Origin: Bacteroidales bacterium
GTDB taxonomy: Bacteria > Bacteroidota > Bacteroidia > Bacteroidales > F082
Assembly: GCA_027022105.1 (NCBI GenBank)
Contig: JALVZH010000247.1
Span: 1-54,585 of the forward strand
Direction of reading: 5' to 3'
DNA length: 54,585 bases
Part shown: piece after piece, positions 1-54,585 of the stretch
Layout: every line of letters begins with the position of its first letter
How positions within the stretch are numbered: the first letter of the stretch is position 1
The notes under the pieces: model-generated
Told to the model about the DNA's origin: nothing
Databases searched by the model: none
The model's input: only the letters and a program-made list of their open reading frames with translations
Program-made: the position numbers and the translations under genes

Positions 1-115
1 TCCCCTTCTAATGCTTCTATTACTTCTTATTATAACAAAATAACATTTATAAATTCATTTGGAGATTCTTCGGAAACGCCAACCCACTATCCATATCCGA
101 GTTTCCTCAGAACCC

Positions 116-199
116 GCCAAAACCTGATTTCAATCCGTTTCCGCACCGCACTCCGCAAAGCTGCGTACGGTGCTAAATGTATTTCGCCCTTTCAGGGCG
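116..199 (+). repeat. Interspersed two-hairpin repeat, copy A
   Basis: 'ccaaaacctgatttcaatccgtttccGCACCG...CGGTGCtaaatgtattt CGCCCT ttc AGGGCG'. Confidence 0.85.
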
Positions 200-608
200 A
201 GCCCTCACACTACCAACCCCTCATTATTCAGAGGCATCATCAGGCCGGCCATGCGGGATAGAATGCCGAAGAATCTCCGCCCGTGCTTCTTTTCCAATTC
301 AACATATGGTACGGATATCATTCGGGGATTCATCGGATACGCCGGCAAACCTGACGGATTGAACGCCGGTTTGCGGGATGGACTCCGTCAGGTTGAGAAA
401 ATTACGGTACTAATAATGATAACATGCCTTCACCGGTTTTGTTACGTTCCGAGCCATTTAAAGGAAGGTCTGAAGGGTAGGAATGGAGAGGAATCCCCTT
501 CTAATGCTTCTATTACTTCTTATTATAACAAAATAACATTTATAAATTCATTTGGAGATTCTTCGGAAACGCCAACCCACTATCCATATCCGAGTTTCCT
601 CAGAACCC

Positions 609-692
609 GCCAAAACCTGACTTCAATCCGTTTCCGCACCGCACTCCGCAAAGCTGCGTACGGTGCTAAATGTATTTCGCCCTTTCAGGGCG
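609..692 (+). repeat. Interspersed two-hairpin repeat, copy B
   Basis: Same element as copy A, inside the 493-bp tandem repeat. Confidence 0.85.
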
Positions 693-1435
693 AGCCCTCA
701 CACTACCAACCCCTCATTATTCAGAGGCATCATCAGGTCGGCCATGTGGGATAGAATGCCGAAGAATCTCCCCTCGTGCTTCTTTTCCAATTTAACATAC
801 GGTACGGAAAACATTCGGGGATTCATCGGGTGCGCCTGCCCTTTGGCCTGCCTGTTTGCACCCTCTGAATTATGGGGTAAAGAGTATGTATGTAATCCCT
901 CCCCCCTTGCTCATTGAGCGTTGAGCGTTGCTGATTGCTCATTTCCAATTCGCTCTTAATTCTAACATCAGATGTCTGACATGTATTCGCCGCAGGCTGA
1001 TTGCTCATTTTCAATTTATTCTTCAATTCTTATCTCTTAAATAAATCTGAAATCGATATTCGATATTCTTTCCTAAAACCTGCCTTTCCCCGAATCCGAC
1101 CTTTCGGGTCTCCCCCCGCAAGGCTTACCGCGACCCAAAAGGTCAGGTCTCAGCCGCAAACTCCCCGGCTATCTGAATGAAGTACAAGTTTTTGCCTTTG
1201 CCTGGTTCGTCTGCGGCCCCCTGCCTTTATTCAATATCCCTTTTTAACAAACTTACATTTCATCCCGGATATTCATTTTCCACAGACGAATTTCCTCTGA
1301 AACCATACGTTTATTCATATTGCTGGATAAATACCTATATGCTTGTTACATTCGAAAAAAATTCAGATTTTTTTATCTTTGAAAACACATTACAATGAAT
1401 CAAACCGTTTTAATAGCCAATTAATATTATCTGTC

Positions 1436-1876
1436 ATGAAAAAATTCATCTTTTACATTCTCTCTTTTGCGGCTGTTTCTCTGATTTTTGCCTGCACATC
1501 CACAAAGAATCTCTCTTCTTATTCACCTGATGAGACCATTGTTTTCGGAAACGGAGGTGGATTTACCGGCGGGGTAACAACCTATTTCCTAACCAACGAC
1601 GGAAGAATATTCAAAACCACCTCACAACAAAAAGACACACTGTTCTTGGCCAAAATTAAGAAAAAAGAGGCTGCACGATTATTCAGTGAATACGACCGTT
1701 CCGGTTTTAGTAAATTAAACTTTGACCATCCGGGCGACCGGTACTCTTTTATCGGAAAGGGATTTGATTCAGGATTGGGTAGAATAACCTGGGGTAATCC
1801 TGACTATACACCTCCCGTGGAGGTTACGGATTTTTATCAAAAGCTATTATTGTTCATTAAAAACACAAAAAAATGA
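1436..1876 (+). CDS. Hypothetical lipoprotein (signal peptide with LIFAC lipobox)
   Basis: MKKFIFYILSFAAVSLIFACTSTKN...; stop overlaps the next start (ATGA). Confidence 0.75.
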   Translation: MKKFIFYILSFAAVSLIFACTSTKNLSSYSPDETIVFGNGGGFTGGVTTYFLTNDGRIFKTTSQQKDTLFLAKIKKKEAARLFSEYDRSGFSKLNFDHPGDRYSFIGKGFDSGLGRITWGNPDYTPPVEVTDFYQKLLLFIKNTKK

Positions 1877-4800
1877 AAACAGTAAAACATTTATTTTTTC
1901 CGGCTCTTGTATTGCTCTTTTTGAGTACTGCACTTTTTGCTCAACAAAAAACCAATCCTTTTTCTGTAAAAGTTAAAAAAGGAACACCGCCACAGCATTT
2001 TACTTTTACACCGCAACCATTAAAAGCAATACCGCAGTCAAAAAGCACGGTTCCGGTATCGCTTACGGCAAATCCGGTTGTTTATCATCCGGTTCCCTTT
2101 TCCAAACCCATGAAAGGCGATTTTAAAAACACAAAGATTAACAAAAATCATCAGGTTATTTATACCGAAGGCAAACCGTATAATCTTCCGGTGGATTATT
2201 CATCCCGTTCGGAAGAAAGCATGGAACAGGCAGCATACAATTATCTGAATTCCATTAAAGAGGCCATGCTCATAAACCAACCGGAAACGGAGTTTAGAAC
2301 AATGGATTTGCATACCGACAACATGGGTTTCGACCACCTGAAAATGCAGCAATATTATAAAGGAATAAAAGTTTACGGCGGGCAAATCATCCTGCACGGG
2401 CAAAACAACAGTTGGAACTGTTTTAACGGCACCTATTATCCTACTCCTGAAATATCCGGTTTAAATCCTGCGCTGTCGGCTTTGGATGCTACGGAAGTGG
2501 TAACCGGCGACCTGCCTTCTTATAAATCATATGAAATGCTTACTCCTTTTGAAAAAACCCTGCTGCAAGGTTATACGGGGCCCGAAACCGAGCTGATAAT
2601 TTATCATCCGAACCGTGATGCCGGCAGTGAAATGCTCTGTTACCACATTAGTATTATGGCCAATGTTCTGGACAGGTGGGAATATTTTATTGATGCCCAA
2701 ACCGGCCAAATAGTTCATAAATACAAAAACATGTGCAGCGACGGCCCCGCTACAGCCACCGCAGTTGACCTGAATGGTGTTAGCCGTACCATCAATACCT
2801 ATCTGAAAAACGGTTATTACTATTTGATAGATGCCACCCGCCCTATGTTTAACCCTTCGCAATCGGACCTGCCGAATAATCCCGTGGGTGCACTCTGGAC
2901 CATTGATGCGCAAAACTCAAGTCCCAATAATGCGAGCTTATATCAATTGACAAGTGTTTCCAATGTGTGGAACAATCCCAAAGCGGTTTCGGCACACTAT
3001 AATGCAGGTATTGCATACGAATACTACAAAAATACACACTCAAGGAATTCTTTAGACGGGAATGGCGGAACCATAATTTCGGTTATCAATATGGCAGATG
3101 ATGACGGAGGCGGTCTGGACAATGCTTTCTGGAATGGCTACTACATGTGCTACGGCAATGGCAGAATTCTGTTTTATCCGCTGGCGGGTGGTTTGGATGT
3201 GGCAGCACACGAGATGACCCACGGTGTTATTCAGCATACGGCCAACCTGGAATATCAATACGAATCGGGAGCCATAAACGAGGCTTGTGCCGATATTGCC
3301 GGCAGCATGGTCGATCGTGACGACTGGCACATAGGAGAGGATATAATAATGCCGGGAGGCCCTTATACAACAGGATATCTGCGCGATATGTCGAACCCGC
3401 ACAACGGGGGAACAGTCCTCGGGGATGCCGGTTATCAACCCATGCATGTGGACGAAATGTACCATGGAAGCGAGGACAACGGCGGCGTGCATATCAACAG
3501 CGGCGTTATTAACTATGCTTATTACCTTTTTGCCACCGCTGTTTCCAAATCAAAAGCCGAAAAAGTTTATTACCGTGCACTCACACAATACATGACCATG
3601 TCATCACAATTTATCGATTGCAGACTTGCATTTGAAAAGGCTGCCAAAGATTTGTACGGTGATAACTCTTCGGAATATCAGGCGGTTGTAAGTGCCTTTT
3701 ATCAGGTCGGGATTGGCGATAACGGGGGCGGCGGGGGTGGAGGTACCCAGCCCGGAAACCTGCCCGTTAATCCCGGCGACGATTTTATTCTGAGTTATGA
3801 TGTAAACAGTTCCGACCCCAATACACTCTATATTTCCAATACCGACGGAACAGAATTTATACCCGTTAGTACCACCTCCATGAAAAGAAAAGTAAGTTTG
3901 GTTGATAACGGCAGTTTTGGCATTTACATCGGTGAAGACAATTCAATGAATACCATTGATTTGGATACTTACGACGAACAAACTATTTCACCGGATTATA
4001 TCTGGGATAATGCAGCCGTTTCCAAAGACGGTAGCCGTGTGGCGGCCATTACCACCGATATTGATTCGGCCATTTATGTTTATGATTATTCGCTGGGATG
4101 GAAAAAATTTCATCTCTATAACCCGACATTTACACCCGGTATTACCACCGATAATGTATTGTATGCCGATGCCATCGAATGGGATTACTCCGGCGATTTT
4201 ATTCTGTACGATGCATACAATACATTGCAGAATAATAACGGAGAGGATATTGATTATTGGGATATGAACCTGATCAGGGTTTGGAATTCGGCGACCAACA
4301 GCTGGGGCGACGGGCAGATATTTAAAATATTTGCTACCCTTCCCGAAGGAATAAGTGTCGGGAATCCCTGCCTATCAAAAAATGCCCCTTATATCTTTAC
4401 ATTCGATTATCTGGATGGCAATACAGGAGAGATGGATGTAATGGCGGTTAACCTCGAAACGGGAGAAACGGGTGTTATCTTTTCAGGCAATCAGGTCCTC
4501 GGATTTCCCAATTATTCCAAACTGGATAACAAGATTATTTTCGGCGCCCAAAGTACTAATGGTAATGAAGTAGTTGCCGTAATTGATCTGCAGTCCGATA
4601 AGATACATCCTTCGGGAAGCGCTTCCGTTCTTATCGATTATGCCAAATGGCCTGTGTGGTATGCCACCGGAAACAGAAACCTGAATGATATTGGCGAGCG
4701 TGATGATGCCGCTGTTTTTGTTCGGCTCTATCCCAATCCGGTTCATGAATCCATGAATATTTCCTTTGTTTCGGATGCAGAAGAGGAGTACAATATTGCT

Positions 4801-4962
4801 ATATATGATGTTACAGGTACAAGGCTGATTTACCGGAAGGGAAAAACGGAAATACCGGTAACCAATAAGGCTATTGATTTTACCCTATTGCCAAGAGGCA
4901 CCTATATTGTTAAGATAAACACGGGAAGTCGTAAAATAAACAGGAAGATTGTGAAATTGTAA
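1873..4962 (+). CDS. M4-family (thermolysin-like) metallopeptidase with FTP-type propeptide, beta-propeller-like region and T9SS type A C-terminal sorting domain
   Basis: HEMTH motif followed by GAINEACADI; Gly-rich linker; C-terminus LYPNPVHESMNI...GTYIVKI...KIVKL. Confidence 0.93.
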   Translation: MKTVKHLFFPALVLLFLSTALFAQQKTNPFSVKVKKGTPPQHFTFTPQPLKAIPQSKSTVPVSLTANPVVYHPVPFSKPMKGDFKNTKINKNHQVIYTEGKPYNLPVDYSSRSEESMEQAAYNYLNSIKEAMLINQPETEFRTMDLHTDNMGFDHLKMQQYYKGIKVYGGQIILHGQNNSWNCFNGTYYPTPEISGLNPALSALDATEVVTGDLPSYKSYEMLTPFEKTLLQGYTGPETELIIYHPNRDAGSEMLCYHISIMANVLDRWEYFIDAQTGQIVHKYKNMCSDGPATATAVDLNGVSRTINTYLKNGYYYLIDATRPMFNPSQSDLPNNPVGALWTIDAQNSSPNNASLYQLTSVSNVWNNPKAVSAHYNAGIAYEYYKNTHSRNSLDGNGGTIISVINMADDDGGGLDNAFWNGYYMCYGNGRILFYPLAGGLDVAAHEMTHGVIQHTANLEYQYESGAINEACADIAGSMVDRDDWHIGEDIIMPGGPYTTGYLRDMSNPHNGGTVLGDAGYQPMHVDEMYHGSEDNGGVHINSGVINYAYYLFATAVSKSKAEKVYYRALTQYMTMSSQFIDCRLAFEKAAKDLYGDNSSEYQAVVSAFYQVGIGDNGGGGGGGTQPGNLPVNPGDDFILSYDVNSSDPNTLYISNTDGTEFIPVSTTSMKRKVSLVDNGSFGIYIGEDNSMNTIDLDTYDEQTISPDYIWDNAAVSKDGSRVAAITTDIDSAIYVYDYSLGWKKFHLYNPTFTPGITTDNVLYADAIEWDYSGDFILYDAYNTLQNNNGEDIDYWDMNLIRVWNSATNSWGDGQIFKIFATLPEGISVGNPCLSKNAPYIFTFDYLDGNTGEMDVMAVNLETGETGVIFSGNQVLGFPNYSKLDNKIIFGAQSTNGNEVVAVIDLQSDKIHPSGSASVLIDYAKWPVWYATGNRNLNDIGERDDAAVFVRLYPNPVHESMNISFVSDAEEEYNIAIYDVTGTRLIYRKGKTEIPVTNKAIDFTLLPRGTYIVKINTGSRKINRKIVKL

Positions 4963-4966
4963 TGGC

Positions 4967-5013
4967 GGTTTTGTCATGATTTTTGCCAATGGGGCAAAAA
5001 TCATGACAAAACC
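4967..5013. repeat. Perfect 21-bp inverted repeat with 5-nt loop, just after the M4 peptidase stop
   Basis: ggttttgtcatgatttttgcc-aatgg-ggcaaaaatcatgacaaaacc. Confidence 0.93.
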
Positions 5014-5075
5014 TAACTTCATCCTTTTCCGCACCGCTGCGTACGGTGCTACAAATATGTCACCCTTTCAGGGTG
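5005..5075 (+). repeat. Interspersed two-hairpin repeat, copy C
   Basis: GCACCGctgcgtaCGGTGCtacaaatatgt CACCCT ttc AGGGTG. Confidence 0.85.
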
Positions 5076-5206
5076 CCGCAGGCTATTACTATGACCGGCT
5101 TTCAAAAAATTACACCTCCGGTGCAAGTTTTAGTCAAACCCTGTGTACCGACAGACTTTTGCCATTTATTACAAAAATCTGATGCCCGGCACCCATACAG
5201 ATTAAC

Positions 5207-7387
5207 TCAGTAACTCACTTTTTTAACCCCTTTAACCTGGGTGAGTTTGTAAACAACCTGTTCCAGATGTTTCTTATCGGTGATAAGGATTACGATACGT
5301 CCTTCAAAATGGTCGCCTTTGGTTTTGAAATTTACCGACCGCATGTTTACCCTTAAATCGCCGGTAATCACTCCGGTAATGGCTTCCACTATGCCCAGTT
5401 CATCATTTCCGGTAATACGCAGGGTTACCAACCGGGATTTACTTTCCGAATCGGAAACCCATTTAACGGGTATCAGACGGTAAGGATACCTCTCTTTGAG
5501 ACGTTTGGCATTGGGACAATTGTCGCGGTGGATGGTAATACCGCCTGTGGCAGTGATAAACCCGAAAACTTTGTCGCCGGGTACCGGATTACAACAGTGA
5601 GCATATCTGTAATCAACATTTTTCAGGTTTTCGCCCACATACAGTGTATCGCCTCCTTCAGTATCATCTTCAGCTGTCAGGGGTTTTTCCACAGGAGACT
5701 CCTGCTCTGTTTTTTGTTGTATATCACCCTGCGAATCCTGATGTTTTGATAAATATTCAAGAAGCGTTTTCTTAATAAGGTTTACTTCCAGCTTTTCCGT
5801 TGCTATCAGGTAATAGAGGTCAACAGCCGTGTCAACTTTAAATTTTTTTACCAGTACATTTACCAGATCGTCGGGGCTTTTGAGTTTCCAGTTTTTAAAT
5901 TTCCGGTACAAGAGTGCTTTACCTGCCTCAGCTTCTTTGTATTTTACCTCTTTTAGTTGTTTTTTTATGCTTTGCCGCGCTTTGTTGGTAACAACAAATG
6001 CCAGCCAGTCGAATTTGGGTTTTTGGTTGTTGGAGGTGACAATATCCACTTTGTCGCCGTTGTTCAAAACATGACGTATGGGGACGGCTTTTCCGTTTAC
6101 TTTTGCCCCTTTACAACGGGCACCTATGGTAGTATGAACTTCATAGGCAAAATCGAGGACAGTAGCTCCTTCCGGTAGTTTTTTCAGGTCGCCTTTGGGA
6201 GTAAAAACAAAAATATGTTCTTTACGGCCCGACGAACGGTAAAGCGAGTCGTGTTCAACCTGTTCGGGGTGTTCCAATACATCGCGCACCTGTGCCAGCC
6301 AGTTGTCGGTATCTTTTGACTGCATCAATCCTTTATACTGCCAGTGTGCCGCCTGTCCCTTTTCAGCCACTTCGTCCATGCGTACGGTTCTTATCTGCAC
6401 CTCCACCCACCGTTTTTTCGGTCCCATTACCGTTGTGTGTAACGATTCGTAACCCGAAGCTTTGGGTGTGGTAATCCAATCGCGCAAACGCTTGGGATTG
6501 GGTTGGTAAATGTTGGTTACAACCGAATATACTTTCCAGCAGTCCTCTTTCTCTTTTTTCCGGCTTTTGCTGTTGATAATGATGCGGATGGCAAAAAGGT
6601 CGAATACCTCTTCAAATGCAACATTCTGCCGGTTCATTTTTGCCCAGATGGAAGGAACCGATTTGGTTCTCCATTTAATGGTATAATCAAACCCCATGTT
6701 GTCAAGCTCCTTTTTTATGGGAGCTATGAAACTTTGGATGTATGTTTCTCTTTTGGCCTTGGTCTCTTTGATTTTACGGTTAATATCGTCGTAAACATGC
6801 GGCATCTCATATCGCATCAGCCGCTCTTCCATTTCACTTTTTATGTGGTACAAACCCAGCCGGTGGGCAATGGGAATATAGATATATTTTATCTCTTCAA
6901 AAAATCTTTCCTTGTTCTCGTTGCTCAAAAGTTCAGGCTTACGGATATCATTCAGCCGGTGTGCCAGCAAAAGCAATATTACGCGGATATCGTCCACCAG
7001 CGATAAAAACATATTTCTGTATGCTTCGGAATGAAGAGATATTTTTTCGCCATGAACGGAGATTAATTTGTAAAATCCTTTCAGGATATCAACAACGTTT
7101 TTTCCAAACTGGGCTTCAATATCTTTGTAAATTTCTTCTCCTTCAATGGCTGGAAGGCTATGCAAAAGGGCGCAAACAGCAGAGATATGCCCCAGACCCA
7201 CCTCCTGCATGGCTGTACGTGCCAGTTCCAGATGGTGTAAAAGATAAGGTTCACCGGAATTAAGAGTTCGTTCTCCATAAGCGTGTTCGGCAACACGATA
7301 TGCCTTTAAAATTGCGCTATGAGCACTTTTCTCCAGTTTGCAACAGTCGAGTACCTGTTGCAATATATCTTCCGGTATATTGTTCAC
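5207..7387 (-). CDS. relA: RelA/SpoT-family (p)ppGpp synthetase with degenerate HD hydrolase domain, TGS and ACT domains
   Basis: GYESLHTTVMG and VEVQIRT...AEKGQAAHWQYK synthetase motifs; TGS 'IFVFTPKGDLKKLPEGATVLDFAYEVHT'; C-terminal ACT. Confidence 0.93.
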   Translation of the reverse strand: MNNIPEDILQQVLDCCKLEKSAHSAILKAYRVAEHAYGERTLNSGEPYLLHHLELARTAMQEVGLGHISAVCALLHSLPAIEGEEIYKDIEAQFGKNVVDILKGFYKLISVHGEKISLHSEAYRNMFLSLVDDIRVILLLLAHRLNDIRKPELLSNENKERFFEEIKYIYIPIAHRLGLYHIKSEMEERLMRYEMPHVYDDINRKIKETKAKRETYIQSFIAPIKKELDNMGFDYTIKWRTKSVPSIWAKMNRQNVAFEEVFDLFAIRIIINSKSRKKEKEDCWKVYSVVTNIYQPNPKRLRDWITTPKASGYESLHTTVMGPKKRWVEVQIRTVRMDEVAEKGQAAHWQYKGLMQSKDTDNWLAQVRDVLEHPEQVEHDSLYRSSGRKEHIFVFTPKGDLKKLPEGATVLDFAYEVHTTIGARCKGAKVNGKAVPIRHVLNNGDKVDIVTSNNQKPKFDWLAFVVTNKARQSIKKQLKEVKYKEAEAGKALLYRKFKNWKLKSPDDLVNVLVKKFKVDTAVDLYYLIATEKLEVNLIKKTLLEYLSKHQDSQGDIQQKTEQESPVEKPLTAEDDTEGGDTLYVGENLKNVDYRYAHCCNPVPGDKVFGFITATGGITIHRDNCPNAKRLKERYPYRLIPVKWVSDSESKSRLVTLRITGNDELGIVEAITGVITGDLRVNMRSVNFKTKGDHFEGRIVILITDKKHLEQVVYKLTQVKGVKKVSY

Positions 7388-7483
7388 TTAATCCAAAGTT
7401 TGTTTTTTAAAAAATATGCAATAATACGTCTCGAAGCGGTTTTTATTGCCTGTACCGAAAAGGTTTAATGTTTTTTAGGAAAA

Positions 7484-8473
7484 TCAATCTTCGGGATTGT
7501 CTCCTGCATGATTGGGATCTTCGGCAATGGATTCTCTCATTTTTGTATCTGCCTGAATGTTTCTATAACGCTGATAGTCCATTATACCAAGGTTTCCCGA
7601 CCTGAATGCTTCGGCAATAGCCATGGGGATTTGTGCTTCGGCCTGAATAACATTGGCACGGGCTTCCTGTGCTTTGGCCTTCATTTCCTGTTCAAGGGCA
7701 ACAGCCATGGCCCTGCGCTCTTCGGCTTTTGCCTGGGCAATATTTTTATCTGCATTTGCCTGATCCATCTGAAGTACGGCGCCAATGTTCTTTCCGATGT
7801 CAATATCGGCAATATCAATGGAGAGAATCTCAAAAGCGGTTCCCGAGTCAAGGCCTTTTTCCAGAACCACTTTTGAAATGCTGTCGGGGTTTTCCAACAC
7901 CTCTTTGTGCGATTCTGCCGAACCGATGGAAGAGACAATTCCTTCTCCTACACGGGCCAAAACAGTCTCTTCGCCGGCACCGCCAACCAATTGCTGAATG
8001 TTGGCGCGAACGGTAACGCGTGCCATGGCAATAAGCTGGATACCGTCTTTGGCTACCGCTGCAACTTTTTTGGTGTCAATCACTTTGGGGTTTACCGACA
8101 TTTGCACGGCTTCCAGCACATCCCGGCCGGCCAGGTCGATGGCGGTTGCGGTTTTAAAATTCAGGTCCATATTGGCTTTGTCGGCAGATATCAAAGCATT
8201 AACCACCTGTTGCACCCGTCCGCCGGCAAGATAGTGTGCTTCCAGGTCATCACGCTTTAGAAAAAGCCCTGCTTTTGTGGCCGTAATCATGCTTTTTACA
8301 ATAACACCCGGGGGTACTTTTCGCCACCGCATCAGTACCAACTGAATAAGCGAAATTCTTACTCCCGAAACAAATGCCGTAAACCAAAGACCTACCGGTA
8401 CAAAATAGAGCAACAGCCAGAGCAAAAATATAGCTCCGATGCCCAATGCAATTACAATATATACATTTTCCAT
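7484..8473 (-). CDS. floA: Flotillin-like protein FloA (UPF0365)
   Basis: N-terminal membrane segment, then the FloA-type [22 protein letters not shown]...[20 protein letters not shown]. Confidence 0.93.
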
Positions 8474-8478
8474 ATTTA

Positions 8479-8946
8479 TTATTCTTTAATGGGTTTTATA
8501 TAAATTTTCTTTCCTTCAATTTTCTCAATTTCAATCTCTTCTCCCTGATTGATAAACCGGGTACCGGCATCAGCCTCAAAATATTTTCCGTTGATAAATA
8601 TTTTTCCCATGGGTGCACAGCGGGATATTGCTTTTCCCCGTTGGCCCGGCGCCAGAGAAGCAGCATCGTCTGAAACGGCTTTGCTGTTGATGGCCGATTG
8701 CAATTGTGCCTTTTTCCAGGTTTTTGAGCGTAAAGCGACAACAACGGCAACTACATTTAATACCACTGTGGAAACAAGAGTAACATTTCCGGCAGAAGTC
8801 CCTTCGCGGGAATAGGCAAACCAGATACCCGAAGCCATGGCGAAAAAACCAATAAATCCGGCTAATCCTGTACCGGGAATGACCAATATTTCAAGCATCA
8901 ATAAAAGGATACCTGTTAATATCAGGGTGATAATTACGGCCCACAT
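8479..8946 (-). CDS. NfeD-family membrane protein
   Basis: Three to four TM segments followed by a small OB-like C-terminal domain ([28 protein letters not shown]); adjacent to floA. Confidence 0.85.
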
Positions 8947-8954
8947 ACGGTTAA

Positions 8955-9230
8955 TTATTGAATTTGTACAATCAGTTTGCGGCGGGTCATTTCGCGATAG
9001 CAGGGTTCAAGTTCTTCAAAACTCCCTTTCTTAACCGCACATTTTCCTTTAAAATGAGCAATCCAGGCACAATTTTCGGCCTGCAATGCATCATGTCCGC
9101 AAACATCGATTAATGTTTCAATGACGAAATCAAAGGTATTGACATCATCGTTGAACAGAATCAGCTTCTTTATGTCAACAGCCTCTTCATCAATGTGATG
9201 CTTTGGTATTTTCTTTTCTTTAACCGTCAT
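8955..9230 (-). CDS. clpS: ATP-dependent Clp protease adaptor ClpS
   Basis: LILFNDDVNTFDFVIETLIDVCGHDALQAENCAWIAHFKGKCAVKKG. Confidence 0.93.
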   Translation of the reverse strand: MTVKEKKIPKHHIDEEAVDIKKLILFNDDVNTFDFVIETLIDVCGHDALQAENCAWIAHFKGKCAVKKGSFEELEPCYREMTRRKLIVQIQ

Positions 9231-9307
9231 ATTTTTACAATAATCTTTCTACAAAGATATGAAAAAAAACAATAAAATTTTTACATTTGAAAACCAATTA
9301 ACCTCAT

Positions 9308-9644
9308 ATGAAACCAATTAATTCTCACGACAAATACTTCAAAGAGGTATTTTTCAAAGAGGAGGAAGCAACTGCCTTTCTGAAAGGAAGTTTACCGGAA
9401 GGAACTGGTTAGGAATATTAATTTTGATTCCTTGGTACCACTTAAAGATTCATTCATCGACGAAGAACTGAAAGAGAATTTTTCCGATTTGGTATTTACC
9501 TGTAAATACAAAGGAAGAAAAGAGATAAAAATCGCTCTACTCTTTGAACACAAAAGCAAACCGGTACAGTATCCGCACTTTCAACTTTTGAAATATTTGA
9601 TAAAGTTATGGGATGCCGATTTGAAACAGAAAAGAAACTTTTAA
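9308..9644 (+). pseudogene. Rpn-family (PD-(D/E)XK) nuclease/transposase remnant, frameshifted and truncated
   Basis: MKPINSHDKYFKEVFFKEEEATAFLKGSLPE joined by a +1 shift to LVRNINFDSLVPLKDSFIDEELKENFSDLVFTCKYKGRKEIKIALLFEHKSKPVQYPHFQLLKYLIKLW. Confidence 0.8.
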
Positions 9645-10477
9645 TCAACAGCACAATCAATATTGAAATAATTTTTACAGATAACTAATATCGAATAAAA
9701 AACTGCCGTTATTGGTTTTATTTCTTTTCTGCCCCGAGTACAATATTTCGATATAAAAAAACTTTTGTATTCATCACCATTATATAGTTCCAATAGCCAT
9801 GGATTTCCCGGTTCCCTGCATTGCCGATTTTGTATTTCTTTTAATTTATCCAGTTGCTTTTTTAGCCTTATAAAATCCCTTTTTCTCATGAATGAAGTGT
9901 AAGTCTGAATAGGATGAATACCATTATAACCATCTGATACACCAGTAATTAATGTAATTTTAGCTGAATCATTCAATATTTTTATCTTAACCAATTCATA
10001 ATGTGTAGAATAATTAAGTTCTTCACAAGGATATAATAACCTTATTTCATTTTTACGGATTTTATTAAACTCCCCCATTTGTTTCAATACATAAGAAACA
10101 TTTAGTTTATCGGTTACTTGTTTTAATTCCGGTTTTGTGTGTTCTATTCTTTCATTGGATAAAATACAATTAACAGTATCAATATCAGAACGGAAATGAT
10201 ATGTGAGCAGATACTGCCCTTGTACTTTTCTTTTTTTTACCCGTAACAATATGCTGCTATCTTTCTCCAATGTAACATCATAATATCCATTTTTAAAATA
10301 AAATTTCCCGGTAGGTTCAATAAATTTTGTAAAATAATAAGTGGATTCGGGGGTTATAAAAGCCACTCTTTGATAAACTGTTTGAAATATGTTTGTCGAA
10401 TTGATATCTTGTCCTTTTGTATTGAAATAACAAGATGCATATACAATTAGCAACAATAATAATTTTCTCATTGGCAT
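9641..10477 (-). CDS. Hypothetical secreted protein
   Basis: 278-aa ORF with N-terminal hydrophobic signal (MRKLLLLLIVYASCYFNTKGQ). Confidence 0.6.
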   Translation of the reverse strand: MPMRKLLLLLIVYASCYFNTKGQDINSTNIFQTVYQRVAFITPESTYYFTKFIEPTGKFYFKNGYYDVTLEKDSSILLRVKKRKVQGQYLLTYHFRSDIDTVNCILSNERIEHTKPELKQVTDKLNVSYVLKQMGEFNKIRKNEIRLLYPCEELNYSTHYELVKIKILNDSAKITLITGVSDGYNGIHPIQTYTSFMRKRDFIRLKKQLDKLKEIQNRQCREPGNPWLLELYNGDEYKSFFISKYCTRGRKEIKPITAVFYSILVICKNYFNIDCAVD

Positions 10478-10589
10478 TTGTTGTCAGGTTAAAAAAATTA
10501 TAAAGATTAGTAGTTTCGCAATAATCCTTAATCGCAATTCATTGTATTATCTTTTCCGTTTTTAACATAACCGGCAAACAATCCGTCGT

Positions 10590-10720
10590 CGGTGCTAAGG
10601 TAGTGAAAATGTTAAAAACGGCAATTATATTTATCATTAGTAAAGAAGCACAAGCATGAGATTCCCGCACCATTCCATCCCGCCCGGCCAGCCTTTCGAT
10701 GGCTCGGAATTGGGACGGGG
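10590..10720. repeat. Direct repeat flanking the Rhs module, copy 1
   Basis: 'cggtgctaaggtagtgaaaatgttaaaaacggcaattatatttatcattagtaaagaagcacaagcatgagattccc'. Confidence 0.9.
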
Positions 10721-10875
10721 GTAGTGTTGTGAGTCGGCTGCTGCCGGGTTAATCTGCCTCAGGCGGACGAAGGCTAATTGCGGGTTAGCAATGAGGCAGG
10801 TTGTTAGATATCTTAACGATCGTTACTGCAAACAATGGGGCACAAAAACAGCAATCCCTCCCTTTGTATTTTATA

Positions 10876-11277
10876 TTACCAAGCTACTGAAATTATATAA
10901 ATTGGTATAGTCATAAATATGTAAAAAAACACTAATGATTTTTTAAAAATATTTGTCTTGCTATAATCATTACCCCATTTTTTGTGTAATTCAGCATAAG
11001 TAATTATTTTTTTGTATCTAATACCATTAATTAATAATAATAAAGCACCCCCAATAAGAAAACTATAAACAGGATTATTATTTACAATACTAAGAGGGGT
11101 ATTTTTTAAAAAAAATAAAACAGAGATAATATTAATTAATTGAATAAGGCTCAATACCAAAATACCTGAAAACTCGTTTGTTTCCTCACTATACCACTTA
11201 TAATATTGGTATGCTATTACGTAGTAAACATAATCAAAGAATATGAATAAATTAATTCTTTTTATTTTAGTTTCCAT
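10876..11277 (-). CDS. Small multi-pass membrane protein downstream of the Rhs/Hint fragment
   Basis: 133-aa AT-rich ORF with several hydrophobic helices; same strand as the Rhs fragment. Confidence 0.6.
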   Translation of the reverse strand: METKIKRINLFIFFDYVYYVIAYQYYKWYSEETNEFSGILVLSLIQLINIISVLFFLKNTPLSIVNNNPVYSFLIGGALLLLINGIRYKKIITYAELHKKWGNDYSKTNIFKKSLVFFYIFMTIPIYIISVAW

Positions 11278-11379
11278 TATTAATTAAGATCCCATTAATA
11301 AAATAATTATTGCTATTTGAAATTTCACTAATATTATAAATTGTCTTTAATTTCTTAATCCTGTTTAATTGAACTATTT

Positions 11380-11778
11380 TTATTTTTTAACTTTCTTGTT
11401 TTTAACAAAAAAGCAATAATCATACACTTCTAATTTTTTTGTTTTAATACCGTACTTGTTAAATGTTAATACGGGATTAAAAGAACATAAACCTTTGTCT
11501 TTAACGTAATAGGGATGGTCTTCAGTACTAACAATTATGATATAGTTTTCAAAAACAATTTCGATCAAATTATTTTCTTGTGCTTTTTCTATTTTAAGAA
11601 TACGATTTTTTTCAAATTTTTTCTTGTCAAAATTGTAATTTAATATTGTATCGCCAACATTTAGATTTTCTATATTCTCTATTGTTCTATCAGCCATTAT
11701 AACCTTACTGCCTTCTGCAAAACAATGAGCCCAAGGAGCTCTTCCAGCAGGTGTGTTAAAAAAAATCATTTTCAACAA
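11380..11778 (-). pseudogene. Hint (intein-like) domain of the Rhs protein, out of frame with the upstream core
   Basis: AHCFAEGSKVIMADRTIENIENLNVGDTILNYN...TEDHPYYV. Confidence 0.8.
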
Positions 11779-12835
11779 TATTATGAAATCCTTCCGTCTT
11801 AGATAATTCTTTTACCCCCATATACCATAAATTGAAAGCATCACCAGCAATTGGGAAAAGACCTATATCCGCAACTCCAACTTCAATAACATTTACAAAA
11901 TTTTGTTCTTTTGAAGCAGTATTCCAATTTACTTTTAAGTAAATTATAGCGCTACTTATACTCACAGCATCTCCTGCCGGCCCTAAAAAACAAATTATTT
12001 TAGATGCTTTCATTAAGCTGGAATTATAAGCAACAACATAACCAACATTGGGAATCTTTTTTATAGTCTGTTGTGTTATACTTGCTACACTTCCAACAAA
12101 AGTTGAAACTTTATTCACAATTTCAAGTACTGCATTCATCCAACTTGATGAGCCTCCGTCATCTCCCTCCTCTTCCGCTAAACTCATTGCCTTATTTGCA
12201 TTTAAACCGTTTAATTTATCCAAATATTCCGAAGTACTGTTACCGGTTTTGTTTAGGTCGTTATTGAAGTTTCCGGAAGAATTATAATCACCGTTAGATG
12301 TAGTTTGATAGGCCAAACCCTGAGTAAAGTCATTGATATCCACACCTTGACTCCCTGATGAACCCGTGCTGTTTGAAGTCATATTTCCTCCCGGCAGAAG
12401 GTCGGCTGATATATCTCTTCCGGGCACCCCGCCTTTTAGTCCTCTTGATTTCAAATTCAAAGGGTGGCTTCCTATAGCTTTAGTATCAGCCAGGACCGTT
12501 GATATATTTATTTTATAAGCAGTACCGTCGTCTGTTGAAAGTTCTTTTGTATATTTAACGAGATTGTAGCCTCCTCCATCCGAAGCCCCTCCGATATCAC
12601 ATGCTTCATCCCAATAGCCGGAAGGATCGATAAACGAAAGCGGGTTGTTGTGTGTGTAGGTATATGGATTAAAATCCTGTGAATACATAGGAATTTTAAT
12701 TAAAGGATCGGGTGTTGTAAAATATCCGATTACGGGGTCGTAAACACGGCCGTTCATGTTTATCAGGCTGAATGCATCCAAATGTTTCCTTACTTCTGCG
12801 TTTCGGGATAATCGGGTTTTTCCGGTTTCGTTCAT
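11756..12835 (-). CDS. Orphan Rhs repeat-associated core C-terminal fragment
   Basis: HLDAFSLINMNGRVYDPVIGYFTTPDPLIKIPMYSQDFNPYTYTHNNPLSFIDPSGYWDEA; no upstream YD repeats. Confidence 0.88.
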   Translation of the reverse strand: MNETGKTRLSRNAEVRKHLDAFSLINMNGRVYDPVIGYFTTPDPLIKIPMYSQDFNPYTYTHNNPLSFIDPSGYWDEACDIGGASDGGGYNLVKYTKELSTDDGTAYKINISTVLADTKAIGSHPLNLKSRGLKGGVPGRDISADLLPGGNMTSNSTGSSGSQGVDINDFTQGLAYQTTSNGDYNSSGNFNNDLNKTGNSTSEYLDKLNGLNANKAMSLAEEEGDDGGSSSWMNAVLEIVNKVSTFVGSVASITQQTIKKIPNVGYVVAYNSSLMKASKIICFLGPAGDAVSISSAIIYLKVNWNTASKEQNFVNVIEVGVADIGLFPIAGDAFNLWYMGVKELSKTEGFHNIVENDFF

Positions 12836-12861
12836 TTTATAAATGGATAATAATCAGTTGC

Positions 12862-12969
12862 CGGTGCTAAGGTAGTGAAAATGTTAAAAACGGCGATTAT
12901 ATTTGTCATTAGTAAAGAAGCACAAGAATAAGATTCCCACTCCGCCTTAGGCGGATCGGAATTGGGACG
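12862..12969. repeat. Direct repeat flanking the Rhs module, copy 2
   Basis: 'cggtgctaaggtagtgaaaatgttaaaaacggcgattatatttgtcattagtaaagaagcacaagaataagattccc'. Confidence 0.9.
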
Positions 12970-13101
12970 CGTGTGTGGCTACACAAATTTACCGGCACAC
13001 ATGCTCTAACCAGGACTCGCACCAAAGAGAAAACGCCATATCCTATTCACCCGGGTGACCGGGAAATTATTAACTTTGCTGGAAATTAATTTACTTAACC
13101 C

Positions 13102-14463
13102 ATGGCAAAAGCCAAAACGGTCTATTATTGTCAAGACTGCGGTTACCAAACCGGAAAATGGATGGGAAGATGCCCTTCGTGCGGAGAGTGGAACACCATA
13201 GCGGAAGAGGTCGTTAGTAAACCGGACGACAAAAAGCGGGGCAGCATTACCGACAGCAAAAACAGACAGCCGGTTTCCATAAAAGATATCGGCAGCGAAA
13301 CGGAAAACCGAATTGATACCCGTAGCACCGAGCTGAACAGGGTGCTGGGCGGCGGACTGGTCAAAGGTTCATTGGTTCTGTTGGGCGGTGAACCGGGAAT
13401 AGGAAAATCGACCCTGTTGTTGCAAATAGCCATGAACATGCCCGGCACAAAAATTCTCTACGTTTCGGGAGAAGAGAGCTACAAACAAATCAAGATGCGT
13501 GCCGACCGCCTTGGTACTTTGAATGAACAGTGTTATCTTCTGAACGAAACCCTCACAACATCCATATTTCAACAAATTGAGAAACTAAAACCCGAAATAC
13601 TGATTATTGATTCCATCCAGACCTTATACACCGATGTTCTTGATTCGTCGCCGGGAAGCATTTCCCAGATAAGGGAGACCGCAGCCGAATTGCAACGCTT
13701 TGCGAAGAGTGCCGATGTCCCCGTCTTCCTCATCGGACACATTACCAAAGAGGGAAGCCTGGCAGGGCCAAAGGTTTTGGAACACATGGTTGACACGGTA
13801 CTGCACTTTGAGGGCGACCGTCATTACGGATTCAGGATTTTACGCTCGGTAAAAAACCGCTTCGGCTCCACATCGGAGTTGGGAATTTTTGAGATGCAGT
13901 CGGGAGGACTGCGTGAGGTACTGAACCCCAGCGAAATACTGTTATCACAACGCAACGACAATGCCAGTGGTGTAACCATTGCCGCCATGCTCGAAGGCCA
14001 GCGCCCCATGCTTATCGAAACCCAGGCTCTGGTAACCAATGCCACTTACGGCACCCCCCAGCGCTCCACCACCGGTTTCGACCTGAGACGTATGAACATG
14101 CTGCTGGCTGTACTCGAAAAACGCAGCGGAATACGAATGGGAAACAAAGATGTCTTTTTGAATATAGCCGGCGGCATTCGTGTGGATGACCCGGCAATCG
14201 ACCTCGCTGTTGTTTCGGCCATCATCTCTTCGGTTGAAGATATTCCGGTTCCCAAAGGAACATGTTTTAGTGCCGAAGTTGGCCTTTCCGGCGAAATCAG
14301 AGCTGTAACACGTATCGAAAGCAGAATATCGGAAGCTGAAAAACTGGGATTCGAAAAAATAATTATCTCCAGATACAACATGAAAGGACTTCAAACAAAA
14401 GATTTCTCAATAGAAGTGGTTCCGGTGATGAATATCGGGGAGTTGTTGAAGGTTTTGTTTTGA
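13102..14463 (+). CDS. radA: DNA repair protein RadA
   Basis: CQDCGYQTGKWMGRCPSCGEWNT zinc finger; GGEPGIGKSTLLLQIA Walker A; KNRFGSTSELGIFEM. Confidence 0.97.
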   Translation: MAKAKTVYYCQDCGYQTGKWMGRCPSCGEWNTIAEEVVSKPDDKKRGSITDSKNRQPVSIKDIGSETENRIDTRSTELNRVLGGGLVKGSLVLLGGEPGIGKSTLLLQIAMNMPGTKILYVSGEESYKQIKMRADRLGTLNEQCYLLNETLTTSIFQQIEKLKPEILIIDSIQTLYTDVLDSSPGSISQIRETAAELQRFAKSADVPVFLIGHITKEGSLAGPKVLEHMVDTVLHFEGDRHYGFRILRSVKNRFGSTSELGIFEMQSGGLREVLNPSEILLSQRNDNASGVTIAAMLEGQRPMLIETQALVTNATYGTPQRSTTGFDLRRMNMLLAVLEKRSGIRMGNKDVFLNIAGGIRVDDPAIDLAVVSAIISSVEDIPVPKGTCFSAEVGLSGEIRAVTRIESRISEAEKLGFEKIIISRYNMKGLQTKDFSIEVVPVMNIGELLKVLF

Positions 14464-14542
14464 GAGGAGAAACAGTGAAAGGGGTGAAAGGGTAAAGTTG
14501 TGAAAGGGGTGAAACGGGGAATTGCAGAAATCAATGTGCTTT

Positions 14543-15499
14543 CTAGTCCGACTTCCAATGATATATTGAGAACACTTTCGCCACGGCATTCTCATATTCT
14601 TCAAAATTCTTTGTTTTTTTAACCAGCCCGAATACCTTGCCCGGAAAATCAAAAGATTGCGAGAGGTACGACCACAGTTCTTTCATGCGGTTTATGGCCT
14701 GTGGACGGTCGTTCATGGCTTTGCGATAGTTGTAATAAAGTTCGTTTACATATTTGCGAACATATTCGTGGCGACCGGCAGTCACGGCTTTATTTTTTAT
14801 ATCCTGCGGAAGAAAGGGATCGGAGAGCAGTCCGCGGCCAATCATCCAACGGTTTATATCTTTAAAACGGTTCCGGTACAACTCAAAATCATTCCGATTG
14901 AAAATATCTCCGTTGTAAACAACAGAGACTCGGCTTTGCGACAAAGCTTTTTCAAAAGAATCAATATCCACATCCCCCTGATACAACTGTTTCCCAATGC
15001 GGGCATGAATAATCAGTTCCGAAAGCGGATAATTGTTAAAAACAGGCATCAGTTTCAATATTTCATCCGCACGGTGGTATCCCAACCTGCATTTTATACT
15101 TAATTTCAAAGGCAATTTCGGTATTACGGAATCCAAAATTTCAGATATTTTTTCAGGATATGGCAGAAGTCCGGAACCCCTTTGTTTGTTAGCTACTCTG
15201 GGGAAAGGACACCCCAAATTCCAGTTAATTTCCTCGTATCCGTAATCGTGACAAATTTTGGCAAAACGGAGAATCTCCGGGGCATCTTTGCTCAATATCT
15301 GCGGAACAACCGGTATGCTATAAAAATGAGTCCTGTTTAAATCGTGCACTGCCCTTTTGAGTTTTTTTTCGAGATATACCGAAGTAAAAAAAGCGGTAAA
15401 CAACTTGTCAACCCCGCCAAACATGCGGGGATAAACATCCATAAACACATCGGTTGTAATACCCTGAAACGGCGCGAGATATAAAAGATTACCATCCAT
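14543..15499 (-). CDS. tRNA-dihydrouridine synthase family protein
   Basis: LAPFQGITTDVF; INWNLGCPFPRVANKQRGSGLLPYP; LSIKCRLGY. Confidence 0.9.
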   Translation of the reverse strand: MDGNLLYLAPFQGITTDVFMDVYPRMFGGVDKLFTAFFTSVYLEKKLKRAVHDLNRTHFYSIPVVPQILSKDAPEILRFAKICHDYGYEEINWNLGCPFPRVANKQRGSGLLPYPEKISEILDSVIPKLPLKLSIKCRLGYHRADEILKLMPVFNNYPLSELIIHARIGKQLYQGDVDIDSFEKALSQSRVSVVYNGDIFNRNDFELYRNRFKDINRWMIGRGLLSDPFLPQDIKNKAVTAGRHEYVRKYVNELYYNYRKAMNDRPQAINRMKELWSYLSQSFDFPGKVFGLVKKTKNFEEYENAVAKVFSIYHWKSD

Positions 15500-15509
15500 A
15501 GTGGCAGGA

Positions 15510-16160
15510 CTATTCCATTCCTATGGCTACAAAAGGATTGTGTGTTTTTTCGTGACCGATGGTAGTATCGGGTCCGTGTCCGGGATAAACCTTTGTGTCG
15601 TCGGGCAGGGTAAAAAGCTCTTCCCAAATGCTTTTTTGCAACAAATCGTAATTTCCCGTTTGCAGGTCGGTGCGGCCAATGCTTTCGTAAAAAAGAACAT
15701 CTCCGGTTACTACAAACGAATCTTTTTCGGAATAAAGACAAATGCTGCCGTCGGCATGGCCGGGTGTGTGAAGCGCTTTAATACACGAATCGCCGAATTT
15801 AACCTTGGTGTTGCCGTCAATATAAATATCTATCTCTTTAACATGGCTCATGGGCAATCCGAAAGCTTCGGCAGTTTTCAGGGCGTTGGTTAAAAACCCT
15901 TCGGCATCGGGATGGGTGGCAAGTTTTATTTTATAACGGGAGGCCACATCATAATTTCCGATAATATGGTCGATATGGGCATGAGTGTTTACAATCATTT
16001 TCGGAATCAGATTGTTTTCCTTTACAAAGCCTGTTAAGGTGTTGAATTCCTTTTCGTCCGAAACTGCCGGATCGATAAAGATGCACTCGCCGGTTTCGTC
16101 GTACAACACATAAGCGTTTACCTGAAACGGATTGAATATGAATTTTTTGACAGATATCAT
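15510..16160 (-). CDS. MBL-fold metallo-hydrolase (glyoxalase II-like)
   Basis: NTHAHIDHIIGN; HTPGHADGSICLY; VYPGHGPDTTIGHEK. Confidence 0.93.
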   Translation of the reverse strand: MISVKKFIFNPFQVNAYVLYDETGECIFIDPAVSDEKEFNTLTGFVKENNLIPKMIVNTHAHIDHIIGNYDVASRYKIKLATHPDAEGFLTNALKTAEAFGLPMSHVKEIDIYIDGNTKVKFGDSCIKALHTPGHADGSICLYSEKDSFVVTGDVLFYESIGRTDLQTGNYDLLQKSIWEELFTLPDDTKVYPGHGPDTTIGHEKTHNPFVAIGME

Positions 16161-16288
16161 TTTCTTAATTTTTCGGACAAAAGTACATTATTTTTTTTCA
16201 ACTTATTTTTAGATAAATTGACCTGCACAGGAAAGAAATTTCCGAAAACGGGCAAATATTTCTATCTTTGAATTTTTTAAATTGAACT

Positions 16289-19048
16289 ATGGAAAACGAT
16301 AAAAGATTGTTTCTGCTGGATGCCATGGCGTTGATTTACAGGGCTTACTTTGCATTGAGCAGAAACCCGCGGATTAATTCCAAAGGATTGAACACCTCTG
16401 CCGTTTTAGGATTTGCCAATACACTGCTCGATATTTTGAAAAATGAAAATCCTACGCATATCGGCATTGCCATTGATACCATGGCCCCTACACAGCGGCA
16501 CATCGAATTTACCGATTACAAAGCACAGCGGGAAAAAATGCCCGAAGATTTGGCCAAGTCATTACCCTATATCACGAGACTTATTGAGTATTTGAATATC
16601 CCCCTGCTGTTTGTGGATGGCTATGAGGCTGATGATATCATAGGAACACTTGCCAAAAAAGCTGAAAAAGCCGGTTACACAACCTACATGATGACGCCCG
16701 ATAAGGATTTCGGGCAACTGGTTTCCGACAAAATATTTATGTACAAACCGTCCCGTATGGGAAATAAAGCGGAAATATGGGGTGTAAAAGAGGTATGCGA
16801 AAGGTACGGTATTGAACGGCCGGAGCAATTGATTGATATTTTGGGTTTGTGGGGCGATGCTTCCGACAACATTCCGGGTGTACCGGGAATCGGTGAAAAA
16901 ACAGCCATAAAACTGATTGCAAAATACGGAAGCATCGAAAACCTTTTGAAACATACGGATGATTTAAAAGGAAAAATACGCGAAAACCTTGAAAAGTATG
17001 CCGACCAGGCATTGGCTTCTAAAAAACTGGCAACCATTATATTGGATGCACCTATAGAATTTGACGAAGAAGCCCTGAAAAGAGGTGAGCCCGATAAAAA
17101 GGCACTAAAAGAATTGTTCGACGAACTGGAATTCCGAAATTTTGCACAACGCTTTTTTACTTTCCTCTCTGTAAATGAAGGTGTAAAACAGGGCGACCTG
17201 TTTGAAGACATGCCTCAGGATGAAGAACCGAAAATAAAAACCATTGAGAACACCCCGCACAACTATCATCTGACAGATAGCAAGGAAAAAATTGAAGAGT
17301 TGGTAAAAACACTTGAAAAATCAAAGTCGTTTTGCTTTGACACCGAAACAACCGGTCTTGATGCCAACAATTCGGAACTGGTGGGGATGTCGTTTGCCGT
17401 AAAACCGCACGAAGCCTGGTATGTGCCCGTTTCGGAGAATTATCAGGAGGCAGTGAACCGCGTTGCACGGTTTAAAAAGGTTTTTGAAAACGAACAAATT
17501 GAAAAAACGGGCCAGAACATCAAGTATGACATCTCCATTCTGAAATGGTATGAGACTGAAGTAAAAGGGCGCTTTTTCGACACCATGATTGCCCATTACC
17601 TGTTGCAGCCTGACATGCGCCACAACATGGATATACTTGCGGAAACCTATCTCAATTACAAACCGGTACCCATCGAATCACTCATCGGAAAAAAGGGCAA
17701 AAAACAGTTGAGCATGCGAACGGTTGATTTGGAAACAATTAAAGAATATGCCGCCGAAGATGCCGACATTACGTTGCAATTGAAAGAGGTATTCAAACCC
17801 AAACTGAAAGAGACGGGAACCGAAAAGTTATTTAACGAGATTGAAATGCCGCTGGTGCCGGTACTGGCTTCAATGGAAGCCGAAGGAGTAAAGGTAGATG
17901 TGGGGACGCTTAGGGAGATTGGCGCCGGACTGGAAAAAGAGATAAAGGCCATTGAGCAGGAAATTTTCGAAATGTCGGGGGTTACTTTTAATATTTCATC
18001 GCCAAAACAGCTTGGTGAAGTGCTGTTTGAGAAGATGAGAATTGTTGACAAACCCAAAAAAACGAAAACAGGCCAATACTCGACCAGCGAAGATGTTTTG
18101 AGCAAATTGGCACACAAGCATCCCATTGTGGAAAAGATTCTGGAATACAGGTCATTAACCAAACTCAAATCAACTTATGTGGATGCCCTGCCTGAGCTGG
18201 TTAATCCACGTGACGGACGCATCCATACCTCGTACAACCAGGCGGTGGCGGCAACAGGCAGGTTGAGTTCCAACAATCCCAACCTGCAAAACATTCCGGT
18301 ACGTACCGAAAGGGGCAGGGAAATAAGAAAGGCTTTTGTACCCCGAAACAAGAATTATACACTGCTTGCCGCCGATTATTCGCAAATCGAGTTGCGGATT
18401 ATTGCGCATCTGAGCGGCGATAAAGGAATGGTTGAAGCCTTTAACAAAGGAATGGATATTCATACGGCCACTGCCGCAAAAGTATATGGTGTGCCGGTGG
18501 AGATGGTTACCAAAGAGATGCGGCGCCATGCCAAAACCGTCAATTTCGGAATTATTTACGGGATTTCTGCTTTCGGCCTTGCCGAACGGCTTCACATACC
18601 GAGACGTGCGGCAGCCGATATTATCGAAAGTTATTTTATACAATACCCCGGCATAAAAGAGTACATGGAAAAATCCATTGCTTTTGCCAGAGAACACGGC
18701 TATGTGGAAACCATTATGGGACGGCGGCGCTATCTGCCCGATATTAATTCGGCCAATGCGGTGGTGCGCGGCTTTGCGGAGCGAAATGCCATTAACGCCC
18801 CCATTCAGGGTTCTTCCGCCGATATGATTAAAATCGCCATGATACGGGTGCACAAAGCTTTCGAAGAGAAAAAACTTAAATCCAAAATGATTTTACAGGT
18901 ACACGACGAATTGGTTTTTGATGTACTGAATGAGGAGGTGGAACAGGTAAAACAAATTGTGGAAGATAAAATGAAGAACGCCATGCCTTTGTCGGTTCCG
19001 GTGGTGGTGGATATCAATACGGGAAACAATTGGCTGGAAGCGCATTAA
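16289..19048 (+). CDS. polA: DNA polymerase I
   Basis: 5'-nuclease, 3'-exonuclease (CFDTETTGLD) and Pol A motifs (AADYSQIELRIIAHLSGD, QVHDELVFDV). Confidence 0.98.
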   Translation: MENDKRLFLLDAMALIYRAYFALSRNPRINSKGLNTSAVLGFANTLLDILKNENPTHIGIAIDTMAPTQRHIEFTDYKAQREKMPEDLAKSLPYITRLIEYLNIPLLFVDGYEADDIIGTLAKKAEKAGYTTYMMTPDKDFGQLVSDKIFMYKPSRMGNKAEIWGVKEVCERYGIERPEQLIDILGLWGDASDNIPGVPGIGEKTAIKLIAKYGSIENLLKHTDDLKGKIRENLEKYADQALASKKLATIILDAPIEFDEEALKRGEPDKKALKELFDELEFRNFAQRFFTFLSVNEGVKQGDLFEDMPQDEEPKIKTIENTPHNYHLTDSKEKIEELVKTLEKSKSFCFDTETTGLDANNSELVGMSFAVKPHEAWYVPVSENYQEAVNRVARFKKVFENEQIEKTGQNIKYDISILKWYETEVKGRFFDTMIAHYLLQPDMRHNMDILAETYLNYKPVPIESLIGKKGKKQLSMRTVDLETIKEYAAEDADITLQLKEVFKPKLKETGTEKLFNEIEMPLVPVLASMEAEGVKVDVGTLREIGAGLEKEIKAIEQEIFEMSGVTFNISSPKQLGEVLFEKMRIVDKPKKTKTGQYSTSEDVLSKLAHKHPIVEKILEYRSLTKLKSTYVDALPELVNPRDGRIHTSYNQAVAATGRLSSNNPNLQNIPVRTERGREIRKAFVPRNKNYTLLAADYSQIELRIIAHLSGDKGMVEAFNKGMDIHTATAAKVYGVPVEMVTKEMRRHAKTVNFGIIYGISAFGLAERLHIPRRAAADIIESYFIQYPGIKEYMEKSIAFAREHGYVETIMGRRRYLPDINSANAVVRGFAERNAINAPIQGSSADMIKIAMIRVHKAFEEKKLKSKMILQVHDELVFDVLNEEVEQVKQIVEDKMKNAMPLSVPVVVDINTGNNWLEAH

Positions 19049-19116
19049 AATGACTAAGACTGTTTACATTAGCATGGTAATAATATTTATAAAATACTGA
19101 AAATGTGCAATATAAT

Positions 19117-19269
19117 AACCCCACCCATTAATCCCTACAATTGAGAAGAGATAAGCACCGTTAAGCAAAACAAAACTGTTAAATGAATGAAAAATATTTT
19201 AAATTAGTAGAATTTATATTGGAAAACAAAGTTCCCCTTCCGCCTAAGGCGGAGTGCATGGGTGGGTAG
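19117..19269. repeat. MITE-like element, copy 1 (ends aaccccaccc...gggtgggt)
   Basis: Inverted terminal CCCACCC/GGGTGGG and internal tccgcctaaggcgga palindrome. Confidence 0.75.
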
Positions 19270-19346
19270 AAAATAATGATTTATAATTTTATTAAATGAA
19301 TTCAATAAAGCGCATATAAAACATTTTGAAAAAGAGATACATAATT

Positions 19347-19501
19347 AACCCACCCCTTAATCCCCTCCTTGGAGGGGAGATGGGTACCGTTAACCAAAAC
19401 ATACCTGTAAAGTGGAACAATAATGGTTAAAATGAAATGGTAATTATATTAGAAAAAACAGTTCCCCTTCCGCCTATAAGGCGGAGTGCAGGGGTGGGTA
19501 A
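19347..19501. repeat. MITE-like element, copy 2 (ends aacccacccc...ggggtgggta)
   Basis: Tandem paralogue 230 bp after copy 1, with matching internal sequence and palindromes. Confidence 0.78.
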
Positions 19502-19605
19502 AAAATAATGTTTAATAAATTTTACATAGAAAGGCATTGAAAAAGAATAATAAATTAGACCCGTATCAGTAAACATATTAATTGAAATACAGAAAGTTAT
19601 ATTAA

Positions 19606-20379
19606 ATGAGGATAACCGGTAAAAAATATTTCCGTGAATATGTCAACCGGATTGGGAAAGAGATTCCAGGTTGGATTGAACAATTTGATTTTTCCGATAA
19701 AAGTGTTGATTTTTCTTTTCAAACAAAGGCATCGGCTGTTTACTCTTCCAATATTGAAGGAAACAGCATTGACCTAAATACTTTCATGAATTGTGAACTG
19801 AATAAAAACAAATTCAAACCCACAAAAGAGATTATTGAAATAGAAAATTTGGTTAAAGCCTACGAATTTGCACAACAATCCGATTTAACTGAAAACAACG
19901 TCCTCAGGTGTCATGAAATTTTGTCGGAAACCCTTCTTATAAAAAGCAAAAGGGGGAGATACAGGGAAGAGCCCGTAGGTGTATTCGGAAGAACGGGTTT
20001 GGTTTATCTTGCGGTTGAACCCGGATTTGTTGAAAAAGAGATGAAAATCTTTTTTAACGATATCAAAGAACTTTTGGCAATGCCGTTAAATGCACAGGAA
20101 GTTTTTTATCATGCCTCTTTAATCCATTTGAAGTTTGCTCATATACACCCGTTTATGGATGGGAACGGCCGGATGGCACGTTTAATTGAAAAATGGTTTA
20201 TTGCAAAAAAGTGTGGCCAAAAGTTCTGGAAAATACCTTCGGAAGAATATTACAAAATTCATCAACAAGAATATTACGAGGCCGTTAACATCGGTGTAAA
20301 TTATTATGAGTTGGATTATGATAAATGCCTTGATTTTTTGAGCCTTTTACCGAATTGCCTGAAAATTACTAATTTGTAA
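19606..20379 (+). CDS. Fic family protein
   Basis: HIHPFMDGNGRMARL Fic motif; SSNIEGNSI inhibitory-type motif. Confidence 0.93.
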   Translation: MRITGKKYFREYVNRIGKEIPGWIEQFDFSDKSVDFSFQTKASAVYSSNIEGNSIDLNTFMNCELNKNKFKPTKEIIEIENLVKAYEFAQQSDLTENNVLRCHEILSETLLIKSKRGRYREEPVGVFGRTGLVYLAVEPGFVEKEMKIFFNDIKELLAMPLNAQEVFYHASLIHLKFAHIHPFMDGNGRMARLIEKWFIAKKCGQKFWKIPSEEYYKIHQQEYYEAVNIGVNYYELDYDKCLDFLSLLPNCLKITNL

Positions 20380-20450
20380 GAAAATTATTTGTAGTTATTA
20401 TAGAAGTTGTTTAAAAGCAGCGTAATAATAATTAGTATAAAATATTCATA

Positions 20451-21530
20451 ATGAGCACAGAAAACTTAAACATATTAACACTGGATGTAGGCGGAACCAA
20501 TCTTGTTTTTTCAAAGGTGGAAAACGGCGTATTGGACAACAACACGTTTACACTGCCCGCGGAGTCGGAATCGTTGGAAGCCTTTATAAAAAAGCTTTTT
20601 TCCGGATTTGAAGCATTGCTAAACAAAAGCGAAAACAAGCCCGATGCCATCAGCTTCAGCTTTCCCGGCCCGGCAGACTACCGTCAGGGTATCATCGGCG
20701 ACCTTGAAAACCTGCCGTTTTTCAGAGGTGGCGTTCCGCTAAAAAAGATTTTGGAAAACCGTTTTAAGATTCCGGTGTTCATCAATAACGACGGCGACCT
20801 GTTTACCCTCGGGGAAGCCATGCACGGTTTTTTGCCGGAAATAAACATAGATGCACCCAAAGTATATAAAAACCTTCTCGGCGTTACTTTGGGAACCGGT
20901 TTCGGAGGCGGTATCGTGTTCAACGGCCAACTGTTTACAGGCGACAATTCGGCAGCAGCCGAAATTAACAGAATGAGCAGCCTGACAGATAAAAACATGA
21001 GTGTGGAAGAGGTGTTGAGCAGAAGGGGCATACGCTTTTTGTATGCACAGCATGCGGGACTGGATTTTGAAAAGGTTCCCGAGCCGGCAGACATTTACCG
21101 TATCGGATTGGGAGAAACTGAAGGCGACAAAGAGGCTGCCCGCAGTGCCTGGAAAATGTTCGGAGAGGTGCTTGGCGATGCACTGGCCAACGCCGTTACA
21201 CTTACCGACAGTTGTGTGGTTATCGGCGGAGGATTGTCGGGAGCTTATCCGCTTTTTTTGCAAACCGCCGTAAACCACATGAACGGACTGCTGAAAAAAA
21301 ACGACGGAACCACTGTGCAGCGCATGGAGGTATTTGCCTATAACCGGGAAAATGATGATTGCCGCAAAGATTTTTTAACCGATGAATCACGTGCCATTCC
21401 CGTTCTTTTCAGCAATGAAACCGTTACCTATCGCGAAACAAAGAAAATTGCGGTAGGAATCAGCAAACTCGGCACATCAAAAGCCGTGGCATTGGGAGCT
21501 TACGACTTTGCCAAAACAGAATTGAAATAA
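20451..21530 (+). CDS. ROK-family sugar kinase/regulator
   Basis: LDVGGTNLVFSKVENG; FINNDGDLFTLGEA; GVTLGTGFGGGIVFNGQ. Confidence 0.85.
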   Translation: MSTENLNILTLDVGGTNLVFSKVENGVLDNNTFTLPAESESLEAFIKKLFSGFEALLNKSENKPDAISFSFPGPADYRQGIIGDLENLPFFRGGVPLKKILENRFKIPVFINNDGDLFTLGEAMHGFLPEINIDAPKVYKNLLGVTLGTGFGGGIVFNGQLFTGDNSAAAEINRMSSLTDKNMSVEEVLSRRGIRFLYAQHAGLDFEKVPEPADIYRIGLGETEGDKEAARSAWKMFGEVLGDALANAVTLTDSCVVIGGGLSGAYPLFLQTAVNHMNGLLKKNDGTTVQRMEVFAYNRENDDCRKDFLTDESRAIPVLFSNETVTYRETKKIAVGISKLGTSKAVALGAYDFAKTELK

Positions 21531-21595
21531 ATATCTGAAAAAGGTATGATTAATATCAATGTTTTTCTGATTTTTGCTCCAAAAAAAACAAACAG

Positions 21596-22405
21596 ATGAA
21601 CATCAAGAAATACTTTTTTATTGTTGCAGCGGTATTACTCTTGGGGGGGAATAAACTGTTTGCACAGATAGGCGGATTATCGGGGTCGAAACTCATCTCT
21701 TATACGGTGGATGTGGTGGATGACAGAAAAATAGAGTGTGAACCGGCCTTTTATTATCTGGCTTCCGACAAATATTGGGACAACGAGCATCACCTTACCG
21801 GCAGGTTTTCCACTTCCGACAGCATTGAAAAGAATTCGGGTATGGGATTCCGTTTTACTTACGGATTGTGGGACAAAATGGAGGTTGGATTGAGTGTTAC
21901 ATCGGTTATATCCTCGGCATCCGTTGGTTTGCGTTATGTAATTCTTCAAAAGGACAAGTATGCCCTGGCGGCCATGACCGGTTTAAATATCCCTTTGGGA
22001 AACGGCGTTTTCAATAAAAACATAAGGTTTGCGGAAAGAGCGTTTGCTGCCGGTGCGGGCGCAGTGGGAACTATCAATCCAAATTCCAATCTCTCTATTG
22101 ATTTACAGGCACAATATATGGGTTACCTCGAAAAAACCGCTGATGACGACAAGGGCGGGCTCTATCTGAGTGCCGATGCAGGGTATTACATAATGAACCA
22201 TACGTTTCAACTGATTGGTGCTGCCGGTTTTTACTCGGTAAAAAACAAAGAAGGAAGTCATCAGGTAGTTACGCTTGACCCCGGCTTTACCGTTGAAACA
22301 GGTAAAAGCTTTATCATCGTTGTGGGATTTCCGTTTGATGTGTATGGTAAAAATGAAGCCAAAAATACCGGTTTCTCTTTTGCCCTTACCATTACTCTCG
22401 ATTAG
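21596..22405 (+). CDS. Hypothetical outer-membrane beta-barrel-like protein
   Basis: Signal peptide, alternating beta pattern, C-terminal SFALTITLD. Confidence 0.55.
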   Translation: MNIKKYFFIVAAVLLLGGNKLFAQIGGLSGSKLISYTVDVVDDRKIECEPAFYYLASDKYWDNEHHLTGRFSTSDSIEKNSGMGFRFTYGLWDKMEVGLSVTSVISSASVGLRYVILQKDKYALAAMTGLNIPLGNGVFNKNIRFAERAFAAGAGAVGTINPNSNLSIDLQAQYMGYLEKTADDDKGGLYLSADAGYYIMNHTFQLIGAAGFYSVKNKEGSHQVVTLDPGFTVETGKSFIIVVGFPFDVYGKNEAKNTGFSFALTITLD

Positions 22406-22957
22406 TTATTCCGTACGTTTCCTCATGCTTGCGGCATCTTCGGCATTGGGAATAATCCAAAACAGGGGCTGCCACCGTTCGTTTCCAAACTGGTCGATAC
22501 GGCGGGCTATGGGAGCTACCCCCATTATTATTTTCTCAAATTTAAGACTGGAAGGATCGGTGCGCCACTCTTCGAGAAACCGCAACCTCAGAATGTCTTT
22601 GGGATGAATAGTGGTAATAATAGTGGTGTCGTACAATTCGTAAGGCGGGGTTTCCTTTCGCAATTTTCTTACCACCGTATCGCTTAATATTCCGGCAACC
22701 TGCTTTGCCGACAGGGGTTCGAAAAAATAATCATAGGCTTTGTATTTCCCGCTTTTGGCACCATCCAAAATCAAATCGACTATTTGTTCGCGCCGGGGGC
22801 CCGTAAGATTTTGTATCCACCAGTCGTATTCGGGGTCGGGATTTTTTATGGGAACATCGTACTGAATGCGTTTGGTAACAACCACAGGCTCGTGATGTTG
22901 CCTGCATCCCGCAAAAAACCAATTGACAATTATAAAAAAAACAACAAGTTTTTTCAT
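22406..22957 (-). CDS. GldN/PorN-like lipoprotein
   Basis: FFAGC lipobox; LRFLEEWRTDPSSLKFEKIIMGVAPIARRIDQFGNERWQPLFWI resembles the GldN core. Confidence 0.6.
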   Translation of the reverse strand: MKKLVVFFIIVNWFFAGCRQHHEPVVVTKRIQYDVPIKNPDPEYDWWIQNLTGPRREQIVDLILDGAKSGKYKAYDYFFEPLSAKQVAGILSDTVVRKLRKETPPYELYDTTIITTIHPKDILRLRFLEEWRTDPSSLKFEKIIMGVAPIARRIDQFGNERWQPLFWIIPNAEDAASMRKRTE

Positions 22958-22990
22958 TTTTTAATCATTCGCTTCGGGCAATAAAAGTAC

Positions 22991-23024
22991 AAAAAAAAAG
23001 ACCCCCGACAGAACGTCGGGGGCC
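22991..23024 (-). terminator. Intrinsic terminator for the Cys-rich peptide gene
   Basis: Minus strand: ccccc gac gttct gtc ggggg followed by a T9 tract. Confidence 0.88.
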
Positions 23025-23063
23025 CCAAACCAAATTAATTAATGAAAAAGCTAATTTTATACT

Positions 23064-23354
23064 CTATTTGTTCCCTTTATCGCTGTTTTTTGCAGCATCC
23101 TTTTTATCATTCTTGCAGTTGTCAGCCTTTAACTCATGACTGCAACACGATTTTTTTGCCTTCAATCCTTTATCGTGGTTGCAACTTTTTTCTTTGCAAC
23201 TTTTTGTTTTACAACTTTTTTTATTTTTGTCGTCGCCATCTTTCTTAACAAGAACTATGTTGTTTTGATGGGAAACAATTTCCGCAACCGATGTAAATGC
23301 TATTGCCGATGTAAATAAAAGGGTTAACGAAAGGGCCAGAATTTTGTTTTTCAT
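23064..23354 (-). CDS. Small secreted Lys/Cys-rich peptide
   Basis: Signal peptide then KKSCKTKSCKEKSCNHDKGLKAKKSCCSHELKADNCKN; own terminator and TACATTTG -7-like box at 23387-23394. Confidence 0.8.
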   Translation of the reverse strand: MKNKILALSLTLLFTSAIAFTSVAEIVSHQNNIVLVKKDGDDKNKKSCKTKSCKEKSCNHDKGLKAKKSCCSHELKADNCKNDKKDAAKNSDKGNK

Positions 23355-23415
23355 GCTAAACTATTTTTGTTTAAAAAATTATACGGCAAATGTAAAGCCG
23401 GTAAGGCTTGGGTAA

Positions 23416-23483
23416 TGTTATTGCGCTGTTAAGAACTGTTAACGATTTGTTAAATCGGCCTCTTTACTGTTAGCTTATGTTAA
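23416..23483. promoter_or_regulatory. Phased array of six TGTTA motifs between divergent genes
   Basis: TGTTA at 23416, 23427, 23437, 23448, 23468 and 23478 (spacings 11, 10, 11, 20, 10). Confidence 0.85.
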
Positions 23484-23506
23484 TTTTGATGTCTGAAAAA
23501 GGGTAA

Positions 23507-24781
23507 ATGAAGAAAAAGCTGATACAATATATCATCGTTTTTACGTCTGTTTCGCTCATAGGCATTCTTATTACACAACTGTTTTGGGTAAAAGAATCCA
23601 TTAATTTGAAAAGCGAGCAGTTCGACAACAGTGTTCGCATTGCCGTAAAAAGCATATTGAACCAGTTGCAGGAGCAAAAGTCGGATACCCTGTTCGCCGA
23701 ACGGGTAAAAAAACTCTCTTGCCGGAAACCCCATCTTGAAATTACCGATTATATAGACCCGCATCTGCTTGACAGTTTAATGTTTGAAGAGTTGGGTTGT
23801 ATGAAGTTGAGGAATTACTACTACGGAGTATTCAGCAACAACACGGGAAAGTTCGTAATGGGACGTTATAAACCGTATGAACAAAACATCCGCAATTCCG
23901 CTTTTCGCTTTTCGTTGAAAAACATCTACAATGCAGGCGACTATTCCATAGGGATTTATTTTCCTGACAAAACCGGAATTATTTTAAAACAGATGAAGTT
24001 ATGGCTCTTTTTTTCGCTTTTCTTTTTGCTGAGTATCACGGCCGGATTTTTATATGTAACCCTCACTCTTTTAAAGCAGAAGAAGATTTCGGAAATGAAA
24101 AACGACTTTGTAAACAACATGACCCATGAGCTGAAAACACCTGTGGCCACAACTTCGCTGGCAGCCGAAATGCTTTTGAAACCCGAAATTTTAAAAGATA
24201 AAAAGCGTGTTAAAAAATACGCCGAAGTTATTCTGTCGGAGAACCAACGCCTGGAAAACCTTGTGGAACGTGTGTTACAGGTATCGATGCTGGAACGTGG
24301 GAAAAACAAATACAAGTTTAAAAAAGCCGACGTTCACAAACTGCTCGAAGCGGTAATCGAAAGTCTGGAGTTGAAAATGGAAAAGAACAACATCAGGTTC
24401 GAATATCACCCGGAAGCTACCGTTTCGGTGGTACATCTCGACAAGATGCACATGATGAACGTCTTTTTCAACCTGATTGACAATGCCATAAAATACACTA
24501 CCGACGACCCGCATATAGTTGTTTCCACATCCAACAATAAATGGGGCATTACCGTTACCGTGGAAGACAACGGTATAGGTATCAATCATGCACATTTATC
24601 GCACATCTTCGATAATTTCTACCGTGTTCCCAAAGGAGATGTGCACGAGGTTCGGGGATTCGGGCTGGGGCTCTATTATGCCTATCAGGTAGTAAAAAAA
24701 CACGGGGGTACCATAACAGTAAAAAGTTTTCCGGGAAAAGGTTCCCGGTTTGATGTTTATTTACCTTTTAAAATTAAGTAA
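23507..24781 (+). CDS. Sensor histidine kinase
   Basis: NNMTHELKTPVATTSLAAEML H-box; NLIDNAIKYT N-box; GFGLGLYYAYQVVKKHGG. Confidence 0.95.
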   Translation: MKKKLIQYIIVFTSVSLIGILITQLFWVKESINLKSEQFDNSVRIAVKSILNQLQEQKSDTLFAERVKKLSCRKPHLEITDYIDPHLLDSLMFEELGCMKLRNYYYGVFSNNTGKFVMGRYKPYEQNIRNSAFRFSLKNIYNAGDYSIGIYFPDKTGIILKQMKLWLFFSLFFLLSITAGFLYVTLTLLKQKKISEMKNDFVNNMTHELKTPVATTSLAAEMLLKPEILKDKKRVKKYAEVILSENQRLENLVERVLQVSMLERGKNKYKFKKADVHKLLEAVIESLELKMEKNNIRFEYHPEATVSVVHLDKMHMMNVFFNLIDNAIKYTTDDPHIVVSTSNNKWGITVTVEDNGIGINHAHLSHIFDNFYRVPKGDVHEVRGFGLGLYYAYQVVKKHGGTITVKSFPGKGSRFDVYLPFKIK

Positions 24782-24784
24782 AAC

Positions 24785-25504
24785 ATGACTACAGAACAAA
24801 AAACAATCAATATTTTATTTGCCGAAGACGATTCCAATTTAAGTATGATTCTTAAAGATTTTCTGGAAATGCTTCACTACAAGGTTGACCACGCAGCTAA
24901 TGGTGAAGAGTGTATCCGGTTGTTTCACAACAATAAATACGACCTTATCTTACTGGATGTAATGATGCCGAAAAAAGACGGTTTTACGGTGGCAAAGGAG
25001 ATCAGAAAACAAAACCCGCAGATACCCATTATCTTTCTTACAGCCAAAAACCGGAAAGAAGACAGGATAAAAGGGTTTAAAGAGGGGTGTGACGATTACA
25101 TTACAAAACCTTTCAGCACCGATGAACTCAACCTGCGCATTCAGGCAATATTGCGCCGTTGTATGTTTGGAAACAATACGGGACAACCCGAAACACACCT
25201 TTATTCACTGGGAAAATTCACATTTGACGCAAAAAACATGCTGCTGATTTCAGAAGAAGGAAAACGTACGCTTACGCGCAAAGAGAGCGCACTGCTTGAA
25301 CTGCTATGTAAAAACAAAAACAATCTTTTGCCCCGCGAAGTGGCTTTGGAGGTGGTGTGGGGTAAAAACGACTATTTTATCGGGCGAAGCATGGATGTTT
25401 TTATTACCAAATTACGGAAATACCTGAAACCCGACCCCGCACTCAGCATTACCAATGTTCACGGAATCGGTTTCAAACTGGAGATAAAAGAGGAGGATGA
25501 ATAA
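24785..25504 (+). CDS. OmpR-family response regulator
   Basis: LFAEDDSN...LILLDVMMPKKDGFTVAKEI...FLTAK; C-terminal winged helix. Confidence 0.95.
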   Translation: MTTEQKTINILFAEDDSNLSMILKDFLEMLHYKVDHAANGEECIRLFHNNKYDLILLDVMMPKKDGFTVAKEIRKQNPQIPIIFLTAKNRKEDRIKGFKEGCDDYITKPFSTDELNLRIQAILRRCMFGNNTGQPETHLYSLGKFTFDAKNMLLISEEGKRTLTRKESALLELLCKNKNNLLPREVALEVVWGKNDYFIGRSMDVFITKLRKYLKPDPALSITNVHGIGFKLEIKEEDE

Positions 25505-25519
25505 ACAAAAATCAATCCC

Positions 25520-26425
25520 CTAAACTTTTTTAGCACCGTAAAACTTTTGCAGGATAATGCCTGCAACAATAAGAACCAGTCCCGCTATCGTCGATAACCT
25601 GATGGTCTCGCCTACAGCCCTGTTTATCCAGAACAAAGCCAGAAACGGAGACAAAAAAATCAGATTACCCACCTTGGCCGTGTCTTCCGAATGTTGCAAA
25701 GCTTTGAGCCATATAACAAAGGTAATGCTTATTTCGAACAGCCCGATGTATATTGACCCCACTAATCCGTTTAGCGAAGGAATAACAATCTCTTTATAAA
25801 CAACCATTTGATACGCAATAATATATAACAGTCCAAACCCCAGATTCATCCATATTTTTTTTACGTCATCCCGTTTGTCTTTCATGTTCAGTATCCAGTA
25901 AAAGGCAAAAAGAGCCGCCGCTGTAATTATCAGTAAAACACCCGATAAGCTGCTGAACCGCATCTTTGAAAAATCACCTCTTGTAATAACAATCAATGTC
26001 CCTGCAAAACTGATCAGCAATGCCGCCAAACCCATTGGTTTTATTTTTTGTTTAAGAAAGATGATTGAAAAGAGTACCAGAAAAATAATCCAGATGTAAT
26101 TGATAACCCCTGCTTCCTGGGCATCAAGCAAATCGTACCCTTTTAATAATAGTAAATAATACAGAAAAGGATTGATAAAGCCCATAATAGCAGAGGAAAG
26201 CAAACTCTTTTTCCCAAAGTCGTTTTGATTAAAACCTGCCTTGCTTAAAGCAATAACAACGGTTAGAAAAAATGTTCCTGTAAAAACAGACCAAAAAAGA
26301 ATAATATCAAACGAAAGGTAACGCAGCGTTATTTTAAATGCCGAACTGACGGTTGACCAAAAGAGCACCGCCACCAAAGCAAAAAAATATGCTTTGTTTT
26401 GGTTTGTAATATTACGTTTATTCAT
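25520..26425 (-). CDS. DMT/EamA-family transporter
   Basis: About ten TM helices; AYFFALVAVLFWSTVSSAFKITLRYLS start. Confidence 0.88.
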   Translation of the reverse strand: MNKRNITNQNKAYFFALVAVLFWSTVSSAFKITLRYLSFDIILFWSVFTGTFFLTVVIALSKAGFNQNDFGKKSLLSSAIMGFINPFLYYLLLLKGYDLLDAQEAGVINYIWIIFLVLFSIIFLKQKIKPMGLAALLISFAGTLIVITRGDFSKMRFSSLSGVLLIITAAALFAFYWILNMKDKRDDVKKIWMNLGFGLLYIIAYQMVVYKEIVIPSLNGLVGSIYIGLFEISITFVIWLKALQHSEDTAKVGNLIFLSPFLALFWINRAVGETIRLSTIAGLVLIVAGIILQKFYGAKKV

Positions 26426-26437
26426 ACAGGTTAACCG

Positions 26438-27976
26438 TTATTGAACTGCCCAGGCGGGGAAACTGCCTTCGGCAACATGAAACACCACCGGCAATAAATA
26501 ATAGGTAAACAGGGTGATGATGACAGCGCCGATAAAATTCAGAAGCAATCCCGTTTTTGCCATTTGTGCTATTGTTATTTTGTTGGAGCTGAAAACAATG
26601 GCGTTGGGTGGAGTGGCCACAGGCAGCATAAACGCCATGGACGCCGACAGCGTGGCGGGAACCATCAACAGCAAAGGATTAACATGAACCGAAACGGCCA
26701 AGGCAGCCAAAATAGGTAAAAATATCTGGGTAGTAGCCGTATTGGAAGTGAGCTCCGTTAAAAAGGTCATCAGCAGGCAAATGGATATTATCAGCACAAT
26801 AGGATGAAAAGTTGCGAAAAAAGAAAGCGATTTTCCGAACCATTCCGACAGTCCCGAATCTTTAAATCCGAGGGCCAATGCAAAACCGCCCCCGAAAAGC
26901 AAAACAATCTGCCACGGGATTTTTCTCGAATATTTCCAGGTCATTACATAAGTGGGCTTTTTCTTGCGTGCAGGAATAAAATAAAGGGGTAAAGCCATGC
27001 CGATGGCTACCGTACCGTCGTTAAAAAAATGTGCATTGGCAAACAGCGAAGACCAGCCGCCGAAATGGAAACCTCCCACATTAAAACCGCTGCGGGTCAT
27101 CCAGAGCAAAGCCATAAGGAAGAAATCGACCAGCACGATAATTTCCTCGCGGGAAGGTTTTCCCAACAAATGATATTGTTCTCTATACGACCTTGTATCA
27201 ATGGCTTTTACTGCTTCCGGAGCCGGTTTGTACAACAGATAAAGAAAAGCCCAGGTGGCAATAAACATCAGCAATGAAACCGGAAAAGCAAAAACAAACC
27301 ATTCCGAAAAACTGATTTCTGGGCCTTTGGGAAACATAATGGCAAAAACCTTTGTAAACATGGGATTGGGAGGCGTGCCTACCAAAGTGGCAATGCCCCC
27401 TATGGAGGCACTGTATGCAACACCCAGCAAAAGAGCCACGGTAAACCGTGAAGCCGACCGTTTGTCCATATTTGTCCCCAGCTCTTTTATTATTGAAAGC
27501 AAAATGGGAATCATCATCATGGTGGTAGCGGTGTTGGATATCCACATGGAGAGGAAAGCAGTTGCACCCATAAAGCCCAGAAGAATAAGGGCAGGACTTT
27601 TGCCGGTCATCAACAAAATGCGAAGGGCAATGCGTTTGTGAAGGTTCCAGCGTTCCATGGCCAATGCAACAATAAAACCGCCGATAAACAAAAAGATAAT
27701 GTCGTTAAAATAAACCGACGAAACGGTTTTCCCGTTCATAATACCCAATAAAGGATAAAGTACAACGGGTAACAAAGCGGTAACTGCCAACGGTACCACT
27801 TCGAATACCCACCAAACGGCCATAAGCAGGGCTACGGCAAGGGTTGCCGAAGCGGCAGGTTTCTCACTATCGAGGTGTACAAAAAACAAAATACCGAAAA
27901 AAACCAACAGGCCCAAAACGAGCCCCGTCAGTTTTATCGGGTTCCGGTAAACGGGGGTGTTTTCGGGATGTTCCAT
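26438..27976 (-). CDS. SLC13/DASS-family anion:sodium symporter
   Basis: MWISNTATTMMMIPILLSI and LTELTSNTATTQIFLPILAALA signatures. Confidence 0.93.
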   Translation of the reverse strand: MEHPENTPVYRNPIKLTGLVLGLLVFFGILFFVHLDSEKPAASATLAVALLMAVWWVFEVVPLAVTALLPVVLYPLLGIMNGKTVSSVYFNDIIFLFIGGFIVALAMERWNLHKRIALRILLMTGKSPALILLGFMGATAFLSMWISNTATTMMMIPILLSIIKELGTNMDKRSASRFTVALLLGVAYSASIGGIATLVGTPPNPMFTKVFAIMFPKGPEISFSEWFVFAFPVSLLMFIATWAFLYLLYKPAPEAVKAIDTRSYREQYHLLGKPSREEIIVLVDFFLMALLWMTRSGFNVGGFHFGGWSSLFANAHFFNDGTVAIGMALPLYFIPARKKKPTYVMTWKYSRKIPWQIVLLFGGGFALALGFKDSGLSEWFGKSLSFFATFHPIVLIISICLLMTFLTELTSNTATTQIFLPILAALAVSVHVNPLLLMVPATLSASMAFMLPVATPPNAIVFSSNKITIAQMAKTGLLLNFIGAVIITLFTYYLLPVVFHVAEGSFPAWAVQ

Positions 27977-28037
27977 TGTTTTTCTTTTTTTGTGAGTGCA
28001 AGTTACAAAATTTTATGTCCGGAATTGTTTAACCGGA

Positions 28038-28475
28038 TTATCCTATGGCGCCATCCACTTCAAAATCATCCTTTTCGCGTGGAGTTACTTTGTTGACTTT
28101 TCTTAACGTCTCTATCAGAGCCTTGGTTTTGTTTTTGTCGTTGCTGGCCAAATGGTGCATCACTTTGGCCCCAAAGTAGAAAGCAAGCATCATTTCAAAA
28201 GCCGTTGTCAGCTCGCCGAGTTTCCCGCTTCCGTAATCGAAATAAAAATCGCCGATGTAAAACAGGATAACAAAAAAGAGCAGCGAAAGGGTAAGTGTGC
28301 CACGGAAAAAGCCGCGGGGAATGGCAAACGTCTCCCCGAAATGAGGATTGGGATTGGTGTCGTCCCACTTTCCGAATGTAAACTTCCGCAAAAGCAAAAT
28401 AAAAAGAATGATTACCCCGGTCATCCAAAGAATAAATGACCAAATAACGATTAATTCGAAAGTTTCTTTATTCAT
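28038..28475 (-). CDS. Small membrane protein (two to three TM) of the amidase operon
   Basis: Hydrophobic helices near the N-terminus and centre; 18 bp from the upstream gene. Confidence 0.7.
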   Translation of the reverse strand: MNKETFELIVIWSFILWMTGVIILFILLLRKFTFGKWDDTNPNPHFGETFAIPRGFFRGTLTLSLLFFVILFYIGDFYFDYGSGKLGELTTAFEMMLAFYFGAKVMHHLASNDKNKTKALIETLRKVNKVTPREKDDFEVDGAIG

Positions 28476-28493
28476 GATTTTGTGGTTTTCAAT

Positions 28494-28925
28494 TTAAAAA
28501 AGCAATAATGCTAAAACAAGCCCGGCCACAAAGCCCGAACCCCCGAAAATATATTTCAGTCTTTTTTGCCTTACCAGATTCTTTTCGGTTTTTTCCAGAT
28601 CAGCATCACACGTTTTCCACATTGAAACATAATGTTCGTATCCCTTGTTCAATGTGTCGTTTATAGCGTTCAGATGGATTGTTTTCTGTTCCAGCTTGCT
28701 GATTTTTAATTTTAACAAAGTATTTGTGCTGTCGCAGATTCTGTAAGCCATACCGGTGGCAACGGCACTGTCCATTTGTGTTCCGGTTATTATCCACAGC
28801 GGATTTTCACCGGCTGTAACCTGCTTGGTGGTGTTGGGGTCAATGCGAATCGGGTAGTCGTTTTGTGCCATCAGACCGGAGAGAGAAAGTGCCCAAAAAA
28901 TAAATATGGTAATTTGTTTTTTCAT
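28494..28925 (-). CDS. Signal peptide/coiled-coil/C-terminal TM protein of the amidase operon
   Basis: MKKQITIFIFWALSLSGLMAQ...; charged helical centre; C-terminal YIFGGSGFVAGLVLALLLF. Confidence 0.7.
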   Translation of the reverse strand: MKKQITIFIFWALSLSGLMAQNDYPIRIDPNTTKQVTAGENPLWIITGTQMDSAVATGMAYRICDSTNTLLKLKISKLEQKTIHLNAINDTLNKGYEHYVSMWKTCDADLEKTEKNLVRQKRLKYIFGGSGFVAGLVLALLLF

Positions 28926-28936
28926 TATGCAGTGAT

Positions 28937-29344
28937 TTATTGTCCGAAAAGTTCTTTGAATTTCTCCTGTTTTTGTTCGGAAGTCATGTTTTTAACAGTA
29001 ATACTTAGTGCGGCTTTTCTTGTTTCCAGCGTTTCAATCCGGGCGTCCAGCACTTCAACCTCCTTTTCCAACAGGTGAATGGCATTGGCTCTTTTTTCTA
29101 TTTCCGCATTCAGTGTTTCCCTGTAATTATCTTCTTCTTCCCGTATTTTTTGGTGTTTCAATGCAATATCCTTAACCGTATCGGTACCGTTAAAGGCATT
29201 CATCAGCATTTTAAAAGGTGCTGCCAGGGCAGCAAACAGAATGGTCAGCGGTTTCCAGTCGAAATTGAAATATCCGATGCTTTGCAGGTATCCGACCAGT
29301 ATCAGCAGGGCAATGACTACAAGTACGGTTATCCAACCTTTCAT
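28937..29344 (-). CDS. N-terminal hydrophobic plus coiled-coil protein of the amidase operon
   Basis: MKGWITVLVVIALLILVGYL; heptad-rich LLEKEVEVLDARIETLETRKAAL. Confidence 0.7.
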   Translation of the reverse strand: MKGWITVLVVIALLILVGYLQSIGYFNFDWKPLTILFAALAAPFKMLMNAFNGTDTVKDIALKHQKIREEEDNYRETLNAEIEKRANAIHLLEKEVEVLDARIETLETRKAALSITVKNMTSEQKQEKFKELFGQ

Positions 29345-29355
29345 GGCAAATAATT

Positions 29356-30174
29356 TTATTTATCTGTTTCAATGTATTTTCCGGCTACCCAACCGGTAAT
29401 TTTAGCAGCAACTTTGTACCAGCCGTTTTTTGTATCCAGTATTTCCACTTCTGTTCCGCGTGGCAGCGGTTTGGCAACTTTGGGACTGCCGGTCTGAGGT
29501 TCTTCCCTGATATTCAGCAACGAAGCGGTAACTTTACCCGAAGCCGGTATCAGTTCATCAGGTTCATCCTCCATACGATTGTTAAGCACTCTGTCGCGCA
29601 ACCGGTTGAGCGGAAAGGCCGGGCCGGGGTCCAGTTTTCTGCCGGGTGCTATCTCCTCGTGCCCCAAAATCAGGTTTATATGGTACTCTTCTTTAAGCAA
29701 CATACATATCTCAAGCACGGTATCTATCTGCTCTTGTGTAAAAATGTGCCAATATCGGGGTTTGCTTTCGTTACGGTGTACCGCTTTCAAGACTTTACCG
29801 GCAGGATAGAGCGTGCCGTACCATGCCTGATACATATCATCCACCCGTGTCAGATTTCCCGGGTTAACAATTTCAATACCAATGGAATATTTATTGAAAC
29901 CGGTACGCCCTCCCCGGGAACTTACTCCTGCATGCCAGGCAATCTCGTCGAACGGCACCAGTTGCGTAATGCTGCCGTCGTAATCGACAACAAGATGAGC
30001 CGAAGCCTTAACATTGGGGTTGGTAAGCGTGTTTATTGCCGAAGCTGCCGTAGGGCCTGCCGTAAAATGAATGATAACGGTATCGGGCAACCCTTGGGTA
30101 AACTTTCCGCTTTTGTTGGGCGAAGGTTTGTAGTTGATGTTGTCGCCCTGAAGCAGGTGATTGATGATGTTCAT
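29356..30174 (-). CDS. N-acetylmuramoyl-L-alanine amidase (Amidase_2/PGRP) with C-terminal SH3 domain; no signal peptide
   Basis: VIIHFTAGPTAASA...IAWHAGVSS...SIGIEIVNPG...ILGHEEIAPGRKLDPGPAFP; SH3 VTASLLNIREEPQTGS. Confidence 0.92.
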   Translation of the reverse strand: MNIINHLLQGDNINYKPSPNKSGKFTQGLPDTVIIHFTAGPTAASAINTLTNPNVKASAHLVVDYDGSITQLVPFDEIAWHAGVSSRGGRTGFNKYSIGIEIVNPGNLTRVDDMYQAWYGTLYPAGKVLKAVHRNESKPRYWHIFTQEQIDTVLEICMLLKEEYHINLILGHEEIAPGRKLDPGPAFPLNRLRDRVLNNRMEDEPDELIPASGKVTASLLNIREEPQTGSPKVAKPLPRGTEVEILDTKNGWYKVAAKITGWVAGKYIETDK

Positions 30175-30189
30175 AACGGTTTTTTTCGG

Positions 30190-31713
30190 TTACCTGATAA
30201 GGAGCTTGCCGTTTATCTGTTTCCCCTCCGTTTCAATCTGAACGGTATAGATTCCTTTGGAAAGGGTTCCGACCGGTAATCCGGTAAGTTTTCCCGAAAT
30301 CTCTTTTGTAAGAACCGCTCTTCCGTTAAGATCGATTACCTTTAATGTGGCGCTGTTACCGTTTTCCAACGGGTAATTGATCCATACCATATCTTTTGCC
30401 GGATTGGGATAGATGTTTAAAGTTTCCGTGTTAATTTCCGGAATGCTGTTGTGCGATGAAAGCGGCGACCAGTAGTAATCCGATTCATGATTTAACTGCC
30501 ATTCACCGTTTTCGTCAGGTGAGCCCCATTGCGATTTTATTAGGTTCCCGTTCCTGTCGTAGGTGTAATAAGCTCTGGCCACATCTACGTATTCATGGGT
30601 TTCGAAACCGGCCTGCTGGTAGGCATAGCTGTAAAGCAAACCGTCTTGATATTCATAAAGATATCTTCTGTGGTTGTCCCATCTTTTTGCCGTCAAATCC
30701 CATAGTTTTTCTCCCTGCGAAACCATAATGTCATTCTCGTATTGCACAAAATAATTCCGCTGATTGTACCATTTTTCTTCGCCCGGATACCACGTTTGCG
30801 TAATCTTGTTGACAAAACGTCCCTGGTCATCATAATAAAATATCGTTTTTGTGCTGTTGTTCCAGAATTGGTAATAGGACTGCCAGGTTTGCGATATGGT
30901 GGAATCCTTCATGTCATTATTATTGAAGTAGGTATTGAATCGGTAACCGTTTCTCCAGGTTCCTGCATCTTTTTCCCACTCATAACCTGTCATTACTTCA
31001 AGGTTTTGTTGGGGGTCAAACGTAAAAACGGTTTTGGATGTCAGTTCCCAGTCGCCTTTGTCAGGGTTCCATAGATAATACAGGTGAAGTGTATCCCGTC
31101 CGTTTTCATCGTAAAAATATTCAGTTTTGTCATTGTTAACCCAACTTTGTGTGTTGGTGTCCAGTTTTTGATGAAACTCTTCGGTAATCAATCCGTTTTC
31201 GGTATATTTTTTTTCTAATGACATTCCGAAAAAGTATTTTCCCGAGGAAGTACTCCAGGTTTGATGTATCTCTTTTACGGTTTTTTCATCTTCGGAAACA
31301 AATTTGTAATTTTCCATTTTCCACAGTTGCAGATTGTCATCCCAACGGAATCCGAAAGATTCTTTAAACTTTCCGTTTTCATAATATGCCACGGAATCGT
31401 GATAATTCAATTTCCACAGGTTATTCACCGTGTCGTAACGAAACCATAAATATCCCGTCCGGTTTCCTTCCTGATCAAAATTTAGAGATATGATTTTCAA
31501 AACAGGCGTGTAAACATCATCTTCCACATTGTAGGAGATGGAAGAATCGTTGACCCAGACGGTATCGCCGACAAGATGATTTTTTTGCTTAAGATTGTCG
31601 GTATGAAACAAAATACCCGATTTGGCAAAAGGGCCGTAATCAAGTGACTGTGAGATAACAGGAAGTATTCCTGCCAATAAAAAAGCGGTAAGAAAAAGAG
31701 TAAATTTTTTCAT
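30190..31713 (-). CDS. T9SS-secreted W/Y-rich repeat protein with type A sorting domain
   Basis: Degenerate repeats (YYDDQGRFVNKITQTWYPGEEKWYNQRNYFVQYEND); C-terminus LNIYPNPAKDMVWI...GIYTVQI...KLLIR. Confidence 0.88.
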   Translation of the reverse strand: MKKFTLFLTAFLLAGILPVISQSLDYGPFAKSGILFHTDNLKQKNHLVGDTVWVNDSSISYNVEDDVYTPVLKIISLNFDQEGNRTGYLWFRYDTVNNLWKLNYHDSVAYYENGKFKESFGFRWDDNLQLWKMENYKFVSEDEKTVKEIHQTWSTSSGKYFFGMSLEKKYTENGLITEEFHQKLDTNTQSWVNNDKTEYFYDENGRDTLHLYYLWNPDKGDWELTSKTVFTFDPQQNLEVMTGYEWEKDAGTWRNGYRFNTYFNNNDMKDSTISQTWQSYYQFWNNSTKTIFYYDDQGRFVNKITQTWYPGEEKWYNQRNYFVQYENDIMVSQGEKLWDLTAKRWDNHRRYLYEYQDGLLYSYAYQQAGFETHEYVDVARAYYTYDRNGNLIKSQWGSPDENGEWQLNHESDYYWSPLSSHNSIPEINTETLNIYPNPAKDMVWINYPLENGNSATLKVIDLNGRAVLTKEISGKLTGLPVGTLSKGIYTVQIETEGKQINGKLLIR

Positions 31714-31876
31714 TTTGGCTGGTATTAAAGGTTACTAAATAATTCCGTGTACCGTTTTAGTCAAAATACATCATAACAAACAGAAACTACCCACCGAAAT
31801 GTATCATGAACAATAATTCTACGAAATTAGTAAAATTTTGTTTCGGAAAAACATACATTTTTGTTTCTTTGTAAAT

Positions 31877-32278
31877 ATGTTGAATTATCCTGTAAAAGTA
31901 TTACTGGCTTTTGGTGAGACCTTTAGCGAAGAGGACGGTGCTTTTTTAAAATGGCTTTTGGAAAACGGCTATCCCGAGCTGGCCGCTTTGAGCAGTGCCG
32001 TAAGGGGAAGTGTTGAGGCGCAAAACTGGCTGTTAAAAAACAAATATCCCCACCTTGCCGCCCTCGACGGAGCCATTGACAAACAGGCAGGGGCCTATGC
32101 CTGGCTGCAAAAATATGGCTACGATTTTTTACTGGTTTTTGCCGATGCGGTAAACGAAAAAAAAGCTGCGGTTCAGTGGTTTAAAGAGCACGATTTGGAA
32201 CTGTTTTTACTGCTTGCCGCAAAAATAAGGGAGTACCGCGACAACCAAACCTACGATTATCACAAAATTCATTTTTAA
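31877..32278 (+). CDS. Small helical repeat protein, four ~25-aa units
   Basis: FLKWLLENGYPELAALSSAVRGSVE / AQNWLLKNKYPHLAALDGAIDKQAG / AYAWLQKYGYDFLLVFADAVNEKKA / AVQWFKEHDLELFLLLAAKIREYRD. Confidence 0.8.
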   Translation: MLNYPVKVLLAFGETFSEEDGAFLKWLLENGYPELAALSSAVRGSVEAQNWLLKNKYPHLAALDGAIDKQAGAYAWLQKYGYDFLLVFADAVNEKKAAVQWFKEHDLELFLLLAAKIREYRDNQTYDYHKIHF

Positions 32279-32736
32279 TTCCGGATACTTTTCAGTTCCA
32301 GTTTGTGAATGCCTTGCAACTCAAAAAACGGATATTTTTGCTCAATGCGAACCTTGCAAAAACCTTTTTTAGAAAATGTAAGCGCTTTTCCTATTCGTAT
32401 GGTTCTTTTAAGATACCCCGAGTCAGCCGGATGCGAACGCCACTTCATCTTTTTGTCTTTCAAATGTATGCGTATGTCCCGGGAACGGTATTCTCCGTCG
32501 GGTTTATAAATGGTAATGTTCAGTGGCAACGTCTTGCAGTTGAACTGGTTACTGTGGTACAACACCAGATTTAAATCAAAAGCATCACCTTTTTCAACGG
32601 GAATCAGGAATTGTACATAATCAAACCGTTGCCATTTGTTTCCCTGAAAAAAGTGTTTTCCTTCGAATCCGGGCTTTTGGCTGCAACCCGTAAAAACCAC
32701 AATACTTATGAAAAATACCTTAACAAGCGTTTTCAT
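32275..32736 (-). CDS. GldH-like gliding-motility lipoprotein family
   Basis: VFTGC lipobox; FSKKGFCKVRIEQKYPFFELQGIHKLELKSIRN. Confidence 0.6.
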   Translation of the reverse strand: MKTLVKVFFISIVVFTGCSQKPGFEGKHFFQGNKWQRFDYVQFLIPVEKGDAFDLNLVLYHSNQFNCKTLPLNITIYKPDGEYRSRDIRIHLKDKKMKWRSHPADSGYLKRTIRIGKALTFSKKGFCKVRIEQKYPFFELQGIHKLELKSIRN

Positions 32737-32768
32737 TATTGCGATTCCTTATCATAAAAGTATAAAAG

Positions 32769-34607
32769 CTACTCAACAGTTACCGATTTGGCAAGGTTAC
32801 GGGGCTGGTCAACATTGCATCCGCGCATTACGGCAATGTGGTACGAAAGTTTTTGCAACGGAATGGTTGCCAGAAGCGGGACAAACATCTCCTCGGTTTC
32901 AGGAATTTCAATGGTGTAATCGGCCATATTCTTTACTGTGGTATCCCCTTCGGTAACAATGGCAATAACAACGCCGTTACGTGCTTTTACTTCCTGAATA
33001 TTGCTTACCACTTTCTCGTAAATACCGATATTGGGCGCGATAAACACCACAGGCATGTCTTTGTCAATCAGTGCAATGGGACCGTGTTTCATTTCGGCGG
33101 CAGGATAACCTTCGGCATGGATGTAAGAGATTTCTTTCAGTTTAAGAGCGCCTTCCAAAGCTACCGGAAAGTTATATCCTCTTCCAAGGTAGAGGAAGTT
33201 TCGGGAGTCTTTGAATTTTCCGGCTATCTCTTCAATAAGGCCGTTATCGTCAAGAACCTTCTTTACCTTTTCGGGTATCAGTTCCATTTCGTGAAGCAGC
33301 CGAACGTATTCCGATTTGGGCAATGTTCCTTTCAATTGTGCAAAACGCAGTGCCATCAGGGTAAGAACCGTTACCTGTGCCGTAAATGCTTTTGTTGAAG
33401 CAACACCTATTTCAGGCCCTGCATGGGTATATACACCCGCATCGGTAGCCCGTGCTATGGATGACCCCACCACATTGCAAATACCGAGTACCGTAGCCCC
33501 TTTTTCCTTTGCCAGTTCAATGGCGGCCAGTGTGTCGGCCGTTTCTCCCGATTGCGAAATGGCAATCATCACATCGTTTTCGGTAATTATCGGGTTACGG
33601 TAACGAAATTCGGAAGCATATTCCACCTCAACCGGAATTCTGGCAATCTCTTCCAGCAGATATTCGCCCACAAGCCCTGCGTGCCACGAAGTTCCGCAGG
33701 CAGCAATGATGATCCTGTCGGCATTAAGGATTTTTTGCTCATAATCGATTATACCCCCCAGCGAAACGGTACCTTTGTCGGGGTGCAGGCGGCCTCTGAA
33801 ACTGTCGCGAATGGATGTGGGCTGCTCATAAATTTCTTTGAGCATAAAATGGTCGAAACCGCCTTTCTCCAGTTCGTTAAGGTTCCATTCGAGCTCTTGT
33901 ATATAAGGTGTTTTTTCCTCGTTCTTAATGGTTTTTATTTTTAATTCGGAACCTCTTTTTAAAATTGCAACCTCTTCGTCGTCGAGATAAACAACGTTTT
34001 TTGTGTATTCGATAATGGGTGTTGCATCCGAAGCAAGGTAAAAATCATTTTCGCCGATACCGATAACCAGCGGACTGCCTTTACGTGCTGCTATCAGCAT
34101 ATCGGGATGCTCCTGCGAAAGAATGACAATGGCATAAGCACCGATTACCTGGTTCAGGGCAATGCGCACTGCTTCTTCAAGGTTAACCTCTTCTTTGGTT
34201 TGTATGTCTTCGATCAGGTTGACCAATACCTCCGTGTCGGTGTCCGAATGAAATTCATATCCACGGTTAATTAATTCTTTTTTAAGTGTGGAGTAGTTCT
34301 CAATTATCCCGTTGTGAATAATGGCAATCTTTCTTGAGAAGGAATAGTGGGGGTGCGCATTTTGGGTATTGGGTTCGCCGTGTGTTGCCCAGCGGGTATG
34401 TGCAATACCTATGGTACCCGATTTATCAAAATCTTTCATGTGCTCTTCCAGCACACTTACTTTTCCTTTTGTTTTATGAACTGACAAACCACCGTTGAGC
34501 AAAGCAATTCCGGCACTGTCGTACCCCCGGTATTCAAGTCGGTGAAGTCCTTTAATTAATATAGGATAGGCCTCTTTATTGCCTATGTATGCCACAATTC
34601 CACACAT
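32769..34607 (-). CDS. glmS: Glutamine--fructose-6-phosphate aminotransferase (isomerizing)
   Basis: MCGIVAYIGNKEAYPILIKGLHRLEYRGYDSAG; ending PRNLAKSVTVE. Confidence 0.98.
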   Translation of the reverse strand: MCGIVAYIGNKEAYPILIKGLHRLEYRGYDSAGIALLNGGLSVHKTKGKVSVLEEHMKDFDKSGTIGIAHTRWATHGEPNTQNAHPHYSFSRKIAIIHNGIIENYSTLKKELINRGYEFHSDTDTEVLVNLIEDIQTKEEVNLEEAVRIALNQVIGAYAIVILSQEHPDMLIAARKGSPLVIGIGENDFYLASDATPIIEYTKNVVYLDDEEVAILKRGSELKIKTIKNEEKTPYIQELEWNLNELEKGGFDHFMLKEIYEQPTSIRDSFRGRLHPDKGTVSLGGIIDYEQKILNADRIIIAACGTSWHAGLVGEYLLEEIARIPVEVEYASEFRYRNPIITENDVMIAISQSGETADTLAAIELAKEKGATVLGICNVVGSSIARATDAGVYTHAGPEIGVASTKAFTAQVTVLTLMALRFAQLKGTLPKSEYVRLLHEMELIPEKVKKVLDDNGLIEEIAGKFKDSRNFLYLGRGYNFPVALEGALKLKEISYIHAEGYPAAEMKHGPIALIDKDMPVVFIAPNIGIYEKVVSNIQEVKARNGVVIAIVTEGDTTVKNMADYTIEIPETEEMFVPLLATIPLQKLSYHIAVMRGCNVDQPRNLAKSVTVE

Positions 34608-34643
34608 AATAAACTGGTTTTTTTGTCGGTATAAAAATATAAA

Positions 34644-35987
34644 TTAATCCGTATCGGTATAAAGAATTTTCAGACGAATTCCGCTTAAAGTGTCTCCTGA
34701 AGGACGGGGGCCGTTGAAAACAAAACGGTTGGGATTAACCGAGCCACCCATTGTAAAAAGATAAAACCCTTTGTTAACCGTTGTTGAATCGAGCAAAAGC
34801 GATTGAATGTATCTGGTTATACGAAACTCATATTTATTACCGGATGAATTATATCTCCCGCCAAAATATTCTTCACCTTCTATTTGGTCGGGCAGCAGGT
34901 CGTAAACCCCGTCTTCAAGGCGTTGCACCAGAGCCATTTTTTTTGGAGCATCAAAGAAATTGTCTTCGGGAGCACCCGGAAGTTCAAGTATCGCTTCATT
35001 AATTCCTATAGTGCCGAGATTTTTAAAATCCCGGATAAAAGGAATGGTAATCACTGTTTTGGCGCCACTCAATCCCTGAACATACACCCGTTCGTCACCC
35101 AGAGTTGTGTCGCCTTCCAGTACCTGCTGTTTAAATTCCGGTGCCGCATAAAAGTAGTTGTGTTCAAAACGGTTTATCCGGGCACAGGTTACGGTTATCG
35201 GATATTGATATTTTAATGAATCCTTATCGTCGTTTCTGTAATAAACGGTTAGGTTTGAAAAATGAGAGGGTAGGTCAAAATAGAGTATGACTCCGTCGCT
35301 GTTTACCGGTTCTGTAATCAAATAAAGTCCTTTAAAATATTGTTGGAAACTCTCTATATCTTTCATTGCATCTTCGGGTGCATTCAACAATTTATTTCCC
35401 AACGCATCCGACCGGTTGCTAAGATTGATTCTTAAAATACCTTTGATGGTATCGGGGAAAACAGGAATGCTGTCGCTGGGTCGTGGAGAAAATTCCAGGT
35501 CGCTGTAGTCTGTTGACCCGGTTGAAAGCAAAATGTTGGAATAATACACGCTGTCTAAATAGATGTCTTCCAACAACTCATAGGTATGAACTTTGAGGGT
35601 TGTCAGCGTGTCGCCGTATGTTCCGGCATAATACAACTGTAAAACCAAAGAGTCGAGCACGGGGTTTGTTCCGAAATCGTGAGTGGTTGAAGACAGTTGA
35701 AACTGAGTGTAAAATCCGGCAGAAGTCTTTCCAAATACGGGATCGGATAAACTGCCGAGCAATGATTTTGATGACTCATCGCTTCTGACGGAATCGATGG
35801 TTTGCGTGTATGCATAAACCGTAGCCGTGTCGCTGTAAAATACCTTTAACCGGCTGTTCTCGGGCAGAATATTTGCCCCCAGCTGTTCGGGACTTTTATA
35901 ACAGGATGTAAGTGCCGATGCCAGCAATCCTGCAATTAGTATTTGAAAAAAACAGGCCGGTTTAATCGCCTTCAATAATTTTGTCAT
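34644..35987 (-). CDS. DUF4270-family lipoprotein
   Basis: ALTSCYKSPEQLGANILPENSRLKVFYSDTATVYAYT; start chosen at the internal Met before the signal peptide. Confidence 0.82.
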   Translation of the reverse strand: MTKLLKAIKPACFFQILIAGLLASALTSCYKSPEQLGANILPENSRLKVFYSDTATVYAYTQTIDSVRSDESSKSLLGSLSDPVFGKTSAGFYTQFQLSSTTHDFGTNPVLDSLVLQLYYAGTYGDTLTTLKVHTYELLEDIYLDSVYYSNILLSTGSTDYSDLEFSPRPSDSIPVFPDTIKGILRINLSNRSDALGNKLLNAPEDAMKDIESFQQYFKGLYLITEPVNSDGVILYFDLPSHFSNLTVYYRNDDKDSLKYQYPITVTCARINRFEHNYFYAAPEFKQQVLEGDTTLGDERVYVQGLSGAKTVITIPFIRDFKNLGTIGINEAILELPGAPEDNFFDAPKKMALVQRLEDGVYDLLPDQIEGEEYFGGRYNSSGNKYEFRITRYIQSLLLDSTTVNKGFYLFTMGGSVNPNRFVFNGPRPSGDTLSGIRLKILYTDTD

Positions 35988-36774
35988 AGAATTCATTAAA
36001 TGCGTCAAAATACTCTTCTTCTCCCTGATAATCAAGCAATGGTTTTCCCGATGTTTTCACCATATCCAAAATCTTGCCGTCTATTTTTTCAGACCCCATA
36101 ATAAAAGCATCCGAGAAATCAATAGCGCCTTGCATTAATGAAACGTAGTCGGCATCTTTATAGTATTTAAGATCGTCATCTTTAATGCCGCTCATTTTAA
36201 TTTTTTCCGGAAAGTCTTTTTTGAATTTTTCCGTAAAAGCCTCATCGTAAAGAGAAACTATGATCTTTGAATCGGAAAAAAGCGGATTGTCTTTGTAAGC
36301 GGTTTTCATAAACAAAGGCACCAGACTTGTAAACCACCCGTGAATGTGTACGATATCGGGCGCCCAGCCAAGTTTTTTTACGGTCTCCAAAACGCCTTTG
36401 GCAAAGAAAACAGCCCGCTCGTCGTTATCGTCAAAAAATTTACCATCCGCATCGTGAAAAAGAAACTTTCTTTGGAAGTAATCTTCGTTTTCGATAAAAT
36501 AAACCTGCATCCTCGCCTGTTGGATTGAGGCAACCTTTATAATCAACGGATAATCGATTTCGTCGATAATCAGGTTCATACCCGAAAGTCTGATTACTTC
36601 GTGAAGCTGATTTCTGCGCTCGTTTACCAAGCCGTATCTCGGCATGAAAACGCGTATCTCTTTTCCTCTTTCCTGAATTTTTTGCGGTAAATAACGTCCG
36701 ATTTTACTAATTGGCGACTCGGGCAAATAGGGCATTATTTCTTGCGCTACATAAAGTACCCTTTTCTTTTCCAT
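35962..36774 (-). CDS. Glycogen/starch synthase-like GT5 N-terminal domain protein
   Basis: RVLYVAQEIMPYLPESPISKIGRYLPQKIQERGKEIRVFMPRYG...DIVHIHGWFTSLVPLF. Confidence 0.85.
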   Translation of the reverse strand: MEKKRVLYVAQEIMPYLPESPISKIGRYLPQKIQERGKEIRVFMPRYGLVNERRNQLHEVIRLSGMNLIIDEIDYPLIIKVASIQQARMQVYFIENEDYFQRKFLFHDADGKFFDDNDERAVFFAKGVLETVKKLGWAPDIVHIHGWFTSLVPLFMKTAYKDNPLFSDSKIIVSLYDEAFTEKFKKDFPEKIKMSGIKDDDLKYYKDADYVSLMQGAIDFSDAFIMGSEKIDGKILDMVKTSGKPLLDYQGEEEYFDAFNEFYDKIIEGD

Positions 36775-36959
36775 AATATTTTTTTAGAAATTTTTAGCGA
36801 CTGCAAAGGTAGTGAAAATTTTAAAGTATTATTTCTTTGTTTCACAATAAAGGTTAAAGTTGATATCATACTAATTTCCGGTTTTATAATTTTGAGGGCT
36901 ACCGCTCCCATCCCTGCCGCTGTTTTCCGTTCTGCAATCTGACATCGAATTATATTACG

Positions 36960-37043
36960 CCAAAACCTAAATCCAACTTTTTTACACTTTTTTACACACC
37001 GCAACTGCGTATGGTGCTATATATATTCTGCCCTTTCAGGGCA
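36960..37043 (+). repeat. Interspersed two-hairpin repeat, copy D
   Basis: 'ccaaaacctaaatccaactttttt...CACCgcaactgcgtatGGTGctatatatatte' region followed by TGCCCT ttc AGGGCA. Confidence 0.78.
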
Positions 37044-37532
37044 AAACTAACCCTGCCGCAACCCCCCGTTCTTAATTCTAACATCTTACATCGGATATCT
37101 GACATAAAAATAACTTCGAAGCACGAAACCAATCAGGAAGCAGGAAAAAACAAACAAGAAAAAAGTGTGGTTAAAATCCGCCTAAGGCAGAGACGGAATC
37201 TTTCGCTTGTGTTTCTTTTCCTGTTTGGTATATGATACGGAAATCATCCGCGGATTCAACGGGAACGCCGACCCCTTTTGTCAACCTTTTTATTCCCTTT
37301 GAATTACGGGGTGCAGATATACGTTAGTTAGCCGGCCCGCTTATTCATTGATTATTGAGCTCTTGTCTGTTTCCGGATGATTGCTTAATTCATATAACTT
37401 TGTTGCAGTCTTAGCCTTAAATCTGTGCGCCGGCAGCCTCGTGCCAATCATTCCTTTTAATCTTCCAGCTTCCCGGGTTTCAAGCCCCAATCAGCCTTCA
37501 ATCCGGCTGGTTTGTGATGCCGTACCTTCGTA

Positions 37533-38234
37533 TTATTCCTCTATCGGGACCACAAGTTTAAATCCTACCCCGTGAACATTCAACAGCTCAACATCAGGGT
37601 CCTGTTTCAGGTATTTCCTCAACTTGGTGATGTACACATCCATGGAACGGGCATTGAAATAGCTGTCGTCGAACCAGATTTTATTGAGGGCTACAGAACG
37701 GTCCAGTGTTTCGTTCATGTTATCGCAAAGCATTTTTAATAACTCGGCTTCTTTAGACGTAAGTTTGTCCTGTTTGTTTCCTATTGATAACAGTTGGCGG
37801 TCGTAATCAAATGTGAATTTACCGAATTTGTAAATATGGTTTTGCGGTTTGTGATCATCCTCCTGAGTTCTCCGTAAAATCGCTTTTATTCTCATGTTCA
37901 ACTCTTCCATGCTGAACGGTTTGGTCAGGTAATCGTCGGCACCCAGCTCAAAGCCGTGTATTTTGTCTTCTTGCATCGATTTTGCGGTAAGAAACAGGAA
38001 CGGAACCTTTTTATCCAGTTTCCTAATCTCTTTGGCCAAGGTAAAACCGTCCATTACGGGCATCATAATATCAAGGATGCAAAATTCAAAATTTCCCTTT
38101 TTAAACTCTTCAAGTGCAACTTTTCCGTTTGGGCACAATACGGTTTCATATCCTTTGGCATTCAGGTAGTTCTTTAGAATATTTCCGAGGTTTTTGTCGT
38201 CCTCGGCCAATAACATTTTTATTTTTTTATCCAT
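37533..38234 (-). CDS. OmpR-family response regulator (RprY-like)
   Basis: KMLLAEDDKNLGNILKNYLNAKGYE...CILDIMMPVMDGFTLAKEI; C-terminal ARSMDVYITKLRKYLKQDP. Confidence 0.94.
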   Translation of the reverse strand: MDKKIKMLLAEDDKNLGNILKNYLNAKGYETVLCPNGKVALEEFKKGNFEFCILDIMMPVMDGFTLAKEIRKLDKKVPFLFLTAKSMQEDKIHGFELGADDYLTKPFSMEELNMRIKAILRRTQEDDHKPQNHIYKFGKFTFDYDRQLLSIGNKQDKLTSKEAELLKMLCDNMNETLDRSVALNKIWFDDSYFNARSMDVYITKLRKYLKQDPDVELLNVHGVGFKLVVPIEE

Positions 38235-39666
38235 GGCGTTTGTTTTTAGTTGGCAAATAAACATAAAATACGGAGCCTTTTCCCGGTTCCGATTCAAGAC
38301 TTATTTTACCATTGTGCATTTCGGTAACCGCTTTTGCATAGCTCAAACCCAGTCCGAAGCCTTTAAAATCATGGCGGTTTCCTGTGTGCACACGGTATAA
38401 TTTGTCAAATATCTTTTTCTGGTTGCTTTTGCTTATTCCTATTCCATTGTCTTTTACGGCAATAAGCAGCCCGTTTTTCAGATCTTTGGTCGAAACCTTT
38501 ATCTCCGGGGCATTCAGCGTATATTTCAGAGCATTATCTATCAGGTTGTTAATTACATTGGTCAAATGAATTTCATCACCTTCTATAATATGTTTTGTTG
38601 CTGTCAGTTCGGTCTCAATTTTTCCGCCGGCGCTTTCTGCATTTATCTGTTTGTTGTTTACCACATTTTCAATAATCTCATGCATATCTACCAAAGAGAT
38701 GTTCAGTTTCAGGCGTCCGCTTTCGGTACTTGCCGAACGAAGAATGTGCTCGGCCATGGTGCCCAGCCGTTTGTTTTCCTCGTCAATTATTGAGATATAA
38801 CTGTTGTAAATTTCGTCCGACTTTTTCACATCTTTATCCCGTAGTGCTTCACATGCCAGCGAAATGGTGGAAATGGGTGTTTTAAATTCGTGGGTCATGT
38901 TATTAATAAGGTCGTTTTTCATTTCCGAAAGTTTTTTCTGCCGGAAAATAGTGATGATACTGAAAGAAAAAGAACCTATAATAATCAGAAACAACAAAAA
39001 CGAAACAAACAACAGATGATATAGCCTGCTGATAATGTAGGCTTTCTCGTTTGGAAAATAGATCAGCAACTTCTTCGGAAACTCAAACGGTGATGACATG
39101 GATTCAAGGTTAAAAACGAAACTGTTTTTAAGTAATTCGTTGGGATATTTTCCGGTTTTTTGGATGATCATGGCGTTGGTTTTCGGGTCGTAAATACCGA
39201 ATTCATATTTTGTATTAATCTTTTCCGCTTTTAAATTTACCTTTATCAACGAATCGATTACAGGCTTATGTTTTGTAAAAAACAGATTATCCGAAGGTTG
39301 GGTGTACATGTTCCACAATTGTTGTATGGCGTTGTTCACTTTGCTCTGTTCGGTAATTAAAGAAGAGAGCCGGTCGGAATCGGTGATGCCGAACATGCTT
39401 TGCATCAATTTGCGGTTAATGGAGTCGTAGGCTTCAAAACTGCTCAGGTATTCCTGATAATACCGCTTTTTGCTCAATACTTCATCCTGATACTTTAATT
39501 TATCAATGGCAAATATCACACGGCTCATGGCTTTGTTTACATCATGAACAAAACCTGCCTGTTTTACCTGAACGGCACTTTTGATCCACACTACCTGTAT
39601 CAGCATCAGGCCGATGCTCGACAGGGTAACCAATACAATTGTTATTATGGTTAACTTCTTTTTCAC
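38227..39666 (-). CDS. Sensor histidine kinase (RprX-like)
   Basis: NNMTHEFKTPISTISLACEAL; NLIDNALKYT; FGLGLSYAKAVTEMHNG. Confidence 0.94.
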   Translation of the reverse strand: MKKKLTIITIVLVTLSSIGLMLIQVVWIKSAVQVKQAGFVHDVNKAMSRVIFAIDKLKYQDEVLSKKRYYQEYLSSFEAYDSINRKLMQSMFGITDSDRLSSLITEQSKVNNAIQQLWNMYTQPSDNLFFTKHKPVIDSLIKVNLKAEKINTKYEFGIYDPKTNAMIIQKTGKYPNELLKNSFVFNLESMSSPFEFPKKLLIYFPNEKAYIISRLYHLLFVSFLLFLIIIGSFSFSIITIFRQKKLSEMKNDLINNMTHEFKTPISTISLACEALRDKDVKKSDEIYNSYISIIDEENKRLGTMAEHILRSASTESGRLKLNISLVDMHEIIENVVNNKQINAESAGGKIETELTATKHIIEGDEIHLTNVINNLIDNALKYTLNAPEIKVSTKDLKNGLLIAVKDNGIGISKSNQKKIFDKLYRVHTGNRHDFKGFGLGLSYAKAVTEMHNGKISLESEPGKGSVFYVYLPTKNKRHG

Positions 39667-39740
39667 GCAACAAAATTAAACCAATATCTGACTGATAAAC
39701 AGATTTTTAACGTTTGTTAACAAGAAAAAATTAATTTTTT

Positions 39741-39773
39741 TTGTCGAATTGATATTTTTTTGATGTATATTTG
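39741..39773 (+). promoter_or_regulatory. Bacteroidota-type promoter (TTG - 22 bp - TATATTTG) upstream of dnaG
   Basis: TTG at 39741-39743, TATATTTG at 39766-39773. Confidence 0.75.
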
Positions 39774-39778
39774 CACCA

Positions 39779-39880
39779 TAAACAAAAGCAAGGGTAATTT
39801 TATTATTTTCTGCTTTGTTTAAGGGTTTTCATAATTGTTGGTTTTTGGGAGGCGGCCGTCCTGGCCGCCTTTCTTTTTTT
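39779..39880 (+). ncRNA. Candidate structured leader or small RNA upstream of dnaG, ending in an intrinsic-terminator-like hairpin
   Basis: Hairpin taaacaaaagca...tgctttgttta, then AGGCGGCC gtcct GGCCGCCT TTCTTTTTTT at 39850-39880. Confidence 0.6.
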
Positions 39881-39909
39881 GTATTTTCGCCAATAAAATT
39901 AGTTGTAAA

Positions 39910-41871
39910 TTGATAAAACCGGAAACGATACAGACCATTCTTGATACTGCCCGTATAGAAGAGGTGGTAGGTGATTTTGTCCCTTTGAAGAAAAGGGGAG
40001 TAAACTATATCGGGTTGTGCCCTTTTCATAATGAGAAGACACCCTCTTTTGTTGTATCTCCTTCAAAAGGTATCTTCAAATGTTTTGGTTGCGGCAAATC
40101 GGGTACCGCTGTGGGATTTATTATGGAGCATGAGCATTATTCGTATCCCGAGGCACTGAAATATCTGGCAAAGAAGTACGGAATTGAGGTGGAAGAGGAA
40201 ACCATGACCGATGAAATGCGGGAGGAAATTGACGAAAGAGATCGCATGTTTGCCCTTAACCAGTTTGTTTCCGAACATTTTCAGCACAATCTTTTTGAAA
40301 CCGAAGACGGCAAAGCCATTGGGCTTTCGTATCTGAAAGAGCGTGATTTTATTGATGCAACCATCAGAAAGTTTCAACTGGGATATGCCGCCAATGCCTG
40401 GGAAGAGTATTCGCAATATGCATTACGAAACGGCTACAAAAAAGAAGACCTCATCAAAACCGGTTTAAGCATTGAAAGGGACGGCAAACTGATTGACCGT
40501 TTTAAGGGCAGGGTGATTTTTCCCATTCATAACCTTACGGGAAAGATTATCGGATTTGGCGGGCGTATTCTTACCGACGATAAAAAAACCGCAAAATATC
40601 TGAACTCACCCGAATCGGAAATTTACAACAAAAGCAAAAGCCTTTACGGTATTTTCTTTGCAAGAAATGCCATTTCCAAAGCCGACTCTTGTTACCTTGT
40701 GGAGGGATATACCGATGTAATCTCTTTGCATCAGGCCGGAATAGAGAATGTGGTGGCCTCTTCGGGAACATCTCTTACGGTTGACCAGATAAAATTAATT
40801 AAAAGATATACCAAAAACATTGTAATACTTTACGATGGCGACCCGGCGGGAATCAAAGCCTCTTTTCGCGGTATCGACCTTATTCTGGAACAGGGGATGA
40901 ACGTTAAAATTGCTCTCTTCCCCGAAGGCGAAGACCCCGATTCTTTTGTCAGGCACCACCGGCGTTCGGAGGTTGATCTGTTTCTCGAAGAGAATACCGC
41001 CGATTTCATAACTTTTAAAACAAAGCTGCTTTTAAAGGAAACAAAAGATGATCCCGTAAAGAAAGCGGAACTGATAAAAGAGATTGTGGAAAGTATTTCC
41101 AAAATCCCAAGCGGTATTACACGCAATGTTTACATTCAGGAGTGCAGTGCGGTGATGAATATCGCCGAACAGACCCTGATGAACGAAATGAACAAAATCA
41201 TCAGGCAGCGTTACCGCAAACAGCAAAACAGGCAGGATTATACACCGGATGAAGAGATGCCGCAGGCCGGACGTACCGATATGCAGGAGATAGAGGTGGA
41301 TCCTTATGATTCGTCAACCCAGGAACGGGAGGTTTTGCGCATGATTTTGCAGTATGGCGAAAATGTGATAGAAGTTCCCGATTATTCGGTGGCCGAAGAG
41401 GGTGTAACCTCTGTGCTTACCATGACTGTGGCAGAGTTTATCATTACCGAAATTGAAGGGGAGATGGGAGAGATGAACCACCCTGTTTATCAGCAGGTTT
41501 ATAATCTGATAAAAGAGAAATTCGAACGCAACGAACCTGTTTCGGAAAAGAGCCTTTTAAAGGATAATCCGGATAAAAAAATACAGGAGGCCATCATCGA
41601 TCTGGTATCTTCGCCTTACGACTTGAGCGAAAACTGGAAAAAACACAATATTTATGTTAAAAACGAAGAGGACGAACTTGCCAAAGCGGTAATTTACACG
41701 GTGCTTTCCTTAAAATCGAAAAAAATAGGGAAACAAATGAAATCCATAATGGATAAATTAAAGGAATCGGGTGATATTGCCGAATCGGAACTGCTGATGA
41801 TGGAATATGAACATTTGAAAGATATGTCAATGGTAATACAAAAGGCGTTGAACAGAGTTTTTGTTTTTTAA
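39910..41871 (+). CDS. dnaG: DNA primase (probable TTG start)
   Basis: IKPETIQTILDTARIEEVVGDFVPLKKRGVNYIGLCPFHNEKTPSF...CFGCG; TOPRIM VEGYTDVISLHQAG. Confidence 0.96.
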   Translation: MIKPETIQTILDTARIEEVVGDFVPLKKRGVNYIGLCPFHNEKTPSFVVSPSKGIFKCFGCGKSGTAVGFIMEHEHYSYPEALKYLAKKYGIEVEEETMTDEMREEIDERDRMFALNQFVSEHFQHNLFETEDGKAIGLSYLKERDFIDATIRKFQLGYAANAWEEYSQYALRNGYKKEDLIKTGLSIERDGKLIDRFKGRVIFPIHNLTGKIIGFGGRILTDDKKTAKYLNSPESEIYNKSKSLYGIFFARNAISKADSCYLVEGYTDVISLHQAGIENVVASSGTSLTVDQIKLIKRYTKNIVILYDGDPAGIKASFRGIDLILEQGMNVKIALFPEGEDPDSFVRHHRRSEVDLFLEENTADFITFKTKLLLKETKDDPVKKAELIKEIVESISKIPSGITRNVYIQECSAVMNIAEQTLMNEMNKIIRQRYRKQQNRQDYTPDEEMPQAGRTDMQEIEVDPYDSSTQEREVLRMILQYGENVIEVPDYSVAEEGVTSVLTMTVAEFIITEIEGEMGEMNHPVYQQVYNLIKEKFERNEPVSEKSLLKDNPDKKIQEAIIDLVSSPYDLSENWKKHNIYVKNEEDELAKAVIYTVLSLKSKKIGKQMKSIMDKLKESGDIAESELLMMEYEHLKDMSMVIQKALNRVFVF

Positions 41872-41924
41872 ATAAAAAAGCGTTTTTACCGTTCATATAA
41901 AATATTTAGAAAATATATATCACC

Positions 41925-43307
41925 ATGAATAAAAAATTTGTCCTCTTTTTACCCGTAATAATTTTTTTAGCCGTAAACCTGAAACTGGCAGCTCAGGAAC
42001 TATGGTCATTGGAAGATTGTATTAACTATGCCTTTGAGCACAACCTGCAGATTAAGCAGAGTTATCTTGATGTGGAAGCATCACAAGATGATTTGCTGCA
42101 AAAAAAATTAAACTTTCTTCCTTCGTTGAATGCCAGTGCCTCGCACAACACGGGTTGGGGACGATCGGTAGATATGGCTACCTATCGCTATACCAACAAA
42201 ACCACCCGCCAAATGTATTTTTCGGTAAACAGCGACATAACTCTTTTTAACGGGTTACAACAGGTAAATGATGTACGTCGTCAACAGTTTGATTTTCTGG
42301 CAAAGAAGTACAGTTCGGACAAAATAAAAAACGACATTTCCCTGAATATTGCCGCCGCATACCTGCAAATACTGTTTAATATCGAGCTTACAAACAATGC
42401 CCGGCGACAGGTGGAAATAACAAAAGAACAGATTGACCGTACCAGAAAGCAGGTAGAGGCAGGTGTACTGGCAAAAGGAAGTTTGCTGGAAATAGAGGCT
42501 CAGGGCGCCAACGAGGAGGTGAATCTTGTAACGGCCAAAAACAGACTTACCCTTTCGTATCTCGATTTGATGCAACTTCTCGACCTGAAAGCCGACAGCG
42601 CTTTTGATATTGAAAAGCCGAACCTTGAAATTACTGCAAAACCCGAATTGCTGCCTGTATCATCCATTTATCATACGGCTTTGGGTATTATGCCCGAAAT
42701 CAAGAGCGCCGAATATTCGCTGAAAAGTGCCGAGCGCAGCCTTGCCATTGCCCGAGGACAGAGAAGTCCGCGCCTGAGTCTTACCGGAACTTACGGCAAT
42801 AATTATTCCGACCAGATAAAAAAATCTCTTGACCCCACAAGTCCCGATTTTGACGTTACAAAACCTTTTTGGGATCAATTGGCCGACAACAGGAATATCA
42901 CCATGGCGTTCAGGCTTACCATTCCGGTATTCAACGGTTTTCAGGTTTCCAATTATATCAGAAAATCGAAAATATATCAGGAAAGTGCAAACCTGACTCT
43001 GGAACTCGAAAAAAACCGGTTGCGCAAAAATATCGAACAGGCTTATACCGATGCTGTGGCAGCCTACAAAACCTATGAAGCACGGAAAAGGTCGGTGGCT
43101 TCGTACCGTGAGGCTTTTAAGTATGCCCGTGAGAAGTTTGACGTGGGCATGGTAAGTGCCACCGATTACAATGTTGCCAAAATACAACTGAACAATGCCG
43201 AGTCGGATCTGGCCGCTTCCAAATACGATTATATTTTTAAAACCAAAATTCTTGATTTTTATCTTGGAAGAGATTTGACTTTGAAAGATATAGCTACGCA
43301 GAAATAA
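41925..43307 (+). CDS. TolC-family outer-membrane efflux protein
   Basis: LWSLEDCINYAFEHNLQIKQSYLDVEASQDDLLQKKLNFLPSLNASASHNTGWGRS; paired coiled-coil repeats. Confidence 0.93.
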   Translation: MNKKFVLFLPVIIFLAVNLKLAAQELWSLEDCINYAFEHNLQIKQSYLDVEASQDDLLQKKLNFLPSLNASASHNTGWGRSVDMATYRYTNKTTRQMYFSVNSDITLFNGLQQVNDVRRQQFDFLAKKYSSDKIKNDISLNIAAAYLQILFNIELTNNARRQVEITKEQIDRTRKQVEAGVLAKGSLLEIEAQGANEEVNLVTAKNRLTLSYLDLMQLLDLKADSAFDIEKPNLEITAKPELLPVSSIYHTALGIMPEIKSAEYSLKSAERSLAIARGQRSPRLSLTGTYGNNYSDQIKKSLDPTSPDFDVTKPFWDQLADNRNITMAFRLTIPVFNGFQVSNYIRKSKIYQESANLTLELEKNRLRKNIEQAYTDAVAAYKTYEARKRSVASYREAFKYAREKFDVGMVSATDYNVAKIQLNNAESDLAASKYDYIFKTKILDFYLGRDLTLKDIATQK

Positions 43308-43346
43308 TGTCCGGAGACAGGCAGGTAAAAATAATTAACAAAAAAT

Positions 43347-43375
43347 TTGTTAATAAGATATTTTTCGTATTTTTG
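43347..43375 (+). promoter_or_regulatory. Bacteroidota-type promoter for rplU-rpmA (TTG - 18 bp - TATTTTTG)
   Basis: TTG at 43347-43349, TATTTTTG at 43368-43375. Confidence 0.65.
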
Positions 43376-43407
43376 CCGCTCCAAAATTTAACGCTAAAAG
43401 AAAAAAG

Positions 43408-43719
43408 ATGTACGCAATTGTTGAGATAGCAGGGCAGCAGTTCAAAGTGGAGCAGGGACAGGAGATCTTTGTTCACAGGCTTGAAGGCGAAGAAGGAAGC
43501 AACGTCTCCTTTGACAATGTACTTTTGGTTGACAACGAAGGCAAAGTTGCCGTTGGTACACCCAAAGTTGAAGGCGCTTCCGTTAATGCCAAAATCGTGG
43601 CCCACACAAAAGGAGATAAGGTTCTTGTTTTCAAAAAGAAAAGAAGAAAAGGATACCAGAAAGAGAACGGTCATCGCCAGTATTTGAGCAAAGTTCTCAT
43701 TGAAAAAATTACTGTTTAA
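43408..43719 (+). CDS. rplU: 50S ribosomal protein L21
   Basis: [25 protein letters not shown]...[25 protein letters not shown]. Confidence 0.97.
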
Positions 43720-43737
43720 CGCTAAAAACTTAAAAAA

Positions 43738-44004
43738 ATGGCTCATAAAAAAGGAATGGGTAGCTCCCACAACGGTCGTGAATCGGAAAGCAAACGTCTG
43801 GGAGTTAAAATTTATGGCGGACAGCACGCCACTGCAGGCAATATTATTGTAAGGCAAAGAGGAACCAAACATCATCCGGGCCTGAACGTCGGTATGGGTA
43901 AAGACCATACCTTGTTTGCCCTTAAAGACGGTATTGTTGAATTTCGCAGAAGGAAAAACAACCGTTCTTACGTAAGCGTAATGCCTGTTGATGAAGAGAA
44001 ATAG
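43738..44004 (+). CDS. rpmA: 50S ribosomal protein L27
   Basis: [48 protein letters not shown]. Confidence 0.98.
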
Positions 44005-44028
44005 ATCCTTTTAAAGGAAACTGATACT

Positions 44029-44062
44029 AAAAAGCCCGACGGAATTTCCGCCGGGCTTTTTT
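44029..44062 (+). terminator. Intrinsic terminator after rpmA
   Basis: aaaaagcccgacggaatttccgccgggcttttttaa. Confidence 0.9.
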
Positions 44063-44136
44063 AATGCTTTTTTTGGTTCTTGCAGGTTTCTGTATTTTGA
44101 CACACTGGCATTTTTTAATTTGCAACAGATTCCAGG

Positions 44137-46434
44137 TCAAAACTTTACCAAAAGCTGCACCGAATAATTTCTCGGAGGTCTGATGTCTCCGGGACGCCCC
44201 ATGTACTCTTTATTGAAAATGTTTTTGCCCACCAATGCAAGGTTGGCTTCTTTTGTCAGTTGCCACGATAACCGCAGGTCGAAAACCACCGCACCTTTGT
44301 TGTTCTCCCCGCGGTATTCTTTAAGTCCGGGCATAATTTCCATCCCGAAGATTTTCTCTTCAAAAGCGGGGTCGATACGTTCCATAAAGCTCCTGTAAAT
44401 CATATTTACACCGAGAGAAAGTTTACCGTAACCAAACGAAACATCACCTTTTACAGAATGGTTGTAGCGATATTTAAGGATGTTGTTTTCCAGTGTGTCC
44501 GATGATAAATCCAGCGGGTTCATATAAGTATATCCTATAAAAAAGGTGGTGCTGAATTTGCCTTGTTTGCTGCTCCCCGACAGGGTTACATCTATTCCGT
44601 CAATACGGGCTTTGCCTACATTCAGCGATTTAAATCCCACATCGCTCAGGGAGGGGTATTCCACACTGTCGGGTTTGTAAATACCGAATGTAAACTCAAT
44701 CATATCATTGTATTCGGTCAGGAAAAATGCCGCATCCAGAAAACCGGTTATGTTCCACAGCCGGTATCCTTGTTTGATTCCCGCCTCGGCACTCCATCCC
44801 GTTTCGGGTTTCAGTTCGGGATTGGGAAAGATATTGAGGCTGCCCACACTGGTTGCCGTATATTTTTCGGCAATGGAAGGGTAGCGGTATCCCTGACCGA
44901 AAGAGGCTCTCAGAAAGGTAAATTCAGCAGCTTTATAATTGATTCCGGTTCTGAAAACGTTGGAAATTTTTTCGTCGCTGTTGTCGATGCTGTAGTATTC
45001 GGCCCGGTAGCCTCCCGAAAAGGTCAACTTTTGGAACGGTTTGTAATCGAGCTGTGTATATAGTGCAAAATTGGTGTTAAAATGATTGCCGTAAAGTGTC
45101 GCCCGGGTACTTCCGTACATACCCGTGGCTCCCGCGGTAATATCCAAAACCGATTTGATTCGTGTGTGAAACCGGTACTCACCGTAAAACATATTTGAAC
45201 CGTTATCCTTGTCGGGATTTTGCTCAAAGGTATTTCGCACCTTGTAAAATCTTGTTAAAAGGCTGTGCTTGTTTTGGTGCTTGTCGTAATAGTTGAACCA
45301 GGGGTCAACCATGATTCTGAAACCCGCGGTGGGAGCAAGTCCGGCTGGTTGCTGCATGTAAGCTCCCGAATCGGCGTCCCGCCAAAGGAAAAATCCCGAA
45401 GAATTTTGCCACTGAACATTAGTAGCGAGTCCGGCAGAGAGGTTTTCCATGTTTTTCGGCCTGTAGCGCAGTTTGAAGTTGGCCCGCGCATGCTGTTCAT
45501 AGTTTTTTTCACGGTATCCGGCGTTGTTATAGAGGTCGGCACCTGCTACAATATCCAACTGTTCGAGCCTCCTGGCATGAGAAAACCGGAATCCGCCGAA
45601 CAGGGGATTGTTGTCCCACCACCACGAAAGTTCATTGCGGGATGGTTTGTCGAAAAAACCGGAATAGAGTGTTACCGTGGTTTTGGGTTTCAAGCCCGGC
45701 CACAGGGTGCGCAGGTTGATAACGCCATTCAGAGCGGAAGAACCGTACAAAGAGCTGCTGGCACCTTTAACTATTTCAACTTGTGCCGTATTTTCTATGG
45801 GCAAAAAGTTCCATTTTACCTCTCCCACATCGGCGGTTAACAGCGGCAATTCGTCCAAAACAACCAGTACCCTGCTTCCGGCACCATAACTGTAGCCGCC
45901 ACCGCCGCGTATGCTTGCCTGCCCGTCCAGTATATCAATTCCCGGCATTTGATTGAATACGGTTTCAATGTGCCGGGTGTTCTGTTTTTTGAGATAATCC
46001 GGCGGGATAACCGTCATGGAAACACTAACGTCCGATAATTTCTGTATGTACAGTCCGGCGGTTACCACCGTGGTATTCAGGTTAATGGCCGAAGGATTTA
46101 AACTGACGGGCAGATATAATGAATCGCCCTGTTTGATTGTTACTTCTCTCTTTAATTTTTCATATCCGATAAAAGAGAAAAGCAGGGTGTGTCTGCCAGC
46201 GGAAACCTCCATCTTAAAGGTTCCTGCCGAAGAGGTGGTTGTCCCCTCATGTTCATCAAGTATGATATTTACTCCGGCAAGCGTTTCCCCTGTAGTTTTA
46301 TCGGTTACCGTTCCGGTTATAACCGGTTCGCTTTGTGCCATACTTCTTATTGACAGGAACAAAGCGAATAAAATGATAAGTTGATGTAAATATTTAAAAT
46401 TCATTTGGGAAAACTTTTGCCATACAGATTTCAC
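44137..46434 (-). CDS. TonB-dependent receptor with carboxypeptidase-like N-terminal domain (GTG start, or ATG at 46404)
   Basis: ITGTVTDKTTGETLAGVNIILDE; plug IDILDGQASIRGGGGYSYGAGSRVLVVLDELPL; NYSVQLLVKF C-terminus. Confidence 0.95.
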   Translation of the reverse strand: MKSVWQKFSQMNFKYLHQLIILFALFLSIRSMAQSEPVITGTVTDKTTGETLAGVNIILDEHEGTTTSSAGTFKMEVSAGRHTLLFSFIGYEKLKREVTIKQGDSLYLPVSLNPSAINLNTTVVTAGLYIQKLSDVSVSMTVIPPDYLKKQNTRHIETVFNQMPGIDILDGQASIRGGGGYSYGAGSRVLVVLDELPLLTADVGEVKWNFLPIENTAQVEIVKGASSSLYGSSALNGVINLRTLWPGLKPKTTVTLYSGFFDKPSRNELSWWWDNNPLFGGFRFSHARRLEQLDIVAGADLYNNAGYREKNYEQHARANFKLRYRPKNMENLSAGLATNVQWQNSSGFFLWRDADSGAYMQQPAGLAPTAGFRIMVDPWFNYYDKHQNKHSLLTRFYKVRNTFEQNPDKDNGSNMFYGEYRFHTRIKSVLDITAGATGMYGSTRATLYGNHFNTNFALYTQLDYKPFQKLTFSGGYRAEYYSIDNSDEKISNVFRTGINYKAAEFTFLRASFGQGYRYPSIAEKYTATSVGSLNIFPNPELKPETGWSAEAGIKQGYRLWNITGFLDAAFFLTEYNDMIEFTFGIYKPDSVEYPSLSDVGFKSLNVGKARIDGIDVTLSGSSKQGKFSTTFFIGYTYMNPLDLSSDTLENNILKYRYNHSVKGDVSFGYGKLSLGVNMIYRSFMERIDPAFEEKIFGMEIMPGLKEYRGENNKGAVVFDLRLSWQLTKEANLALVGKNIFNKEYMGRPGDIRPPRNYSVQLLVKF

Positions 46435-47180
46435 CTTGTTTTTACCGCTATGTCCGAAATACGTCCCGAAGAAGTTACCAGTGTTATGACGTAATGCCCC
46501 TGAGCCAACTGTTCTAAATTCACCAGTAATTTATTTTCTCCGGCTTCAACGGTATAAAAACATGATTCCAGTTCTTTTCCCTGAAGGGAAGAAACAACTA
46601 CCTGCACCTGTCCGGGTTCCGGCGAGCGGTAAGAAATGTTTGTTTTGTTAATAAAAGGATTGGGCCACAATTTCATTCTGCTGTTGCGAACAAAAAGGTT
46701 TGCCACACCATTGGATTCTTCCACCACCAAAGACAATGAAACGGAATCGGTAACGGTTCCCATTGATACGGGTGTTCCGTTCAATTCGCCGAATACTTCC
46801 ACTTCGATGTGTAACGGGTAGGTTCCCGTATCGGCAGGGGTTCCCGACATCAAAACACAATAGTAGGTTCCGGGATAAAAATCGTTGTCTTCCGTGTTGC
46901 TCACCCAGGTAATGCTTTCGGGCAGATTGCCTACATCAACCAGATGAAGGTGATGAATGGTAAAAACAATACCTGTGGTTTCGTAAGGAGGTAAAATGGA
47001 AAATACCTGTTCGTAATATTCTCCTTTGTAGGCAACATCAAGCGAGTCGGGGCAAACCTGACCGTTGTTTTCAGGGTCGGGACAAGAGATGGAATCGGCA
47101 GGTGTGCATTGGGCTAAAACACTGTTTGTAAAAAAAATGCCGAACATCAAAAACAGAAAGGTCAGTACTCTTTTTTTCAT
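46431..47180 (-). CDS. T9SS type A sorting-domain protein
   Basis: Signal peptide; LWPNPFINKTNISYRSPEPGQVQV...GHYVITLVTSSGRISDIAVKTR. Confidence 0.82.
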   Translation of the reverse strand: MKKRVLTFLFLMFGIFFTNSVLAQCTPADSISCPDPENNGQVCPDSLDVAYKGEYYEQVFSILPPYETTGIVFTIHHLHLVDVGNLPESITWVSNTEDNDFYPGTYYCVLMSGTPADTGTYPLHIEVEVFGELNGTPVSMGTVTDSVSLSLVVEESNGVANLFVRNSRMKLWPNPFINKTNISYRSPEPGQVQVVVSSLQGKELESCFYTVEAGENKLLVNLEQLAQGHYVITLVTSSGRISDIAVKTR

Positions 47181-47472
47181 AATCCTGCTTTTTTGATTAT
47201 TTTTTGCTCTTTTTAATTAAGCAAATATAAGTGATTTTTAAAAAGATTCAAAGTTTCCCGGAATTATAAGGATATATTAGCATGCTGTCAATATTGTATA
47301 ATTTACAGTATTTTAATTATTTGGGCGGCCGGGTTTACAGTTGCATGCCGGCAGGTATCGCAATCTGCTGTCCGTTTGTAGTTGCAAACTTTCAGTCTTC
47401 GCAATCTACCGCTTCCATCCCTGCCGCAATTTGACCTGACGGGCTGAACGCCGGTTTGCGGGTCGGCTCCCA

Positions 47473-48039
47473 TCAGATCGAAAAATCCGGTAAAAATTCC
47501 TTTAAAGGTATATACACCGGCCCCGTCCGCTTCAAAATGCTTTGATAAAGAAAAAATCTGTCAACCGTAACCTGTTGCAAAAAGGTATCTTTGTATTTAT
47601 CAATGGTTTTCTGAAACAGCTTTTTGTTTTCCAGGTGCTTTATCCGGCCTATGGTCAGGTGCGGAACAAAATTTTGCCGGTCGCGGTAAAACCCCGCATC
47701 GTGCAGGCTGTTTAAAATATCTTCACCGAGGTTTTTCATCTCCCCGGCATCTTGCATTCCTATCCAGATAACCCTTGGATTGTAACGGCTGCCGAAAATC
47801 CCGGTTTTTTCCAGTGTAAAAGAAAACGAAGCATGACGACCGGCAACCTCCCGAAGTGTCCGGTTTATTACCGGAATCTGTGAATCGGGTGTTTCGCCGA
47901 GGAATTTCAATGTAATGTGCATGTTTTCCGGTTCCACCCATTTTATCTTTTCGTAGTGAAGCGCTCTCTTTAATCCGTAATAAACACGCAAAAAGTTTTC
48001 ATCGGGATGAAGTTTTACGGCAACAAAAAGTCGTTTCAT
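47473..48039 (-). CDS. thpR: RNA 2',3'-cyclic phosphodiesterase (2'-5' RNA ligase family)
   Basis: Two HxTxG-type motifs: HITLKFLGE and HLTIGRIK; N-terminus RLFVAVKLHPDENF. Confidence 0.92.
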   Translation of the reverse strand: MKRLFVAVKLHPDENFLRVYYGLKRALHYEKIKWVEPENMHITLKFLGETPDSQIPVINRTLREVAGRHASFSFTLEKTGIFGSRYNPRVIWIGMQDAGEMKNLGEDILNSLHDAGFYRDRQNFVPHLTIGRIKHLENKKLFQKTIDKYKDTFLQQVTVDRFFLYQSILKRTGPVYIPLKEFLPDFSI

Positions 48040-48048
48040 GGGCGTAAA

Positions 48049-48558
48049 TTATTTTCTCGAAGTAAAAAACAGAACCAGAATTATGATAATACCGGTTGTA
48101 TAAACCGTGTTTTCAACTATTTGCAGCAATATGTTAAGAAAATCGTGGAAGCCGAATATCTCCAGAAAAAAGAGTGCCGTGTGATGAATCAGCACAAGAG
48201 TAAATGTATATTTCAGGAAGCCGAAAACCCCCAGCTTGTTGAAATCGGGTTCTTCACGTTCAGTATATTCAATGTTTTGAAAATAAAAGCGCAGGATACC
48301 GGGTCTGGCAAAAGTCATAAAGGTGGCGGCTGCGGCATGAAGACCAAGTGTGTTTCCGAAAAAATCGACGGTTAATCCCGAAAGGAAACCCAGCAGCAGA
48401 AGCCAGCTTTTTCCGGTATTAAAAGGAAGCAAAAGAATAAAGAGCAGATAAACATAAGGAATGAGAAACCCCCAAATGCTGAGGTTGTTCAAAACAAAAA
48501 CCTGCAACACCATCAGCAGCACAAACCTGAAGCCGTTTTTGATGTAGATATTGCTCAT
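48049..48558 (-). CDS. mreD: Rod-shape-determining protein MreD
   Basis: Small hydrophobic protein directly after mreC (4-bp overlap). Confidence 0.82.
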   Translation of the reverse strand: MSNIYIKNGFRFVLLMVLQVFVLNNLSIWGFLIPYVYLLFILLLPFNTGKSWLLLLGFLSGLTVDFFGNTLGLHAAAATFMTFARPGILRFYFQNIEYTEREEPDFNKLGVFGFLKYTFTLVLIHHTALFFLEIFGFHDFLNILLQIVENTVYTTGIIIILVLFFTSRK

Positions 48559-49367
48559 TGTTCCGCTTCCTCCATCAGTTGAAGTTCCTCTTCGCGGTTG
48601 TTGTTTTTTACAAGGTAAACCCAATAGAGGCTGTTAAAATCGGTTGAAAAACGCAATGTGGCGTGTGTCAGACTTTTCTGTTGGTCGGGGAAGTATTTTT
48701 CAACGGTTCCGATTACAATGCCGGGCGGAAAAATCAAAGAATTTCCGCTGGTTACCACCGTGTCGCCCTGTTGCAACACAAGATGCGAGGGAATATCTTC
48801 AACAATGCCGAAACGGTAATCGTCCGTTCCCCAAATAACCCGCACCAGTTGGTTGTTTTTTTTGATTCGGGCGCTGATGTTGGCATTTTTGTGCAGCATT
48901 GACATAATGAGCGCATAGTGTTGCGACACACCGATAACCACCCCTGCCAGACCGTTGGCCGAAACCACCGCCATCTCCTTCTCCACACCGTCGCTCAACC
49001 CTTTGTCCACCATAATGTAGTTGTTCTTTTTGTTCACCGAGTTGCTGATTACTTTTGCGGAAAGATAATGAAAAGCGGTATCGTTTCCGGTAACGGAATC
49101 AACGGCTGCCGCTCCGGCCGGGTGCAAAAGGTTTTTCAACCGCTCGTTTTCTTCTGCAAGCTGACGGTTTTGTGTTTTCAGGGTAAAATAGTCCGTAATG
49201 TTGGAAGAGAGGTTGTAAAGGCTTCCCGTAAAATCGTTTACGGTGTTAAAAGCCAAACTGTGTTGATACGAGTAGCTTTTGACAAGCAGCAGCAGCGACA
49301 CCACTTCCAATATGAGAAAAAGGGTGAAAAATCTGTTTTTCCAGAAAAACAATATCAGTGTACGCAT
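48555..49367 (-). CDS. mreC: Rod-shape-determining protein MreC
   Basis: N-terminal TM and coiled coil; AKVISNSVNKKNNYIMVDKGLSDGVEKEMAVVSANGLAGVVIGVSQHYALIMSMLH. Confidence 0.93.
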   Translation of the reverse strand: MRTLILFFWKNRFFTLFLILEVVSLLLLVKSYSYQHSLAFNTVNDFTGSLYNLSSNITDYFTLKTQNRQLAEENERLKNLLHPAGAAAVDSVTGNDTAFHYLSAKVISNSVNKKNNYIMVDKGLSDGVEKEMAVVSANGLAGVVIGVSQHYALIMSMLHKNANISARIKKNNQLVRVIWGTDDYRFGIVEDIPSHLVLQQGDTVVTSGNSLIFPPGIVIGTVEKYFPDQQKSLTHATLRFSTDFNSLYWVYLVKNNNREEELQLMEEAEQ

Positions 49368-49385
49368 GCAGCCCCCTGACGCAAA

Positions 49386-50408
49386 CTATTTAATAAGGAA
49401 CGTAAACTTATCGAAATTTTTCAGCGCAATACCGGTTCCTCGGGCCACGGCACGCAACGGGTCTTCGGCCACATGTACCGGCAGTTTTGTTTTTTGGTGA
49501 ATCCTCTTGTCGAGGCCGCGCAGCAGCGAGCCGCCGCCGGCAAGATAAATCCCGGTTCGGTAAATATCGGCCGAAAGTTCGGGCGGGGTGTTTTCAAGTG
49601 CATTGAGTACGGCCGCTTCTATTTTAGAAATGGATTTATCGAGGCAGGAAGCTATTTCCGAATAGTTAACCTTAATCTCTTTGGGAATACCCGTAAGCAT
49701 GTCCCTGCCGTGTACCGGATAGTCGTCGGGCGGGTTGTCAAGCTCAGTAAGGGCCGAGCCCACTTCAATTTTAATGCGTTCGGCAGTACGTTCACCAATG
49801 GTGATGTTGTGTTGCTTGCGCATATATTCCTCTATATCAACATTAAAGTCGTCGCCTGCAATGCGGATGGATTTATTGTTGACAATGCCGCCAAGGGCAA
49901 TAACGGCAATTTCGCTGGTACCGCCACCGATGTCCACAATCATGTTTCCGGTGGGTTCCAGCACATCAATTCCGATACCGATGGCTGCCGCCATGGGCTC
50001 GTGAATCAGTTTTATCTCTTTGGCGCCTGCCTGCTCGGCGGAGTCTTTTACGGCACGCTCTTCCACTTCGGTAATGCCCGACGGAATACAGATAACCATT
50101 TTTAGTGCCGGAGGAAAAAGGGTGTTTTTAATCCCTATCATCTTAATCATCTCGCGAATCATGTATTCGGCAGCCTGAAAATCGGCAATCACACCGTCGC
50201 GCAAAGGACGGATGGTTTTGATGTTCTCGTGCGTTTTGCCATGCATCATCATGGCTTTTTTACCAACGGCGATAATTTTTCCGGTACTTCTTTCCAGTGC
50301 CACAATGGAGGGTTCGTCAACCACCACTTTGTCGTTGTGAATGATGATGGTGTTTGCGGTACCGAGGTCGATGGCAATTTCTTTGGTTAAAAAAGAGAAT
50401 AGTCCCAT
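49386..50408 (-). CDS. mreB: Rod-shape-determining protein MreB
   Basis: IAIDLGTANTIIIHNDKVVVDEPSIVALE; IVDIGGGTSEIAVIALGGIV. Confidence 0.98.
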   Translation of the reverse strand: MGLFSFLTKEIAIDLGTANTIIIHNDKVVVDEPSIVALERSTGKIIAVGKKAMMMHGKTHENIKTIRPLRDGVIADFQAAEYMIREMIKMIGIKNTLFPPALKMVICIPSGITEVEERAVKDSAEQAGAKEIKLIHEPMAAAIGIGIDVLEPTGNMIVDIGGGTSEIAVIALGGIVNNKSIRIAGDDFNVDIEEYMRKQHNITIGERTAERIKIEVGSALTELDNPPDDYPVHGRDMLTGIPKEIKVNYSEIASCLDKSISKIEAAVLNALENTPPELSADIYRTGIYLAGGGSLLRGLDKRIHQKTKLPVHVAEDPLRAVARGTGIALKNFDKFTFLIK

Positions 50409-50480
50409 GTTATTTTATGTGTATTATTTATAAACAACTTTTTATTAATCATGAACTTGTTTAAAGTTAATAAACTGCTT

Positions 50481-50595
50481 GTGAAATAAAATATTGAAAA
50501 CCAGAAAAGTGAATATCTTTTTAATAAACCCACCCCTACACCCCTCCAAGGAGGGGAATAGAGGAATTCATTTTCTGGTTTCCAATATTTTACAC
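50481..50595. repeat. ~115-bp palindromic element between purH and mreB
   Basis: Arms gtgaaataaaatattgaaaaccagaaaagtgaat and attcattttctggtttccaatattttacac; centre holds aacccacccctacacccctccaaggagggg. Confidence 0.88.
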
Positions 50596-50679
50596 TTATT
50601 GTCATTATGTTAGCTTAAAACAACTCCAATATTAAATTGATTCTTTCTTTACATATTAATTTAATCTTAATGGTAAAAG

Positions 50680-52194
50680 TCAATGTTTAAAATGCCTGAT
50701 TCCGGTGAATACCATGGCCAGGCCGTTTTGGTTGCAATAATCAATGGATTCCTTGTCGCGAATGGAACCGCCGGGCTGTATTACCGCCTTAATTCCGGCT
50801 TTGTGGGCAATTTCCACCGAATCGGCAAAGGGAAAAAAGGCGTCGGAAGCCATTACGGCTCCTTCGAGCGGCAGTTCAAAACTTCTTGCTTTTTCGATGG
50901 CCTGTTTTAAGGCATCCACCCGTGACGTCTGGCCGGTTCCCGAACCTACAAGCTGTTTGTTTTTGGCCAGCACTATGGTGTTCGACTTGGTATGCTTTAC
51001 AATTTTGTTGGCAAACAACAGGTCTTCAATCTGGCTTTCCGTGGGTTTTACATCCGTTTTCGGCTGAAGCATCTCTGCGGTTTCGGTAACCCTGTCTTTT
51101 TCCTGCACCAATGCACCGTTTAGCGACGAGCGGAATTGGATTGCCGGAAAATCAAACGATTTTGCTTTCAGAATAATCCTGTTTTTTTTGCTTTTTAAAA
51201 TTTCCAAAGCCTCTTCGTCGTAGCCGGGAGCCAGAATAATCTCGAAAAATATTTTGTTAATCTCTTGTGCCGTAGGTTTGTCAATGGTTCTGTTGGTAAT
51301 CAAAACGCCGCCAAATGCCGAAACGGGGTCGCCTGCAAGAGCATCTTTCCAGGCATCCGTAAGGTTTTCGCGTGAGGCAAGTCCGCAGGCATTGTTGTGC
51401 TTGATAACGGCAAAAGTGGTTTCGTCAAAATCACTGATCAGATTGATGGCTGCATCCAAATCAAGCAGGTTGTTGTAAGAGATGGCTTTGCCGTGCAACT
51501 GTTCGAAAACATCATTCATGTTGCCGAAGAAGTGACCTTTCTGGTGAGGATTTTCTCCGTAACGCAACTCATTCTTCTTATGGATACTCTGTTTAAAAGC
51601 CGGTAATTCGTCTCCGGCAAACCAGTTGAATATCTGTGTGTCGTAATGCGAGCTTACATTAAAAGCTTCGGTGGCAAACCGCTTTCGGTCGGCTTTATCC
51701 GTCGAGCCCTCTTTTTCTTTCAGCAATGTTATCAATTGGTCGTACATGGCCGATGAGGCAACGGTAAGTACATTATTAAAATTTTTAGCAGATGCCCTGA
51801 TGAGGGAAATTCCGCCGATGTCTATTTTTTCGATGATCGCCTGTTCGTCAGTAGTGCTTTTTACGGTCTCTTCAAAAGGATAGAGGTCAACAATTACCAA
51901 ATCGAAAGCCGGAATTTCGTATTCTTCCAACTGTTTCAGGTCGTCATCGTTATCCCTTCGTGCGAGGATGCCGCCAAAGACTTTCGGGTGTAATGTTTTT
52001 ACCCTTCCGCCGAGGATGGACGGAAAACCCGTTAGCGATTCAACGGTCTTTGCTTCAAAGCCGTTTTCCGTAATAAACCGGTATGTGCCGCCGGTAGAAT
52101 ACAATTCAACATTCAGCTCTTTTAATTGTTTTAAAACCGGTAAAAGACCCTCTTTGTTAAAAACCGAAATGAGCGCACGCTTGATTTTTTTCAC
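50680..52194 (-). CDS. purH: Bifunctional AICAR formyltransferase/IMP cyclohydrolase
   Basis: RALISVFNKEGLLPVLKQLKELNVELYSTGGT; RYGENPHQKGHFFG; KHNNACGLA. Confidence 0.98.
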   Translation of the reverse strand: MKKIKRALISVFNKEGLLPVLKQLKELNVELYSTGGTYRFITENGFEAKTVESLTGFPSILGGRVKTLHPKVFGGILARRDNDDDLKQLEEYEIPAFDLVIVDLYPFEETVKSTTDEQAIIEKIDIGGISLIRASAKNFNNVLTVASSAMYDQLITLLKEKEGSTDKADRKRFATEAFNVSSHYDTQIFNWFAGDELPAFKQSIHKKNELRYGENPHQKGHFFGNMNDVFEQLHGKAISYNNLLDLDAAINLISDFDETTFAVIKHNNACGLASRENLTDAWKDALAGDPVSAFGGVLITNRTIDKPTAQEINKIFFEIILAPGYDEEALEILKSKKNRIILKAKSFDFPAIQFRSSLNGALVQEKDRVTETAEMLQPKTDVKPTESQIEDLLFANKIVKHTKSNTIVLAKNKQLVGSGTGQTSRVDALKQAIEKARSFELPLEGAVMASDAFFPFADSVEIAHKAGIKAVIQPGGSIRDKESIDYCNQNGLAMVFTGIRHFKH

Positions 52195-52314
52195 AACCCC
52201 TTAATTATTAATGTGTTAAATTATTATACAGCCCGTTATAAATTCTTTTGCAAAATAACAAGAATTTATCAAACCTTTTTTCTTTTACAATAACTTTTTT
52301 AACAAAGAAAAAAA

Positions 52315-53586
52315 TTGTTATTTCGTAAAAAAAACAGAATGCCTTTGTTTCGATTAGTCTGGGAAAGTTTACTCTTTGCATTCAATGCATTAAGGATAAA
52401 CAGGGTAAGAACCATCCTCTCTTTGCTGGGAATTACCATTGGCATTTTTTCCATTATTTCTGTTTTCACGGTTTTCGACAGTCTTCAATACACCATAAAA
52501 TCGGAAATCAATTCGCTTGGCAGCAATGTGCTGTTCATTCAAAAATGGCCCTGGGCCATGGGGGGCAATTATCCCTGGTGGAAATATTACCAGCGTCCTC
52601 AGCCTACCATCGACGAGCTGAAAGAGATTTTAAAACGCAGCAATACTGTGGAAGACGGGGCTTTTATGTTTTCGGTTCGACGGAATATTTACTACCGCAA
52701 CAACAATACCGAGCAAAGCCCGGTGGTGGCCGTATCGCACGATTACAACAAGGTGATGCCTTTCGACCTGCAGCGGGGAAGGTATTTTACCGAAATAGAG
52801 AGCAAAGCTGGAAGAAACAAGGTGATTATAGGTGCCGATATTGCCGCTAACCTCTTTAAAAATAACGACCCCATTGGCAAAAAGATAAAGATATTCGGAC
52901 GTAAACTGGTGGTGATCGGAGTGATAAAAAAGAAAGGAAACGATATTTTCGGGAACTCATCGGACGACTGGGCCATTGTTCCTGCCAATTATGCGCGCAA
53001 CGTGATTAATTTTAACAACAGGTTTATCAATACCACTATTATTGTAAGGGCAAAACCCGGGGTTTCCAACGATCAAATGAGGGATGAACTAACCGGCATT
53101 ATGCGCTCCATCCGTAAGCTGAAACCCAAAGCTGACGACAATTTTGCCATTAACGAAACCAACCTGATTACCAAAGGGTTTGACCAGCTTTTCGGGGTTA
53201 TAGCGGTGGTAGGCTGGATTATAGGAGGGTTTTCGCTGCTGGTGGGCGGCTTTGGCATTGCCAACATTATGTTTGTTTCGGTAAAAGAGCGTACCAACCA
53301 AATAGGGATTCAAAAAGCATTAGGCGCTAAAAACTCGTTTATCCTGATGCAGTTTTTGTTCGAAGCCATATTTTTGGCACTGCTGGGCGGAATCATCGGT
53401 TTGCTGATTGTTTTTCTGCTCTCTTTCGGCATGACATCACTGCTTGGATTTAAGATTATTCTGAACATTAACAATATCATTCTGGGGCTTTCTGTTTCGG
53501 CGCTTATCGGTTTCATGTCAGGCTTTATTCCGGCATGGTCGGCTTCGCGCCTCGATCCGGTGGAGGCCATGAGAAGCAATTTTTAA
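52315..53586 (+). CDS. MacB/FtsX-type ABC transporter permease
   Basis: ALRINRVRTILSLLGITIGIFSIISVFTVFDSL; GGFGIANIMFVSVKERTNQIGIQKALGAK. An upstream ATG or downstream Met at about 52339 is possible. Confidence 0.93.
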   Translation: MLFRKKNRMPLFRLVWESLLFAFNALRINRVRTILSLLGITIGIFSIISVFTVFDSLQYTIKSEINSLGSNVLFIQKWPWAMGGNYPWWKYYQRPQPTIDELKEILKRSNTVEDGAFMFSVRRNIYYRNNNTEQSPVVAVSHDYNKVMPFDLQRGRYFTEIESKAGRNKVIIGADIAANLFKNNDPIGKKIKIFGRKLVVIGVIKKKGNDIFGNSSDDWAIVPANYARNVINFNNRFINTTIIVRAKPGVSNDQMRDELTGIMRSIRKLKPKADDNFAINETNLITKGFDQLFGVIAVVGWIIGGFSLLVGGFGIANIMFVSVKERTNQIGIQKALGAKNSFILMQFLFEAIFLALLGGIIGLLIVFLLSFGMTSLLGFKIILNINNIILGLSVSALIGFMSGFIPAWSASRLDPVEAMRSNF

Positions 53587-53696
53587 AAAACCTGACGGAT
53601 TGAAGACAGATTACGGGGCAGGTTGACGATTAAATAAACGGTAGTAGTTGCAACTTGTGACCGGTAATGTTAGTGACATGACAAAGCCGGTTCTTC

Positions 53697-54581
53697 TTAC
53701 CCTCTTACAAACAACGCTTTCATAATTTCACCGGCCATCTTCGGGTTTTCTTTCAAGCGGCGGGTTGAATAAGCAAACCAGTCTTCGCCAAAGGGGACAT
53801 AAACACGCAGCCTGTGTCCTTTATCGATGATTGATTTACGCAATCCCGGTGTTACACCGTACAGCATCTGAAACTCATACTGTTCATTTTTGTAATTGTA
53901 TTTTTCAAGAAGTTTATAGGATTCGTTTACCAAAAAAGAGTCATGAGTGGCAATGCCCGGATACATACCTTTTTGCAACATCAGTTCCAGGTCTTCGAGA
54001 TAATGCTTGTTTATCTCATCATGATCTTTGTAAGCAATAGATGCCGGTTCCACATAAATACCTTTGCAAAGACGGAAATTCAACGGGATTTCTTTTGTAT
54101 GCAAATCCGAAAGGGCAAGAATGTCATCGTATGTCCTTTTAAGGTATGCCTGCAGTACCAATCCCACATTGGCCGGAAACTCTTTTTTTAATCTTCGGAA
54201 AATATCAATTTCCATATCGGTACATTCGGAATCTTCCATATCAATACGTACAAAGTTGTTGTAGCTTGCCGCTTTGGCTACAATCTCCCGGATGTTTTGG
54301 TAACATACCTCTTTATCTAAAAGTAGTCCGAACATGGTAGGCTTAATGGAGTAATTGCCGTTGATGTTGTTCTTTTGAGCCGTTTCAATAATTTCAATGT
54401 AACGCTCCCGGTTTTTATCTGCTTCATCAAGGTTGGTAATAAATTCTCCCAACAAATCGATGGTAACCATGTAACCTTCGTTGTTCAGGTTTTTGGAAAT
54501 CCGGATGGCATCATCTAACCTTTTTCCGGCAATATATCTGTTTGAAAAAAGCCACACAAGATTTTTGGGCATAAACGGCAA
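53697..54581 (-). CDS. Proline dehydrogenase, probably truncated at the window edge
   Basis: VRIDMEDSECTDMEIDIFRRL; RLCKGIYVEPASIAYK; LRVYVPFGEDWFAYSTRRLKENPKM. Confidence 0.9.
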   Translation of the reverse strand: MPFMPKNLVWLFSNRYIAGKRLDDAIRISKNLNNEGYMVTIDLLGEFITNLDEADKNRERYIEIIETAQKNNINGNYSIKPTMFGLLLDKEVCYQNIREIVAKAASYNNFVRIDMEDSECTDMEIDIFRRLKKEFPANVGLVLQAYLKRTYDDILALSDLHTKEIPLNFRLCKGIYVEPASIAYKDHDEINKHYLEDLELMLQKGMYPGIATHDSFLVNESYKLLEKYNYKNEQYEFQMLYGVTPGLRKSIIDKGHRLRVYVPFGEDWFAYSTRRLKENPKMAGEIMKALFVRG

Positions 54582-54585
54582 TATT

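Follow-up and report, generated by a model that had tools for sequence, protein, structure and literature searches.

In the CpxAR-cpxP and ZraSR-zraP divergons, a two-component operon and a gene encoding a small periplasmic protein diverge from each other, with the sites of the regulator located between them. Direct repeats of the TGTWA type are well known as OmpR/PhoB-family operators, and in PhoB-type activation the half-sites point along the direction of transcription. WalR/VicR (YycF) of Firmicutes, an OmpR/PhoB-family regulator with many targets, binds TGTWAH-N5-TGTWAH direct repeats, whose two half-sites lie about one helical turn apart (PMC4168254). PhoP of Riemerella anatipestifer, an OmpR-family regulator from Bacteroidota, recognizes a TTTAACA motif, which reads TGTTAAA on the opposite strand; it binds upstream of the operon that encodes it and acts globally, with 583 DAP-seq peaks (PMC9603813). 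Bacteroidota sigma-A promoters have a -7 box with the consensus TAnnTTTG, whereas the -33 element (TTTG/TTG) is weak in this phylum anyway (PMC7366714).

The locus described here lies in the window, i.e. the whole stretch of 54,585 nucleotides that was analysed. As in CpxAR-cpxP and ZraSR-zraP, the gene of a small secreted protein (the peptide) adjoins a two-component operon in divergent orientation, with a candidate operator in between. In contrast to CpxP and ZraP, the peptide comes from a different phylum, is Lys/Cys-rich, probably unstructured and, by Pfam, without the LTXXQ (CpxP/ZraP) domain; it had no matches in Pfam or NCBIfam. No description of the kinase-regulator-peptide module was found in the open-access papers searched. 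The locus comprises the following features:

22998..23026, minus strand: predicted intrinsic terminator of the peptide gene, with a 13-bp stem and a T run
23064..23354, minus strand: secreted Lys/Cys-rich small protein (96 aa) with signal peptide and SCC motif, conserved divergent neighbour
23387..23394, minus strand: putative -7 box of the peptide gene, CAAATGTA (minus-strand TACATTTG), 21 bp from the array
23416..23452, plus strand: core array, TGTTA-N6-TGTTA-N5-TGTTA-N6-TGTTA, half-sites at 23416, 23427, 23437 and 23448
23468..23482, plus strand: two extra TGTTA motifs (23468, 23478), lineage-specific and outside the conserved array
23481..23488, plus strand: putative -7 box of the kinase-regulator operon, TAATTTTG, 28 bp from the array
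23507..24781, plus strand: sensor histidine kinase (HisKA, HATPase_c) with an N-terminal extracytoplasmic domain containing a near-invariant Cys
24785..25504, plus strand: response regulator of the OmpR/PhoB type, receiver and Trans_reg_C winged-helix domain

The preliminary description of this DNA had listed six TGTTA motifs, and all of them start exactly where it had placed them (23416, 23427, 23437, 23448, 23468 and 23478); the -7-like box at 23387-23394 on the minus strand and the kinase ATG at 23507 are likewise present in the sequence. A scan for TGTTA-N5/6-TGTTA, which it had proposed, returned four matches in the window (0.29 expected), all in this intergenic stretch, and the three-site form was found only at the array locus in the 3.9 Mb assembly. 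Chains of at least three TGTTA at 10/11-bp steps arose in none of 20,000 dinucleotide shuffles of positions 23355-23506 and chains of four, for any pentamer, in none of 5,000 shuffles. Across the whole window, the TGTTA array is the sole four-member chain of any pentamer.

Orthologs of the regulator (55-69% identity), with the kinase gene upstream of them, were found across the family and in a few related families, and their intergenic regions bear the pattern TGTTA-N6-TGTTA-N5-TGTTA-N6-TGTTA, which is kept almost unchanged in this family of environmental Bacteroidales. In an array-anchored alignment of 25 loci, the half-site cores were nearly or fully invariant (consensus TGTTAA) and the flanking columns corresponded to background; the 11-10-11 spacing was retained in about 25 loci with randomized flanks and spacer. 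Locus L074, which contains the peptide gene, was left out of the anchored set because its array deviates by one mismatch and is spaced 10-10-11. The comparison of orthologous loci had been put forward in the preliminary description as the test that could refute its proposal, and it revealed that the phased motif is retained together with both genes. The idea of a six-site array held only in part: six motifs exist, but only sites 1-4 are conserved and under selection, whereas sites 5 and 6 are missing from L033, the ortholog in the same genus, and from almost every other ortholog. The last two bases of site 6 (23478-23482) are shared with the -7 box at 23481-23488.

The four-site pattern was then searched in 60 genomes, allowing at most one mismatch. 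It was detected in 22 of the 25 genomes with a regulator ortholog vs 1 of the 35 without (Fisher p 3e-12, a statistic that ignores shared ancestry), and the lone exception, G055, has a more diverged regulator ortholog at its array. A class-wide sample of 198 genomes yielded only four others with a match at one mismatch, compared to one for the reversed-pattern control. Three-site arrays were likewise essentially confined to the array locus in genome-wide searches. As these searches return essentially one locus, each genome has the array at a single place, suggestive of a dedicated, single-locus system. A wide regulon built on arrays of three or four sites was considered and rejected, the other matches being isolated and near control level. 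Array and peptide gene co-occur almost perfectly, and matches to the peptide profile are single-copy and coincide with the array. Two genomes (G040, G049) contain the kinase and regulator and lack both peptide and array; because their regulator orthologs come with neither, the array goes with the peptide.

Both domains of the regulator, Response_reg and Trans_reg_C, score above the gathering threshold, in line with its earlier assignment to the OmpR/PhoB type, and direct-repeat half-sites 10-11 bp apart near a promoter match the operator layout of this family. Its recognition helix (GRSMDVFITKLRKYL) hardly varies among orthologs. The closest named regulator family is RprXY of Bacteroides and Porphyromonas (NF051850, 288.1 bits), with a similar recognition helix and with TGTTA pairs upstream of RprXY-like paralogs, whereas the neighbouring genes differ and the window also contains a distinct RprY-like paralog. 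The latter (37539-38231, minus strand), accompanied on this contig by a kinase of its own, is 50% identical to the first regulator. An identification as RprY was rejected at 288.1 bits, below the 370-bit NCBIfam equivalog cutoff, as was Bacteroidota PhoB (NF053854), at 182 bits and thus below its 270-bit cutoff; kinase and regulator also fall under the WalK and YycF equivalog cutoffs. The locus resembles WalR/VicR in its TGTWA half-sites, but has four of them at 11-10-11 spacing and essentially one locus per genome. Its restriction to a single locus also sets it apart from Riemerella PhoP.

The model of the sensor domain has a mean pLDDT of 92. Comparison with the PDB gave no significant match by sequence or fold, so that the signal cannot be read from the model. 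Cys 72 is present in 20 of 21 sequences and Cys 98 in 17 of 21; a disulfide switch formed by an invariant Cys pair is not supported as a general feature, given the incomplete conservation of Cys 98.

On the other side of the array, the peptide belongs to a family of small secreted Lys/Asp/Cys-rich proteins, mostly with an (S/A)CC core, encoded divergently from the kinase. The peptide gene is probably transcribed alone because a strong terminator is predicted at its end. Beyond this terminator, a GldN-like protein is encoded at 22406-22957 (minus strand; PF19841, E 1.8e-10), which scores under the NCBIfam GldN cutoff. An OsmC-family gene adjoins the peptide gene in one group of genomes (L045, L047-L050, L052, L072 and L208) and adjoins the kinase in L056, which is without the peptide; these neighbours indicate a possible link to thiol or peroxide stress.

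TAnnTTTG-type -7 boxes are present on both sides of the array, as consensus matches rather than mapped start sites. The -7 box of the peptide promoter (CAAANNTA) is separated from the array by 21 bp in most of the 25 anchored loci and by 20 or 22 bp in the rest, even though the mean pairwise identity of the spacer (0.28) is at random level. The array thereby spans roughly positions -33 to -70 of the peptide promoter. On the peptide side, none of 24 loci has a correctly spaced TTG -33 element, consistent with the earlier proposal of a peptide promoter with a -7 box and no -33 element. The kinase -7 box (TANNTTTG) lies 27-29 bp from the array in 22 of the 25 loci. Geometry is fixed everywhere on the peptide side and looser on the kinase side, which several genomes have lost or displaced. 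The peptide gene of G023, with a one-mismatch array and the 21-bp gap, stands alone, its kinase and regulator being on another contig that is free of the array; L052 and G055 have a displaced or expanded kinase side and a peptide gap that stays at 21 or 22 bp. Given the fixed gap and the situation in G023, L052, G055, G040 and G049, the array belongs primarily to the peptide promoter, and autoregulation of the kinase-regulator operon is likely but secondary. Control of both genes, as proposed in the preliminary description, is therefore retained for the peptide side, but applies unequally, being looser, lost or displaced on the kinase side.

We consider it most probable (about 0.78) that the array serves a dedicated two-component system as its operator, with regulator dimers that activate the peptide promoter and probably tune their own operon. 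The neighbouring regulator very probably binds the array and switches the peptide gene, and probably also switches its own operon. The core array probably represents two tandem dimer sites, its 11-10-11 spacing being read as two TGTTA-N6-TGTTA units. The phosphorylated regulator (24785-25504) would bind 23416-23452 as two head-to-tail dimers on one face of the DNA, with one dimer per TGTTA-N6-TGTTA pair. The proximal half-site, at a fixed distance of 21 bp from the peptide -7 box, may stand in for the missing -33 element, so that the divergent promoter would be activated, most likely in a class-II-type manner. Tuning of the regulator's own operon is also probable, the -7 box on that side being about 28 bp from the array. 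The orientation of the half-sites, which point away from the peptide gene, counts against a PhoB-like mode of activation. The secreted, monocistronic Lys/Asp/Cys-rich product would probably act in the periplasm, within the signal of the kinase itself, for which metal stress, thiol stress or feedback on the kinase are candidates. Its composition suggests metal or thiol binding, or a CpxP/ZraP-like feedback on the kinase.

The main rival reading, which we regard as unlikely, assigns the opposite sign: the regulator on the array would repress the peptide promoter, with the half-site over -33 blocking RNA polymerase until a signal relieves or reverses the effect. An array at about -33 to -70 does overlap polymerase contacts, but a precise 21-bp gap is unnecessary for repression, and the loci retain no -33 element that could support a promoter without an activator.

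A mainly autoregulatory array, with the peptide gene as a passive neighbour, appears distinctly improbable. In its favour, related phased TGTTA motifs persist upstream of the kinase in distant relatives whose neighbouring genes differ (L075, L118, L137, L145), and the RprXY paralogs also have TGTTA pairs upstream. It is already weakened by G023, in which the array stays with the peptide gene, by the retained peptide gap in G055 and L052 despite a distant kinase promoter, and by G040 and G049, which have the kinase and neither peptide nor array.

Less probable still is the use of the array by another regulator, such as the RprY-like paralog at 37539-38231. Cross-binding is conceivable because such paralogs have nearly the same recognition helix and TGTTA-N5-TGTTA promoters in sister genomes. 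However, genomes with an RprY-like regulator and without the cognate one (for example G001-G005, G007-G009 and G011) lack the four-site array, and from co-occurrence only we infer that the cognate regulator rather than the paralog would occupy it. Chance repetition in an AT-rich region is refuted by the shuffles, the conservation in about 25 loci and the almost empty reversed-pattern control.

The TGTTAA half-site appears to characterize the regulator clade more widely, since distant kinases of the lineage (L075, L118, L137) have phased TGTTA motifs at 11-10-11 spacing upstream, with a degenerate second register, and RprXY-like paralogs of the same family, with their nearly identical recognition helix, have TGTTA-N5-TGTTA pairs in several genomes. 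Specificity is probably provided by site number and spacing. A secreted DUF1573 gene lies divergent from the kinase in L118, L131 and L137, and a DUF1573 gene occupies the corresponding position in L100. A broader reading, which we offer tentatively, is that of a self-contained Bacteroidota signalling module with one dedicated target, in which the secreted Lys/Cys-rich protein might, like CpxP and ZraP elsewhere, feed back on the kinase or buffer its metal or thiol signal, and the DUF1573 protein might fill this slot in distant relatives.

The locus provides a concrete candidate operator, with its geometry and a target, for an uncharacterized two-component lineage in a phylum with few mapped operators, and ties an unnamed family of secreted Lys/Cys-rich proteins to one kinase. 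The fixed 21-bp gap, with the -33 element missing, also constitutes a testable model for activators that replace this element at the unusual promoters of the phylum.

The module is absent from 10 of 12 genomes of the genus of the window (G001-G009, G011), a patchiness that may reflect either frequent loss or an acquisition by G000 and G010. Just upstream of the start of a dnaA-like gene (12630) in G023, a three-site TGTTA array is present at L208:12586-12611, possibly by chance.

Follow-up and report, generated by a model that had tools for sequence, protein, structure and literature searches.

What is encoded between dnaG and the sensor kinase gene that precedes it on the opposite strand? We addressed this question in a contig of 54,585 nucleotides from a Bacteroidales bacterium of the GTDB family F082 (JALVZH010000247.1, analyzed at full length and hereafter called the window). 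An earlier note on this DNA had described a promoter, a hairpin and an intrinsic terminator ahead of the primase start, and had proposed that either primase expression is attenuated or an abundant ~100-nt RNA is made here. A check of the sequence located the promoter, the 5' hairpin, the GC-rich stem and the T-run where the note had placed them. The promoter (39740-39773, plus strand) consists of a -33 TTTG (39740-39743), a 22-nt spacer and the -7 element TATATTTG (39766-39773). It is followed on the same strand by a 5' hairpin with one bulge (39779-39821), by the unpaired and nearly invariant linker TTTCATAATTGTTGGTTTTTGG (39827-39848), which we propose as the pairing region, and by an intrinsic terminator with a GC-rich stem and a T-rich tail (39847-39880). 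The terminator stem AGGCGGCC-gtcct-GGCCGCCT occupies 39850-39870 and can extend to 39847-39873, and the tail ends at 39880. Sequence, fold, conservation and covariation together predict a small RNA of ~101 nt (39780-39880, plus strand), with its 5' end deduced from the promoter and its 3' end set at the end of the T-run.

For the 107-nt RNA we obtained a folding energy of -32.3 kcal/mol, whereas its dinucleotide shuffles gave -21.0 ± 3.1 (z = -3.63, with 1 of 200 shuffles as good), and the predicted fold comprises two separate stems flanking a 22-nt unpaired linker. The site at 39847-39880 was the top terminator-like site within 8.5 kb (12 pairs, 8 of them G-C), and the total of such sites in the same 8.5 kb was not raised (9 versus 8.4 in shuffles). 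That the element is no accident follows from its conservation in relatives. With two mismatches allowed, we found the linker in 101 of the 119 family genomes sampled, nearly always as a single copy, and a reversed-linker control pattern was nearly empty in the same scan. The dnaG upstream regions of relatives showed the same layout, in which the letters of hairpin and terminator vary freely and TTTCATAATTGTTGGTTTTTGG between them is constant. The linker has two main forms: the window's clade (clade A) carries ATAATTGTTGG, and a sister clade carries ATAAATTTTGG. The nearly invariant stretch written TTTCATAATTGTTGGTTTTTGG above reads TTTCATAAATTTTGGTTTTTGG in the sister clade. The RNAs predicted in relatives measure ~92-135 nt, and in nearly all members the sequence has a TAnnTTTG -7 element where the promoter of such an RNA gene would place it.

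We then evaluated whether the stems are conserved as structures, using an alignment of 19 gut and rumen members of the sister clade (clade B) in which we scored the terminator stem and the 5' stem together with its inner stem. Standard pairs filled 98.8% of the pair cells, and 19 of 32 pairs had changed on both sides; none of 500 shuffles scored as high on any pairing measure, and sliding the partners by 1-3 columns lowered the pairing to 39-47%. The terminator stem by itself had both-sided changes at 9 of its 12 pairs with 99.6% of cells paired, and among nine close members of the window's clade the terminator had four double-changed pairs. The linker columns were invariant across the clade-B alignment, and the 5' hairpin is conserved in its structure and variable in its sequence. 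The pattern of changes thus argues that an intrinsic terminator is conserved as a structure in this RNA family, and the comparative evidence, from conservation and covariation, strongly supports the earlier suggestion that a ~100-nt RNA is made here.

The RNA is also found outside the family. Scanning named genomes for the linker followed after 12-40 nt by a T-run returned 97 stretches. Almost every one came from Bacteroidales or from Bacteroidota MAGs, and several were labeled Lentimicrobiaceae. A model built from the linker-terminator alignment, R1, was in the end sequence-only because the terminator stems differ in length, and weak R1 matches were therefore judged by their gene neighborhood. 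A protein-blind R1 search of 393 genomes of the order recovered RNA members in other Bacteroidales families too. Two same-genus relatives possess a second RNA gene with an identical linker (L239, ~1280, minus strand; L240, ~1443, plus strand). These siblings have their own promoter and another hairpin, terminator and neighbors, and they are distant from two-component genes. In the window's own genome, a linker-like TTTTTCATAAAGTTTTGTTTTTG and a terminator directly follow the end of a phosphoglycerate kinase-like gene (L196, C220:21442-21499, 19.6 bits); this match may be due to chance or may be a 3'-UTR-derived relative.

The divergent neighbors of the RNA proved to be conserved with it. A kinase and/or response regulator gene lies divergently upstream in 84 of the 101 loci, as in the window (37533-39666). 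The earlier note had correctly assigned the kinase to the opposite strand (38227-39666, minus), but this RprX-like sensor histidine kinase is a conserved partner and not the mere bystander for which it had been taken. The adjoining gene (37533-38231, minus) encodes an OmpR-family response regulator. Its best NCBIfam match was NF051850 (RprY) at 334.4 bits, followed by a family at 183; since this score misses the curated cutoff of 370 yet leads other families by ~150 bits, we call the protein RprY-like and not RprY. R1, which relies on the RNA sequence alone, found 14 loci in other families with the kinase at the identical divergent position. Conversely, when full-length kinase orthologues served as the starting point, a promoter-hairpin-terminator unit was recognizable by eye in about 11 of 16 upstream regions. 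The RNA was absent from the canonical gut-type RprX loci that we checked. Comparison thus supports conservation of promoter, hairpin, linker and terminator as one unit linked to two-component genes.

Most exceptions among the 101 loci lie at contig ends, are near misses located at gene starts, or belong to one gut subclade (L083, L129, L131, L135, L138, and L150). Members of this subclade have kept the RNA, with T-rich terminator loops, and have lost the two-component neighbors, which fits the expectation for a trans-acting RNA. In rumen and gut members, what remains is the RprY-like gene alone or a truncated kinase, and the regulators that adjoin the RNA in this clade are also RprY-like. Loci with a lone RprY-like gene recall Porphyromonas gingivalis, in which RprY is an orphan (PMC3646045). 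Elsewhere in the window, a second kinase/regulator pair related to RprXY is found at 23765-25501 (plus strand), and a 270-amino-acid protein encoded at 35962-36774 (minus strand) matches only the N-terminal half of glycogen/starch synthase.

How the RNA might be controlled is suggested by two TTAAC direct repeats at 10-bp spacing (39707-39721, plus strand), located between the RNA promoter and the kinase. All 27 upstream regions from clade A had a pair of TTAAY spaced by 10 bp, as did 42% of those of clade B, versus ~1% in shuffles, and the other spacings from 6 to 15 bp were not enriched. In the rumen/gut clade the repeats are weak or missing. Direct repeats at 10 bp are the layout of OmpR-family binding sites, and the TTAAC repeats accordingly suggest control by the response regulator. 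In such a scheme, the OmpR-family regulator would bind the repeats in the shared intergenic region and control the RNA and/or its own operon. Three kinase loci from other families (L331, L338, and L342) have kept the 10-bp TTAAC repeats next to no recognizable sRNA, and the repeats may therefore serve the kinase operon, the RNA gene, or both.

Taken together, the stretch upstream of dnaG very probably represents a gene for a ~100-nt regulatory RNA kept beside a two-component system in many Bacteroidales. With good confidence, we regard as the best overall explanation a stand-alone sRNA gene of ~100 nt that has its own terminator, diverges from an RprX/RprY-like operon and is separate from dnaG, with control by the response regulator and pairing in trans as its conjectural parts.

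The near-invariant, unpaired 22-base linker suggests that the RNA controls other genes by base pairing. Its complement, CCAAAAACCAACAATTATGAAA, resembles a start region, in that CAT and TTT of the linker face ATG and AAA. The A-run of the complement coincides with the A-richest part of Bacteroidales start regions (-14 to -11), and an enrichment at -11 to -15 has been reported for those of Bacteroides thetaiotaomicron (PMC7366714). Given this complementarity between the linker and the start-codon regions of Bacteroidales, we propose that the RNA is a trans-acting sRNA that blocks translation starts. The exposed UUUCAUAAUUGUUGGUUUUUGG would pair with mRNAs whose start regions look like its complement, CCAAAAACCAA-nnn-UUAUGAAA, a less certain step, and the mRNAs concerned would carry CCAAAAACC-like stretches at the start codon. 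Pairing would keep ribosomes from entering, much as the Bacteroides sRNAs GibS and FopS are reported to do at target start regions, and by analogy with these two sRNAs start-codon pairing appears to be the most likely mechanism.

Several measurements bear on this proposal, and their outcome is mixed and no more than suggestive. Of 22 linker-only matches inspected elsewhere, 13 lay in antisense orientation at the beginning of an open frame of 65 codons or more. Start regions matching the complement at 16 or more of 24 positions numbered 10 in clade A (2.5 expected with the upstream part shuffled, p = 0.012) and 21 in clade B (6.4 expected, p = 0.004). Exact or near-exact linker complements amounted to ~0.8 extra sites per genome across the family, and a target search with these complements in the family found no gene in common beyond close relatives and no single conserved target. 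Among the 603 genes of one relative, true-start duplex energies were only near the top when compared with shuffled linkers, and internal AUGs gave better energies than true starts. Pairing with the divergent kinase and regulator mRNAs was weak (mean z of -1.1 and -0.2, respectively); the value for the dnaG mRNA was somewhat better (mean z of -1.3) and probably stems from the fixed protein sequence.

A bolder version of start-codon pairing would make the linker an "anti-start," that is, a near-invariant complement of the start codon, an AAA second codon and an A-rich stretch, through which one RprXY-like-controlled RNA lowers many envelope or secreted proteins. The sibling copies in L239 and L240, with the same linker under their own promoters and terminators, can be set beside this idea, which we consider possible but hold only tentatively. 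If it were true, an anti-start RNA would act in a phylum without classical Shine-Dalgarno starts. The strongest rival is that the U/G-rich linker binds protein and titrates an RRM-type RNA-binding protein, with no mRNA pairing. Most sRNA seeds are shorter than the 22 nt over which the linker hardly varies, the RRM protein RbpB binds Bacteroides sRNAs within single-stranded regions (PMC11697453), and target prediction over the 603 genes did not favor true starts over internal AUGs. On the other hand, protein binding leaves aside the register of the linker's UUUCAU with AUGAAA starts and the 13 antisense matches at gene starts, and we judge it rather unlikely.

Start-region pairing has precedents in the same order. 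FopS and GibS of B. thetaiotaomicron are reported to act at the translation initiation regions of their targets. Like the RNA described here, they are encoded between genes in Bacteroidales, end in an intrinsic terminator and have a single-stranded seed that is conserved (PMC11697453, PMC7366714). However, their seed is the unstructured 5' end, whereas the linker sits between the 5' hairpin and the terminator. We rejected membership in a FopS/GibS family, defined by a single-stranded 5' seed followed by a terminator, as the 5' end here is a covarying hairpin. In addition, FopS belongs to a family of 14 copies, whereas the present RNA mostly occurs once per genome beside RprXY-like genes. These distinctions rest on the published descriptions of FopS and GibS. 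MasB (BTnc201) of B. thetaiotaomicron is an sRNA of similar size (~100 nt) that represses its target by pairing near the target's 5' end; it is narrowly conserved and is assigned to the Cur regulon, and the paper describing it does not mention RprX or RprY (PMC10994844).

An OmpR-family, envelope-type two-component regulator is linked to trans-acting sRNAs in Escherichia coli, namely OmrA/OmrB and MicF. Those sRNAs are likened to the present one by description; they come from another phylum, Hfq dependence is not expected here, and it is in our case that the RNA gene adjoins the two-component genes. A literature search, with most subscription journals outside its scope, returned no sRNA linked to RprXY. 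Rfam 15 at the gathering threshold matched nothing in the window and only two tRNAs in 18 related loci; matches at a lax threshold were at chance level, driven by the terminator, and were discarded. We thus predict that the RNA founds a new sRNA family. Few trans-acting sRNAs have been characterized in Bacteroidota, and none is tied to a two-component system in the literature searched. As the RNA is deeply conserved, its neighbor probably controls it and its 22-nt stretch is strongly constrained, both its control and its choice of targets are directly testable.

The position of the RNA immediately ahead of dnaG (39910-41871, plus strand; TTG start at 39910; TIGR01391, 466 bits) raised the possibility that it is a leader or attenuator of the primase gene, with polymerase starting at 39780 and the terminator setting the amount of dnaG mRNA. 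dnaG is indeed directly downstream in the window and in 23 other loci, but these make up only 24 of the 101 nonredundant loci; otherwise, dnaG is mostly farther off or outside the fetched stretch, and the element persists. The gene also has a -7 element of its own, TATTTTCG (39882-39889, plus strand), on the 3' side of the RNA terminator. A TAnnTT(T/A/C)G motif precedes the dnaG start by 24-29 nt in all 30 genomes examined, whether or not they have the RNA, versus 5% in shuffles. Since all dnaG upstream regions examined carry this element, dnaG is very probably read from its own promoter 3' of the RNA terminator. Furthermore, the two hairpins do not overlap in a way that would form an antiterminator. 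The attenuation of primase put forward in the earlier note is therefore very unlikely, and we dropped the element as a dnaG leader because it is not always 5' of dnaG and because, judged by sequence, dnaG does not depend on the promoter of the RNA. The RNA terminator most likely insulates dnaG, and the locus shows that a terminator can sit just 5' of a gene without acting on it. The dnaG -7 elements (window 39882-39889 and L003-L031) are mostly TAnnTTAG(C) or TAnnTTCG(C), seldom the usual TAnnTTTG, and their fixed distance from the start would give mRNA leaders of roughly 10-15 nt.

Could the locus instead be a short gene for a small protein? In some rumen and gut members an ATG begins a frame that stays open across part of the RNA, but the window copy has no such ATG-started frame and the stems vary by paired substitutions. 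Moreover, alignment gaps of 1-2 nt in close relatives would break any reading frame, so that coding is highly improbable. Finally, that the element is the 6S RNA of this genome has a negligible chance of being right: it is ~100 nt long, intergenic and structured, but its two stems and 22-nt open linker differ from one long stem with a central bubble, and 6S covariance models gave no match at the locus, either at the gathering score or among matches up to E = 10. The 6S-Flavo RNA (RF01685) is of a similar size range and occurs in the same phylum, with a different fold, and its match in this genome sits elsewhere (L032, C51:12712-12851, minus strand). L032 scores 42.8 bits, less than the gathering score of 85, and is the probable 6S RNA of this genome.
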